From Thiomargarita sp. (GTDB lineage: Bacteria > Pseudomonadota > Gammaproteobacteria > Beggiatoales > Beggiatoaceae): a stretch of DNA of 41,474 nucleotides. The notes beneath the pieces are model-generated. The model was not told where the DNA came from, searched no databases, and saw nothing but the letters and a program-made list of their open reading frames with translations. Shown here in pieces: positions 1-41,474 of this stretch. The stretch is from the NCBI GenBank assembly GCA_020726335.1, contig DYSU01000016.1, positions 1-41,474 of the forward strand, given 5' to 3'. The number at the start of each line of letters is the position of its first letter. Within the stretch, counting starts at the first letter, position 1. A program made the translations under genes and the position numbers.

Positions 1-113
1 AGAAGAAGGCCATTGCGCGTGCGTTGTTGGCTATTTTGGATATTGAAACCCTTGCTTTGAAAACAGGTTTATCAATCGCTGAAGTAGAACAATTGGCACA
101 ATCGCATCATTGA
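1..113 (+). CDS. C-terminal end of an Rpn-like nuclease/transposase-family protein (partial)
   Basis: The window opens inside a reading frame that runs 36 codons to a TGA at 111-113; the start lies outside. The visible tail is a Lys/Ala/Leu-rich helix followed by LDIETLALKTGLSIAEVEQL. This short helical segment, in which a 'taGLs.eEie.L' phrase follows a lysine-rich stretch, is typical of the C-terminus of Rpn/PD-(D/E)XK recombination-promoting nuclease proteins, once annotated as putative transposases. That reading is by pattern only, since no catalytic residues are visible. The gene converges on the DHH phosphoesterase, with an imperfect palindrome between them. Confidence 0.5.
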   Translation, partial: KKAIARALLAILDIETLALKTGLSIAEVEQLAQSHH

Positions 114-119
114 CATCTT

Positions 120-167
120 CCCCGCCCTCCACTTCACGGTTGCCAACTTATGCTGGGAAGGGCGAGG
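120..167. repeat. Imperfect palindrome between convergent genes, possibly a mobile-element end
   Basis: CCCCGCCCT at 120-128 pairs with AGGGCGAGG at 159-167 with one mismatch, enclosing a 30-base loop. It lies just after the stop of the Rpn-like gene and before the stop of the DHH gene. There is no U-tract at the expected place, so a simple intrinsic terminator is unlikely. Long-loop imperfect palindromes of this kind are typical of IS200/IS605-type ends, but no transposase is visible here. Confidence 0.35.
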
Positions 168-181
168 ATTCCATATGTGGG

Positions 182-1108
182 TTATTCCACCATCCGTTGA
201 ATCAGTTGGTGCAATACGTCATCAGCGTGGTCGTTGTCCACTTGGCAGGTGCCTGCATTGGCGTGGCCGCCGCCACCGTATTTCAACATCAGTTCGCCGA
301 TGTTGATCGGGGAATCTTTGCGCAAAATGGATTTGCCCACAGCCAGCACGGTGTTTTGTTTTTTTAAACCCCACAGCACATGAATGGAAATATTGCATTG
401 GGGATAGAGGGCATAAATCATGAAACGGTTGGAGACATAAAGGGTGTCTTGGTTACGAAAATCAATAACCACTAAATTATCATGAACTTGGGCGCATTGT
501 TCCATTTGGTCTAGCGATTTTTTTTGTTGCTCAAAAAATAAATCCACCCGCTCACGCACATCAGGGATGTCGAGAATTTCATCCACTGTGTGATTTGTGC
601 AATAATCAATCAATATCATCATCAATTCATAATTGGAAATGCGAAAATGATTGAATCGCCCCAAGCCTGTGCGGGCATCCATCAAATAGTTGAGTAAAGC
701 CCAAGCTTTGGGAAATAAGATTTCTTCGCGGCTGAAATTGGCAGAATCGCCTTTATCGACTGCCAGCATCATTTCATCGCTGATATTGGGAAAACGGTTG
801 GTACCGCCATAATATTCGTAGACGACCCGCGCCGCTGATGGGGCATTGGGGTCGATGATGTAATTTTTCGGTCTTTCTCCTTGAAAGCGCAAAGTTTCGC
901 TGTGATGATGGTCAAACACCAAATGCGCGCCCGCAACATAGGGTAAATTGGTGGTGATGTCATTGGCGGTGATGTCAATTTTGCCGTCTTGCATGTCTTT
1001 GGGGTGAACAAATTTGATGTCGCCAATTAAATCCATTTCTTTGAGCAACACCGCGCAAATTAATCCATCAAAATCGCTGCGCGTCACCAGCCGATATTTT
1101 TTTGACAT
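182..1108 (-). CDS. DHH/DHHA1-family phosphoesterase
   Basis: A 308-residue cytoplasmic protein of the DHH superfamily, which uses two Mn2+ ions to hydrolyse phosphodiester or phosphoanhydride bonds (NrnA-type oligonucleotide/pAp phosphatases, exopolyphosphatase-like proteins, cyclic dinucleotide phosphodiesterases). The N-terminal metal site is visible as RSDFDG (D12, D14), and the signature histidines as FDHHH at residues 65-69. The DHHA1 substrate-binding domain ends in GGGGHANAGTC (278-288). The length suits a stand-alone two-domain enzyme without CBS, GGDEF or membrane domains. Databases often call this group exopolyphosphatase, but the substrate cannot be read from sequence. It is transcribed alone, towards the Rpn-like fragment, and starts at ATG 1108. 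Confidence 0.85.
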   Translation of the reverse strand: MSKKYRLVTRSDFDGLICAVLLKEMDLIGDIKFVHPKDMQDGKIDITANDITTNLPYVAGAHLVFDHHHSETLRFQGERPKNYIIDPNAPSAARVVYEYYGGTNRFPNISDEMMLAVDKGDSANFSREEILFPKAWALLNYLMDARTGLGRFNHFRISNYELMMILIDYCTNHTVDEILDIPDVRERVDLFFEQQKKSLDQMEQCAQVHDNLVVIDFRNQDTLYVSNRFMIYALYPQCNISIHVLWGLKKQNTVLAVGKSILRKDSPINIGELMLKYGGGGHANAGTCQVDNDHADDVLHQLIQRMVE

Positions 1109-1236
1109 TTAAGCATTCCTTATCTTAATCTTGAATAATGAAGTTTCTAATAACAATTATTTTTGGTTTTATAGATACTTTCTAACAATTCTGAATTATT
1201 GGCGCAAGTACAACGATCAAAAACCCAAGCATTAAC

Positions 1237-1374
1237 ATGGGTTTTCTGCGATTCAGTCCAGATGATAGCCTGTATTTAATGGCGATTCAATTTTTAATCG
1301 GTGACAGCATGATGCAATTAGCAAACCGCCAGCAAGGTTATGGCAATCTTGCTGTTCGCAAAGCAAAATTATGA
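1237..1374 (+). CDS. Small ORF (45 aa) coupled to the downstream membrane protein
   Basis: ATG at 1237 opens a 45-codon frame beginning MGFLRFSPDDSLYLMAIQF and ending in RKAKL. Its stop overlaps the next gene as ATGA (1371-1374), the usual arrangement for translational coupling. The residue composition looks like real protein: no low complexity, mixed polar and hydrophobic residues. The frame stays open upstream to 1195 without another good start codon, and no strong ribosome-binding site precedes 1237. It could therefore be a genuine small subunit, or the tail of a decayed gene that still drives translation of its neighbour. I do not recognise the family. Confidence 0.42.
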   Translation: MGFLRFSPDDSLYLMAIQFLIGDSMMQLANRQQGYGNLAVRKAKL

Positions 1375-2228
1375 CGGGACATTCTTTTTTAGTTTATCGT
1401 CGATTTTTGTATTTAAAATTGAGTCTGGTGCTGTGTGGTTTATTGTTGTTGATTTACCACATTGATAAAGCCTTTTTTTTGACTTTAGACGAAGCACCGA
1501 ACGGCGGCACGGCGGTGGGCTATGGTTTGGGTACATTGGCCACGTTATTGATTTTAATATTGTTGTGGTTTGGCGTACGTAAACGCCAATATTTGTCGCG
1601 GTTTGGTACAATTCAAGGTTGGTTATCAGCGCATGTTTATCTAGGCTTGGCCACCTTATTTATCAGCACGTTACACACAGGTTTCCAATTTGCGTGGAAT
1701 ATTCACACCTTGGCCTACCTTTTTTTGGTCAGTGTGGTCATCAGCGGCCTTTATGGTGTGTGGATGTATGTGGTCTATCCCAAAGCCATCAGCCAAAATT
1801 TAAGCGGCTTAACCCCTGATATTTTACATTATGAAATCAATAGCTTAGAGAAAGAATGTTTGACCCAAGCCGAGGCCTTGGAACGCCCTATTTTTCGTCA
1901 ACTGCAAACAGATTTTGCCATTGACCGAACCCAAATGGCCAAACATTATGGCGAAAAACAATTGCAAAACGACCATGATAATTATGACAGCACCCTGTAT
2001 TTTATCACCGAGTGCATGAGCCATTATGATGAACAGCCACAACAACAGCAAGCCATGCAACATTTGTTGGCCTTGTTGGGACGGCGAAATACGTTGATCA
2101 AACGCCTTCAACGCAACCAATGGCAATACAACCAATTGTATAATTGGCAAATTTTTCATATCCCGTTGTCATTTGCTTTGTTGTCCAGCCTCATCGTTCA
2201 CATCATTGTGGTGTTTTTATATAGGTGA
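1371..2228 (+). CDS. Multi-pass membrane protein with a two-haem b histidine pattern
   Basis: A 285-residue protein with about five membrane segments: near 13-32, 50-68, 86-106, 112-136 and 263-284. Two helices each carry a histidine pair 14 residues apart: H88/H102 in [10 protein letters not shown]...LHTGF, and H263/H277 in IFHIPLS...LIVHIIV. A further H112 lies at the start of the fourth segment. Pairs spaced 13-14 within helices are how cytochrome b and ferric-reductase-like proteins hold two b haems across a membrane, so an electron-transfer role is inferred. Residues about 140-255 form a polar Gln-rich region that should face the cytoplasm or periplasm. No flavin or NAD domain is present, so a partner would be needed. 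The 3' end overlaps the convergent tyrS gene by 26 bases. Family not recognised. Confidence 0.7.
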
Positions 2229-3432
2229 ATCCGTTATACAACGCAATTTTGGCAAATTTGCGTTTGCCCACTTGATAAACATGTTCACTCTCTGCATCAA
2301 GCATCATGTTTTTGTCGCTGACTTTTTCGCCGTCAATTTTAACCGCGCCTTGTTTAATCATCCGCAACGCATCGGAGGTGCTGGCCGTTAGACCCGCTTG
2401 TTTGAGAATATAGGCAATCGCCAGTTGGCCCTTGTCGCACTGCAATTGGATTTGAGGCAAATCATCAGGAATTTGATTTTGACTGAAACGGCTGATGAAA
2501 TCTTGTTGCGCCGCCTCTGCTGCCGTGGCTGAATGAAAGCGGGTGATCAGCTCCATGGCCAATTTGATTTTAATGTCGCGTGGGTTTTCGCCTTCGTTCA
2601 CGGCTTGTTGCCATTGCTGGATTTCGCTCATCGGCTTAAAACTGAGCAACTCTAAATATCGCCACATTAAATCATCAGAAATTGACATGATTTTTCCAAA
2701 CATATCATTGGGTTGGTCAGCAATACCGATGCTGTTGCCCAGCGATTTGGACATTTTTTGCACGCCATCGGTGCCTTCTAAAATGGGCATGGTGAGAACC
2801 ACTTGTTGGGGTTGGCTGTGATGCTTTTGCAATTCACGTCCCATCAACAGGTTAAATTTCTGGTCAGTGCCACCCAGTTCAACATCGGCGCGCATGGCCA
2901 CTGAATCATGGCCTTGAATCAAGGGATAGAGAAATTCATGAATCGCAATCGGGCGGTTGCTGGCGTAGCGTTTGGCAAAATCATCTCGTTCAAGCATTCT
3001 GGCCACGGTGTGGGTGGCGGCCAGTTGAATCAGTTGCGCCGCGTGCATGTTGTCCATCCATGTTGAATTAAAACAGATTTCTGTTAAATCAGGGTCAAGG
3101 ATTTTGAAAATCTGGGCTTGATAACTTTGGGCATTGTCGCGCACTTGTTCACGGCTTAACGGTTGGCGGGTGACATTTTTGCCCGTGGGGTCGCCTATCA
3201 TGGCGGTAAAATCGCCAATTAAAAATAAAATGTGGTGTCCCAATTGCTGGAATTGGCGCAGTTTATTGAGTAAAACGGTGTGGCCTAAATGCAGGTCAGG
3301 TGCCGTCGGGTCAAAGCCTGCTTTGATGCGCAATGGATTACCTTTTTTAAGTTTATCAATGAGTTCTTGCTCAAGCAATAGTTCATGTGTGCCACGTTTT
3401 ATGATGCTCAATTGTTCAGATAAACTTGCCAT
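2203..3432 (-). CDS. tyrS: Tyrosyl-tRNA synthetase
   Basis: A class I aminoacyl-tRNA synthetase that charges tRNA-Tyr. Visible features are the HIGH-type motif HLGH (48-51) after [14 protein letters not shown], the LGGTDQKFN segment (187-194) of the tyrosine site, KMSKS at 226-230, and a C-terminal S4-type RNA-binding domain from about residue 345. The 409-residue length and these motif variants match the TyrZ-like bacterial group. The start at 3432 is supported by GAGGAG just upstream on the minus strand. tyrS divergent from mepM-anmK is a common gammaproteobacterial arrangement. The last 26 bases overlap the convergent membrane-protein gene. Confidence 0.96.
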
Positions 3433-3567
3433 AAGCTCCTCTTTGCGCTATAAATGGACCGTACGTTTACAAATATTTTAATAAAGCTCAGGAACGGACT
3501 GAAAAACCCGTCAGCATTGATTTAAGTTTTGTTCCTGACATCATCACTTGTAGGAGAAGAGTCAATC
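3433..3567 (-). promoter_or_regulatory. tyrS upstream region with a long-range inverted repeat
   Basis: This is the first part of the 466-base tyrS/mepM gap (3433-3898). TCAGGAAC at 3488-3495 is perfectly complementary to GTTCCTGA at 3531-3538, with a 35-base interior. On the minus strand this would lie in the tyrS leader or overlap its promoter. The ribosome-binding site GAGGAG sits right before the tyrS start. A TATAGC-like -10 lies near 3449-3454 on the minus strand, with only a weak -35. No T-box is expected or seen. Confidence 0.35.
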
Positions 3568-3684
3568 ATGTTGTACCCTCTTATTTTTTCTGTCCTTTCC
3601 TCACTAAGCTTACCACAAACTGGGTTCTGCGATGAACTGAAAACAGATGGATGCGCGGATTGGAATAAATTTTCCATTGATTAA
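3568..3684 (+). CDS. Possible small secreted peptide (38 aa)
   Basis: ATG 3568 opens a 38-codon frame beginning MLYPLIFSVLSSLSLPQTG. It reads as a hydrophobic signal-like segment followed by a short polar tail with two cysteines (residues 21 and 29) ending NKFSID. AGGAG at 3552-3556 lies 11 bases upstream, and a GAAGAG-like site lies closer. It falls within the tyrS/mepM intergenic region. Evidence is limited to a plausible ribosome-binding site and a signal-like N-terminus; a frame this short can arise by chance. Confidence 0.28.
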   Translation: MLYPLIFSVLSSLSLPQTGFCDELKTDGCADWNKFSID

Positions 3685-3699
3685 ACCGTACGGCATCTG

Positions 3700-3729
3700 T
3701 TTACAGCAAAAATTCAAAACTTGTATCAT
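3700..3729 (+). promoter_or_regulatory. Candidate sigma70 promoter upstream of mepM
   Basis: TTTACA at 3700-3705 and TATCAT at 3724-3729 are separated by 18 bases, a good match to consensus. It lies about 180 bases upstream of mepM, so it would give a long leader. Confidence 0.4.
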
Positions 3730-3819
3730 ATTCAACTGCCGCAAGCGTTTTTCATCATGCACTTTCGCAAAATGAATAAGTGTTATTTGCATTTTACATT
3801 GGTCAAGTTATGATACGGC

Positions 3820-3846
3820 TTTTATGGTTGTTCTGTCACCATAAAA
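3820..3846. promoter_or_regulatory. Perfect 9-bp inverted repeat before the mepM promoter
   Basis: TTTTATGGT at 3820-3828 and ACCATAAAA at 3838-3846 are exact reverse complements around a 9-base centre. The repeat sits directly upstream of a TTGACT box at 3849. No U-tract follows, so an operator for a dimeric regulator is as likely as a hairpin. Confidence 0.4.
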
Positions 3847-3848
3847 AT

Positions 3849-3877
3849 TTGACTCAGCAAATGAAGTGAATTACCGT
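3849..3877 (+). promoter_or_regulatory. Candidate proximal mepM promoter
   Basis: TTGACT at 3849-3854 is followed after 17 bases by TACCGT at 3872-3877. The -35 is good and the -10 weak. It lies 33 bases before the preferred mepM start and immediately after the 3820-3846 inverted repeat. Confidence 0.4.
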
Positions 3878-3910
3878 ATGCCACTTTATTTTTAAACAAT
3901 GGAAGCGTCA

Positions 3911-5674
3911 ATGAGCAAGCAAAAACATACTTTGCAACAGCGTTGTCAGCCCATCAGCAGAATGGAACTTTTTCGAATAGGAGCGATAAGTTCGTTGTTT
4001 AGCCATAATAAAAAAAGAAAGCCCCACATCATGGCAGAAAAAATTTACTGCTGTTATGACCATCGTCAAGGCGTTCACCGCAAAGCGAATAACACTTTAC
4101 CCTATAAGATTGCTGTGTTTGCCATAGGGTTGTTGGCTTTGCCTGTTATTTGGTTGATCAGCAATAAAAGCGATGCGGCACAAGCCCCCAAACCATTAAC
4201 CAGCCTCGGCCAGAAAATCACCCATCTGGAATTTAATCCCAAAAAATTAGATGCCATTATTGCCTATAATGATTGGGTGGATGAACCCAAATCAGTTGAT
4301 GATATTATCGCCGACATCCACGAAGAAAATGCACCCCCTGTTGACAACAGCTTGCTTACTTGGCTCAACAAACCCGTTGATGCCAGCGCAACCATCGCTG
4401 CCCAAGTGAGCGAAACCAAAGTAAATACCCCATCCCAATCAGCCCAAAAACCCACTGATGCCAAAACCAAAAAAAGCAACAGCGATTGGCTCAGCATCAC
4501 CGTCAAATCAGGCGATAATTTATCCAGTATTTTCGACCGTTATGATCTAGACCGTGGCGATTTACACCTCATTTTAAAGCAACAGCAATCAGCATCCCTG
4601 TTGCGTAGCTTAAAACCGGGGCAAGAATTGCGCATCAAACCTGATAAAAACGGGGCGATTCAATCTTTGGCTTTGGAGGTCGATTTAAACCGCGAATTGC
4701 AAATTCATCGCGCAGAAAATGACGAACCCGCGCAATGTTTTAAATTTGAATTCAATAATGAAGAATTAAGCCAAATCCCAAGCAAAGTGGTCAAAGCTAA
4801 AAAAGGCACGGGTAAATTAATCAAAAACCTGGCCTCAGTCAGTGTGACGATTGAAAACAACTTATACGCCGATGCACGAAAAGCAGGCTTAAGCCGTCAC
4901 CAAGCTTCACGCATTGCCAAAATTTTCCGTTGGGACATTGATTTTGGCAAAGACATCAAAATAGGTGACCAATTCACTGTTTTACATGAAGAATATTTAA
5001 ATGAAGACGGTGAACGGGTTAAAACAGGGCAGATTGTTGCGGCTGAATTTATCAATGACGGAAAACGCTACCAATCGGTTTATTATGTTGACCCCAAAGG
5101 CCGTGGTGATTATCACAACCCCAATGGCAAAATCATGCGTAAAAGCTTTTTGCGCACCCCTGTCAATGCGGGCAAAATCACCTCACGTTTCAGCATTGCC
5201 CGTCTCAACCCCATATTGCATAAAATTCGCGCCCACAGAGGGGTTGATTATGCCGCCCCCGTTGGCACACCTGTGTATGCCGCAGGTGATGCAGTGGTTG
5301 AATACAAAGGCTGGAAAAACGGCTATGGCCGCACCCTCATTTTAAAACACGGTGATAAATACAGCACCGTTTATGCACACTTGTCCAGATTCGCCGCTGT
5401 CAATGTGGGGCAATCGGTCAGCCAAGGCAAAATCATCGGTTATATCGGCAGCAGTGGCCGTGCAACAGGCCCGCATTTACACTATGAATTTTTAGTCAAT
5501 GGCGTGCATAAAGACCCGTTAAAAGTCACAGGTTTAGAACAACAAAGCGATCACAGCATACCATTAAAATACCGTGATGATTTTCGCAAAAAATCCAAAA
5601 TACTGTTGGCCAGATTGAATGAGCTGCGGCAAGTCGCACAAATCAAAGCGGACAACAACCCACGCAAAAATTGA
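3911..5674 (+). CDS. mepM: Murein DD-endopeptidase, MepM-type (OapA/LysM-like plus M23)
   Basis: A membrane-anchored zinc peptidase that cuts peptide cross-links in peptidoglycan so new strands can be inserted. From the preferred start it has 587 residues: a basic cytoplasmic tail, one membrane segment around KIAVFAIGLLALPVIWLI, a low-complexity linker, an OapA/LysM-like region (ITVKSGDNLSSIF), a middle domain, and the C-terminal M23 fold. The M23 metal site is visible as HRGVDYAAP and HLHYEF, with VYAHLSRF between them. ATG 3911 is preferred over ATG 3899 because GGAAG precedes it at good spacing. Later in-frame Mets (3963, 4031) would also keep the membrane segment, so the true N-terminus is uncertain. 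The stop overlaps the anmK start by one base. Confidence 0.92.
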   Translation: MSKQKHTLQQRCQPISRMELFRIGAISSLFSHNKKRKPHIMAEKIYCCYDHRQGVHRKANNTLPYKIAVFAIGLLALPVIWLISNKSDAAQAPKPLTSLGQKITHLEFNPKKLDAIIAYNDWVDEPKSVDDIIADIHEENAPPVDNSLLTWLNKPVDASATIAAQVSETKVNTPSQSAQKPTDAKTKKSNSDWLSITVKSGDNLSSIFDRYDLDRGDLHLILKQQQSASLLRSLKPGQELRIKPDKNGAIQSLALEVDLNRELQIHRAENDEPAQCFKFEFNNEELSQIPSKVVKAKKGTGKLIKNLASVSVTIENNLYADARKAGLSRHQASRIAKIFRWDIDFGKDIKIGDQFTVLHEEYLNEDGERVKTGQIVAAEFINDGKRYQSVYYVDPKGRGDYHNPNGKIMRKSFLRTPVNAGKITSRFSIARLNPILHKIRAHRGVDYAAPVGTPVYAAGDAVVEYKGWKNGYGRTLILKHGDKYSTVYAHLSRFAAVNVGQSVSQGKIIGYIGSSGRATGPHLHYEFLVNGVHKDPLKVTGLEQQSDHSIPLKYRDDFRKKSKILLARLNELRQVAQIKADNNPRKN

Positions 5675-6768
5675 TGCCCGCCTATTATCTGGGCTTAATG
5701 TCAGGCACCAGTGCCGATGCCATTGATGTCGCACTGGTGGATTTCTCCACCCAACCTCGCTTGCTGGCCGCTTGCGCCTATCCACTGCCCGACGATTACC
5801 GCACCGCCGTTTTAACCTTAAGCCAAAGCCAAGCCCCTGTTTATCCACAACAATTGGCGGAACTCGACCAATACGCCGCTGAATTATTCGCCCAAGCCGT
5901 TCATCACTTGTTGCAACAAACAGAAATAAAACTTGAGCAAATTCAAGCCATTGGCAGTCATGGCCAAACCTTATACCATCAACCGAAGGTTGCAAAACAG
6001 CGCGCCTATACATGGCAAATCGGCGACCCCAGCCGCATCGCCTATTTGACGGGCATCACCACGGTGGCCGATTTTCGCCGCCACGACATGGCCGCAGGCG
6101 GTCAAGGCGCGCCACTTGCGCCCGCTTTTCACCAAGCGGTGTTCAGCGATGCCCAACGCAAACGGGCGGTGGTGAACATCGGCGGCATCGCCAACATCAC
6201 GGTGTTGATTCCCCAGCAAACGGTGACAGGTTTTGACACAGGCACAGGCAACGCGCTGTTGGATGCGTGGTGCTGGCAACACCGCCAACAACGTTTTGAT
6301 GCCCAAGGCCAATGGGCGGCTTCTGCTCCCCATGACGCAAAATTATTGGCGCGCTTGCTGGACGATGATTATTTTCACTTGCCACCGCCCAAAAGCACAG
6401 GACGCGATTATTTCCAGCTCCAATGGCTACAACAAAAAATCGGCCAACAAACCCATGCACCCGCCACGGTTCAAGCCACTTTAGCCCAACTGACCGCCAC
6501 CAGCATCAGCCAAGCGATACAAGCCCATGCTATGGATGAATTGCTGGTTTGCGGTGGCGGGGTACACAACCGCCATTTGATGAATTTATTGCGACAACAC
6601 AACCCCACATTGGCGATTCACAGCACAGCGCATTACGGCGTTGACCCTGATTGGCTGGAAGCCATGTGTTTTGCGTGGTTGGCCAAACAGCGGCTGGCGG
6701 GTCAACCCACCAATTTGCCTTCGGTCACAGGGGCCAGCAAAGCGGTGTTGCTGGGTGGAATTTATTAA
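5674..6768 (+). CDS. anmK: Anhydro-N-acetylmuramic acid kinase
   Basis: It converts 1,6-anhydro-MurNAc, released by lytic transglycosylases, into MurNAc-6-phosphate in the cell wall recycling pathway. Family motifs are visible: GLMSGTSADAID near the N-terminus (ATP phosphate binding), GSHGQTLYH, GGQGAPLAPAFH, NIGGIANIT, FDTGTGN and a C-terminal VCGGGVHN. The 364-residue length is normal. ATG 5674 overlaps the mepM TGA as TGATG; a TTG at 5671 is also in frame but unnecessary. Pairing with mepM couples endopeptidase and recycling functions in one transcript. The gene ends four bases before the convergent oxygenase gene. Confidence 0.96.
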   Translation: MPAYYLGLMSGTSADAIDVALVDFSTQPRLLAACAYPLPDDYRTAVLTLSQSQAPVYPQQLAELDQYAAELFAQAVHHLLQQTEIKLEQIQAIGSHGQTLYHQPKVAKQRAYTWQIGDPSRIAYLTGITTVADFRRHDMAAGGQGAPLAPAFHQAVFSDAQRKRAVVNIGGIANITVLIPQQTVTGFDTGTGNALLDAWCWQHRQQRFDAQGQWAASAPHDAKLLARLLDDDYFHLPPPKSTGRDYFQLQWLQQKIGQQTHAPATVQATLAQLTATSISQAIQAHAMDELLVCGGGVHNRHLMNLLRQHNPTLAIHSTAHYGVDPDWLEAMCFAWLAKQRLAGQPTNLPSVTGASKAVLLGGIY

Positions 6769-6772
6769 TGGG

Positions 6773-7657
6773 TTAAGTGTGGGCGATGCGCTCAAAATAG
6801 CGCGCACGGTACAACAAGCGCGGGTTGTCGTCATCAATAAACGCCGTGCGGGTGTGCAACACATTATTACACAACAAGCCCATGCCCGCGCTCAATTTAC
6901 CCAAAAAAATATACGCGCTGTTGCTGTTTAACAAGGCCGTTAAAGCGTTCAATGCCGCTTGGGTGGCGGGTTCTTGTTTCCATTGGACATGGCGTTGGCG
7001 AATGGTATAGCGCATGTGCAAACTGCCATCGGCATTGATGGCGAACACCGCCCCCGTTTCCACAGGGCGGGCGATGGTTACACCGTCATTGCGTGCGGGA
7101 ATGGTCAACACATCGGGTTGCATTAAGGCTTGAATATAATCAGGATTTTGTTCGCGCAACAGCAAATAAACCATTTCATGATCCAACAGTGCATTGTCTC
7201 CGCCTTGGCTGGCGGGGTGGACACAATGCAACACCATGCCGTTGATTTGTTCGCGGGCGGTGTTGTAATAGCCATCGGTATGCCATTGAATCGCACGGTT
7301 GGTATAGGGAATATAGTGGCTTTGCGTGCCGTCTTTGGCCACGGTCAACGCGCTGATGCCGTCTTCATCCGCCAGCCAATTGTTGTTCAACCGCTTGAGG
7401 CCGAATTGTTGCGCCAATAAAAATGGAATGTTTTTATCAGGATTATCGCCTGTTTTACCCGCATAAATCACCATATTGGTTTTGCGACAACAGGCTAATA
7501 AAGCGTGATATTCAACGCGATTGAGTTGGCGCGGATCATTGATTTCAATCATTAAATCATCCAGTTGGCGAGGATAATCGGCCAACTTCTCATCACGCCA
7601 CTGTTGATACAGGGCATCAGAAGCTAAATCAAAAGGTGAAACAATCGACATGGGCAT
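6773..7657 (-). CDS. TauD/TfdA-family Fe(II)/2-oxoglutarate dioxygenase
   Basis: A 294-residue protein of the TauD/TfdA/GAB fold. The iron ligands are visible as WHTD (H126, D128) and the distal histidine in NNVLHTRTAF (H268). Arginines in NPRLLYRARYF (R280 and R284) are candidates for binding the 2-oxoglutarate carboxylate. Such enzymes hydroxylate small molecules such as taurine, carnitine precursors or amino acids. The substrate cannot be read here, and no transporter or sulfonate genes are adjacent. It is transcribed alone, converging on anmK with a four-base gap. Confidence 0.87.
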   Translation of the reverse strand: MPMSIVSPFDLASDALYQQWRDEKLADYPRQLDDLMIEINDPRQLNRVEYHALLACCRKTNMVIYAGKTGDNPDKNIPFLLAQQFGLKRLNNNWLADEDGISALTVAKDGTQSHYIPYTNRAIQWHTDGYYNTAREQINGMVLHCVHPASQGGDNALLDHEMVYLLLREQNPDYIQALMQPDVLTIPARNDGVTIARPVETGAVFAINADGSLHMRYTIRQRHVQWKQEPATQAALNALTALLNSNSAYIFLGKLSAGMGLLCNNVLHTRTAFIDDDNPRLLYRARYFERIAHT

Positions 7658-7729
7658 ACACTCCGCTAAAAATGACCATTATAGCCAAAACATGCCACAT
7701 TTTTCTAAAATAGCTCAGGCCGTTGCTAG

Positions 7730-7750
7730 ATGCCGATGTTGAATCGGCAT
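7730..7750 (+). repeat. Perfect hairpin at the rhlB start, next to a TATAAT box
   Basis: ATGCCGAT (7730-7737) and ATCGGCAT (7743-7750) form a perfect 8-bp stem with loop GTTGA. TATAAT follows at 7750-7755 and shares the final T. If that box is a real -10, the first two rhlB ATGs (7730, 7754) would be untranscribed from this promoter; if not, the hairpin could mask the start codon. Confidence 0.4.
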
Positions 7751-9226
7751 ATAATGGCGGGTTTAATTACGCTGTATACCGTATTCAACCGAGATAAAAA
7801 TTTGATTCAATCCATTATTCAAACCATTCGCCAACTGTTTCAACGCCACCGTCCAACGGCTACAGTGCCGCTAAAAATACAGCCCATTCCACCATGGGAT
7901 AAGCCTTACGATAAAAAACCCCAACCCGCACCGCCGCCTTGGTCGGTGGATGAATTTGTGGTTGCGCCCGAAGAAGGCAAAATCCGCTTTCATGATTTGC
8001 CCTTGTCTGAGGCCATCATGCACGCTGTTTTTGAACAAAAGTTTCGCTATTGCACCCCGATTCAAGCCGAAATTTTACCCCATACGCTGGCGGGCAAAGA
8101 TGCGGTGGGACGCGCCCAAACAGGGACAGGCAAAACAGCGGCGTTTTTGTTGACCATCATTGCCCGTTTGCCACCCCATGTCAAAATGGCCAATGGCACG
8201 CCGCGCGCCTTGATAGTTGCGCCCACGCGTGAATTGGTGATTCAAATTGCCAAAGAAGCCCGCGATTTGGGCAAATACAGCCACTTGAAAGTGCAACACA
8301 TTTTTGGTGGCACCGATTATCAAAAACAGCAAGCGCGTTTACAACAACGGCAGGTCGATATTGTCGTGGCCACACCGGGGCGGTTGTTGGATTTCCAGCG
8401 TCAGCACGACATTGATTTGCGCCAAGTGGAAATTTTGGTGTTGGACGAAGCCGACCGCATGTTGGACATGGGTTTTATTCCCGATGTGCGGCAAATCGTC
8501 TACAGCACACCCGCCCCGCCTAAACGCCAAACCCTGTTTTTCAGTGCGACATTTAACCCCAATATCATGGGCTTGGTTGAACAATGGACGAACAAGCCGA
8601 TTAAAATTGAAATCGAAGCCCATCAAAAAGCCGCCGACACGGTAGAACAACGGGTTTATATCGTGACCAGTGAACAAAAATATATTTTGCTGGTCAATTT
8701 AATCTTGCAAAAGCAATTAGAACGGGTGATGGTGTTTGCCAATCGTCGTGATGAAGCGCGCAAACTGCAACAAAGTTTACGCGCCCACGGCATCAACTGC
8801 GCGCTGTTATCGGGCGAGGTGTCCCAAGACAAACGCATGAAAACACTGGAAAATTTTCGTGAAGGCAGAATTCGGGTGTTGGTGGCCACGGATGTTGCAG
8901 GGCGCGGCCTCCATGTCGAAGGCATCAGCCATGTGGTCAATTACACTTTGCCGCTGGATGCTGAAGATTATGTGCATCGCATTGGGCGCACAGGGCGGGC
9001 GGGGGAAACAGGCACATCCATCAGTTTTGCTTGCGAAGCAGATGCGTTTCAAATCCCTGAAATTGAAGCTTATTTGGGCGAAAAATTAAGCTGTACCCAT
9101 CCTGAAGAAACCTTGCTTGCGCCCTTGCCTGAAAAAACGCCTTTGCCGCCCAAAACCCCAAGCCCCAACCACAAACCGTTTAAAAAAAACCATCATCGCC
9201 GCAAACCGTATAAAGTCGCCCCATGA
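7730..9226 (+). CDS. rhlB: DEAD-box ATP-dependent RNA helicase, RhlB-like
   Basis: Unwinds structured RNA; RhlB is the helicase of the RNA degradosome in many gammaproteobacteria. All core motifs are present: Q motif near 106-112, AQTGTGKT (129-136), PTREL (165-169), [12 protein letters not shown] (239-242), SAT, and [11 protein letters not shown] Pro-rich N-terminal extension of about 85 residues precedes the core, and the C-terminus is a basic tail rich in Lys, His and Arg, typical of RNA-binding extensions. The start is uncertain: ATG 7730, ATG 7754 (beginning MAGLITLY) or TTG 7802 are all possible, because a hairpin and a TATAAT box lie at 7730-7755. The gene overlaps yajR by four bases (ATGA). 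Confidence 0.9.
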
Positions 9227-10596
9227 ATTCACACGCCATGACCTCAAAAGAACACCGCGCCACCTTGGCCATCAGCAGTATTATGGCGTTGCGTATGCTC
9301 GGCTTGTTCATGATTTTACCTGTTTTCAGCGTTTATGCCCGTGATTTACCCGATGCCACGCCAACACTCATCGGTTTAGCCATCGGCGTTTATGGCTTAA
9401 CCCAAGCGATGTTGCAAATTCCGTTTGGCTTGTTGTCCGATAAAATAGGCCGTAAGCCTGTGATTACCATGGGGTTATTGATTTTTGCCGTTGGCAGTGT
9501 GATCGCCGCTGAATCAGACAGCATTCATGGCATCATCTTTGGCCGTTTGTTGCAAGGCAGCGGTGCGATTGCGGCGGCGTTGATGGCGTTGTTGGCCGAT
9601 TGCACCCGTGAAGACCAGCGCACCAAAGCCATGGCCAGCGTCGGTTTGAGCATAGGCCTGTCATTCACGTTGGCGTTAATTGCAGGCCCCGTGTTGAACC
9701 AATGGATGGGTGTGTCAGGCATTTTTTGGTTGATTGGCGGGCTGGCCTTGTTGGGCATAGGCGTGTTGCACGGCCTGATTGACCGCCCCGACCACACTTG
9801 TTTCCACCGCGATGCCGAGCCTGTGCCTGCCCAGTTCAAATCGGTGTTGAATAACCCGCAGTTGTTGCGCTTGGATTTTGGTATTTTCGCCTTGCATGTG
9901 CAATTGACTGCGATGTTTTTGGTGATGCCGTTGATTTTGCAAGACCATGTTCATTTGCCCGTCAACAGCCATTGGCAAATTTATTTACCTATCATGTTGA
10001 TTTCATTTGTGTTAATGCTGCCATTCATCATCATTGCTGAGAAAAAACGCCAAATGAAACCTGTGTTTGTGCTGGCGGTGGCCTTGCTGTTGGTGGCACA
10101 ACTGTTGTTGTTGCCATGGCATCAACAGTTGTGGATGATCATCAGTTTGTTGCTGATATTTTTTATTGCTTTCAATATCTTAGAAGCCAGTTTGCCTTCA
10201 TTGGTCAGCAAAATCGCGCCGCCTGCGATGAAAGGCACGGCGATGGGGGTGTATTCTACCAGCCAGTTTATCGGCGCGTTTATCGGCGGCTTGGGTGGCG
10301 GTTGGTTGTATCAACACCACGGGGTGAGCGCGGTGTTTTTGTTTTGCGCCAGCATCAGTGCGTTGTGGCTGTTGTTGGCGTTGACCATGGCCAAACCGCG
10401 CCATTTAAGCGATCAATTGTTGAAAATCAATGTGGCCGATGCCCAAGAAGCGCAACAGTTGCGCCAAAAATTGTTGGCCATGGCAGGGGTGGTTGATGCG
10501 GTGGTGTTGGTTGAAGACCAAGTGGCGTTTTTGAAAATCGACCGTGACCGTGTGGATTTGGATGCGTTGTTGGCTTTAGAGAGCCTGCCATGCTGA
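9223..10596 (+). CDS. yajR: MFS transporter with C-terminal YAM domain, YajR-like
   Basis: An inner-membrane major facilitator protein of 457 residues with about 12 membrane segments. The MFS signature is present between helices 2 and 3 ([12 protein letters not shown]), and [13 protein letters not shown] follows in helix 4. After the last helix, residues about 395-457 form a soluble domain ([18 protein letters not shown]...[10 protein letters not shown]) matching the ferredoxin-like YAM domain of E. coli YajR. The physiological substrate of that subgroup is not established. The start overlaps rhlB by four bases, and the end overlaps tyrA by seven, so the three are probably cotranscribed. A second Met at codon 6 is an alternative start. 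Confidence 0.88.
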
Positions 10597-11453
10597 TTCA
10601 AAATTTAACCCTCATTGGCGTGGGTTTGATTGGCGGTTCGTTGGCGCGTGCTTTGAAGCAAGCGGAGCAATGTGGTCACATCATCGGTTGTGGCCGCAAT
10701 GTGGAAAATTTACAAACGGCGGTCAGATTGGGGGTGATTGATGCCTATGAAACGGAGCTTGATCAAGCAGTCGCCAACGCCGATGTGGTGGTGGTGGCCA
10801 CGCCGTTGGGTGCGATGGATGCGACTTTACAAGCCATTGCCCCAGCGTTAAAAACCAGCGCGATTGTCACCGATGTGGGCAGTGCCAAACAAAGCGTGGC
10901 GCAAGCCGCTTATCGGCACTTAAGCCAACATCTGCAAAATATGGTGCCTGCCCATCCGATTGCGGGCGCAGAGCAAAGCGGGGTGTTGGCGGCTAAAGTG
11001 GATTTATTTCAACAACGGCGAGTGATCATCACGCCATTGGCGGAAACTTCTGATGCAGCCAAACACACGATTACCCGCATGTGGCAGTTGACAGGCGCAG
11101 AAGTGATTGATTTGCCAATTGATTATCATGATCAAGTGTTGGCGGCCACCAGCCATTTGCCGCACATGTTGGCTTATGCTTTGGTTGATTTGCTGGCTTC
11201 GATGGAAACGGGGGAAGATATTTTTCGTTTTGCCGCAGGGGGTTTTAAAGATTTTACCCGCATCGCATCCAGTGACCCGACCATGTGGCATGACATTTGT
11301 GTTGCCAATCGCAACGCCTTGGTGGTGATGCTCAAACGCTTTCAACAGCACTTGGCCAAACTCACGACTGACATCGAACAACAACACGATGGTGAATTTA
11401 AAGCCTTGTTTCAACGGGCAAAAACTGCGCGTGATCAGTTTAATTTGCCATAA
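10590..11453 (+). CDS. tyrA: Prephenate (or arogenate) dehydrogenase
   Basis: Catalyses NAD(P)-dependent oxidative decarboxylation of prephenate or arogenate in tyrosine synthesis. The Rossmann loop GVGLIGGS is at residues 10-17, HPIAGAEQSG carries the catalytic-site histidine, and SHLPHMLAYAL is conserved in the dimerisation domain. At 287 residues it is a stand-alone dehydrogenase without the fused chorismate mutase of the enteric enzyme or an ACT domain. It follows yajR with a seven-base overlap and ends at the terminator shared with hfq. Prephenate versus arogenate preference cannot be settled by eye. Confidence 0.94.
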   Translation: MLIQNLTLIGVGLIGGSLARALKQAEQCGHIIGCGRNVENLQTAVRLGVIDAYETELDQAVANADVVVVATPLGAMDATLQAIAPALKTSAIVTDVGSAKQSVAQAAYRHLSQHLQNMVPAHPIAGAEQSGVLAAKVDLFQQRRVIITPLAETSDAAKHTITRMWQLTGAEVIDLPIDYHDQVLAATSHLPHMLAYALVDLLASMETGEDIFRFAAGGFKDFTRIASSDPTMWHDICVANRNALVVMLKRFQQHLAKLTTDIEQQHDGEFKALFQRAKTARDQFNLP

Positions 11454-11454
11454 A

Positions 11455-11476
11455 AAAGGCAGGTTGACCTGCCTTT
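11455..11476. terminator. Intrinsic terminator between tyrA and hfq
   Basis: AAAGGCAGG and CCTGCCTTT form a perfect 9-bp stem with a TTGA loop. On the minus strand the stem is followed by TTTTTT, making a strong terminator for hfq. On the plus strand the tail is only TTT, so tyrA termination there would be weaker. Confidence 0.8.
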
Positions 11477-11500
11477 GCCTTTGGTTGGAATTAACAACAA

Positions 11501-11737
11501 TTATTCTTTAATTTCATCATCTTGACTGTATTTCACATTACGCGCAGGCACGATGGTGGAAACGGCGTGTTTATACACCATTTGACTGACGGTATTGCGT
11601 AATAAAATGACAAATTGGTCAAACGATTCCACTTGGCCTTGCAACTTGATGCCATTGACCAAATAAATCGATACCGACACTCTTTCTTTTCTTAACGCAT
11701 TCAAAAAAGGATCTTGTAGCGACTGTCCTTTACTCAT
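11501..11737 (-). CDS. hfq: RNA chaperone Hfq
   Basis: The hexameric Sm-like protein that helps small RNAs pair with mRNAs. The 78-residue protein begins [19 protein letters not shown] and carries the Sm1 region ([19 protein letters not shown]) and the Sm2 signature [10 protein letters not shown]. The C-terminal tail is short and acidic. Start 11737 is chosen over an in-frame ATG at 11758 because AAGGGG lies nine bases before it and Hfq proteins begin at this point. It follows miaA in the same direction, as in most gammaproteobacteria. hflX is not next to it; hflK-hflC lie about 8 kb away. Confidence 0.97.
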
Positions 11738-11772
11738 AAGGTTTCCCCTTTCATTCATTGTTTTAATCGTCG

Positions 11773-11800
11773 ATTATACACTATTGGCGCAAGGAACCAA
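11773..11800 (-). promoter_or_regulatory. hfq promoter
   Basis: On the minus strand TTGGTT (11800-11795) is followed after 16 bases by a perfect TATAAT (11778-11773), about 36 bases before the hfq start. hfq can therefore be transcribed independently of miaA. Confidence 0.65.
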
Positions 11801-11838
11801 AAACATTGTTCATCGTTAAAAATAGTCAATTGCTGATA

Positions 11839-12771
11839 TTATTTTAAACTCGTTTCAATATAAGCCAAAACAGACGCATACAAATCGGGTTGCAAGCTGT
11901 CAAACCAACGGGTGTTTGATTCGGCACGCAACCATGTCAACTGGCGTTTGGCCAACTGCCGTGTGGCGATGATAGCACGTTGTTGCATTTGCATGTAATC
12001 AATTTCCCCCGCCAAATACTGCCAAACTTGGCGATAACCCACAGAACGCATGGCAGGTTTGTCTGCACTCAAATCATCGCGCTGAAACAAAGTTCGCACT
12101 TCATCAATCAAACCTTGTGCCAACATCTGATCAAACCGTTGGGCAATGCGCTGATTGATCACTTCTTTTGTTGGACTTAACACCCATTTAACCACCCGAT
12201 AAGGCAAAGCAGTGGCTTGGACTTCTTGTTGCCAATCAGTGATGTTTTTTCCTGTTAATTCAAAAACTTCTAATGCGCGTTGAATGCGCTGGCGGTCGTT
12301 TTGATGAATACGTTGCCCTGCGACAGGGTCAATTTGGCTCAAGCGTTGGTGCAAGCTTGCCCAACCGACATCGTGGGCTTGGTCTAAAATTTTCTGCCGT
12401 ACCGTTTCGTTTGCACAAGGCAACACAGCCAAACCCTGTTGCAAAGCGCGAAAATACAACCCCGTTCCGCCAACCAATAAAGGCATTTTGCCTGCGGCGA
12501 TAATCGCGGCAATCTCGCGCAACGCATCTTGCCGAAATTGAGCGGCAGAATAAGGGTCTTTGGGGTCACATAAATCAATTAAGCGATGGGGCGCAATGGC
12601 CAAAGTGCGCGCATCAGGCTTGGCTGTGCCGATGTCCATGCCGCGATAGACCAACGCCGAATCAACGCTGATAATGGCGGCATTCAAGGGTTTGAGCAAT
12701 TGCACCGCCAAATCCGTTTTACCCGAGGCGGTAGGCCCCATTAAAAAAACGATAACAGGTTGTTTATTCAT
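11839..12771 (-). CDS. miaA: tRNA dimethylallyltransferase
   Basis: Transfers a dimethylallyl group to A37 of tRNAs that read codons starting with U, the first step of ms2i6A formation. The P-loop GPTASGKT is at residues 12-19, followed by SVDSALVYRGMDIGTAKP (substrate and phosphate binding) and VGGTGLYFRAL. The C-terminal region contains RSVGYRQVW and a basic RQLAKRQLTWLR stretch that contacts tRNA. The 310-residue length is normal. It begins seven bases after the norD-like gene stop, so it is probably cotranscribed with it, and precedes hfq. Confidence 0.96.
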   Translation of the reverse strand: MNKQPVIVFLMGPTASGKTDLAVQLLKPLNAAIISVDSALVYRGMDIGTAKPDARTLAIAPHRLIDLCDPKDPYSAAQFRQDALREIAAIIAAGKMPLLVGGTGLYFRALQQGLAVLPCANETVRQKILDQAHDVGWASLHQRLSQIDPVAGQRIHQNDRQRIQRALEVFELTGKNITDWQQEVQATALPYRVVKWVLSPTKEVINQRIAQRFDQMLAQGLIDEVRTLFQRDDLSADKPAMRSVGYRQVWQYLAGEIDYMQMQQRAIIATRQLAKRQLTWLRAESNTRWFDSLQPDLYASVLAYIETSLK

Positions 12772-12778
12772 CCATTTT

Positions 12779-15076
12779 TTATTGGGTCAATGCGGCAAAC
12801 AAACGGGGCAAGTGTTCGGGCAGTTTGTCAATGTGGTCAATCACGCTGTAGTGTTTGCCAAAAATATCGGTCACATAATCATCGGCTTGCGGATCAAGAT
12901 TGATGCAATAGGTATAAACGCCGTTTTCATCCAGTTCCTGAATCGCTTTGTGGCTGTCTTTAATCAACATCAATTCATCTTCGACATCAATGTCTGAAGG
13001 CTCACCGTCGGTCAACACCAACAACAGCCGTTTGTCCGCTTGTTGATGGGCTAAATAATGCCCTGCGTGACGCAAAGCTGCACCCATGCGGGTGGAATAG
13101 CCCGCTTTTAACGCGGCCAGCCGCGCTTTGACGGTGTCATCCCAATGTTCGCTAAAACCTTTGATGTGTTGATAACGCACTTCATGGCGGGTGTTGGAGG
13201 AAAAACCTGCAATCGCAAATTTATCGCCCAACACTTCAATCGCCCACGACAACAACGCCACCGCTTCTTGACTGAGCTGTAAAATGCTTTGCTGGCATCC
13301 ATCGGGAATGCTGTCAATGGATTGGGACAAATCCAACAACAACAACACGGCGATGTCGCGGCCATCGTGGCGGTGGCTCATATTGATGCGTGAATCAGGT
13401 TGCGCGCCGCTTTTGTAATCAATCAATGCGCGAATGGCCACATCCAAATCCAGTTCACTGCCTTCTTCTTGATAACGCACCCGCACATACTGCTGTGGTT
13501 TGAGTTTATCCAAAATATATTTGAGCTTTTTCGCCGTCGCTTGGTGTTTTTCCAGCAAGCGGTCAATGTCATCGCTGTTGCCTGATGGATGCAAACTTTC
13601 ATACAAACTGACCCAATCGGGTTTATACATTTTGCTGTGATAATCCCATTCGGGATAATGGTGCGGTGGCAAGCCATCAACTTGTTTATCTTGTTGATTT
13701 TTCTTATTTTTACCCTCATCAAAGGCTTCTTCTTCATCGCCTTCTTCGATAAACACCCACATGTGGCGGTTGTCATCGCGGTAATCAATGCGGGTGTCCA
13801 TAAAATGCACATGGGGCAATTGGTCTGATTGCAAACGGGTGCGGGCAACAAACGACAAGGCCAATTGGGTGATTTCTTGGGTATTGCTGTTGCTCGTTTG
13901 CATCAACGCCTGAAATTTCGCGCAAAATTCAACAATATCAGGGTTTTGATAGCCATGGTTGGAGTCTAAAATGGCGCGTGACAACAAAGTCAAACGGTGG
14001 CGCAAACACGATTCAGTTTTGGGGTCACACGCATTTTCTTTGGGTTTTGGATGCAAACGCAATAATTGATCGCGCAAACCTGCATATTGCGACAGCATTA
14101 AATATTCAACCCGCGAATCTTCCAAAGTTTCCACCGCCATGCGCTGAAATGGGCTGTAATTGTCGGCAATGATCGGCGTTGTCCATTGTTTGTGTGCCGC
14201 CATATGCGCCAAAGCCAAGCGATAGCGGTCTAAACCTGACACCCCATGGCCATCGTCATAAACGTCAGGAATGCGATAACCCAGCGCATCATAATAAGGC
14301 ATGGTTTGACGCAATGCCTCAAACGCATTGGAATACGGCACCAAACAGGGTTTTTGTTGCCACATCGCCTGCATGTATAAGTCTAATTTTCTTTCATTAT
14401 CAATGAATAACGTGCCATGTCGTTCCCGCGACAACATCGCTTTGCTGTCAGCCGTTTGCAAACTGAAGTAATCTTTTTGCCGTTCGGGGTGGTTTTTATA
14501 ATGGCGCACACCGTAATCCAGCCAATTCTTCAAGCCTTGCAACGACAATTGGCTGAGCAAATAAGGGATGCGTCGCAATAAATCGGGCAAAGCGGGGCTG
14601 GGTATCGTGGTGTGGAAACCATGAATCGAACCCGTGGTTTGGTGCATAAATTCTTTAATGATTTGAATATATTGGGTAAATGAAGTCAATGATGCGGTGC
14701 GCCTTGCCGCTTCGGCCACGGTCTGCATAAACGGCGGAATGGAATTGCCGTTGGGGCTACGCGACATTTCCCACACGGTTTGCGACACCAATGACAAACT
14801 GGCTTCACCCAATTGTGCCGCCACGCGGGGCATTTCTTCCAAATAACTGAGAACAGGTTCAAAACCACGCCCAATCATGCAGACCAAAGAAGCCCCGTCT
14901 AAATATTCATCCACCCCTTGCGGACTGAGTTGGCGCAACGCATCTTGCAAACAATCATCAAAAACATCGTTTAATTGGGCAAAATTGCAATGCAATTGAC
15001 GACGATAGTGTTGCCGTTGTTCCAAAGTCATGGCTGATACGCTCGCAAAAATAATGTTGACTGTACTGCCTGCCAT
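12779..15076 (-). CDS. NorD/CbbO-type von Willebrand factor A protein
   Basis: A 765-residue soluble protein with a long N-terminal helical part and a C-terminal VWA domain from about residue 572. The metal-ion-dependent adhesion site is intact: DLSQS at 582-586, Thr in YSTRMG (T662), and TDGEPSD at 689-695. NorD and CbbO proteins work with a MoxR-type AAA+ ATPase (NorQ, CbbQ) to remodel or activate a target enzyme: nitric oxide reductase or Rubisco. No such ATPase, nor norB/norC or cbbL/cbbM, lies in this window, so the target cannot be assigned. The gene is unusually placed ahead of miaA with a seven-base gap. ATG 15076 is the longest start; Met16 (beginning MTLEQRQ) is an alternative. Confidence 0.82.
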   Translation of the reverse strand: MAGSTVNIIFASVSAMTLEQRQHYRRQLHCNFAQLNDVFDDCLQDALRQLSPQGVDEYLDGASLVCMIGRGFEPVLSYLEEMPRVAAQLGEASLSLVSQTVWEMSRSPNGNSIPPFMQTVAEAARRTASLTSFTQYIQIIKEFMHQTTGSIHGFHTTIPSPALPDLLRRIPYLLSQLSLQGLKNWLDYGVRHYKNHPERQKDYFSLQTADSKAMLSRERHGTLFIDNERKLDLYMQAMWQQKPCLVPYSNAFEALRQTMPYYDALGYRIPDVYDDGHGVSGLDRYRLALAHMAAHKQWTTPIIADNYSPFQRMAVETLEDSRVEYLMLSQYAGLRDQLLRLHPKPKENACDPKTESCLRHRLTLLSRAILDSNHGYQNPDIVEFCAKFQALMQTSNSNTQEITQLALSFVARTRLQSDQLPHVHFMDTRIDYRDDNRHMWVFIEEGDEEEAFDEGKNKKNQQDKQVDGLPPHHYPEWDYHSKMYKPDWVSLYESLHPSGNSDDIDRLLEKHQATAKKLKYILDKLKPQQYVRVRYQEEGSELDLDVAIRALIDYKSGAQPDSRINMSHRHDGRDIAVLLLLDLSQSIDSIPDGCQQSILQLSQEAVALLSWAIEVLGDKFAIAGFSSNTRHEVRYQHIKGFSEHWDDTVKARLAALKAGYSTRMGAALRHAGHYLAHQQADKRLLLVLTDGEPSDIDVEDELMLIKDSHKAIQELDENGVYTYCINLDPQADDYVTDIFGKHYSVIDHIDKLPEHLPRLFAALTQ

Positions 15077-15193
15077 GGGTTTAAGTCAAGCGTGTTGACG
15101 GAATGTTTATTGGCCAACAGCCGTGGTTAAAACTTTTAATTTGTGTCGCCGATAATTATTATAGTCGATAGGTTTGTTGACAAAGGATGACAT

Positions 15194-16012
15194 ATGCAAG
15201 AATTTATTCAGTCGCCGTTGATTATGACGGCTTTGGGTTTGTTGTTTGGGCTGATTTTAGCGGTGGCCTATCGTTTTTTGAAAGTGGAAGAAGACCCACG
15301 CATTGAGGCGGTGGAAGCCTTGTTGCCCGGCACCAATTGCGGCGCGTGTGGGGAAGCGGGTTGTTTAGGCTTTGCCGAAAAAGTGACCATAGGCGAAAAA
15401 AAACCCAGCGGTTGCACGGTAGGTACAGTGACGATGATTGAAAACATTGCCGAATTTTTGAACGTCGACACAGGTGATGAAGTCAAACGGGTGGCGCGCT
15501 TGCATTGTGCAGGCGGCAAAGCACAAGCCCATCAAATCGCCGAATACCATGGTTTTGAAAGTTGTCATGCAGCCGCCGTGGCTTCAGGTGGCGGCAAAGG
15601 CTGTTCATGGGGGTGTTTGGGTTTGGGTGATTGTGAAAAAGCCTGTACTTTCAATGTGATTCACATGAACAGCAATGCCTTGCCTGTGGTCAATGTCGCC
15701 GATTGCACCGCTTGTAGCGATTGTGTTGACGTTTGTCCGCGTAATTTATTTGAAATCGTACCCATTGACCAACCCTTGTTTGTTCAATGCTCCCTGCCAT
15801 TGGAAGGCGAGAACGCACGCATGTTGTGTAAAGTCGCCTGTGACGGCTGTAAAAAATGCGTTAAAGATGCCGAAGCAGGTTTGATTCACATGGAAAATAA
15901 TTTGCCCGTGATTGATTATGCCAGCGGTTTAACGCCGACTAAAGAAGCGACTTATCGTTGCCCCACCCATGCGATTCGTTGGTTGCACACTGAACAACAA
16001 TTTGCCGACTAA
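15194..16012 (+). CDS. RnfB-like membrane-anchored iron-sulfur protein, extended form
   Basis: A 272-residue electron carrier with one N-terminal membrane helix (about 9-28). The Fe-S domain typical of RnfB follows: C49-x2-C52-x4-C57-x16-C74 (LLPGTNCGACGEAGC). Next come ferredoxin-like clusters: C137/C141/C147/C151, C171-x2-C174-x2-C177-x3-C181-P, and C212/C216/C219/C222 with C256-P. Further lone cysteines are C105, C124 and C199. RnfB passes electrons between ferredoxin and the Rnf membrane complex, but rnfA, C, D, G and E are absent here. The protein may therefore serve another oxidoreductase, for example the ferredoxin-dependent enzyme suggested by porGA at 23.8-25.5 kb. AAAGGATGACAT before the ATG is a good ribosome-binding site. 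It is divergent from the norD-like gene. Confidence 0.83.
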   Translation: MQEFIQSPLIMTALGLLFGLILAVAYRFLKVEEDPRIEAVEALLPGTNCGACGEAGCLGFAEKVTIGEKKPSGCTVGTVTMIENIAEFLNVDTGDEVKRVARLHCAGGKAQAHQIAEYHGFESCHAAAVASGGGKGCSWGCLGLGDCEKACTFNVIHMNSNALPVVNVADCTACSDCVDVCPRNLFEIVPIDQPLFVQCSLPLEGENARMLCKVACDGCKKCVKDAEAGLIHMENNLPVIDYASGLTPTKEATYRCPTHAIRWLHTEQQFAD

Positions 16013-16052
16013 CCCCCGTCATTAAGCAGCACTTTAGGGTGCTGGTCGCTTA

Positions 16053-16081
16053 TTGCTGATAAATCAAGGCATTGTTATAAT
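16053..16081 (+). promoter_or_regulatory. pgsA promoter (extended -10)
   Basis: TTGCTG (16053-16058), a 17-base spacer and TATAAT (16076-16081) preceded by TGT form a near-ideal sigma70 promoter with extended -10. A GC-rich stretch (GCCGTGC) follows the -10. The start codon is 46 bases downstream. A 6-bp hairpin (CAGCAC/GTGCTG, 16027-16044) lies just upstream, after the rnfB-like gene. Confidence 0.72.
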
Positions 16082-16127
16082 GCCGTGCATGGTTATTTTT
16101 CATTTCGTTTATTAAAGGCGCAATTCA

Positions 16128-16694
16128 ATGACACTTCCCACTTGGTTGACACTGTTGCGCATCTTATTGATTCCTTTGCTAATAACTTTATATTACTTGC
16201 CCATGCCTTATGGTCATGTGGTGGTCACGCTGTTGTTTGCGCTGGCGGCCATCACCGATTGGTTTGATGGCTATTTGGCACGTCGTTTTAATCAAATCTC
16301 ACCGTTTGGCGCGTTTTTAGACCCCGTAGCCGATAAACTCATCGTCGCAGTGGCCTTGGTTTTGCTGGTCGGGCATTACGCCAGTCCATGGCTGGCTGTG
16401 CCTGCGGCCATCATCATTGGCCGAGAAATCACCATTTCAGCGTTGCGTGAATGGATGGCACAACTGGGAGCGCAAGCCCATGTCACGGTGTCTCATATCG
16501 GCAAAGTCAAAACCACCGCACAAATGACCGCTTTGCTGATGCTGTTATATGAACAACCGCTGTGGGGTTTGCCCGTGGTGCATTTGGGCTATATCGCTTT
16601 GTATATCGCCACTTTGTTGACTTTATTGTCAATGATGATGTATTTACGCGCCGCATGGCCGCTGTTATTACCCACAAAGAAAAAAACCCTATGA
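16128..16694 (+). CDS. pgsA: CDP-diacylglycerol-glycerol-3-phosphate 3-phosphatidyltransferase
   Basis: An inner-membrane enzyme making phosphatidylglycerophosphate, the committed step to phosphatidylglycerol and cardiolipin. The CDP-alcohol phosphotransferase motif is complete: D44, D47, G48, A51, R52, G61, D65 and D69 in DWFDGYLARR...GAFLDPVADK. The 188-residue length and hydrophobic profile are normal for PgsA. It has its own promoter, and its TGA overlaps the gspD ATG as ATGA. pgsA is more often followed by unrelated genes or tRNAs, so coupling to a secretin gene is unusual. Confidence 0.94.
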   Translation: MTLPTWLTLLRILLIPLLITLYYLPMPYGHVVVTLLFALAAITDWFDGYLARRFNQISPFGAFLDPVADKLIVAVALVLLVGHYASPWLAVPAAIIIGREITISALREWMAQLGAQAHVTVSHIGKVKTTAQMTALLMLLYEQPLWGLPVVHLGYIALYIATLLTLLSMMMYLRAAWPLLLPTKKKTL

Positions 16695-18616
16695 AGCCTG
16701 TTGTCTTATTTTTCCTCTTGTTTCAATCAGTTATAGCGTGGGCTGAGCCTGTTACCTTAAATTTGGAAGATGTCGATATCACTATTTTGATCAAAATGGT
16801 GGCCGATGTGACCCATAAAAATTTTGTGGTTGATGAACGGGTCAAAGGCAAAGTCACCGTGATTTCCAAACACCCCATGCAAGAAGATGAATTATATCAA
16901 GTTTTTCTATCAATTCTCAGCGTGCATCATTTTGCCGCAATCAGCAGTGGCCAAGTGATTAAAATTGTCCCAGATGCCGAAGCGCGCATGACCTCCCAAG
17001 GCGATGCGGCCAGCGACGACATCGAAACCCGTGTGATTGCCGTTGACCACATCGACGTGGCGCAATTGGTGCCGATTTTACGCCCGCTGTTGCCGCCACA
17101 AAGCCACATTGCCGCCTTCAGCCAAAGCAATATGCTGGTCATTTCTGACCGCCGTGGCAACATCCAACGGGTGTTGGATTTGATTGCCCGCATTGACACC
17201 ACAGGGCAAAAAGGGATTGACATCATGGGCTTAAAACACGCCAGTGCCAGCGAAGTGGTGCGTTTGCTCAAACAATTGGCGCAACAAGACCCAACCAACA
17301 AAACCCCCGGCGATGTCAGTTTGGTGGCCGATGAACGCACCAACAGCGTGTTAATCAGCGGCGACAAAACCGCCCGCCTGCGTTATCAAACCTTGGTCAG
17401 CCATTTAGACACACCGCTGAAAAGCGCGGGCAACACCGTCGTTGTGTATTTGCGCTACGCCCAAGCCGAAGAATTGGTGCCGATTTTACAAGGCATCAGC
17501 AACAGCAACTTGGGCAAAAGCGGTTTTATCGCGGTGGATGACAAAACCCCCAAATCGGACAACAACTTGGCCACCAATATTCAAGCCGACAGCAACACCA
17601 ACAGTTTAATCATCACCGCCAGCCCCAGCGTGTTGCGCGATTTAGACAATGTGATTAAAAAACTTGACATCCGCCGCGCCCAAGTGTTGGTTGAAGCGGT
17701 GATTGCTGAAGTGGAATTCAACACCGCCAAAGAATTTGGCGTGCAATGGGTGGCCGATGGCTCAGGCGATGGCACAGGGCCTGTGGGTTTAATCAATTTT
17801 GGCAGTCCGGGCAGTGGCATTTTGGATTTGGCCAACAGCGTGGTCAACAACGTAATTCCCACGGCGGGCGGGGTCAATGGCGCAACCGTTGGCGCAGGTC
17901 GCTTTAATCACAGCCGTTTTAATTTTGCGGTGTTGTTGCGCGCACTCTCCAGCGACAGCGGCACCAATGTGTTGTCCACACCGTCATTGGTCACGTTGGA
18001 CAACCAAGAAGCGAAAATTGTCGTCGGTCGCAATGTGCCGTTTATCACAGGTCAATACAGCAACACGGGCGCGGCCACAGGCGCGGCCAATCCATTTCAA
18101 ACCATTCAACGCCAAGATGTCGGTTTGACTTTGAAAGTTAAACCACAAATCAACGAAGGCAACACCATCAAGCTTGACATCGAACAAGAAGTCTCCAGTC
18201 TGGCCGATAACGATTTGAGCGCGTCAGACATCATCACCAACACCCGTTCCATCAAAACCGTGGTCATGGTTGAAGACGGCAACATGGTGGTGTTGGGCGG
18301 TTTGCTCAATGAAGATTTGTCCGATTCCACCCAAAAAGTTCCCGCGTTGGGCGACATTCCCGTGTTGGGTGGTTTGTTTCGTTATCAAAAAGCGAAAAAA
18401 ACCAAACGCAATTTGATGGTTTTTCTCCATCCTGTGATTTTGCGCAACAGTGAAACCGAAAACAAAATCAGCCACGACAAATACCAATACATGCAAACCC
18501 AACAAAAACAACAACGTGACAAAGGTGTGCCGTTGACTGATGCAGCTGAAGTGCCTGTATTGCCTGATTTGACTGACTTTTTAACCGTGTTGCCGGGCGA
18601 CGACCGACCTTTATAA
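16691..18616 (+). CDS. gspD: Type II secretion outer-membrane secretin GspD
   Basis: The multimeric outer-membrane channel of the type II secretion system. The 641-residue precursor has a signal peptide (MKPVVLFFLLFQSVIAWA). It continues with the N0 domain (LNLEDVDITILIKMVADVT), N1-N3 repeats between about 115 and 350, and the secretin core with VPALGDIPVLGGLFR and a final beta-strand region ending FLHPVILRN. The C-terminal 40 residues resemble an S domain that binds a pilotin. ATG 16691 is chosen because it creates the signal peptide; upstream in-frame starts fall inside pgsA. No other gsp gene is present, though gspC or gspE usually sits next to it. Confidence 0.94.
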   Translation: MKPVVLFFLLFQSVIAWAEPVTLNLEDVDITILIKMVADVTHKNFVVDERVKGKVTVISKHPMQEDELYQVFLSILSVHHFAAISSGQVIKIVPDAEARMTSQGDAASDDIETRVIAVDHIDVAQLVPILRPLLPPQSHIAAFSQSNMLVISDRRGNIQRVLDLIARIDTTGQKGIDIMGLKHASASEVVRLLKQLAQQDPTNKTPGDVSLVADERTNSVLISGDKTARLRYQTLVSHLDTPLKSAGNTVVVYLRYAQAEELVPILQGISNSNLGKSGFIAVDDKTPKSDNNLATNIQADSNTNSLIITASPSVLRDLDNVIKKLDIRRAQVLVEAVIAEVEFNTAKEFGVQWVADGSGDGTGPVGLINFGSPGSGILDLANSVVNNVIPTAGGVNGATVGAGRFNHSRFNFAVLLRALSSDSGTNVLSTPSLVTLDNQEAKIVVGRNVPFITGQYSNTGAATGAANPFQTIQRQDVGLTLKVKPQINEGNTIKLDIEQEVSSLADNDLSASDIITNTRSIKTVVMVEDGNMVVLGGLLNEDLSDSTQKVPALGDIPVLGGLFRYQKAKKTKRNLMVFLHPVILRNSETENKISHDKYQYMQTQQKQQRDKGVPLTDAAEVPVLPDLTDFLTVLPGDDRPL

Positions 18617-18660
18617 CGGGCGCATGTCTTGGCTTTAATCTTTTTTATTGTGGGTAAGTT

Positions 18661-19848
18661 ATGAAATTTTATCAGTTTTTTGGTTATAGCAGTGTGTTGT
18701 CCTGCTTGTTATGGGCTGATGTCAGCCAAGCACGCATCAAGCTCATTACCTTGCCTGTGCGTGACCAAGTGACGATTCAACTCAGCCATCCCGGCGCAAC
18801 TTTGGTGCAAGAAGAACGTACAGTGCCATTGACTCAAGGGCTGAATCAAGTCGATTTTTCATGGAAAAACACAGAGGTTGATCCTAACAGCTTGATTTTT
18901 CAGATATTAGCGTCACCTGCGGCGGCGGATGTTAAAGTGTTGTCCATCAGTTATCCGCCCAATGAAAACGCGCTGGTGTGGCAGGTCTCGGCCAAACAAG
19001 CCGCTTCAGCCAAAGTGCGCATCAGCTATTTGCTCGGCGGTTTGAGCAAAACGTTTGCTTATCACGCCACCGCCAATCAAGCAGAGACAGAACTCACGCT
19101 CAAACAATATGTTTATCTTAAAAATCAAGCGAATGAAGCCTTTGAATCCAGCCAAATTTATTTGGGACAAGGGCAAAATTTCAACCACAGTTTGGGGCTG
19201 AACGAAACCAAAAAATTGCTGGTGCGCAGTGACAACGCCGTACCCATCAAAAAAACCTATACCGCTGATGTGTTTAATTTTAACTACAGCGATGCGGCAC
19301 AAAAAAAACTCAACATCCCTATGCACTATGTATTGCAAAACAATACAGAAAACCATTTGGGACAAACCACCTTGCCTTATGGAAAAGCGCGGATTTTTCA
19401 ACAAGATGGCAAAGGGGGTTACAGCTTTGTTGGCGAAGATTGGGCGCAGTTAACCCCGCGTGATGAAGAACTCAAGCTGTTTTTGGGTACGGCGCGTGAT
19501 ATTGTGGTCAAACGCACGATTGAAACCAACGAACGCCAGCAGGTTGCGGGCAATTTGTATCAATATCATATTGTGGTTAAATATGAAGTGGAAAATTTCA
19601 AAGACAGGGCTGTGCAGTTGGATGTGATTGAATACGCTGATGAATTGCGCAACGAAGTACAAAACAACAATGGCCGCGCTGTGGTTTGGACGTTGAACAA
19701 AGCCACGGATTTTCCCAATGGCTTGGACACAGAATTGAGTGATTTCAATAAGTTGGTGTTACACGCGCCGTTACCCGCTCGTCAAGCCAACGGCCAAGCG
19801 CAAAAACAAGTGTTTCATTTGGCTCTTGACATGCGTCATGAATGGTAG
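18661..19848 (+). CDS. Secreted DUF4139-type protein
   Basis: A 395-residue protein with an N-terminal signal peptide ending near SQA (residue 24). The body is beta-rich. It contains segments seen in DUF4139 proteins: QVDFSWKNTEVDPNSL in the N-terminal part, then PMHYVLQNN, LPYGKARIFQQDG, and LFLGTARDIVVKR in the C-terminal half. The function of this family is not established. It follows gspD by 44 bases on the same strand, so it may be cotranscribed, but that does not show it is a secretion substrate. The gene ends 12 bases before the convergent yjeT-like gene. Confidence 0.78.
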   Translation: MKFYQFFGYSSVLSCLLWADVSQARIKLITLPVRDQVTIQLSHPGATLVQEERTVPLTQGLNQVDFSWKNTEVDPNSLIFQILASPAAADVKVLSISYPPNENALVWQVSAKQAASAKVRISYLLGGLSKTFAYHATANQAETELTLKQYVYLKNQANEAFESSQIYLGQGQNFNHSLGLNETKKLLVRSDNAVPIKKTYTADVFNFNYSDAAQKKLNIPMHYVLQNNTENHLGQTTLPYGKARIFQQDGKGGYSFVGEDWAQLTPRDEELKLFLGTARDIVVKRTIETNERQQVAGNLYQYHIVVKYEVENFKDRAVQLDVIEYADELRNEVQNNNGRAVVWTLNKATDFPNGLDTELSDFNKLVLHAPLPARQANGQAQKQVFHLALDMRHEW

Positions 19849-19860
19849 CTCGTGGCAAAC

Positions 19861-20049
19861 TCAACGCGCCCAATACAGCAAAACCACCCCAGCCAACATG
19901 CTGAACAGCCCATACCAACGCAGGTGTTGGTTGGGCAGTTGCATCAGAGTTTGCAGACCATCGCGCCATTTGGCTGGGCTGATAAACGGCATAATACCTT
20001 CAAACACCAGCATCAACGCCAACGCCGCCCATAAATCTGACCACATCAT
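19861..20049 (-). CDS. yjeT: DUF2065 family inner-membrane protein (YjeT-like)
   Basis: A 62-residue protein with two membrane helices separated by a short loop: LWAALALMLVFEGIMPFI and WYGLFSMLAGVVLLYWAR. The central PAKWRD stretch is typical of DUF2065 proteins. In gammaproteobacteria this gene usually follows hflC; here its ATG overlaps the hflC stop by four bases. Function is unknown, but the fixed position suggests a link to the HflKC complex. A second Met directly after the first is an equally possible start. Confidence 0.88.
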   Translation of the reverse strand: MMWSDLWAALALMLVFEGIMPFISPAKWRDGLQTLMQLPNQHLRWYGLFSMLAGVVLLYWAR

Positions 20050-20906
20050 TGACTTTTCTTAAAGAACGTAAAAAATTCGCTGTTGGGTTCTAACACCAAT
20101 ATATCGGAGGGCTTGTTAAAGGTTTTTTTATAGGCATTCAAACTGCGATAAAAATGATAGAACTGTGGATTTTTACCAAAGGCTTCAGCGTAAATTTTGG
20201 CCGCTTCGGCATCGCCTTGGCCGCGTAATTCTTCAGATTTGCGTTGGGCTTCGGCCAAGAGTTCCACTTTTTTTCTGTCGGCACCGGCTTTGATGCGAAT
20301 CGCTTCAGCTTGGCCACGCGAGCGCAATTCTTTGGCCACGCGCTCACGCTCAGCTTCCATTCGTCGGTAAACGGAATTGCTGACTTCTTCAGGTAAATCA
20401 ATGCGTTTCATGCGAACGTCTTCAATTTTGATGCCCAAAGAATGGGTTCGGGCGTTGGCTTCATCGCGCATTTTGCTCATGATGTCGGCGCGTTCACCCG
20501 ATACGACTTCTTTGATGGTGCGAATGCCAAATTTGCCGCGCAAACCATCGGCGATGATTTCTGACAGGCGTTGACTGGCACGCGCTTCACTGCCGCCTAA
20601 GGTGGTGTAATAATCGGTGACATTGATGATGCGCCATTTGACAAAAGAATCGACAATCACGCTTTTCTTTTCGCTGGTCAAAAACCGTTGTGGCTCGGCA
20701 TCCAAGGTTAAAATGCGTTTGTCAAAATAGCGAATTTCATCAAACAACGGCAATTTGAAATGCAAGCCTGCGGTTTCGGCCACGCTGATGACTCTGCCCC
20801 AACGCAGTTTAAGCGCGTATTCGGTTTGCTCTACGATGTACGCGCTGAAAAAAAACAGCAAAGCAGAGGCAATGAGAACAGGTGCCAATAATTTATTCAT
20901 ATTCAT
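20046..20906 (-). CDS. hflC: HflC, SPFH-domain regulator of FtsH
   Basis: A 286-residue inner-membrane protein with one N-terminal helix (about 5-24) and a periplasmic SPFH/band 7 domain. It shows YALKLRWGRV, DSFVKWRI and the long charged helix MEAERERVAKELRSRG. With HflK it forms a large cage that encloses FtsH protease and modulates degradation of membrane proteins. It overlaps the hflK stop by one base (TGATG) and yjeT by four. A second ATG two codons downstream is an alternative start. The length is below that of E. coli HflC (334), but the domain is complete. Confidence 0.95.
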   Translation of the reverse strand: MNMNKLLAPVLIASALLFFFSAYIVEQTEYALKLRWGRVISVAETAGLHFKLPLFDEIRYFDKRILTLDAEPQRFLTSEKKSVIVDSFVKWRIINVTDYYTTLGGSEARASQRLSEIIADGLRGKFGIRTIKEVVSGERADIMSKMRDEANARTHSLGIKIEDVRMKRIDLPEEVSNSVYRRMEAERERVAKELRSRGQAEAIRIKAGADRKKVELLAEAQRKSEELRGQGDAEAAKIYAEAFGKNPQFYHFYRSLNAYKKTFNKPSDILVLEPNSEFFTFFKKSQ

Positions 20907-22063
20907 CAGCGTTGACTCCTTCCACGTTCGTCGGTTTCCACTGTTTCTTGAGGCGGTTGTTCGGGTTTTTGTTTGTCCATTTCGATGTCAACTTGTTGTA
21001 AACTATCGGGTTCTTGGTGTTGCACTCTGGTTTTTTCTCCCAGCATTTTATCCAAGGGCAACCACAACAAGGGGTTGCTTTGATCAACGTCAACCATGAT
21101 TTTACTGCTGTTGCTCAATACAAATTCCATGGTTTCCAAATACAGGCGCGAACGGGTGACATCAGGGGCTTGCTCATAGGCTTGGCGCACTTGGTTGAAG
21201 CGGCTGGATTCCCCTTTGGCCAGCAACACGACTTGTGATTTATAGGCTTCGGCTTCTTGGGTTAAACGGTCTGCCACGCCGCTGGCTTTTTGTTCGACTT
21301 CATTGGCATAGGCTTCGGCTTTGTTTTTATGCCGTTCTTCATCTTCGCGGGCTTTGATGGCATCATCAAACGAGGCTTGCACTTGTTGGGGGGGTTGCGC
21401 TTCTTGCAAGTTGACGCTGGAAACCACCAAACCTGTGACATAGCGGTCAACGATGTCTTGGATTAATTTTTGTGTTTTAACCGCCAATTCAGTGCGGCCA
21501 CTGGTCAACACCGCATCCATTTTGGTGGAACCCACTTGTTCGCGTAACGCGCTTTCTGTGGCATCGTGCAAGGTTTTATCAGGGTCGCGCACATTGAATA
21601 AAAAGTCTTTGGCATCAGCCACTTGGTATTGTACCACCAAGCCAATGCGCACGATGTTTTCATCTTTGGTCAACATATGGGCGGCATGGTTGACGGAACG
21701 AATTTCTGTGACATTGACTTTATAAACCCGTTCAACAGGGTAGGGAATGTGCCAATTTAAACCCGAATCGGTGGTTTTTAAATATTGGCCAAAACGCAAC
21801 ACCACGCCTTTTTCCGCAGGTTGCACGGTATAAAAACCAAAGCCTAACCAAATAACCAATAAAATCAGACCGATAACCCAAGTTTGTTTATTGGGCATGT
21901 TGTCTTGTTCAGGTTTTTTACGAGGGCTGTTTTTGCCAATTAAATTTTTTAAGCCATCTTGGGCTTTTTTGAGAAGTTCATCTAAATCGGGCGGCCCTTG
22001 CTCATTGTTTTTGCGGTTGCCCCACGGGTCTTTATTGTCGCCACTGGGTTCGTTCCAAGCCAT
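20906..22063 (-). CDS. hflK: HflK, SPFH-domain regulator of FtsH
   Basis: A 385-residue partner of HflC. The N-terminal cytoplasmic region is Gly/Asn/Lys-rich and begins MAWNEPSGDNKDPWG, typical of HflK. One membrane helix follows at about 55-75, then the SPFH domain with EKGVVLRFGQYLKT and a long Glu/Ala-rich helix (ANEVEQKASGVADRLTQEAE). The C-terminal tail is polar and rich in Gln, Glu and Asp. It heads the hflK-hflC-yjeT operon. In E. coli this follows miaA-hfq-hflX; here those genes lie about 8 kb away, and hflX and purA are not in the window. Confidence 0.95.
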   Translation of the reverse strand: MAWNEPSGDNKDPWGNRKNNEQGPPDLDELLKKAQDGLKNLIGKNSPRKKPEQDNMPNKQTWVIGLILLVIWLGFGFYTVQPAEKGVVLRFGQYLKTTDSGLNWHIPYPVERVYKVNVTEIRSVNHAAHMLTKDENIVRIGLVVQYQVADAKDFLFNVRDPDKTLHDATESALREQVGSTKMDAVLTSGRTELAVKTQKLIQDIVDRYVTGLVVSSVNLQEAQPPQQVQASFDDAIKAREDEERHKNKAEAYANEVEQKASGVADRLTQEAEAYKSQVVLLAKGESSRFNQVRQAYEQAPDVTRSRLYLETMEFVLSNSSKIMVDVDQSNPLLWLPLDKMLGEKTRVQHQEPDSLQQVDIEMDKQKPEQPPQETVETDERGRSQR

Positions 22064-22163
22064 CGCTTATCTGCTCCGAGAGTATCTAAAACCAAAGTGG
22101 CACATCATAGCGGATTTTGGGCGATAAAAAAAGCAATCGCTGGTTTAATCTTGATATTCTGCG

Positions 22164-22175
22164 TATAATGCGGCG
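22164..22175 (+). promoter_or_regulatory. Candidate promoter -10 with GC-rich discriminator
   Basis: A perfect TATAAT at 22164-22169 is followed by GCGGCG. The -35 (TGGTTT, 17 bases upstream) is poor. A GC-rich discriminator is a known feature of promoters repressed by ppGpp/DksA. It lies in the hflK/Met-heptad gene divergent region (22064-22262). Confidence 0.5.
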
Positions 22176-22243
22176 TTTTCTTACCATGAATGATAACAAG
22201 AGATGAAAGCTAAAAAAAGTGTTGTTGCACTTTAGCTTTTTTT
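22176..22243 (+). ncRNA. Short leader RNA ending in an intrinsic terminator (attenuator or sRNA)
   Basis: From the TATAAT at 22164 the predicted transcript would begin near 22176 and reach a hairpin with U-tract by 22243, giving an RNA of roughly 68 bases. A six-codon frame (MNDNKR) at 22185-22205 lies before the hairpin. The next gene begins 19 bases after the U-tract with its own strong ribosome-binding site. This could be an attenuated leader or a free-standing small RNA. Confidence 0.38.
22206..22243 (+). terminator. Intrinsic terminator upstream of the Met-heptad gene
   Basis: AAAGCTAAA (22206-22214) is complementary to TTTAGCTTT (22231-22239), and GTG/CAC closes an inner TTGTTG loop. 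Seven Ts run from 22237 to 22243. It stands before a gene rather than after one. Confidence 0.65.
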
Positions 22244-22262
22244 ATTATGGAAGGAGGAGCCG

Positions 22263-22841
22263 ATGTTTGAAAAAGAGCCACGTACGTTTTCACCTGAGTT
22301 TAAAAAATTATCGCCCGAACAAAAGGCGATGGTTAAATTAGAGATTACTTTATCACGCTTTTTTAAAACTTTTGACCGCAGCATCAGCCGTTGGGAACGG
22401 ATGATTTATCCTATGTTGCTGGTTTTGGGCATTTTAGGCTTATCAGGCTTTTATTTGATTTACAATATCACCAAAGACATGAATACCATGTCACACAACA
22501 TGGACCCTGACATGCAAACCAACTTGGCCAGCATGTCACAAAACATGGCCGATTTATCTAAAAACATCGCCATCATGACCAAACAAGTCGGCAAAATGAC
22601 GGGAAATATCGACAGCATGAGCCAAAATATTGCAGTGATGAATAAAAATATTTACAGCATGGACAAACACATCGGCAATATGGATGTCAATATGTCAGGC
22701 ATCAAACAAGATTTAGTCCAAATGAACAACACCATGCGCTTAATGAATGTCAACACAGGTTTGATGAGCCAAGACATGAGCGGTTTAAATCAACACATTG
22801 GCCGACCCGCTCGCTTTATCAGCAATTTTGCGCCATGGTAA
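22263..22841 (+). CDS. Membrane-anchored protein with a 14-heptad Met/Ile coiled coil
   Basis: A 192-residue protein: a charged N-terminal region, one membrane helix (about 48-68, YPMLLVLGILGLSGFYLIY), then an unbroken coiled coil. From residue 84 to 179 the sequence is 14 seven-residue repeats. Met occupies position a at 84, 91, 105, 112, 119, 126, 133, 140, 154, 161 and 168 (Leu or Ile at 98, 147, 175). Ile, Met, Leu or Val occupies position d at 88, 95, 102 and so on, except T165. Asn usually precedes d. The protein ends in GRPARFISNFAPW. GGAAGGAGGA gives a very strong ribosome-binding site. It lies 29 bases before purC. I do not recognise a named family; a membrane-tethered rod or scaffold is inferred. 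Confidence 0.8.
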   Translation: MFEKEPRTFSPEFKKLSPEQKAMVKLEITLSRFFKTFDRSISRWERMIYPMLLVLGILGLSGFYLIYNITKDMNTMSHNMDPDMQTNLASMSQNMADLSKNIAIMTKQVGKMTGNIDSMSQNIAVMNKNIYSMDKHIGNMDVNMSGIKQDLVQMNNTMRLMNVNTGLMSQDMSGLNQHIGRPARFISNFAPW

Positions 22842-22870
22842 GCGCGCTTTTTTTCTGTTAGGAACACACC

Positions 22871-23767
22871 ATGACCCAAACCGCTTTATTCCGTTCTGAA
22901 CTCAAATCGCTACAACGTATTCAACAAGGCAAAGTGCGCGATATTTATGCGATTGACGACCAGCACATGTTGATTGTCACCACGGATCGTTTATCCGCGT
23001 TCGATGTGGTATTGCCTGACCCCATTCCGCAAAAAGGCGCGCTGTTGACGGCGGTGTCTAATTTTTGGTTTGCCTTCAGCCGCGATTTGATTCCCAACCA
23101 TTTGGCCGATTTAAGCTTGGCCGATGTATTGCCTGATGCAACCGAACGCGAACAAGTGGCGGGGCGGGCGATTGTGGTCAAAAGGCTCAAACCCTTGCCC
23201 GTCGAAGCGATTGTGCGCGGCTATTTGGTTGGCTCAGCTTGGAAAGATTATCAAAAAACAGGGGTCGTTTGTGGCATCGCTCTGCCACAAGGCTTGCAAT
23301 TGGCCAGTAAACTGGCGCAACCTTTGTTCACGCCGTCAACCAAAGCCGAGATGGGCGCGCACGATGAAAACATTGATTTTGCCCAAGCGGTTGAATTATT
23401 GGGGCAAGCGTTGGCTGAACAAGTACGCGCTGTCAGCTTAAAACTGTACACCAAAGCACGCGATTATGCCGCTGGCAAAAACATCCTCATCGCGGACACC
23501 AAATTTGAATTTGGTTTGGATGCCAACGGCACATTGACTTTGATTGATGAAGTCTTAACCCCTGATTCATCACGCTTTTGGCCTGTCGATGGCTATTGTG
23601 TGGGACACAATCCCCAAAGTTTTGATAAGCAATTTGTGCGTGATTATTTAGAAAGTTTGGATTGGGACAAAACCCCACCCGCCCCGCATTTACCCGCAGA
23701 CATCATCGCTAAAACGGCAGAAAAATACCGTGAAGCACAACAGCGTTTAACCACTCAGACCCTTTAA
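22871..23767 (+). CDS. purC: Phosphoribosylaminoimidazole-succinocarboxamide synthase
   Basis: Joins CAIR and aspartate using ATP to make SAICAR, the eighth step of purine synthesis. Visible motifs are [20 protein letters not shown] (ATP grasp), [33 protein letters not shown] (substrate loop) and [14 protein letters not shown]. At 298 residues it belongs to the longer type also seen in yeast, rather than the roughly 240-residue enteric type. A Shine-Dalgarno (TAGGAAC) precedes the ATG. It ends three bases before porG, so purine synthesis and a ferredoxin-dependent oxidoreductase share an apparent operon. Confidence 0.96.
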
Positions 23768-23770
23768 CCT

Positions 23771-24355
23771 ATGTTAGAAATTCGCATTCATGGACGTGGC
23801 GGCCAAGGCAACGTAGTCGCCGCTTATTTATTGGCCAGCGCGGCCTTTGAAGTCAAACAATACTGCCAAGCCTTTCCCAATTTTGGTGCAGAACGGCGCG
23901 GTGCGCCTGTAATGGCGTTTGTGCGCATTGCGCGTAACCCCATCCGCCAACGCAACCAAGTGTTGCATCCTGCGTTTTTAATCGTGCAAGATGAAGCTTT
24001 GTTGCAAATCCCTGAAGTATTGGCAGGCTTACAACCCAACGGCGGGATTTTAATCAACTCCAACAAAAGTCAGATTGATTTGCCGTTGGATTTTGCGCAT
24101 GATGTGGTGTGTTTGCCCGCCACCCGTTTGGCGCAAGAGGTGTTAGGCCGACCTGTGCCAAACACTGCATTGCTGTCGGCGTTTTTGTCCTTAACCGATT
24201 TATTGCCGCACGATGCGCTGGAAAAAGCCTTGCAACACCGTTTCAAAGGCAAAGTATTGGACAAAAATTTACAGTTGATTGAACAAGCGCGCAGTTTGGT
24301 TGAAGCCAACCGCTGGACAGAACGATTGGAGAGTTTATATGTTAAACGCAATTGA
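23771..24355 (+). CDS. porG: 2-oxoacid:ferredoxin oxidoreductase gamma subunit
   Basis: A 194-residue subunit of pyruvate/2-oxoacid:ferredoxin oxidoreductase, the enzyme interconverting a 2-oxoacid with CoA and an acyl-CoA using ferredoxin. The family hallmark HGRGGQG appears at residues 7-13, followed by FPNFGAERRGAPV, a conserved loop. It is followed at once by the alpha subunit, whose start overlaps this gene by 17 bases. A delta (2x4Fe-4S) subunit, often between gamma and alpha, is missing. Confidence 0.9.
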   Translation: MLEIRIHGRGGQGNVVAAYLLASAAFEVKQYCQAFPNFGAERRGAPVMAFVRIARNPIRQRNQVLHPAFLIVQDEALLQIPEVLAGLQPNGGILINSNKSQIDLPLDFAHDVVCLPATRLAQEVLGRPVPNTALLSAFLSLTDLLPHDALEKALQHRFKGKVLDKNLQLIEQARSLVEANRWTERLESLYVKRN

Positions 24356-25481
24356 AGGCTCACAAGCCATTGCCCAAGCAGTGGCCTTGTGCCGTCCCCA
24401 AGTGGTGTCGGCTTATCCGATTACCCCACAAACCCACATTGTAGAAAACCTCTCCAAACTGGTGGCCAATGGTCAATTCAACTGTGAATTTGTCAGCGTG
24501 GAAAGCGAGTTTTCCGCCGCTTCCGTCGCCTTGGGTGCGGCAATGACCGGTTCACGCGCCTATACCGCCAGCGCATCGCAAGGCATTTTGTTGATGGCCG
24601 AAGTGTTGTACAACATTTCAGGCTCACGCGTGCCGATGGTGATGACTTGCGCCAACCGCGCCGTGTCCGCGCCCTTGTCCATTTGGAACGACCAACAAGA
24701 TTCCATGGCGGTGCGCGATGCAGGCTGGATTCAGCTCTATTGCGCTGACAACCAAGAAGCCATCGACACCATGATTCAAGCCTATCGCATTGCCGAACGT
24801 TGTGAATTGCCCGTGATGGTGTGTGTGGACGGTTTCACCTTGACCCACACGCTGGAAACATTGGACATGCCCGAACAACAACAGGTGGATGATTTTCTGC
24901 CGCCTTATCACTTTTCGCGTACATTGAATCCACAAAAACCCATCAGTGTCGGCACGCTGGTTTCGCCCGATTATTACAGCGAAGCGCGCCAAGAGCATCA
25001 TCAAGCCTTGCTGGATGCCCAAGCGGAAATCATCCAAGCGGATCAAGATTGGGGTAAAATCGTTGGCCGCGAATACGGCGGTTTGCTCAACATTTTTGGC
25101 GATGCTGATGCCAAAATCGGTATTTTATGCTTAGGCTCGGTGTTGGGAACTTTGGAAGCGGCCTTGCAACAAGGCTTGGTCACGGAAAAAGTCAAACTGT
25201 TTCAATTGCGCTGTTTTCGCCCGTTTCCCAGCCATGCATTGCAACTGGCCTGTGAAGGTTTGACCCATTTGGTGGTATTGGAGCGCGCGTTGTCGGTGGG
25301 CAGTGGCGGCATTGTCAGCCTTGAAGTGGCCGTCGCACTCAACTATTTGCCCCAACCACCCAAATTATATGCTTGTGCGGCAGGTTTGGGCGGGCGTGAT
25401 ATTCCTTTGCAAATCCTGCCTAAATTGTTGGCTTTGACCCAACAGCCGCCACAACCTTTTCAAATCATTGATTTAAAATAA
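24339..25481 (+). CDS. porA: Pyruvate:ferredoxin oxidoreductase alpha subunit
   Basis: A 380-residue subunit carrying the pyrimidine-side domain of the enzyme. YPITPQTHIVE, the classical POR alpha motif, is near the N-terminus. SVESEFSAASVALGAA and SASQGILLMAEVLY follow, then a domain II segment ending with a FRPFPS phrase. ATG 24339, 11 bases before an in-frame AACGCAATT stretch, is preferred because GGAGAG lies before it; an upstream ATG at 24279 lies deep in porG. The TPP-binding beta subunit is not encoded after it. The next gene is a histidine kinase 40 bases on, so the catalytic core is incomplete in this window. Confidence 0.9.
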   Translation: MLNAIEGSQAIAQAVALCRPQVVSAYPITPQTHIVENLSKLVANGQFNCEFVSVESEFSAASVALGAAMTGSRAYTASASQGILLMAEVLYNISGSRVPMVMTCANRAVSAPLSIWNDQQDSMAVRDAGWIQLYCADNQEAIDTMIQAYRIAERCELPVMVCVDGFTLTHTLETLDMPEQQQVDDFLPPYHFSRTLNPQKPISVGTLVSPDYYSEARQEHHQALLDAQAEIIQADQDWGKIVGREYGGLLNIFGDADAKIGILCLGSVLGTLEAALQQGLVTEKVKLFQLRCFRPFPSHALQLACEGLTHLVVLERALSVGSGGIVSLEVAVALNYLPQPPKLYACAAGLGGRDIPLQILPKLLALTQQPPQPFQIIDLK

Positions 25482-25489
25482 AAATCAAC

Positions 25490-25508
25490 GTCGGGGCAAG
25501 TCCCCGAC
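25490..25508. repeat. Small GC-rich hairpin between porA and the kinase gene
   Basis: GTCGGGG (25490-25496) and CCCCGAC (25502-25508) form a perfect 7-bp stem with a CAAGT loop. No U-tract follows on the plus strand. The form resembles short dispersed REP-like hairpins, but only one copy is seen here. Confidence 0.45.
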
Positions 25509-25521
25509 CCAGCAAAAGTGT

Positions 25522-26550
25522 ATGCCCTATCGAGCCAATTTTTGCGCCCCGCGTTTGTTGTGGCAGGCGTTGCTTTTAGGCCAATTGTTGGTGTTGGTTT
25601 TGGTCTTGTCGCCGCTGAATAAACAATTGTATCAATGGCAGAATTTGGCGTTGGTGTCGTTGTTTGTTCAATGGTTGGTGTTGAGCAGTTTGGCTTTGTT
25701 GTGCGCATTGCAAGGCTGGCTGGTTAAACAACCGTGGTGGCTGGCGCAATCACTCATTTATGGGCTGATTTTGCTCAACACGGCATTCATCAGCGAACTG
25801 GCTTGGCGATTTTTTGCGGTGTCGTTGTTGGCTCAATTACCCAATCCCATCCATCAACACCAGGTGTTTTTGTTGCGCATTTTGGGCATCAGTGCATTGC
25901 TCAGTGCGGTGTTTTTGCATTATTGGTCAGTTTATCAACAAGCGAAAAGACTGGCGCAAGCCGAAGCACAAGCACGGTTGCAAGCGTTGCAAGCGCGCAT
26001 CAATCCACATTTTTTATTCAACAGCATGAACACCATTGCCGCATTGATTGCCGATAAACCGCGCTTGGCAGAACAAGCGGTGGAAGATTTGGCCGATTTG
26101 TTTCGCGCCACTTTGCAAACTGGACAAAAAAGGGTGACTTTGGCACAAGAACTGGCTTTGTGTCGCCAATATTTGCGAATCGAAAGTTTGCGCTTACAAC
26201 AACGGTTAAGGGTAGAATGGTGGGTGGATTTATTGCCCACCGATGCGTTGGTTCCGATTTTAAGTTTACAGCCGTTGCTGGAAAATGCCATTCGTCATGG
26301 GGTACAAACCCATGTGGCAGGCGGTGTTATTCGCATTGTTGGCATTGCCGATGAACACGGCATCAAAATTGATGTGGAAAATGCCTTACCCAAGCCACAG
26401 CAGTTACCCAGCGACGGCGTTCATATGGCGTTGGATAACATTCGCCAACGTTTGCAATGGTATTATGGCGCACGCGGGCGGTTGGAGGTGAAGCAAGATG
26501 GGGAAAAATATCAGGTAAGTTTGTGTTTTCCTATTGAATATTCTGCTTAA
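25522..26550 (+). CDS. LytS/AlgZ-type sensor histidine kinase
   Basis: A 342-residue inner-membrane kinase. About four hydrophobic segments occupy residues 12-135, with no recognised sensor domain. A short coiled helix leads to the phosphoacceptor region ARINPHFLFNSMN (H163), the signature of the LytS/YehU/AlgZ His_kinase family. The ATPase N-box follows as LLENAIRHG. Kinases of this group normally pair with a LytTR response regulator (AlgZ with AlgR), encoded directly downstream. Here the next genes are a GGDEF-like protein and a hybrid kinase, so the cognate regulator must be elsewhere or different. AlgZ/FimS is the closest named relative in architecture. Confidence 0.86.
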   Translation: MPYRANFCAPRLLWQALLLGQLLVLVLVLSPLNKQLYQWQNLALVSLFVQWLVLSSLALLCALQGWLVKQPWWLAQSLIYGLILLNTAFISELAWRFFAVSLLAQLPNPIHQHQVFLLRILGISALLSAVFLHYWSVYQQAKRLAQAEAQARLQALQARINPHFLFNSMNTIAALIADKPRLAEQAVEDLADLFRATLQTGQKRVTLAQELALCRQYLRIESLRLQQRLRVEWWVDLLPTDALVPILSLQPLLENAIRHGVQTHVAGGVIRIVGIADEHGIKIDVENALPKPQQLPSDGVHMALDNIRQRLQWYYGARGRLEVKQDGEKYQVSLCFPIEYSA

Positions 26551-26565
26551 TAAATACCGCACATC

Positions 26566-26574
26566 TGCTATACT
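26566..26574 (+). promoter_or_regulatory. Extended -10 promoter for the GGDEF-like gene
   Basis: TGC followed by TATACT (26569-26574) gives an extended -10 element about 52 bases before the start codon. The -35 region is AT-rich without a clear match, as is common with extended -10 promoters. Confidence 0.45.
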
Positions 26575-26626
26575 GTCTCTTTTGAAGTTAAACTTATCTG
26601 GATGAAGTGTTTTCAGAGGTGTTGCC

Positions 26627-27196
26627 ATGATCCGTTATTCACAGCATTTATCAATCACAACGCAAAAAGTGATTTTAAGCATGACTTATTATGATGCGTT
26701 GACCAATCTTTTTAATCGCCCGCAGTTTGAGCGTTTTTTGCAACAGGATTTGGCGCAAGCGCAAAAAAAAGCGGTCAGTCATTGCGTATTGTATTTGGAT
26801 TTGGATAAATTTAGTGATATTAATCAACATTATGGGTATATGGCAGGCGATCATTTGTTGAAAAAAATAGCGCAATTATTGCAAGGCCAAGTGGGTCAAA
26901 ATGATGTATTGGCGCGTTTGGGTGCGGATGAATTTGGTATTTTGTTGCGTTATTGTCCATTGTCTCAAGCAAAAGTGGTGGCAAGCGATATTCATCATTT
27001 GATTAAAAATTTAAGTTTTGTGTGGCAAAGCCAAGTGTTTTATTTGAGCATCAGCATCGGTTTGGTGTTGCTCAACCAAAGCCAGCACAACAGCCAACAA
27101 GTCATGCAACAAGCCCATCGCGCTTGTCGTTTGGCTAAGCAACAAGGTGAGTATCAAACCCATTGTTTTATCCCATTGAACACGCCATTGTTGTAA
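26627..27196 (+). CDS. Solo GGDEF-like domain protein with GADEF motif
   Basis: A 189-residue protein that is essentially one diguanylate-cyclase-type domain: YYDALTNLFNR, LYLDLDKFSDIN, GYMAGDHLLKK, RLGADEFGILL and a final SIGLVLL. The active loop reads GADEF (99-103) instead of GGDEF, and the upstream inhibitory RxxD site is GQND, so product inhibition there is unlikely. The wording of the domain resembles that of large PAS-GGDEF-EAL proteins, yet no EAL domain follows. It may have low or no cyclase activity, or act as a c-di-GMP/GTP-binding regulator. It lies between two kinase genes on the same strand. Confidence 0.82.
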   Translation: MIRYSQHLSITTQKVILSMTYYDALTNLFNRPQFERFLQQDLAQAQKKAVSHCVLYLDLDKFSDINQHYGYMAGDHLLKKIAQLLQGQVGQNDVLARLGADEFGILLRYCPLSQAKVVASDIHHLIKNLSFVWQSQVFYLSISIGLVLLNQSQHNSQQVMQQAHRACRLAKQQGEYQTHCFIPLNTPLL

Positions 27197-27270
27197 GGGT
27201 AAACGGCTGAAGGTAGCAAGGTCACTACCCAAGTTTTACTAAAAATAAACTTTAAAATTAAAAAATTCCA

Positions 27271-28914
27271 ATGAACCCTACAAATAACCACCAAAATCTT
27301 TATATTCTGTTTTTACAGGATGAACCTCACGATGTGTCTTTAATTTTAGCCGCTTTGGCAGACAGTGATTATCAACTGGACCATGATGTGGCCAATGATC
27401 AAGATGATTTTCTGAAAAAAATAAATAAAAATCAATATGATGTTGTGTTGTCTGACTATTTTTTAACCCATTGGTCAGGGTTAACAGCTTATGAACTGTT
27501 TAATCAATACCATCCTTATGTGCCGTTTATTTTGGTCACAAAACCACTCAATGATGTGCAACTGATTGATTGTATTAAACAAGGTATCAGCGATTATGTG
27601 GTGAAAACGAATTTATCTTTGTTGGTCAAAAAAATCGCCCAGGCATTAAAAGATAAAAAATCAGAGCGCGAATGCCAAGAAGCCGTGGATGCGTTGCATC
27701 ATAAACGGCTGTCTTTGGAACAAAGAATTAACCAGCAAACCCATGAATTACGCCAAGCCAACACCAAATTGGCAAGGGTATCGCGTTTGAAAGATGAATT
27801 TTTGGCCAATATGAGCCATGAATTGCGTACGCCGTTGAACAGCATTTTAGGTGTGACTCAAATCATGCAAGAAGGGATTTATGGCGAAGTGAATGAAAAA
27901 CAAGCCCATGCCTTGCAAATCATTGAAAAAAGTAGCCAATATTTATTGGATTTAATCAATGATATTTTGGATTTATCCAAAGTTGAAGCGGGCAAATTAG
28001 AATTAAATTTGGAAAATGTGTCTGTGGCACAAATTTGTCACACCAGTTTGCAGTTTGTAAAACAGTTGGCCGCCAAAAAACATCTAAAAATTAAGGTGTT
28101 ATGTGACAACAACGCCACTTATTTGTATGCAGATATTTTGCGTTTGAAACAGATTTTAATTAATTTATTGCACAATGCGGTTAAATTCACCCCAGAATAT
28201 GGGCAAATTGGTTTGGAAGTCACGGTTGATGATGCGCGCCAACAAATTCATTTTATTGTCTGTGATACGGGAATTGGGATTGACGCAGAAAATATTCAGC
28301 ATTTATTTCAAGCATTTGTCCAAGTTAATTCAGGCACTTCAGGAAAACAAGAAGGCACAGGCTTGGGTTTGGCGTTGGTTAAACGGCTGGTTGAGTTGCA
28401 CAATGGCCAAATTCAAGTGGAAAGCGAACAAGGCAAGGGCAGTCGGTTTAAAGTGACTTTACCGTGGTCAATTCGGGAAAATCAAATGCCTGACAGCGAA
28501 GCTAAAAAATGGGTACCGTATAACAAAGTGGCGGTTAAAAAACAAAAAGCCATGATTTTATTGGTCGATGACAGTTATTCTTCCATTGAATTGTTTTCTG
28601 ATTATTTAGCCCATGCGGGTTATCAAGTGTTGGTGGCCAACAATGGTGAACATGCGTTGCAATCAATTAAAAACATACGTCCTGACTTGATTTTAATGGA
28701 TATACAAATGCCTGTGATGAATGGTCTTGAAACAACCCTCAAAATTCGTCAATTGCCTGAATTTTCGACAATACCGGTTGTTGCATTAACTGCGCTGGCC
28801 ATGCCAGAAGATAAAAAACGTTGCTTGGATGCAGGGATGAATGACTATTTGAGCAAACCTGTTCGCTTAAATTTATTATTAGATGTGATTAACCGCTTAT
28901 TAAATCAGCATTAA
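27271..28914 (+). CDS. Hybrid histidine kinase with receiver domains at both ends
   Basis: A 547-residue soluble protein with no membrane segment. The order is an N-terminal receiver (D62 in VVLSDYFL, conserved Lys in DYVVKTN), a coiled linker of about 50 residues, and HisKA with ANMSHELRTPLNS (H183). HATPase follows with DTGIGI and EGTGLGLALVKRLV. The C-terminal receiver begins ILLVDDS, has phospho-acceptor D477 in LMDIQMPVMNG, and Lys in YLSKPV. The first receiver probably takes a phosphate from another kinase and tunes this one; the last passes it to an unlinked phosphotransfer protein or is itself the output. There is no DNA-binding or HPt domain. The upstream membrane kinase and GGDEF-like protein are natural but unproven partners. 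Confidence 0.9.
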   Translation: MNPTNNHQNLYILFLQDEPHDVSLILAALADSDYQLDHDVANDQDDFLKKINKNQYDVVLSDYFLTHWSGLTAYELFNQYHPYVPFILVTKPLNDVQLIDCIKQGISDYVVKTNLSLLVKKIAQALKDKKSERECQEAVDALHHKRLSLEQRINQQTHELRQANTKLARVSRLKDEFLANMSHELRTPLNSILGVTQIMQEGIYGEVNEKQAHALQIIEKSSQYLLDLINDILDLSKVEAGKLELNLENVSVAQICHTSLQFVKQLAAKKHLKIKVLCDNNATYLYADILRLKQILINLLHNAVKFTPEYGQIGLEVTVDDARQQIHFIVCDTGIGIDAENIQHLFQAFVQVNSGTSGKQEGTGLGLALVKRLVELHNGQIQVESEQGKGSRFKVTLPWSIRENQMPDSEAKKWVPYNKVAVKKQKAMILLVDDSYSSIELFSDYLAHAGYQVLVANNGEHALQSIKNIRPDLILMDIQMPVMNGLETTLKIRQLPEFSTIPVVALTALAMPEDKKRCLDAGMNDYLSKPVRLNLLLDVINRLLNQH

Positions 28915-28921
28915 TCTTTGC

Positions 28922-28954
28922 GGTGAGGCCATGCTCACCTATCTAACTTTTTTT
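28922..28954 (+). terminator. Possible terminator after the hybrid kinase gene
   Basis: GGTGAG (28922-28927) pairs with CTCACC (28934-28939) around a GCCATG loop. Seven Ts at 28948-28954 come only after an eight-base gap, so termination may be inefficient. It overlaps the end of the convergent six-cysteine gene. Confidence 0.38.
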
Positions 28955-29216
28955 CCAATTGGCCAATACATTGTTGTTCTTGATTACTGCATTGGATAAT
29001 ACATTGTTTGGCCTGTACGTCATTGTTTTTGTGTTGGTTTGAACAACTTTTGCTACAATTATCACGCTTGGTCATACATTGTTTTACATCGTTGTCAAAT
29101 TGGTCATAAGAATATTGTGCGGAAACAACACCTGTCATAATCAATAACCCCAATGACAGCACCAAACTGGTGAACACAGTTGTCAATTGATTAAATAATC
29201 TGCCCGGTGAATACAT
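28935..29216 (-). CDS. Small secreted protein with six symmetrically spaced cysteines
   Basis: A 93-residue precursor. A signal peptide (hydrophobic about 14-32, cleavage near VSA before Q34) precedes a mature part of about 60 mostly helical, charged residues. All six cysteines lie in the mature part: C47-x6-C54-x3-C58-x13-C72-x3-C76-x6-C83. The spacing is mirror-symmetrical about the middle. This is what two antiparallel helices joined by three disulfide rungs would need, as in twin-CX3C helical hairpins. The protein should be periplasmic or extracellular. No homolog is recognised by eye. It is transcribed towards the hybrid kinase gene and follows a non-coding stretch containing a strong terminator. 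Confidence 0.72.
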   Translation of the reverse strand: MYSPGRLFNQLTTVFTSLVLSLGLLIMTGVVSAQYSYDQFDNDVKQCMTKRDNCSKSCSNQHKNNDVQAKQCIIQCSNQEQQCIGQLEKKLDR

Positions 29217-29398
29217 TGGTATCTCCCTTTAACCTTGCGCATTTTTATTCATTCAATGCAAAATAAAATGCAGTGTGCTTAAACCCAAAGAAAATAACCG
29301 CTAAGAATAGGCGTAACATTATAAAAAATCAAGTTAAATCTTTATTTCAACCCTGCTGGAACAACATTTGCCGTTAGATTGATTAAACAAAGGTAGGC

Positions 29399-29431
29399 AA
29401 AAAAAAGCTGCGGTAGAAATTATACCGCAGC
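29399..29431 (-). terminator. Strong minus-strand intrinsic terminator
   Basis: GCTGCGGTA (29407-29415) and TACCGCAGC (29423-29431) form a perfect 9-bp GC-rich stem with a 7-base loop. On the minus strand it is followed by eight Ts (29406-29399). It sits upstream of the six-cysteine gene and over 200 bases after the proton-channel gene. Confidence 0.78.
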
Positions 29432-29583
29432 ATAGAAGACTACCACTACATAAAAGAAACCACATTACACATTGGCTTCAATAGGCTGTAAGGCAAAAAC
29501 TGCACCTGAATTTTATAACCGGCTACATTTTTAAATTTTATTTAAAAACAAAGAATTATAAAATTTTATTCAAGCAAATGTTC

Positions 29584-29611
29584 AAAAAATGACGGTTTTT
29601 TAAAGCCATCA
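29584..29611 (-). terminator. Probable terminator of the FHA/proton-channel operon
   Basis: On the minus strand TGATGGCTTT pairs with the segment ending CGTCA with one mismatch and one G-T pair, followed by six Ts (29589-29584). It begins about 28 bases after the proton-channel stop. Confidence 0.5.
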
Positions 29612-29638
29612 CTTCACAACTGACAGATTTAACACAAT

Positions 29639-30430
29639 CTAATGTAAAACGGTTTTTGGCGCATCAGGGATGTATAAGCGATTGATTAGATTATCTAAAC
29701 AATATTGTCCCGCAAAATTCAAACTGCGCTCTTCCCATGCTTGAATCACATGTAGGCCAAAAGTGATGATGGCCGCCTGCAACAAAGCCAATAATGTGGT
29801 GTAAAACGCCACTGCCAGCCGTTTAGTCAATTCAGCCAACAACTGCGGGTCTTGTACATGCCCGCCCGCATAATTCAACGCCATGCTGATGCCCACCACC
29901 GTGCCGATAAAACCCAAGGTTGGAATCAACCAAGTGATATAGCGCAACATATTGTAACGCAAATCAATTTCGTGCAAATACAGCTCTAAACTGGAATTGA
30001 GCAATAAACTGGCTTGGTCAATCGAACGGCTGCTGTTGAACTGCAAAATAATGCGTTTGATTAACGAAGGCAAAAACAAATGGTTGTCTACGCTGTTATA
30101 CACTGTTTGATAAAGGGTATTTAAATCAGGTAATTGTAAAACTTTGCGTTCATCTTCAGGCAAATAGTGCAAATAAATTTGTTGCGCTTGGCGATAGGTT
30201 TGAAAAAAACGTTCCCATAATTCACCCAAAGCAATAAAAAACACCAACCACATGATATTTTGTATCGACAAGGGATATAAATGGTTGGTGCTGGAATAGT
30301 CCAACAACAAGCTGGCCAACCAACTGTCTTTTGCCAAATGGGTGTATAAATACAAAATAAACACCAGCGCGAGCAAAATGCTGATGCTGGCGGTAATCAA
30401 ACGTCGTAAAGAAAACCGTGGTCGATTCAT
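29639..30430 (-). CDS. MotA/TolQ/ExbB-family proton channel protein
   Basis: A 263-residue inner-membrane protein with four membrane segments: about 10-30, 57-72, 164-186 and 205-227. The last two carry the family core: RYITWLIPTLGFIGTVVGISMAL and LAVAFYTTLLALLQAA, where AVAFYTTLLAL is the classical MotA/TolQ/ExbB helix. A cytoplasmic domain of about 90 residues separates the pairs. Members form pentameric proton channels around a dimeric ExbD/TolR/MotB partner and turn proton flow into force. No such partner gene is found here. The gene starts three bases after an FHA-domain gene, so the two form an operon. The short C-terminus argues against ZorA. Function unknown. Confidence 0.83.
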   Translation of the reverse strand: MNRPRFSLRRLITASISILLALVFILYLYTHLAKDSWLASLLLDYSSTNHLYPLSIQNIMWLVFFIALGELWERFFQTYRQAQQIYLHYLPEDERKVLQLPDLNTLYQTVYNSVDNHLFLPSLIKRIILQFNSSRSIDQASLLLNSSLELYLHEIDLRYNMLRYITWLIPTLGFIGTVVGISMALNYAGGHVQDPQLLAELTKRLAVAFYTTLLALLQAAIITFGLHVIQAWEERSLNFAGQYCLDNLINRLYIPDAPKTVLH

Positions 30431-30433
30431 GGG

Positions 30434-30793
30434 TTATCTGATTTCACCTGTTTGCGGGTTACGCTCTTGGGCGTATTTTTGCTGGGTTAAATCATAATAA
30501 CCCTGTTCAGGTGGTTGATTTTTAAAAGTATTTAATGCAGGGTGTTGGGCAAATAATTGCCGCACTGTGATGACATAACCGCCCAAACTGAGTTTATCTT
30601 CCAAGGCCATTTCACAATGAGCTGTGCGCAACCATTGGCCATCGCGCCACAAAAAAGTCCCCGTGTCACTGCGGTCAAACAAATGAAACCGCCCTCTGCC
30701 ATCTTGGCTCAACAACAAATGCACGGGCGAAACATGGCCGTCGTTCAAACAAATATCCACATGCGCACCGCTACCGACTGAATACGTTTTCAT
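30434..30793 (-). CDS. FHA-domain protein, degenerate phosphothreonine site
   Basis: A 119-residue protein consisting of an FHA-type beta-sandwich plus a 35-residue polar tail. The pattern YSVGSGAHVDICLNDGHVSPVHLLL, then FDRSDTGTFLWRDG and LSLGGYVITV follow the FHA consensus. Usual FHA domains have GR where this has GS (residue 8), so the arginine that grips phosphothreonine is missing, while S22 and H25 of the SxxH element remain. Binding may be weak or phosphate-independent. Paired with a proton-channel protein three bases downstream, it may be a regulatory or assembly subunit. No Ser/Thr kinase is visible in the window. Confidence 0.72.
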   Translation of the reverse strand: MKTYSVGSGAHVDICLNDGHVSPVHLLLSQDGRGRFHLFDRSDTGTFLWRDGQWLRTAHCEMALEDKLSLGGYVITVRQLFAQHPALNTFKNQPPEQGYYDLTQQKYAQERNPQTGEIR

Positions 30794-30852
30794 TATTTTC
30801 CCTCATTATCCCATAAAAGCCGCAATGCAATGCCTATACCCAATGATTTAAC

Positions 30853-30881
30853 TTTACATTTTTGCCATCTATCCCCATAAT
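30853..30881 (+). promoter_or_regulatory. proC operon promoter
   Basis: TTTACA at 30853-30858, a 17-base spacer, and CATAAT at 30876-30881. The ATG is 43 bases downstream. A small inverted repeat (CCCT/AGGG) lies near the expected start of transcription. Confidence 0.55.
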
Positions 30882-30924
30882 TTATCCCTCGTATAGGGCA
30901 GATAAACAGACTTGGAATAAGGGC

Positions 30925-31806
30925 ATGAAAAATAAAATAATCACTTTTATCGGTGGAGGCAACATGGCAACCAGCCTCATCAGTGGATTATTGGACAACG
31001 GCTTCAAAGGCGAAAACATTCGCGTTGCCGATGTTGACCCCCATGCGCTGGCTTGTCAATTTCCTGTGCGCGTTTATCAAAATAACGTGCCTGCCATTGT
31101 CGGTGCTGATGTGGTGGTGTTGGCGGTAAAACCGCAAATATTGGCACAAGTGAGCCGCCAACTCAAATCCGAATTGGCCAACTGGCCCACAAAAAAACCG
31201 TGGCCCTTGTTCATCAGCATTGCCGCAGGTGTGCGCTTGGCCGATTTGGTCAATTGGCTGGGGTTTGACGATTTGCCTGTGATTCGCGTCATGCCCAATA
31301 CAGCTTCTTTGGTGCGATGCGGCGCATCGGGTTTATTCGCCAGCAAAAATGTCAGCGATGTGCAATGCGAAATTGCGGAAAATATTTTGCGCTCCGTCGG
31401 CTTGGCCGTCTGGCTGGAAGAAGAGCCGTTATTGGATGCCGTCACTGCGTTGTCAGGTAGCGGCCCTGCTTATTTTTTCAAAGTGATGGAAATCATGGCG
31501 CAAGTGGGACAAGATTTGGGTCTGTCCGCTGAAGTGGCGCGGTTACTGACTTTGCAAACCGCTTTTGGTGCGGCCAAAATGGCTTTGGAAAGCCCTGAAG
31601 ACGTGGGCATTTTGCGCCAGCGTGTCACCTCCAAAGGTGGCACCACCGAGCAAGCCTTGGCCGTGTTTGAACAACATGATTTGACGGGTATCTTCAGCCA
31701 AGCTTTACATGCCGCCCATCAGCGTTCCATGCAATTGGCGCAAGAATTGGCACAATGCTATAACCAAAGCGAACCGCATAAAATGCTTGACAAAAACAGC
31801 CCATAA
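30925..31806 (+). CDS. proC: Pyrroline-5-carboxylate reductase
   Basis: Reduces pyrroline-5-carboxylate to proline with NAD(P)H, the last step of proline synthesis. FIGGGNMATSLISGLL carries the dinucleotide loop (GGGNMA at 10-15), VAVKPQ-like residues appear as LAVKPQ, and ALSGSGPAYFF and TSKGGTTEQAL are the conserved C-terminal motifs. The product has 293 residues. ATG 30925 is preferred over 30862 because the protein family begins just before the dinucleotide loop and AAGGG precedes it. It leads the proC-yggT-yggU-metX operon, with one base between proC and yggT. Confidence 0.95.
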   Translation: MKNKIITFIGGGNMATSLISGLLDNGFKGENIRVADVDPHALACQFPVRVYQNNVPAIVGADVVVLAVKPQILAQVSRQLKSELANWPTKKPWPLFISIAAGVRLADLVNWLGFDDLPVIRVMPNTASLVRCGASGLFASKNVSDVQCEIAENILRSVGLAVWLEEEPLLDAVTALSGSGPAYFFKVMEIMAQVGQDLGLSAEVARLLTLQTAFGAAKMALESPEDVGILRQRVTSKGGTTEQALAVFEQHDLTGIFSQALHAAHQRSMQLAQELAQCYNQSEPHKMLDKNSP

Positions 31807-31807
31807 C

Positions 31808-32377
31808 ATGATGTATTTAAGCAAAGCATTGGCTTTTTTAATTGAATTTGTCGCCAGTGTGTATATTTTATTGTTAATGTTACGGTTTTTAATCGCCGTC
31901 ACCCGCGCTGATTTTACCCATCCTGTGTCACAATTTTTATGGCAAATCACCCACACGCCGTTGCGCGGGTTGCGCCCTTATATCCCGCGCTGGCGGGGTT
32001 TAGAATTGTCGGTATTGCTGTTGATGTATGGGTTGCAATGGCTTAAGTTGTTGTTAATTCAAATGTTATTAACAGGTTCGGTTCATGCTTTGGGCAACGC
32101 GGTGCTGGCGTTGGCTGATTTATTGGCCTTGGCCGTGTCTATTTTTATCGTTTCTATCAGCGTGCAAGCGGTATTGAGCTGGTTCATTGCTGATAACGGC
32201 TATCATCCCAACGTTGTTTTTTTACAACGTTTCAACGCTCCTTTGTTGCGCCAAGCCCAACGCCATGTGCCGTTGTTGCAAGGCATTGATTTATCGCCCA
32301 TGGTGGTGATTTTGGCCTTGTATTTAATTTTGATGTTGCTGGTGCAACCGTTGACTGATTTTGGAATGCGGCTATAG
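31808..32377 (+). CDS. yggT: YggT-family integral membrane protein
   Basis: A 189-residue protein with two tandem YggT-type halves, each with a pair of membrane helices: around 6-28 and 70-90 in the first, 98-122 and 165-183 in the second. FLWQITHTPLRGLRPYIPRWRG and the later FNAPLLRQAQRHVPLLQGIDLSP are the conserved inter-helix loops. Its role is not established; work in enteric bacteria links it to osmotic or cell-envelope functions. ATG 31808 or the next codon are both possible; longer frames upstream lie within proC. The stop TAG shares its G with the GTG start of yggU. Confidence 0.9.
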   Translation: MMYLSKALAFLIEFVASVYILLLMLRFLIAVTRADFTHPVSQFLWQITHTPLRGLRPYIPRWRGLELSVLLLMYGLQWLKLLLIQMLLTGSVHALGNAVLALADLLALAVSIFIVSISVQAVLSWFIADNGYHPNVVFLQRFNAPLLRQAQRHVPLLQGIDLSPMVVILALYLILMLLVQPLTDFGMRL

Positions 32378-32664
32378 TGGCAAACTTTTATCAATGGCAA
32401 CAACAAACGCTGTATTTAAACGTGCATATCCAACCACGCGCCAGCAAAGATGAATTGTGCGGCCTGTATAATCAGCGGCTTAAAATTCGGCTCAAAAGCC
32501 CGCCTGTTGATGGCCAAGCCAACCGCCAATTGATTCAATTTTTAGCCCAACTGTTTGCCGTGCCAAAATCCGCCGTCACCCTCTTAAATGGTGAAACCAG
32601 CCGCGATAAACGCTTGAGTATTCAACAACCCCATACTTTGCCCGATGTCATCGCCCATGCCTGA
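32377..32664 (+). CDS. yggU: DUF167 (YggU) family protein
   Basis: A 95-residue small protein with the DUF167 pattern: [33 protein letters not shown], and [12 protein letters not shown]. Function is not established, although the fold is known. It starts with GTG at 32377, overlapping the yggT stop by one base. It overlaps metX by 20 bases, so the operon is tightly packed. Confidence 0.92.
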
Positions 32665-33823
32665 ACAAATCCCGCCCGATTCTGTTGGATTGGTACAACC
32701 ACAAAGCCAACATTTTGACCAAGCCTTGGCCTTAGATTGTGGCCGCATTTTGCCCGAATATGATTTAATTTACGAAACCTATGGTCAACTCAATGCTGAT
32801 GCCAGCAATGCCATTTTAATTTGCCATGCGTTAAGCGGCGACCACCATGTGGCGGGCTATCACTGCATGAGCGATCGCAAACCCGGTTGGTGGGAAACAG
32901 CGATTGGTAAAGGCAAACCGATAGACAGCAACCGTTTTTTTGTGGTGTGTTGCAACAACTTAGGCGGCTGCAAAGGCTCAACAGGGCCGACCAGCATCAA
33001 CCCCAAAACAGGCAAAGCCTATGGCCCTGATTTTCCCATCGTCACTGTGCGCGACTGGGTCAACAGCCAAGCCCGTTTAGCTGACGCACTGGGCATTCAA
33101 CAATGGGCGGCTGTGATTGGCGGCAGTTTAGGCGGGATGCAGGCACTGCAATGGGCGATTGATTACCCTGACCGTTTAAAACATTGCGTGGTCATCGCCG
33201 CCGCACCCAAACTGTCTGCGCAAAACATCGCGTTCAACGAAGTGGCACGCCAAGCGATTATGACAGACCCTGATTTTCACGCAGGCCACTATTATGAACA
33301 CAATGTCATTCCACGTCGGGGTTTGATGTTGGCGCGCATGTTGGGACACATCACTTATTTATCGGATGATGCAATGCGCAAACGTTTTGACCGCGAATTA
33401 CACGAAGGTAAGCTTAATTTTGGTTTTAATGAAGCTGAATTTCAAGTGGAAAGCTATTTGCGCTATCAAGGCCGTTCGTTTGTCGATCGCTTTGATGCCA
33501 ACACCTATTTGCTGATGACCAAGGCTTTGGATTATTTTGATCCCGCCAGCGAATTTGACAATGATTTAAATAAAACCCTTGCCCACGTTCAAGCCAAATT
33601 CTGCTTGATGTCGTTCACCAGCGATTGGCGGTTTTCCCCCGCCCGTTCACGCGAAATGGTCAACGCTTTATTGGCCAACAAAAAAAACGTCAGTTATTTG
33701 GAAATTGAAGCCCACCATGGCCACGATGCGTTTTTAATCCCAATCCCCCATTATATGCAATGTTTTCAAGCCTATATGCACAGCGTTTTCCCCTTCTTTG
33801 AAGGGGTGGCAAACGAAGTTTGA
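32645..33823 (+). CDS. metX: Homoserine O-acyltransferase MetX
   Basis: An alpha/beta-hydrolase-fold enzyme that acylates homoserine (with acetyl- or succinyl-CoA) to start methionine synthesis. The catalytic triad is visible: S161 in GGSLGGMQ, D327 in TSDWRFSP and H360 in [20 protein letters not shown] is the conserved loop near the acyl-CoA site. Length is 392 residues from ATG 32645; ATG 32657 is an alternative. In many proteobacteria metW follows directly, but it is absent here. The last residues, after HSVFP, are encoded by the first copy of a repeat that also supplies the stop codon. Acyl preference is not decided. Confidence 0.94.
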
Positions 33824-33860
33824 CGGGGTAGTCTTTCCCCTTCTTTGAAGGAGTGGCAAA
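33787..33860. repeat. Tandem REP-like repeat at the metX/ycjF convergence
   Basis: CCCCTTCTTTGAAGGGGTGGCAAA-type units lie at 33790-33813 and 33837-33860, identical at 23 of 24 bases and 47 bases apart. Each contains a palindrome (CCCCTTC/GAAGGGG in copy 1; one arm altered in copy 2). Copy 1 continues into a second palindrome, CAAAC-GAA-GTTTG (33810-33822), then GACGGGG. The element forms the end of metX and fills the gap before ycjF. Confidence 0.7.
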
Positions 33861-33867
33861 GGTTGGT

Positions 33868-35163
33868 TTAAGCTTTTTGCACAAAGCTTCTGAGCAAATC
33901 CGCCACTTCATGGGCAATTGTTTTTATGTTGGGCTGTTCTTGCGCTTGAAACGGCATGGGGCGGCAAACCGCCATCGTTTTTAAACCCAAACGGGCGGTG
34001 ATAATCGCACTGCCGATGCCTTGGCTCATTTGGCCAAGCAAAATACTGCTCAAGCTTTTGTCAAACAAACGGGCGATGGAATGGGCGATGACTTCGCTCA
34101 CGCCTGCATAAATCAAGTTTTGAATCACCAACGCGGATAACCGCAATGAAGCCAATAAACTGGGGCGATTGCCGTATAAATAGGCGATGTCTCGGATCAT
34201 TTTCACGTTGCGCCACAAGGTCAACAGCGTGCTGAGCAAGGGCAACGGGCTGAACACCACCATGATGGCGGTTTCGCCTGCACGTTGAGCCACAATCGCC
34301 TGCGCTTGTTCATCCAAAGGTTGCAACACCCGTTGGCTGTATAAAGTACACACTTCACCGTTGGTGTGGCAGTTATCGACCACCAAATAAAAACGTTCGA
34401 TGGCAGGCTTTAAATCAGCGCGGCTTAAATAAATGCGATTGATTTTATTGACATAAGCCAAGCCTTGGCCGTCAAAGCCATCATGTTGTTGTAGTTTTTC
34501 ACCTTCTTGTTGCAGTTGTTCAACAGTGTGCAAATGCTGTATGTCATGATAAGCACGCCCCAGCAGATAGGCAATGGCGGTTAAAATGCCTGTGACCATT
34601 GCGCTGAACAAAATGCCCAACAGAACACTGTGTTGAAACTGCTGTTGCAGTAATTGCGCGGTATCGGCCAGCAACAGCAAAGCATACAAACTGAACAAGC
34701 CGCCAAACAACCACAACCAAGGTGAATACAGCAGGCTGTGGGGGTTTTCCTGCGGTACAATGCTGTTAATCAACCACTTGGGTAAAGATTTGGGCGCAGT
34801 CAAAAATTCTTTGACCTGCTGTTGCAGCGGCGGCAAGGTGATGTTGGGGTCGATGTGCGCGCTTAAGTGGGTGCTCGTCCATTGCACTTGTGTGTACGGG
34901 CGGGCATAGGGCTGGGGTTCAGCAAAAACCGTTTCTGTTGACGCGCTTTCCTCAACGAAGGCTTCATTTGCGGTGATCAGCGGTGTATTTTCTACAGATT
35001 CTGTTTTAATTTCAATTGGTTGCGGCTCTATCACGCCATCAGGTTGCACCGCTTGCGCAGGCAAAACCACGGGTTTTTGATAAACAGGGCTTGCTTTGGG
35101 TTCATCAGCCAAATCATCGAGTTCAAACATAATGGGGGCTTGCCAGCCTTTTTCGCTCATCAA
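33868..35163 (-). CDS. ycjF: YcjF-like DUF697/TIGR01620 membrane protein
   Basis: A 431-residue protein. The first about 145 residues are acidic and low in hydrophobics. Two membrane helices follow (around SPWLWLFGGLFSLYALLLLA and GILFSAMVTGILTAIAYLLG), then a soluble helical region and a C-terminal hydrophobic part with WRNVKMIRDIAYLYGNRPS. That last phrase is typical of DUF697/YcjF. YcjF is coupled with YcjX in gammaproteobacteria and both respond to envelope or heat stress; the mechanism is not known. The start overlaps ycjX by four bases. MM at the N-terminus leaves the first or second Met as start. Confidence 0.9.
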   Translation of the reverse strand: MMSEKGWQAPIMFELDDLADEPKASPVYQKPVVLPAQAVQPDGVIEPQPIEIKTESVENTPLITANEAFVEESASTETVFAEPQPYARPYTQVQWTSTHLSAHIDPNITLPPLQQQVKEFLTAPKSLPKWLINSIVPQENPHSLLYSPWLWLFGGLFSLYALLLLADTAQLLQQQFQHSVLLGILFSAMVTGILTAIAYLLGRAYHDIQHLHTVEQLQQEGEKLQQHDGFDGQGLAYVNKINRIYLSRADLKPAIERFYLVVDNCHTNGEVCTLYSQRVLQPLDEQAQAIVAQRAGETAIMVVFSPLPLLSTLLTLWRNVKMIRDIAYLYGNRPSLLASLRLSALVIQNLIYAGVSEVIAHSIARLFDKSLSSILLGQMSQGIGSAIITARLGLKTMAVCRPMPFQAQEQPNIKTIAHEVADLLRSFVQKA

Positions 35164-36587
35164 AATTTATCTCCCAATAGAAATTGTAATGCCCTGTCCA
35201 TGCGCATGTGGGGTAAACGGTTGTTTTGCCATTGACTGGCGGCAGGTGGGCGAAAGTCAATAAAATTAAACCGATCTTGCAACCAGTCTTCAGGCACAGG
35301 AATATCCACTGGCACTTCACCCGGAAACAATGCCACAGGTTTATCACTGTGTTTGGGAATGCCTTTGATGCAAGAAATTTGTTGGCCTTGAAATTCGGTG
35401 TTGGCCGCTTGGGTGCATTTTAACGCCGACAAGGCCACGGTTTCGGTTTTCACCCCTTCAAATTTGATGTTGTTGTTTGATTGCGCCAACATCTGCACCA
35501 AGAAACGCTCTAAATTGGGCAATTGATTGGGCGTAATGTGGTCGGCTTTGGTGGCGGCAAACAACAGTTTATCAATCTTCACATTGAATAAGCGATTGAA
35601 TAAATTAGACTTTCCATAATGAAAACTTTTTAACACCAATTCAATCGCCGCCTGCATGTCTTTGAAGGTGGCATAACCTGTGTTAAAAGCGCGCAACACA
35701 TCGACCAATACGATTTGCCGATCAAATTGACAAAAATGATCTTTATAAAATTTGCGCACCACATGTTCTTTATACGATTCATAGCGTTGCTTCATCGTGG
35801 CGTAAAAACTGTCTGTCGCTTTATGGCCATGGGCAGGGATTTTCAGCAAGGGACAAAATTCCAACAGCGGCGCGCCTTTTAAATCCCCCGGCATGGTGAA
35901 TCGCCCCGGTTGCAACAAGGTTAAGCCATATTGCTTGTCATGACAACAATGTAGAAATTCAGTATATAATTCACTGGCTTGGCGCAACTGGGTTTCTTTG
36001 GTGGGTGCAAGCAAATCAAGGCTGTCCATAAACATGCGCCAAGCTTGTGACAAGGCCAAACGCGGTGCTTGATCACACAACGCCATGATTTGCGCTGACC
36101 ATTGTTCATAACTCAAATCCAACAACGGCAAATCCAACAGCCATTCCCCAGGATAATCAATAATATCCAGATACAAGGTGTTGACGGGCGCGAAATAACG
36201 CAACAAGGTGTTTTGTGGTTGATAACGAATGGCCAGACGAATTTCGCTGATGCTGCTGGTAGGCTCTGGCCATGCGGGTGGGTCGGCCATTAAGCTGTCC
36301 AACGACAAATCATAGCGAAAGGTGGGAATGTGCAAGTCAGGCTGGGGTTGTTGTTTTACTCCTTGCAAGCGGTCGTTGTTGACCAATTCAAAAAAGGGCA
36401 AGTGGTCGTTGTTCATGCCGTGAATCAATTGATGCACCAAAGAGGTGATGAACACGGTTTTGCCACTGCGGCTTAAACCCGTCACGGCCAAACGCACCGA
36501 ACGATCCAATGTACGGTTTAAGGCTTCGTCAAAGTTTTTTTTCACCCCATGGGTAACGGGGCTGAGCGGGTGTAGCCATTGTCTCAT
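35160..36587 (-). CDS. ycjX: YcjX-family P-loop GTPase
   Basis: A 475-residue cytoplasmic P-loop protein. Walker A GLSRSGKT is at residues 37-44 and VNTLYLDIIDYPGEWLLDLP contains the Walker B and G3-like DxxG analogue (DYPGEW). LLFAATKADHITP carries the TKAD base-recognition motif. Length and motifs match E. coli YcjX, a stress-induced nucleotide-binding protein that is conserved but poorly understood. It leads the ycjX-ycjF operon and is divergent from gltB across a 292-base gap. Confidence 0.92.
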   Translation of the reverse strand: MRQWLHPLSPVTHGVKKNFDEALNRTLDRSVRLAVTGLSRSGKTVFITSLVHQLIHGMNNDHLPFFELVNNDRLQGVKQQPQPDLHIPTFRYDLSLDSLMADPPAWPEPTSSISEIRLAIRYQPQNTLLRYFAPVNTLYLDIIDYPGEWLLDLPLLDLSYEQWSAQIMALCDQAPRLALSQAWRMFMDSLDLLAPTKETQLRQASELYTEFLHCCHDKQYGLTLLQPGRFTMPGDLKGAPLLEFCPLLKIPAHGHKATDSFYATMKQRYESYKEHVVRKFYKDHFCQFDRQIVLVDVLRAFNTGYATFKDMQAAIELVLKSFHYGKSNLFNRLFNVKIDKLLFAATKADHITPNQLPNLERFLVQMLAQSNNNIKFEGVKTETVALSALKCTQAANTEFQGQQISCIKGIPKHSDKPVALFPGEVPVDIPVPEDWLQDRFNFIDFRPPAASQWQNNRLPHMRMDRALQFLLGDKF

Positions 36588-36787
36588 AAGGATTATTTTT
36601 TAAGAAAATTCAAGTTGTTACGAAAAATAAAATTTTTTTGCTTAGAATATTGCCCAGCCATCATTTTCATCAGCATCTGCACCCAACCGCCCCAAAGCCT
36701 TTTTAGCTTTATCCTAGCATCTTCAGCGGGAAAACGCCATGCCATTAGCCTTACTCGCCAAGGTTATTTGATGAGGCGCAGTATCTG

Positions 36788-36816
36788 TTTATTTCAGAGG
36801 GCAATAAAGTTATAAT
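36788..36816 (+). promoter_or_regulatory. gltB promoter
   Basis: A perfect TATAAT (36811-36816) is followed by the GC-rich stretch CCGCCGGC. TTTATT (36788-36793) lies at 17-base spacing but is a weak -35. The leader would be about 57 bases. The rest of the 292-base gap (36588-36879) shows no further gene. Confidence 0.55.
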
Positions 36817-36879
36817 CCGCCGGCTGAACAGTATTCGATTCATCGTTCTCCAAGAATCCATAAAAAGGTAGATTTATTA

Positions 36880-39800
36880 ATGCATTATTGCAACTTACCC
36901 ATAAAACAAGGGCTTTATGACCCAAAAAATGAACATGATGCCTGTGGTGTCGGTTTTGTGGCGCATATCAAAGGCCAAAAAAGCCACCGTTTAGTCAGCC
37001 AAGGTTTAGAAATTTTAAAGAATTTAACCCACCGTGGTGCAGTCGGTGCTGACCCCTTGGCAGGCGATGGCGCGGGAATTTTGTTGCAAATACCCGATGG
37101 TTTTTTACGCACCCAATGCCAAGCATTGGCCCTTGATCTACCTGCTCTGGGTGATTACGGCGTGGGCATGGTGTTTTTACCGCGTGATACAGCCAGTCGT
37201 CAACAATGCCAAACCTTATTGGAAAAATTCATCATCGCCGAAGGGCAAAAAGTGTTGGGTTGGCGCGATGTGCCAACGGATAATTCAGGTTTAGGCGACA
37301 GCGTCAAAGCGGTTGAACCTGTGGTGCGGCAAATTTTTATCGCCCGCGCTGGCAACTGCGCCAACCAACAAGCCTTTGAAGTCAAACTGTTTGTCATTCG
37401 CAAACAAGTGGAACACGCTGTGGCCAACGCCCATTTAGCGCAAGGCGATGCCTTTTATTTGCCCTCATTCTCATCGTACACGATTTTATATAAAGGCATG
37501 TTATTGGCCGACCAAGTGGGAGTTTATTACCCTGATTTACAAGATAAAACCATGGTTTCAGCCTTGGCTTTGGTGCATCAACGCTTTTCAACCAACACCT
37601 TTCCAACGTGGGATTTAGCCCAACCTTTTCGCATGATCGCGCACAACGGCGAAATCAACACCGTGCGTGGCAATGTCAATTGGATGGCGGCACGCCGTCA
37701 CACCATGTCATCAGCCATTTTAGGCGATGATCTGGCCAAATTGTGGCCGTTGATTGATGAAGACCAATCCGATTCCGCTTGTTTTGACAACGCATTGGAA
37801 TTATTGGTGGCGGGCGGTTATTCCTTGGCGCACGCGATGATGTTGTTGATTCCCGAAGCATGGGAAGGCAATCCGCTGATGGACGAAAAACGCCGCGCAT
37901 TTTATGAATACCATGCGGCGATTATGGAACCTTGGGATGGGCCTGCGGCAGTGGCGTTTACCGATGGCCGCCAAATCGGCGCAACTTTAGACAGAAATGG
38001 CTTGCGCCCTGCGCGTTATCTCATCACCGATGATGACATGGTGTTGATGGCTTCTGAAATGGGCGTTTTAGACATTCCCCAACACAAAATCATCAAAAAA
38101 TGGCGGTTGCAACCGGGCAAAATGTTTTTAATCGACACCGAACAAGGTTGTATCATCGACGATGCCACGCTGAAAACCCAACTGGCCAACCAAGCCCCGT
38201 ATCAACAAAATTTAGATTTATCCCAAATCCGTTTGGACAGCTTGCCCAAAGAAGTGGCGGCCATGCCCTTGACAGACGATGCTTTGTTCAACAAACAACA
38301 GGCGTTTAACTACACCCAAGAAGACATTAAAGTGTTTTTAGTGCCGATAATCAACAGCCAGCAAGACCCCATTGGCTCAATGGGCATGGATGCGTCTTTG
38401 GCCGTGCTGTCCAACCGTTCTCGCCTGTTGTACGACTATTTCAAACAAGGCTTTGCCCAAGTCACCAACCCCCCGATTGACCCGATTCGAGAAGAATTGG
38501 TGATGTCGCTGGTGTCGATGATTGGCCCGCGTCCCAATTTATTGAATTTAAACAGCAATATCACCAACAAACGTCTGGAAGTCAAACAACCCGTGTTGAC
38601 CAACATGGACATTGAACGCATTCGTCGCATTGAAGACCGCACCGGCGGCGCATTTAAAACCAAAACTCTAAGTCTTTGTTATATCGCTGATTTTGGCGCG
38701 ACAGGCATGGCGACGGCCTTAAAACGCCTGTGCAAACAAGCCAAACAAGCGGTGTTGACCAAAAACAACATTTTGATTTTATCTGACCGCGAAGTCGATG
38801 CCGACCACATCGCCATTCCCGCCTTGTTGGCCACTTCAGCGGTACATCAATTTTTAATCCGCGAAGGCTTGCGCACCAGCACAGGCTTGGTCGTGGAAAG
38901 CGGTGAAGTGCGCGAAGTGCATCATTTTGCAGTCTTGGCAGGCTATGGTGCAGAAGCCATCAACCCTTATTTGGCCTTTGACACTTTATTGAACTGCAAA
39001 GACCCATTCACCGAAGCGTTGACCGATGCACAAATTGAATACCGTTACATCAAAGCAGTGGCCAAAGGCTTGCACAAAGTGATGTCAAAAATGGGCATTT
39101 CCACATATCAATCCTATTGCGGCGCACAACAATTCAACGCCGTGGGCTTGGCCAAAGACTTTTTAGATGAATTTTTCACAGGCACCCCCAGCACCACAGG
39201 CGGCGCAGGTTTGGCCGAAATTGCCGCAGAAACCGTGGCACGCCACCGCTTGGCCTTCAGCAACGCGCCCTTGTACCGTGCCTTGGATGTCGGCGGCGAA
39301 TTCGCCTACAGGGTCAAAGGCGAAAACCACATCTGGACCCCCAGCACCATCAGCAAATTACAACACGCCACCCGCAGCAACAACAGCCAGAAATACGCCG
39401 AATTTGCCAACGAAATCAATGAACAAAACGAAAACTTGCTGACTTTGCGCGGCCTGTTCGAGTTCAAATTCAGCGACCACCTTGTGCCATTGGAGGAGGT
39501 CGAACCTGCCAGCGCAATCGTCAAACGCTTCGCCACAGGCGCGATGTCATTTGGCTCAATTTCATTTGAAGCCCACACCACGCTGGCCATCGCCATGAAC
39601 CGCATCGGCGGCAAATCCAACACGGGCGAAGGCGGCGAATTGCCTGAACGCTTCAAACCCATGGCCAACGGCGATTCCATGCGCTCAGCGATCAAACAAG
39701 TCGCATCCGGGCGGTTTGGCGTGACCACCGAATATCTGGTCAACGCCGATGACATTCAAATCAAAATCGCCCAAGGCGCGAAACCCGGCGAAGGCGGCCA

Positions 39801-41466
39801 ATTGCCCGGCCACAAAGTCGATGACATCATCGCTCGCGTGCGCCATTCCACCGCAGGCGTGGGCTTGATTTCCCCGCCGCCGCATCACGACATTTATTCC
39901 ATCGAAGATTTGGCGCAATTGATCCATGATTTGAAAAACGTCAACCCCACGGCACGCATCAGTGTCAAATTGGTCTCTGAAGTCGGGGTTGGCACGGTGG
40001 CGGCGGGTGTTTCAAAAGCCCATGCTGACCACATCACCATTTCAGGCTACGACGGCGGCACAGGCGCAAGCCCCATCACCTCCATCAAACACGCGGGTTT
40101 GCCATGGGAAATCGGTTTGGCTGAAACCCAACAAACCTTGGTGTTGAACAAACTGCGTGGCCGCACCGTGGTGCAAGTCGATGGCGGAATGCGCACAGGC
40201 CGCGATGTGGTGATCGGCGCGTTGTTGGGCGCAGACGAATTTGGTTTTGCCACCGCGCCGCTGATTGTTGAAGGCTGTTTGATGATGCGCAAATGCCATC
40301 TCAACACCTGTCCCGTCGGCATCGCCACCCAAAATCCCGAACTTCGCAAACGCTTCACAGGCCAACCTGAACACGTCATCAATTACTTTTTCATGGTCGC
40401 CGAAGAAGCGCGTGGCTTAATGGCCAAACTCGGTTTTCGCACCATGGACGAAATGACGGGTCGCACCGACAAATTAGACATGCGCAAAGCCATCCGCCAT
40501 TGGAAAGCCAAAGGGCTGGACTTAAGCAAAATCCTCTACAAACCCGACATGGGTGCGGGTGTGGCCATTCACCACTGCGAATCCCAAGACCACGGCCTAG
40601 ACAAAGCCGCCGATAACCAACTGATTATCCAAGCAAAACCCGCTTTGGAAAACGGCGAAGCGGTACAAATTGAAACCCAAGTGTACAACCACAACCGCAC
40701 ATTCGGCGCAATGCTGTCGGGCGAAGTCGCCAAACGCTACGGCCATGCAGGCTTGCCCGAAGACAGCATCACCATCCAAGCCACAGGCATTGGCGGTCAA
40801 AGTTTTGGCGCGTTTTTGGCCAAAGGCGTGACCATCGAATTGGCAGGCGAAGCCAATGACTATGTGGGCAAAGGCTTGAGCGGCGGTCGTTTGGTGATTT
40901 ATCCACCGAAAAACTGCGGCATCGCCAAAGCCGAAGACAACATCATCGTTGGCAATACCGTGTTATACGGCGCGATTTGCGGCGAATGCTACTTCAGCGG
41001 CGTGGCAGGTGAACGCTTTGCCGTGCGCAACTCGGGCGCGATTGCGGTGATTGAAGCCGTGGGTGACCACGGTTGCGAATACATGACAGGCGGCGTGGTG
41101 GTGGTTTTGGGCGGTACAGGGCTGAATTTTGCCGCAGGCATGAGCGGCGGCATCGCCTATGTTTTGGACGAAGACGGCCAATTTGATAAACGTTGCAATC
41201 TTTCCATGGTGGCGTTGCAAGCCATTGAAAAAGCAACAAATGTCGATGTCGATCTCATGGAAAACATGCTGGCCGATGACGAACTGCGCTTAAAAACCCT
41301 GATCCAACGCCATGTCCACTACACCAACAGTGCTAAAGCCAAACGCATCCTCGCAGACTGGGATCATTATTTACTTAAGTTTATCAAAGTTTTGCCCGTG
41401 GATTACCGCGATGCGTTGCAAAAATTGGCGATAAAAAAAGCCGAAACATTGACTGCCATGGCTTAA
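36880..41466 (+). CDS. gltB: Glutamate synthase large (alpha) subunit
   Basis: Makes two glutamates from glutamine and 2-oxoglutarate. The 1528-residue precursor starts with a 21-residue propeptide; C22 in EHDACGVGF becomes the N-terminal nucleophile of the glutaminase domain. The central domain follows, then the FMN-binding synthase domain (about 840-1210) with [12 protein letters not shown] and [11 protein letters not shown]. The 3Fe-4S cysteines are C1133, C1139 and C1144 ([13 protein letters not shown]). The C-terminal beta-helix has repeated GxxGxxxG turns, such as [24 protein letters not shown] lies before the ATG. The whole gene is present and ends eight bases before the window edge; the small subunit gene gltD is expected next but lies outside. 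Confidence 0.97.
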
Positions 41467-41474
41467 TTTTCATT

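Follow-up and report, generated by a model that had tools for sequence, protein, structure and literature searches.

Introduction

The sulfur globule proteins SgpA to SgpD are the closest described systems. In Allochromatium vinosum, the SgpD gene adjoins the gene of an RND-type (hydrophobe/amphiphile) exporter, and the SgpD protein has predicted helices. SgpD is the most abundant protein of the globule envelope, and its loss left growth and globule formation unaffected (PMC10386293). The building, positioning, and emptying of membrane-bounded sulfur globules are poorly understood, and few small envelope proteins are known. In the open-licence literature, I found no account of the protein family described below, nor of a dynamin-like protein or a methionine coiled coil tied to sulfur globules. 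The single paper found that mentions both reports SUP05 as lacking dynamin (PMC6509183).

Here I analyse a gene of Thiomargarita sp. that lies in a 41,474-nucleotide stretch of DNA (contig DYSU01000016.1), hereafter the window. It encodes a small membrane-anchored protein with a methionine-rich heptad repeat, and its features are collected in Table 1. The gene stands alone, with a divergent hflK on one side and purC downstream.

Table 1. Features of the methionine-heptad gene and its flanks, in window coordinates.
Feature	Position	Strand	Basis
Leader hairpin (AAAGCTAAAAAAAGTG...CACTTTAGCTTT) followed by a T-rich run, 5' of the start codon	22205..22240	+	folding prediction
Strong Shine-Dalgarno GGAAGGAGGAG; pairing with the leader 5' of it is predicted	22249..22259	+	sequence; folding prediction
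Gene for the 192-aa membrane-anchored Met-heptad protein, superfamily clade A	22263..22841	+	ORF present in the window
Cytoplasmic N-terminal segment, residues 1-49	22263..22409	+	clade-A alignment; near-invariant between genera
Single transmembrane helix, residues ~50-69	22410..22469	+	sequence; conserved SGFYLIY; model helix 18-76
Juxtamembrane break with conserved DPxM, residues 70-83	22470..22511	+	alignment; model helix interruption 77-81
14 heptads, residues 84-181	22512..22805	+	shuffle test; Met at d 11/14, Ile/Met/Leu/Val at a 13/14
C-terminal cap GRPARFISNFAPW, residues 180-192	22800..22838	+	conserved; pN 0.039, pS 0.679
Intrinsic-terminator-like hairpin over the stop codon	22829..22846	+	pattern match only

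The Methionine Heptad Repeat

The repeat comprises 98 residues arranged in 14 exact heptads without insertion or skip. The Met core column reads MMLMMMMMMIMMML (11 Met in 14 heptads). The other core column, filled by Ile, Met, Leu, or Val, reads LMIVIIIIMLMTMI with a single polar residue, Thr, and the residue preceding this column reads NNNQNNNHNDTNDH, where Asn takes 8 of the 14 places. The same residues were permuted 100,000 times, and the best heptad phase was scored each time. No shuffle reached 11 Met in one phase, the best shuffled phase having a mean of 4.1 and a maximum of 9. Likewise, M/I/L/V fill 27 of the 28 core positions, whereas the shuffles averaged 12.7 and never exceeded 20. 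The hydrophobic a/d heptads are continuous and above chance, as in a canonical coiled coil, and the 14 unbroken Met/Ile heptads of the original prediction are borne out.

Two details of that prediction needed correction. The exact repeat extends to residue 181 and not to residue 179. The residue pattern had been read correctly, but its labels were shifted by the assignment of Met to a: because the step from Met to Ile is four residues and that from Ile to Met is three, Met occupies d, Ile/Met/Leu/Val occupy a, and Asn occupies g. Nearly all Met residues of the protein are core residues. At the standard helix rise, 98 residues give a rod of about 14.5 nm, from which the predicted length of roughly 14 nm follows.

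The single membrane helix that had been placed ahead of the repeats was confirmed. It is flanked by an R/K-rich stretch before it and a D-containing stretch after it, and thus the positive-inside rule predicts an N-in/C-out orientation. An AlphaFold2 monomer model built with 18 homologs was all helix, with helices at residues 18-76 and 82-179. Its mean pLDDT was 70.6 (mostly 75-80 in the repeat) and its pTM was 0.25; the coil is modelled with moderate confidence. Neither outcome that would have spoken against the coiled-coil reading was seen: the homologs keep the heptad phase, and the model is not a confident non-coiled-coil structure.

Conservation of Clade A and the Superfamily

In a scan of named genomes, I found 44 relatives which are 45-73% identical to the window protein, nearly all of them full-length matches. 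Their hosts are Candidatus Venteria, Thiotrichales, Candidatus Thiodiazotropha, Sedimenticola, Thioalkalivibrio, and related MAGs. In a phylogenetic tree, 41 sequences sharing the N-terminus MFEKDPRTFSPEYKNLSPEQKAMVKLEI form clade A (branch support 99/88); the tree has few columns and long branches and was relied on for the clade-A split only. Clade A spans Beggiatoaceae, Thiodiazotropha, Sedimenticola, and Thioalkalivibrio. Its N-terminal segment carries the motif MFEK[ED]PRTF...LSPEQKAMVKLEI...RWERMIYP. In the clade-A alignment, conservation is strongest in the N-terminal cytoplasmic segment, in the SGFYLIY membrane helix, and in the cap. Between Thiodiazotropha species, pN and pS were 0.045 and 0.61 for the N-terminus with the membrane helix, 0.127 and 0.666 for the coil, and 0.039 and 0.679 for the cap. 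The conserved cap had been anticipated, while the equally conserved cytoplasmic N-terminus had been overlooked.

Gaps in the coil between genera are mostly multiples of seven columns, and most clade-A proteins fall into length series with steps of seven residues (188, 195, 202, and 216 aa; 192 and 199 aa; 208 and 215 aa). Thus, the heptad phase is kept, but the repeat number, whose conservation had been named as one sign of a defined family, varies, mostly by whole heptads. A defined family is nevertheless supported, with an N-terminus and a cap conserved across genera. Met occupies 67% of the d positions in the 41 clade-A sequences. Its share shows no correlation with GC content (r = -0.09) and is 66% in genomes above 60% GC. 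Since methionine has one codon only, this independence of GC content argues for selection of Met at d. A coiled coil with two-thirds Met in its d core, across genomes of 45-67% GC, is an unusual design.

Clade A belongs to a larger superfamily, whose plan is a cytoplasmic segment, one membrane helix, Met heptads, and an RPM..F.N.F.PW cap. The window protein has both the RWE..YP-membrane helix part and the cap, with the heptads between them. Paralogs without the MFEK N-terminus were found in the same and other genomes; they carry RWExxVYP, YGFFLIY, DPxM, heptads, and RPMSFxNxFxPW. A third, more divergent type (clade C) was found as tandem pairs. At two loci, such tandem divergent pairs lie directly 3' of RND adaptor and pump genes (L108:4193-9842 and L156:4462-10019). 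The window genome encodes the clade-A protein and one divergent paralog, which lies on contig 55 of the assembly (G000) and adjoins a PstB-like ABC ATPase gene (L104:675-2097).

Pfam and NCBIfam scans of the window protein returned generic coiled-coil matches only, none of them above a curated cut-off. DUF1664, BLOC1_2, and other coiled-coil profiles were rejected with a best score of 22 bits against the 34.6 required, and the SMC profile with 19.9 against 567. The sulfur globule protein family PF17228 was absent among the best 25 Pfam matches (E up to 10). A PDB sequence search with the window protein also gave generic coiled-coil matches only. Judged by these comparisons, the superfamily has no name and corresponds to no Pfam or NCBIfam family.

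Distribution among Sulfur-Oxidizing Bacteria

Is the superfamily tied to a particular metabolism? I searched 369 Gammaproteobacteria genomes with the clade-A profile (cut-off E<=1e-8), a search that picks up the superfamily as well, and 77 of them proved to be carriers. In the same genomes, dsrA occurs in 118 and soxB in 150. At this superfamily level, which is not that of clade A alone, and among genomes that are related to each other, dsrA is present in 66 of the 77 carriers versus 52 of the 292 non-carriers (P = 9e-29). Either dsrA or soxB is present in 74 of the 77 carriers. Conversely, only three of the 205 genomes with neither gene are carriers, and one of the three is 55% complete. The association with dsrA persists at the level of families (33 of 36 families, P = 2e-16; 178 families in total, taken from genome labels). 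Thus, this unnamed family is almost confined to sulfur-oxidizing bacteria. The window genome itself has dsrA (contig 63). Members of the superfamily are present in a further class of the phylum as well; among 299 genomes sampled by phylum, 43 are carriers, the window genome aside.

In several genomes (L139-L142), no more than about 10 kb separate a superfamily gene from dsrAB, and some superfamily genes there sit between the dsr genes and the cytochrome c maturation genes.

Genetic Partners of the Superfamily

The superfamily is accompanied by a dynamin-like GTPase for which two membrane helices are predicted. The GTPase is encoded in 62 of the 77 carriers versus 27 of the 292 non-carriers. 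Within the dsrA-positive genomes, the difference is retained (52 of 66 carriers versus 6 of 52 non-carriers, P = 7e-14). In 30 genomes, the GTPase gene lies less than 1 kb from a superfamily gene. A search by sequence found no PDB relative of this GTPase.

The second partner is the PF17228 sulfur globule protein, found in 52 of the 77 carriers versus 3 of 80 sampled non-carriers, 52 of which are dsrA-positive. Among the dsrA-positive genomes, PF17228 is present in 47 of 66 carriers versus 3 of 52 non-carriers (P = 8e-14). The three PF17228-positive non-carriers all have the GTPase and all come from families with carriers. In at least 13 genomes, a PF17228 gene and a superfamily gene are no more than 5 kb apart. 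Since 25 of the 77 carriers have no PF17228 match and 15 have no GTPase, neither partner is obligatory. The superfamily as a whole both occurs in genomes with PF17228 and adjoins PF17228 genes, whereas clade A co-occurs with PF17228 without direct adjacency. In the sample, all five clade-A genomes have dsrA and the GTPase, and four of the five have PF17228.

The partners meet in a recurrent gene block around clade B (L155:8989-10535, L126:8085-13171, L137:4032-11547, and L131:8976-12308). The block contains an RND adaptor and pump, secreted low-complexity proteins, a DUF4412-like protein, a ParA-type ATPase, a TPR membrane protein, and a DUF302 protein, and the dynamin-like GTPase gene lies immediately downstream of the clade-B gene. 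The RND pumps of the blocks score far below the curated cut-offs. An MlaC-like gene follows the block in L126 and L127. In the L155 block, two low-complexity proteins resemble PF17228, one with E 1.3e-17 and the other below the cut-off; bona fide PF17228 genes also occur in the blocks of L126 and L154. A Met-rich/low-complexity reading of neighbouring ORFs (e.g., L126:12718-13176) was discarded as wrong-frame, the true genes being those of sulfur globule proteins. The block looks like an undescribed system associated with sulfur globules.

Clade A can also be found in such company. In a Thiodiazotropha genome (G383 contig 21), a distance of 4.3 kb separates the clade-A gene from the gene of the GTPase, and an RND pump, a DUF302 gene, and a clade-B paralog share the same 17-kb stretch. 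In the window, no globule gene is near the clade-A gene. The window genome encodes the partners on other contigs: a GTPase (G000:C41:20384-21838 = L153:8426-9880), 50% identical to that of L137, and a PF17228 protein on contig 87 (L159:9207-9812, E 7e-12), whose gene is interrupted by an assembly N-run.

Elsewhere, at L123:1036-3933 and L124, a Met-heptad gene has cd1-type cytochrome-like genes as neighbours, together with a gene for a secreted coiled-coil/proline-repeat protein. This last protein agrees with what has been published on SgpD, to which it is likened by description only.

Expression Signals around the Window Gene

A very strong ribosome-binding site and the place before purC-porGA had been taken as hints of substantial expression. 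The site does exist, but it is predicted to pair with the leader, and high expression is unsupported. The leader (window positions 22170-22275) folds far better than its shuffles (z = -3.7), and neither the leader nor a strong Shine-Dalgarno was seen upstream of the orthologs in the other genomes examined. The hairpin, the T-rich run, and the sequestered Shine-Dalgarno may provide translational or attenuation control. The hint from purC-porGA finds no support, as the linkage is not conserved; the terminator-like site over the stop codon suggests that the transcript of the gene stops short of purC. An operon with purC-porGA and hflKC was rejected, both for this site and for clade-A neighbourhoods that differ between genera. 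Given the leader pairing, the orthologs without the Shine-Dalgarno, and the terminator-like site, co-expression with purC-porGA is not indicated.

Proposed Role and Alternatives

The window protein is probably part of a machinery that holds or shapes sulfur stores, a tie of the family that had been missed by the original prediction. As to how it might act, the most likely reading, at about even odds, is a periplasmic coiled-coil tether or spacer that would act around extracytoplasmic sulfur globules together with the GTPase. The rod would be anchored in the inner membrane and extend through the periplasm as a left-handed coiled coil of 14 heptads and about 14 nm, probably a parallel dimer. The low charge at e and g would permit mixing with paralogs. 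The hydrophobic cap at the far end might contact the sulfur globule envelope or the opposite envelope layer, or alternatively face the far side of the globule pocket. The cytoplasmic N-terminus would couple to the GTPase or the ParA-type ATPase, the repeat number would set a spacing distance, and the rod would hold the membrane pocket that surrounds the globule, or give it its shape. Clade A may share this role with its relatives adjoining sulfur globule genes.

More tentatively, the superfamily might belong to an undescribed membrane system for the sulfur globule compartment. This system would consist of the GTPase, the ParA-type ATPase, RND/DUF302/TPR accessories, and one or more coiled-coil tethers with a Met core, selection having favoured Met at d for a special core chemistry. 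Its stand-alone tether would be the window protein. The linked genes for the GTPase, the ParA-type ATPase, and the Met coiled coils are concrete genes for genetic work on globules.

A different use of the same blocks is rather unlikely. The proteins may be general envelope scaffolds which serve RND efflux pumps and Mla-type lipid carriers in sulfur oxidizers, for example in the export or movement of hydrophobic sulfur compounds or lipids, with no direct globule contact. Clade-B genes often share a block with an RND adaptor and pump, twice also with an MlaC-like protein, and in L108 and L156 the tandem clade-C pairs come immediately after adaptor-RND genes. However, RND genes are common, the pumps score far below curated cut-offs, and no RND gene lies beside the clade-A gene in the window. 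Furthermore, PF17228 separates carriers from non-carriers even among the dsrA-positive genomes.

The link to sulfur globules would also suit a helix lying flat on a sulfur globule or a membrane, with the Met/Ile face as a hydrophobic stripe, as in the coat helices of lipid droplets. The Met/Ile face is indeed very hydrophobic, and the polar face is almost without charge (8 K/R and 6 D/E in the 98-residue repeat). Surface helices usually show an 11-residue period, whereas here a strict 7-residue period over 14 heptads would make the stripe wind around most of the circumference of a straight helix. Asn at g and the d/a alternation fit a coiled coil. Strict heptads therefore favour a supercoil over a flat surface helix, and I consider the flat stripe improbable.

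Even less probable is an ordinary lineage-specific coiled-coil envelope protein whose sulfur link comes from shared ancestry. The carrier genomes are related and clade-A neighbourhoods vary, but the association persists at the family level and within dsrA-positive genomes, and the superfamily extends to a further class of the phylum, where PF17228 genes share its block. The redox sensing or soft-metal binding suggested originally has only the high Met content on its side, finds no support in the gene context, and is the least credible. Met is confined almost wholly to the core and kept in high-GC as in low-GC genomes, and the annotated neighbours include no recognised methionine sulfoxide reductase or copper gene.

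Comparison with Known Systems

A tether or spacer of the proposed kind recalls the DUF948, EzrA-like, and PRK09039-like spacer profiles, in which one membrane helix is followed by a long coiled coil and which match the window protein weakly. The scores are far below the cut-offs and typical of any coiled coil, and these profiles do not recognise the N-terminal motif, the Met at d, or the cap. Bacterial dynamin-like proteins (Dynamin_N, PF00350) enter through the genetic partner of the superfamily, which is itself a dynamin-like GTPase and is predicted to have two membrane helices, whereas the window protein has no GTPase domain. The Sgp proteins are secreted with a cleaved signal peptide and are rich in Gly, Tyr, Pro, and Trp or carry Pro repeats. 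In contrast, the window protein is membrane-anchored, without such a composition and without a PF17228 match. Nevertheless, the likeness to SgpA-C (PF17228) and SgpD of A. vinosum lies in the same type of organism and in the gene blocks: PF17228-type genes share a block with clade-B relatives, and the RND genes of the clade-B blocks parallel the RND-type exporter gene beside that of SgpD.
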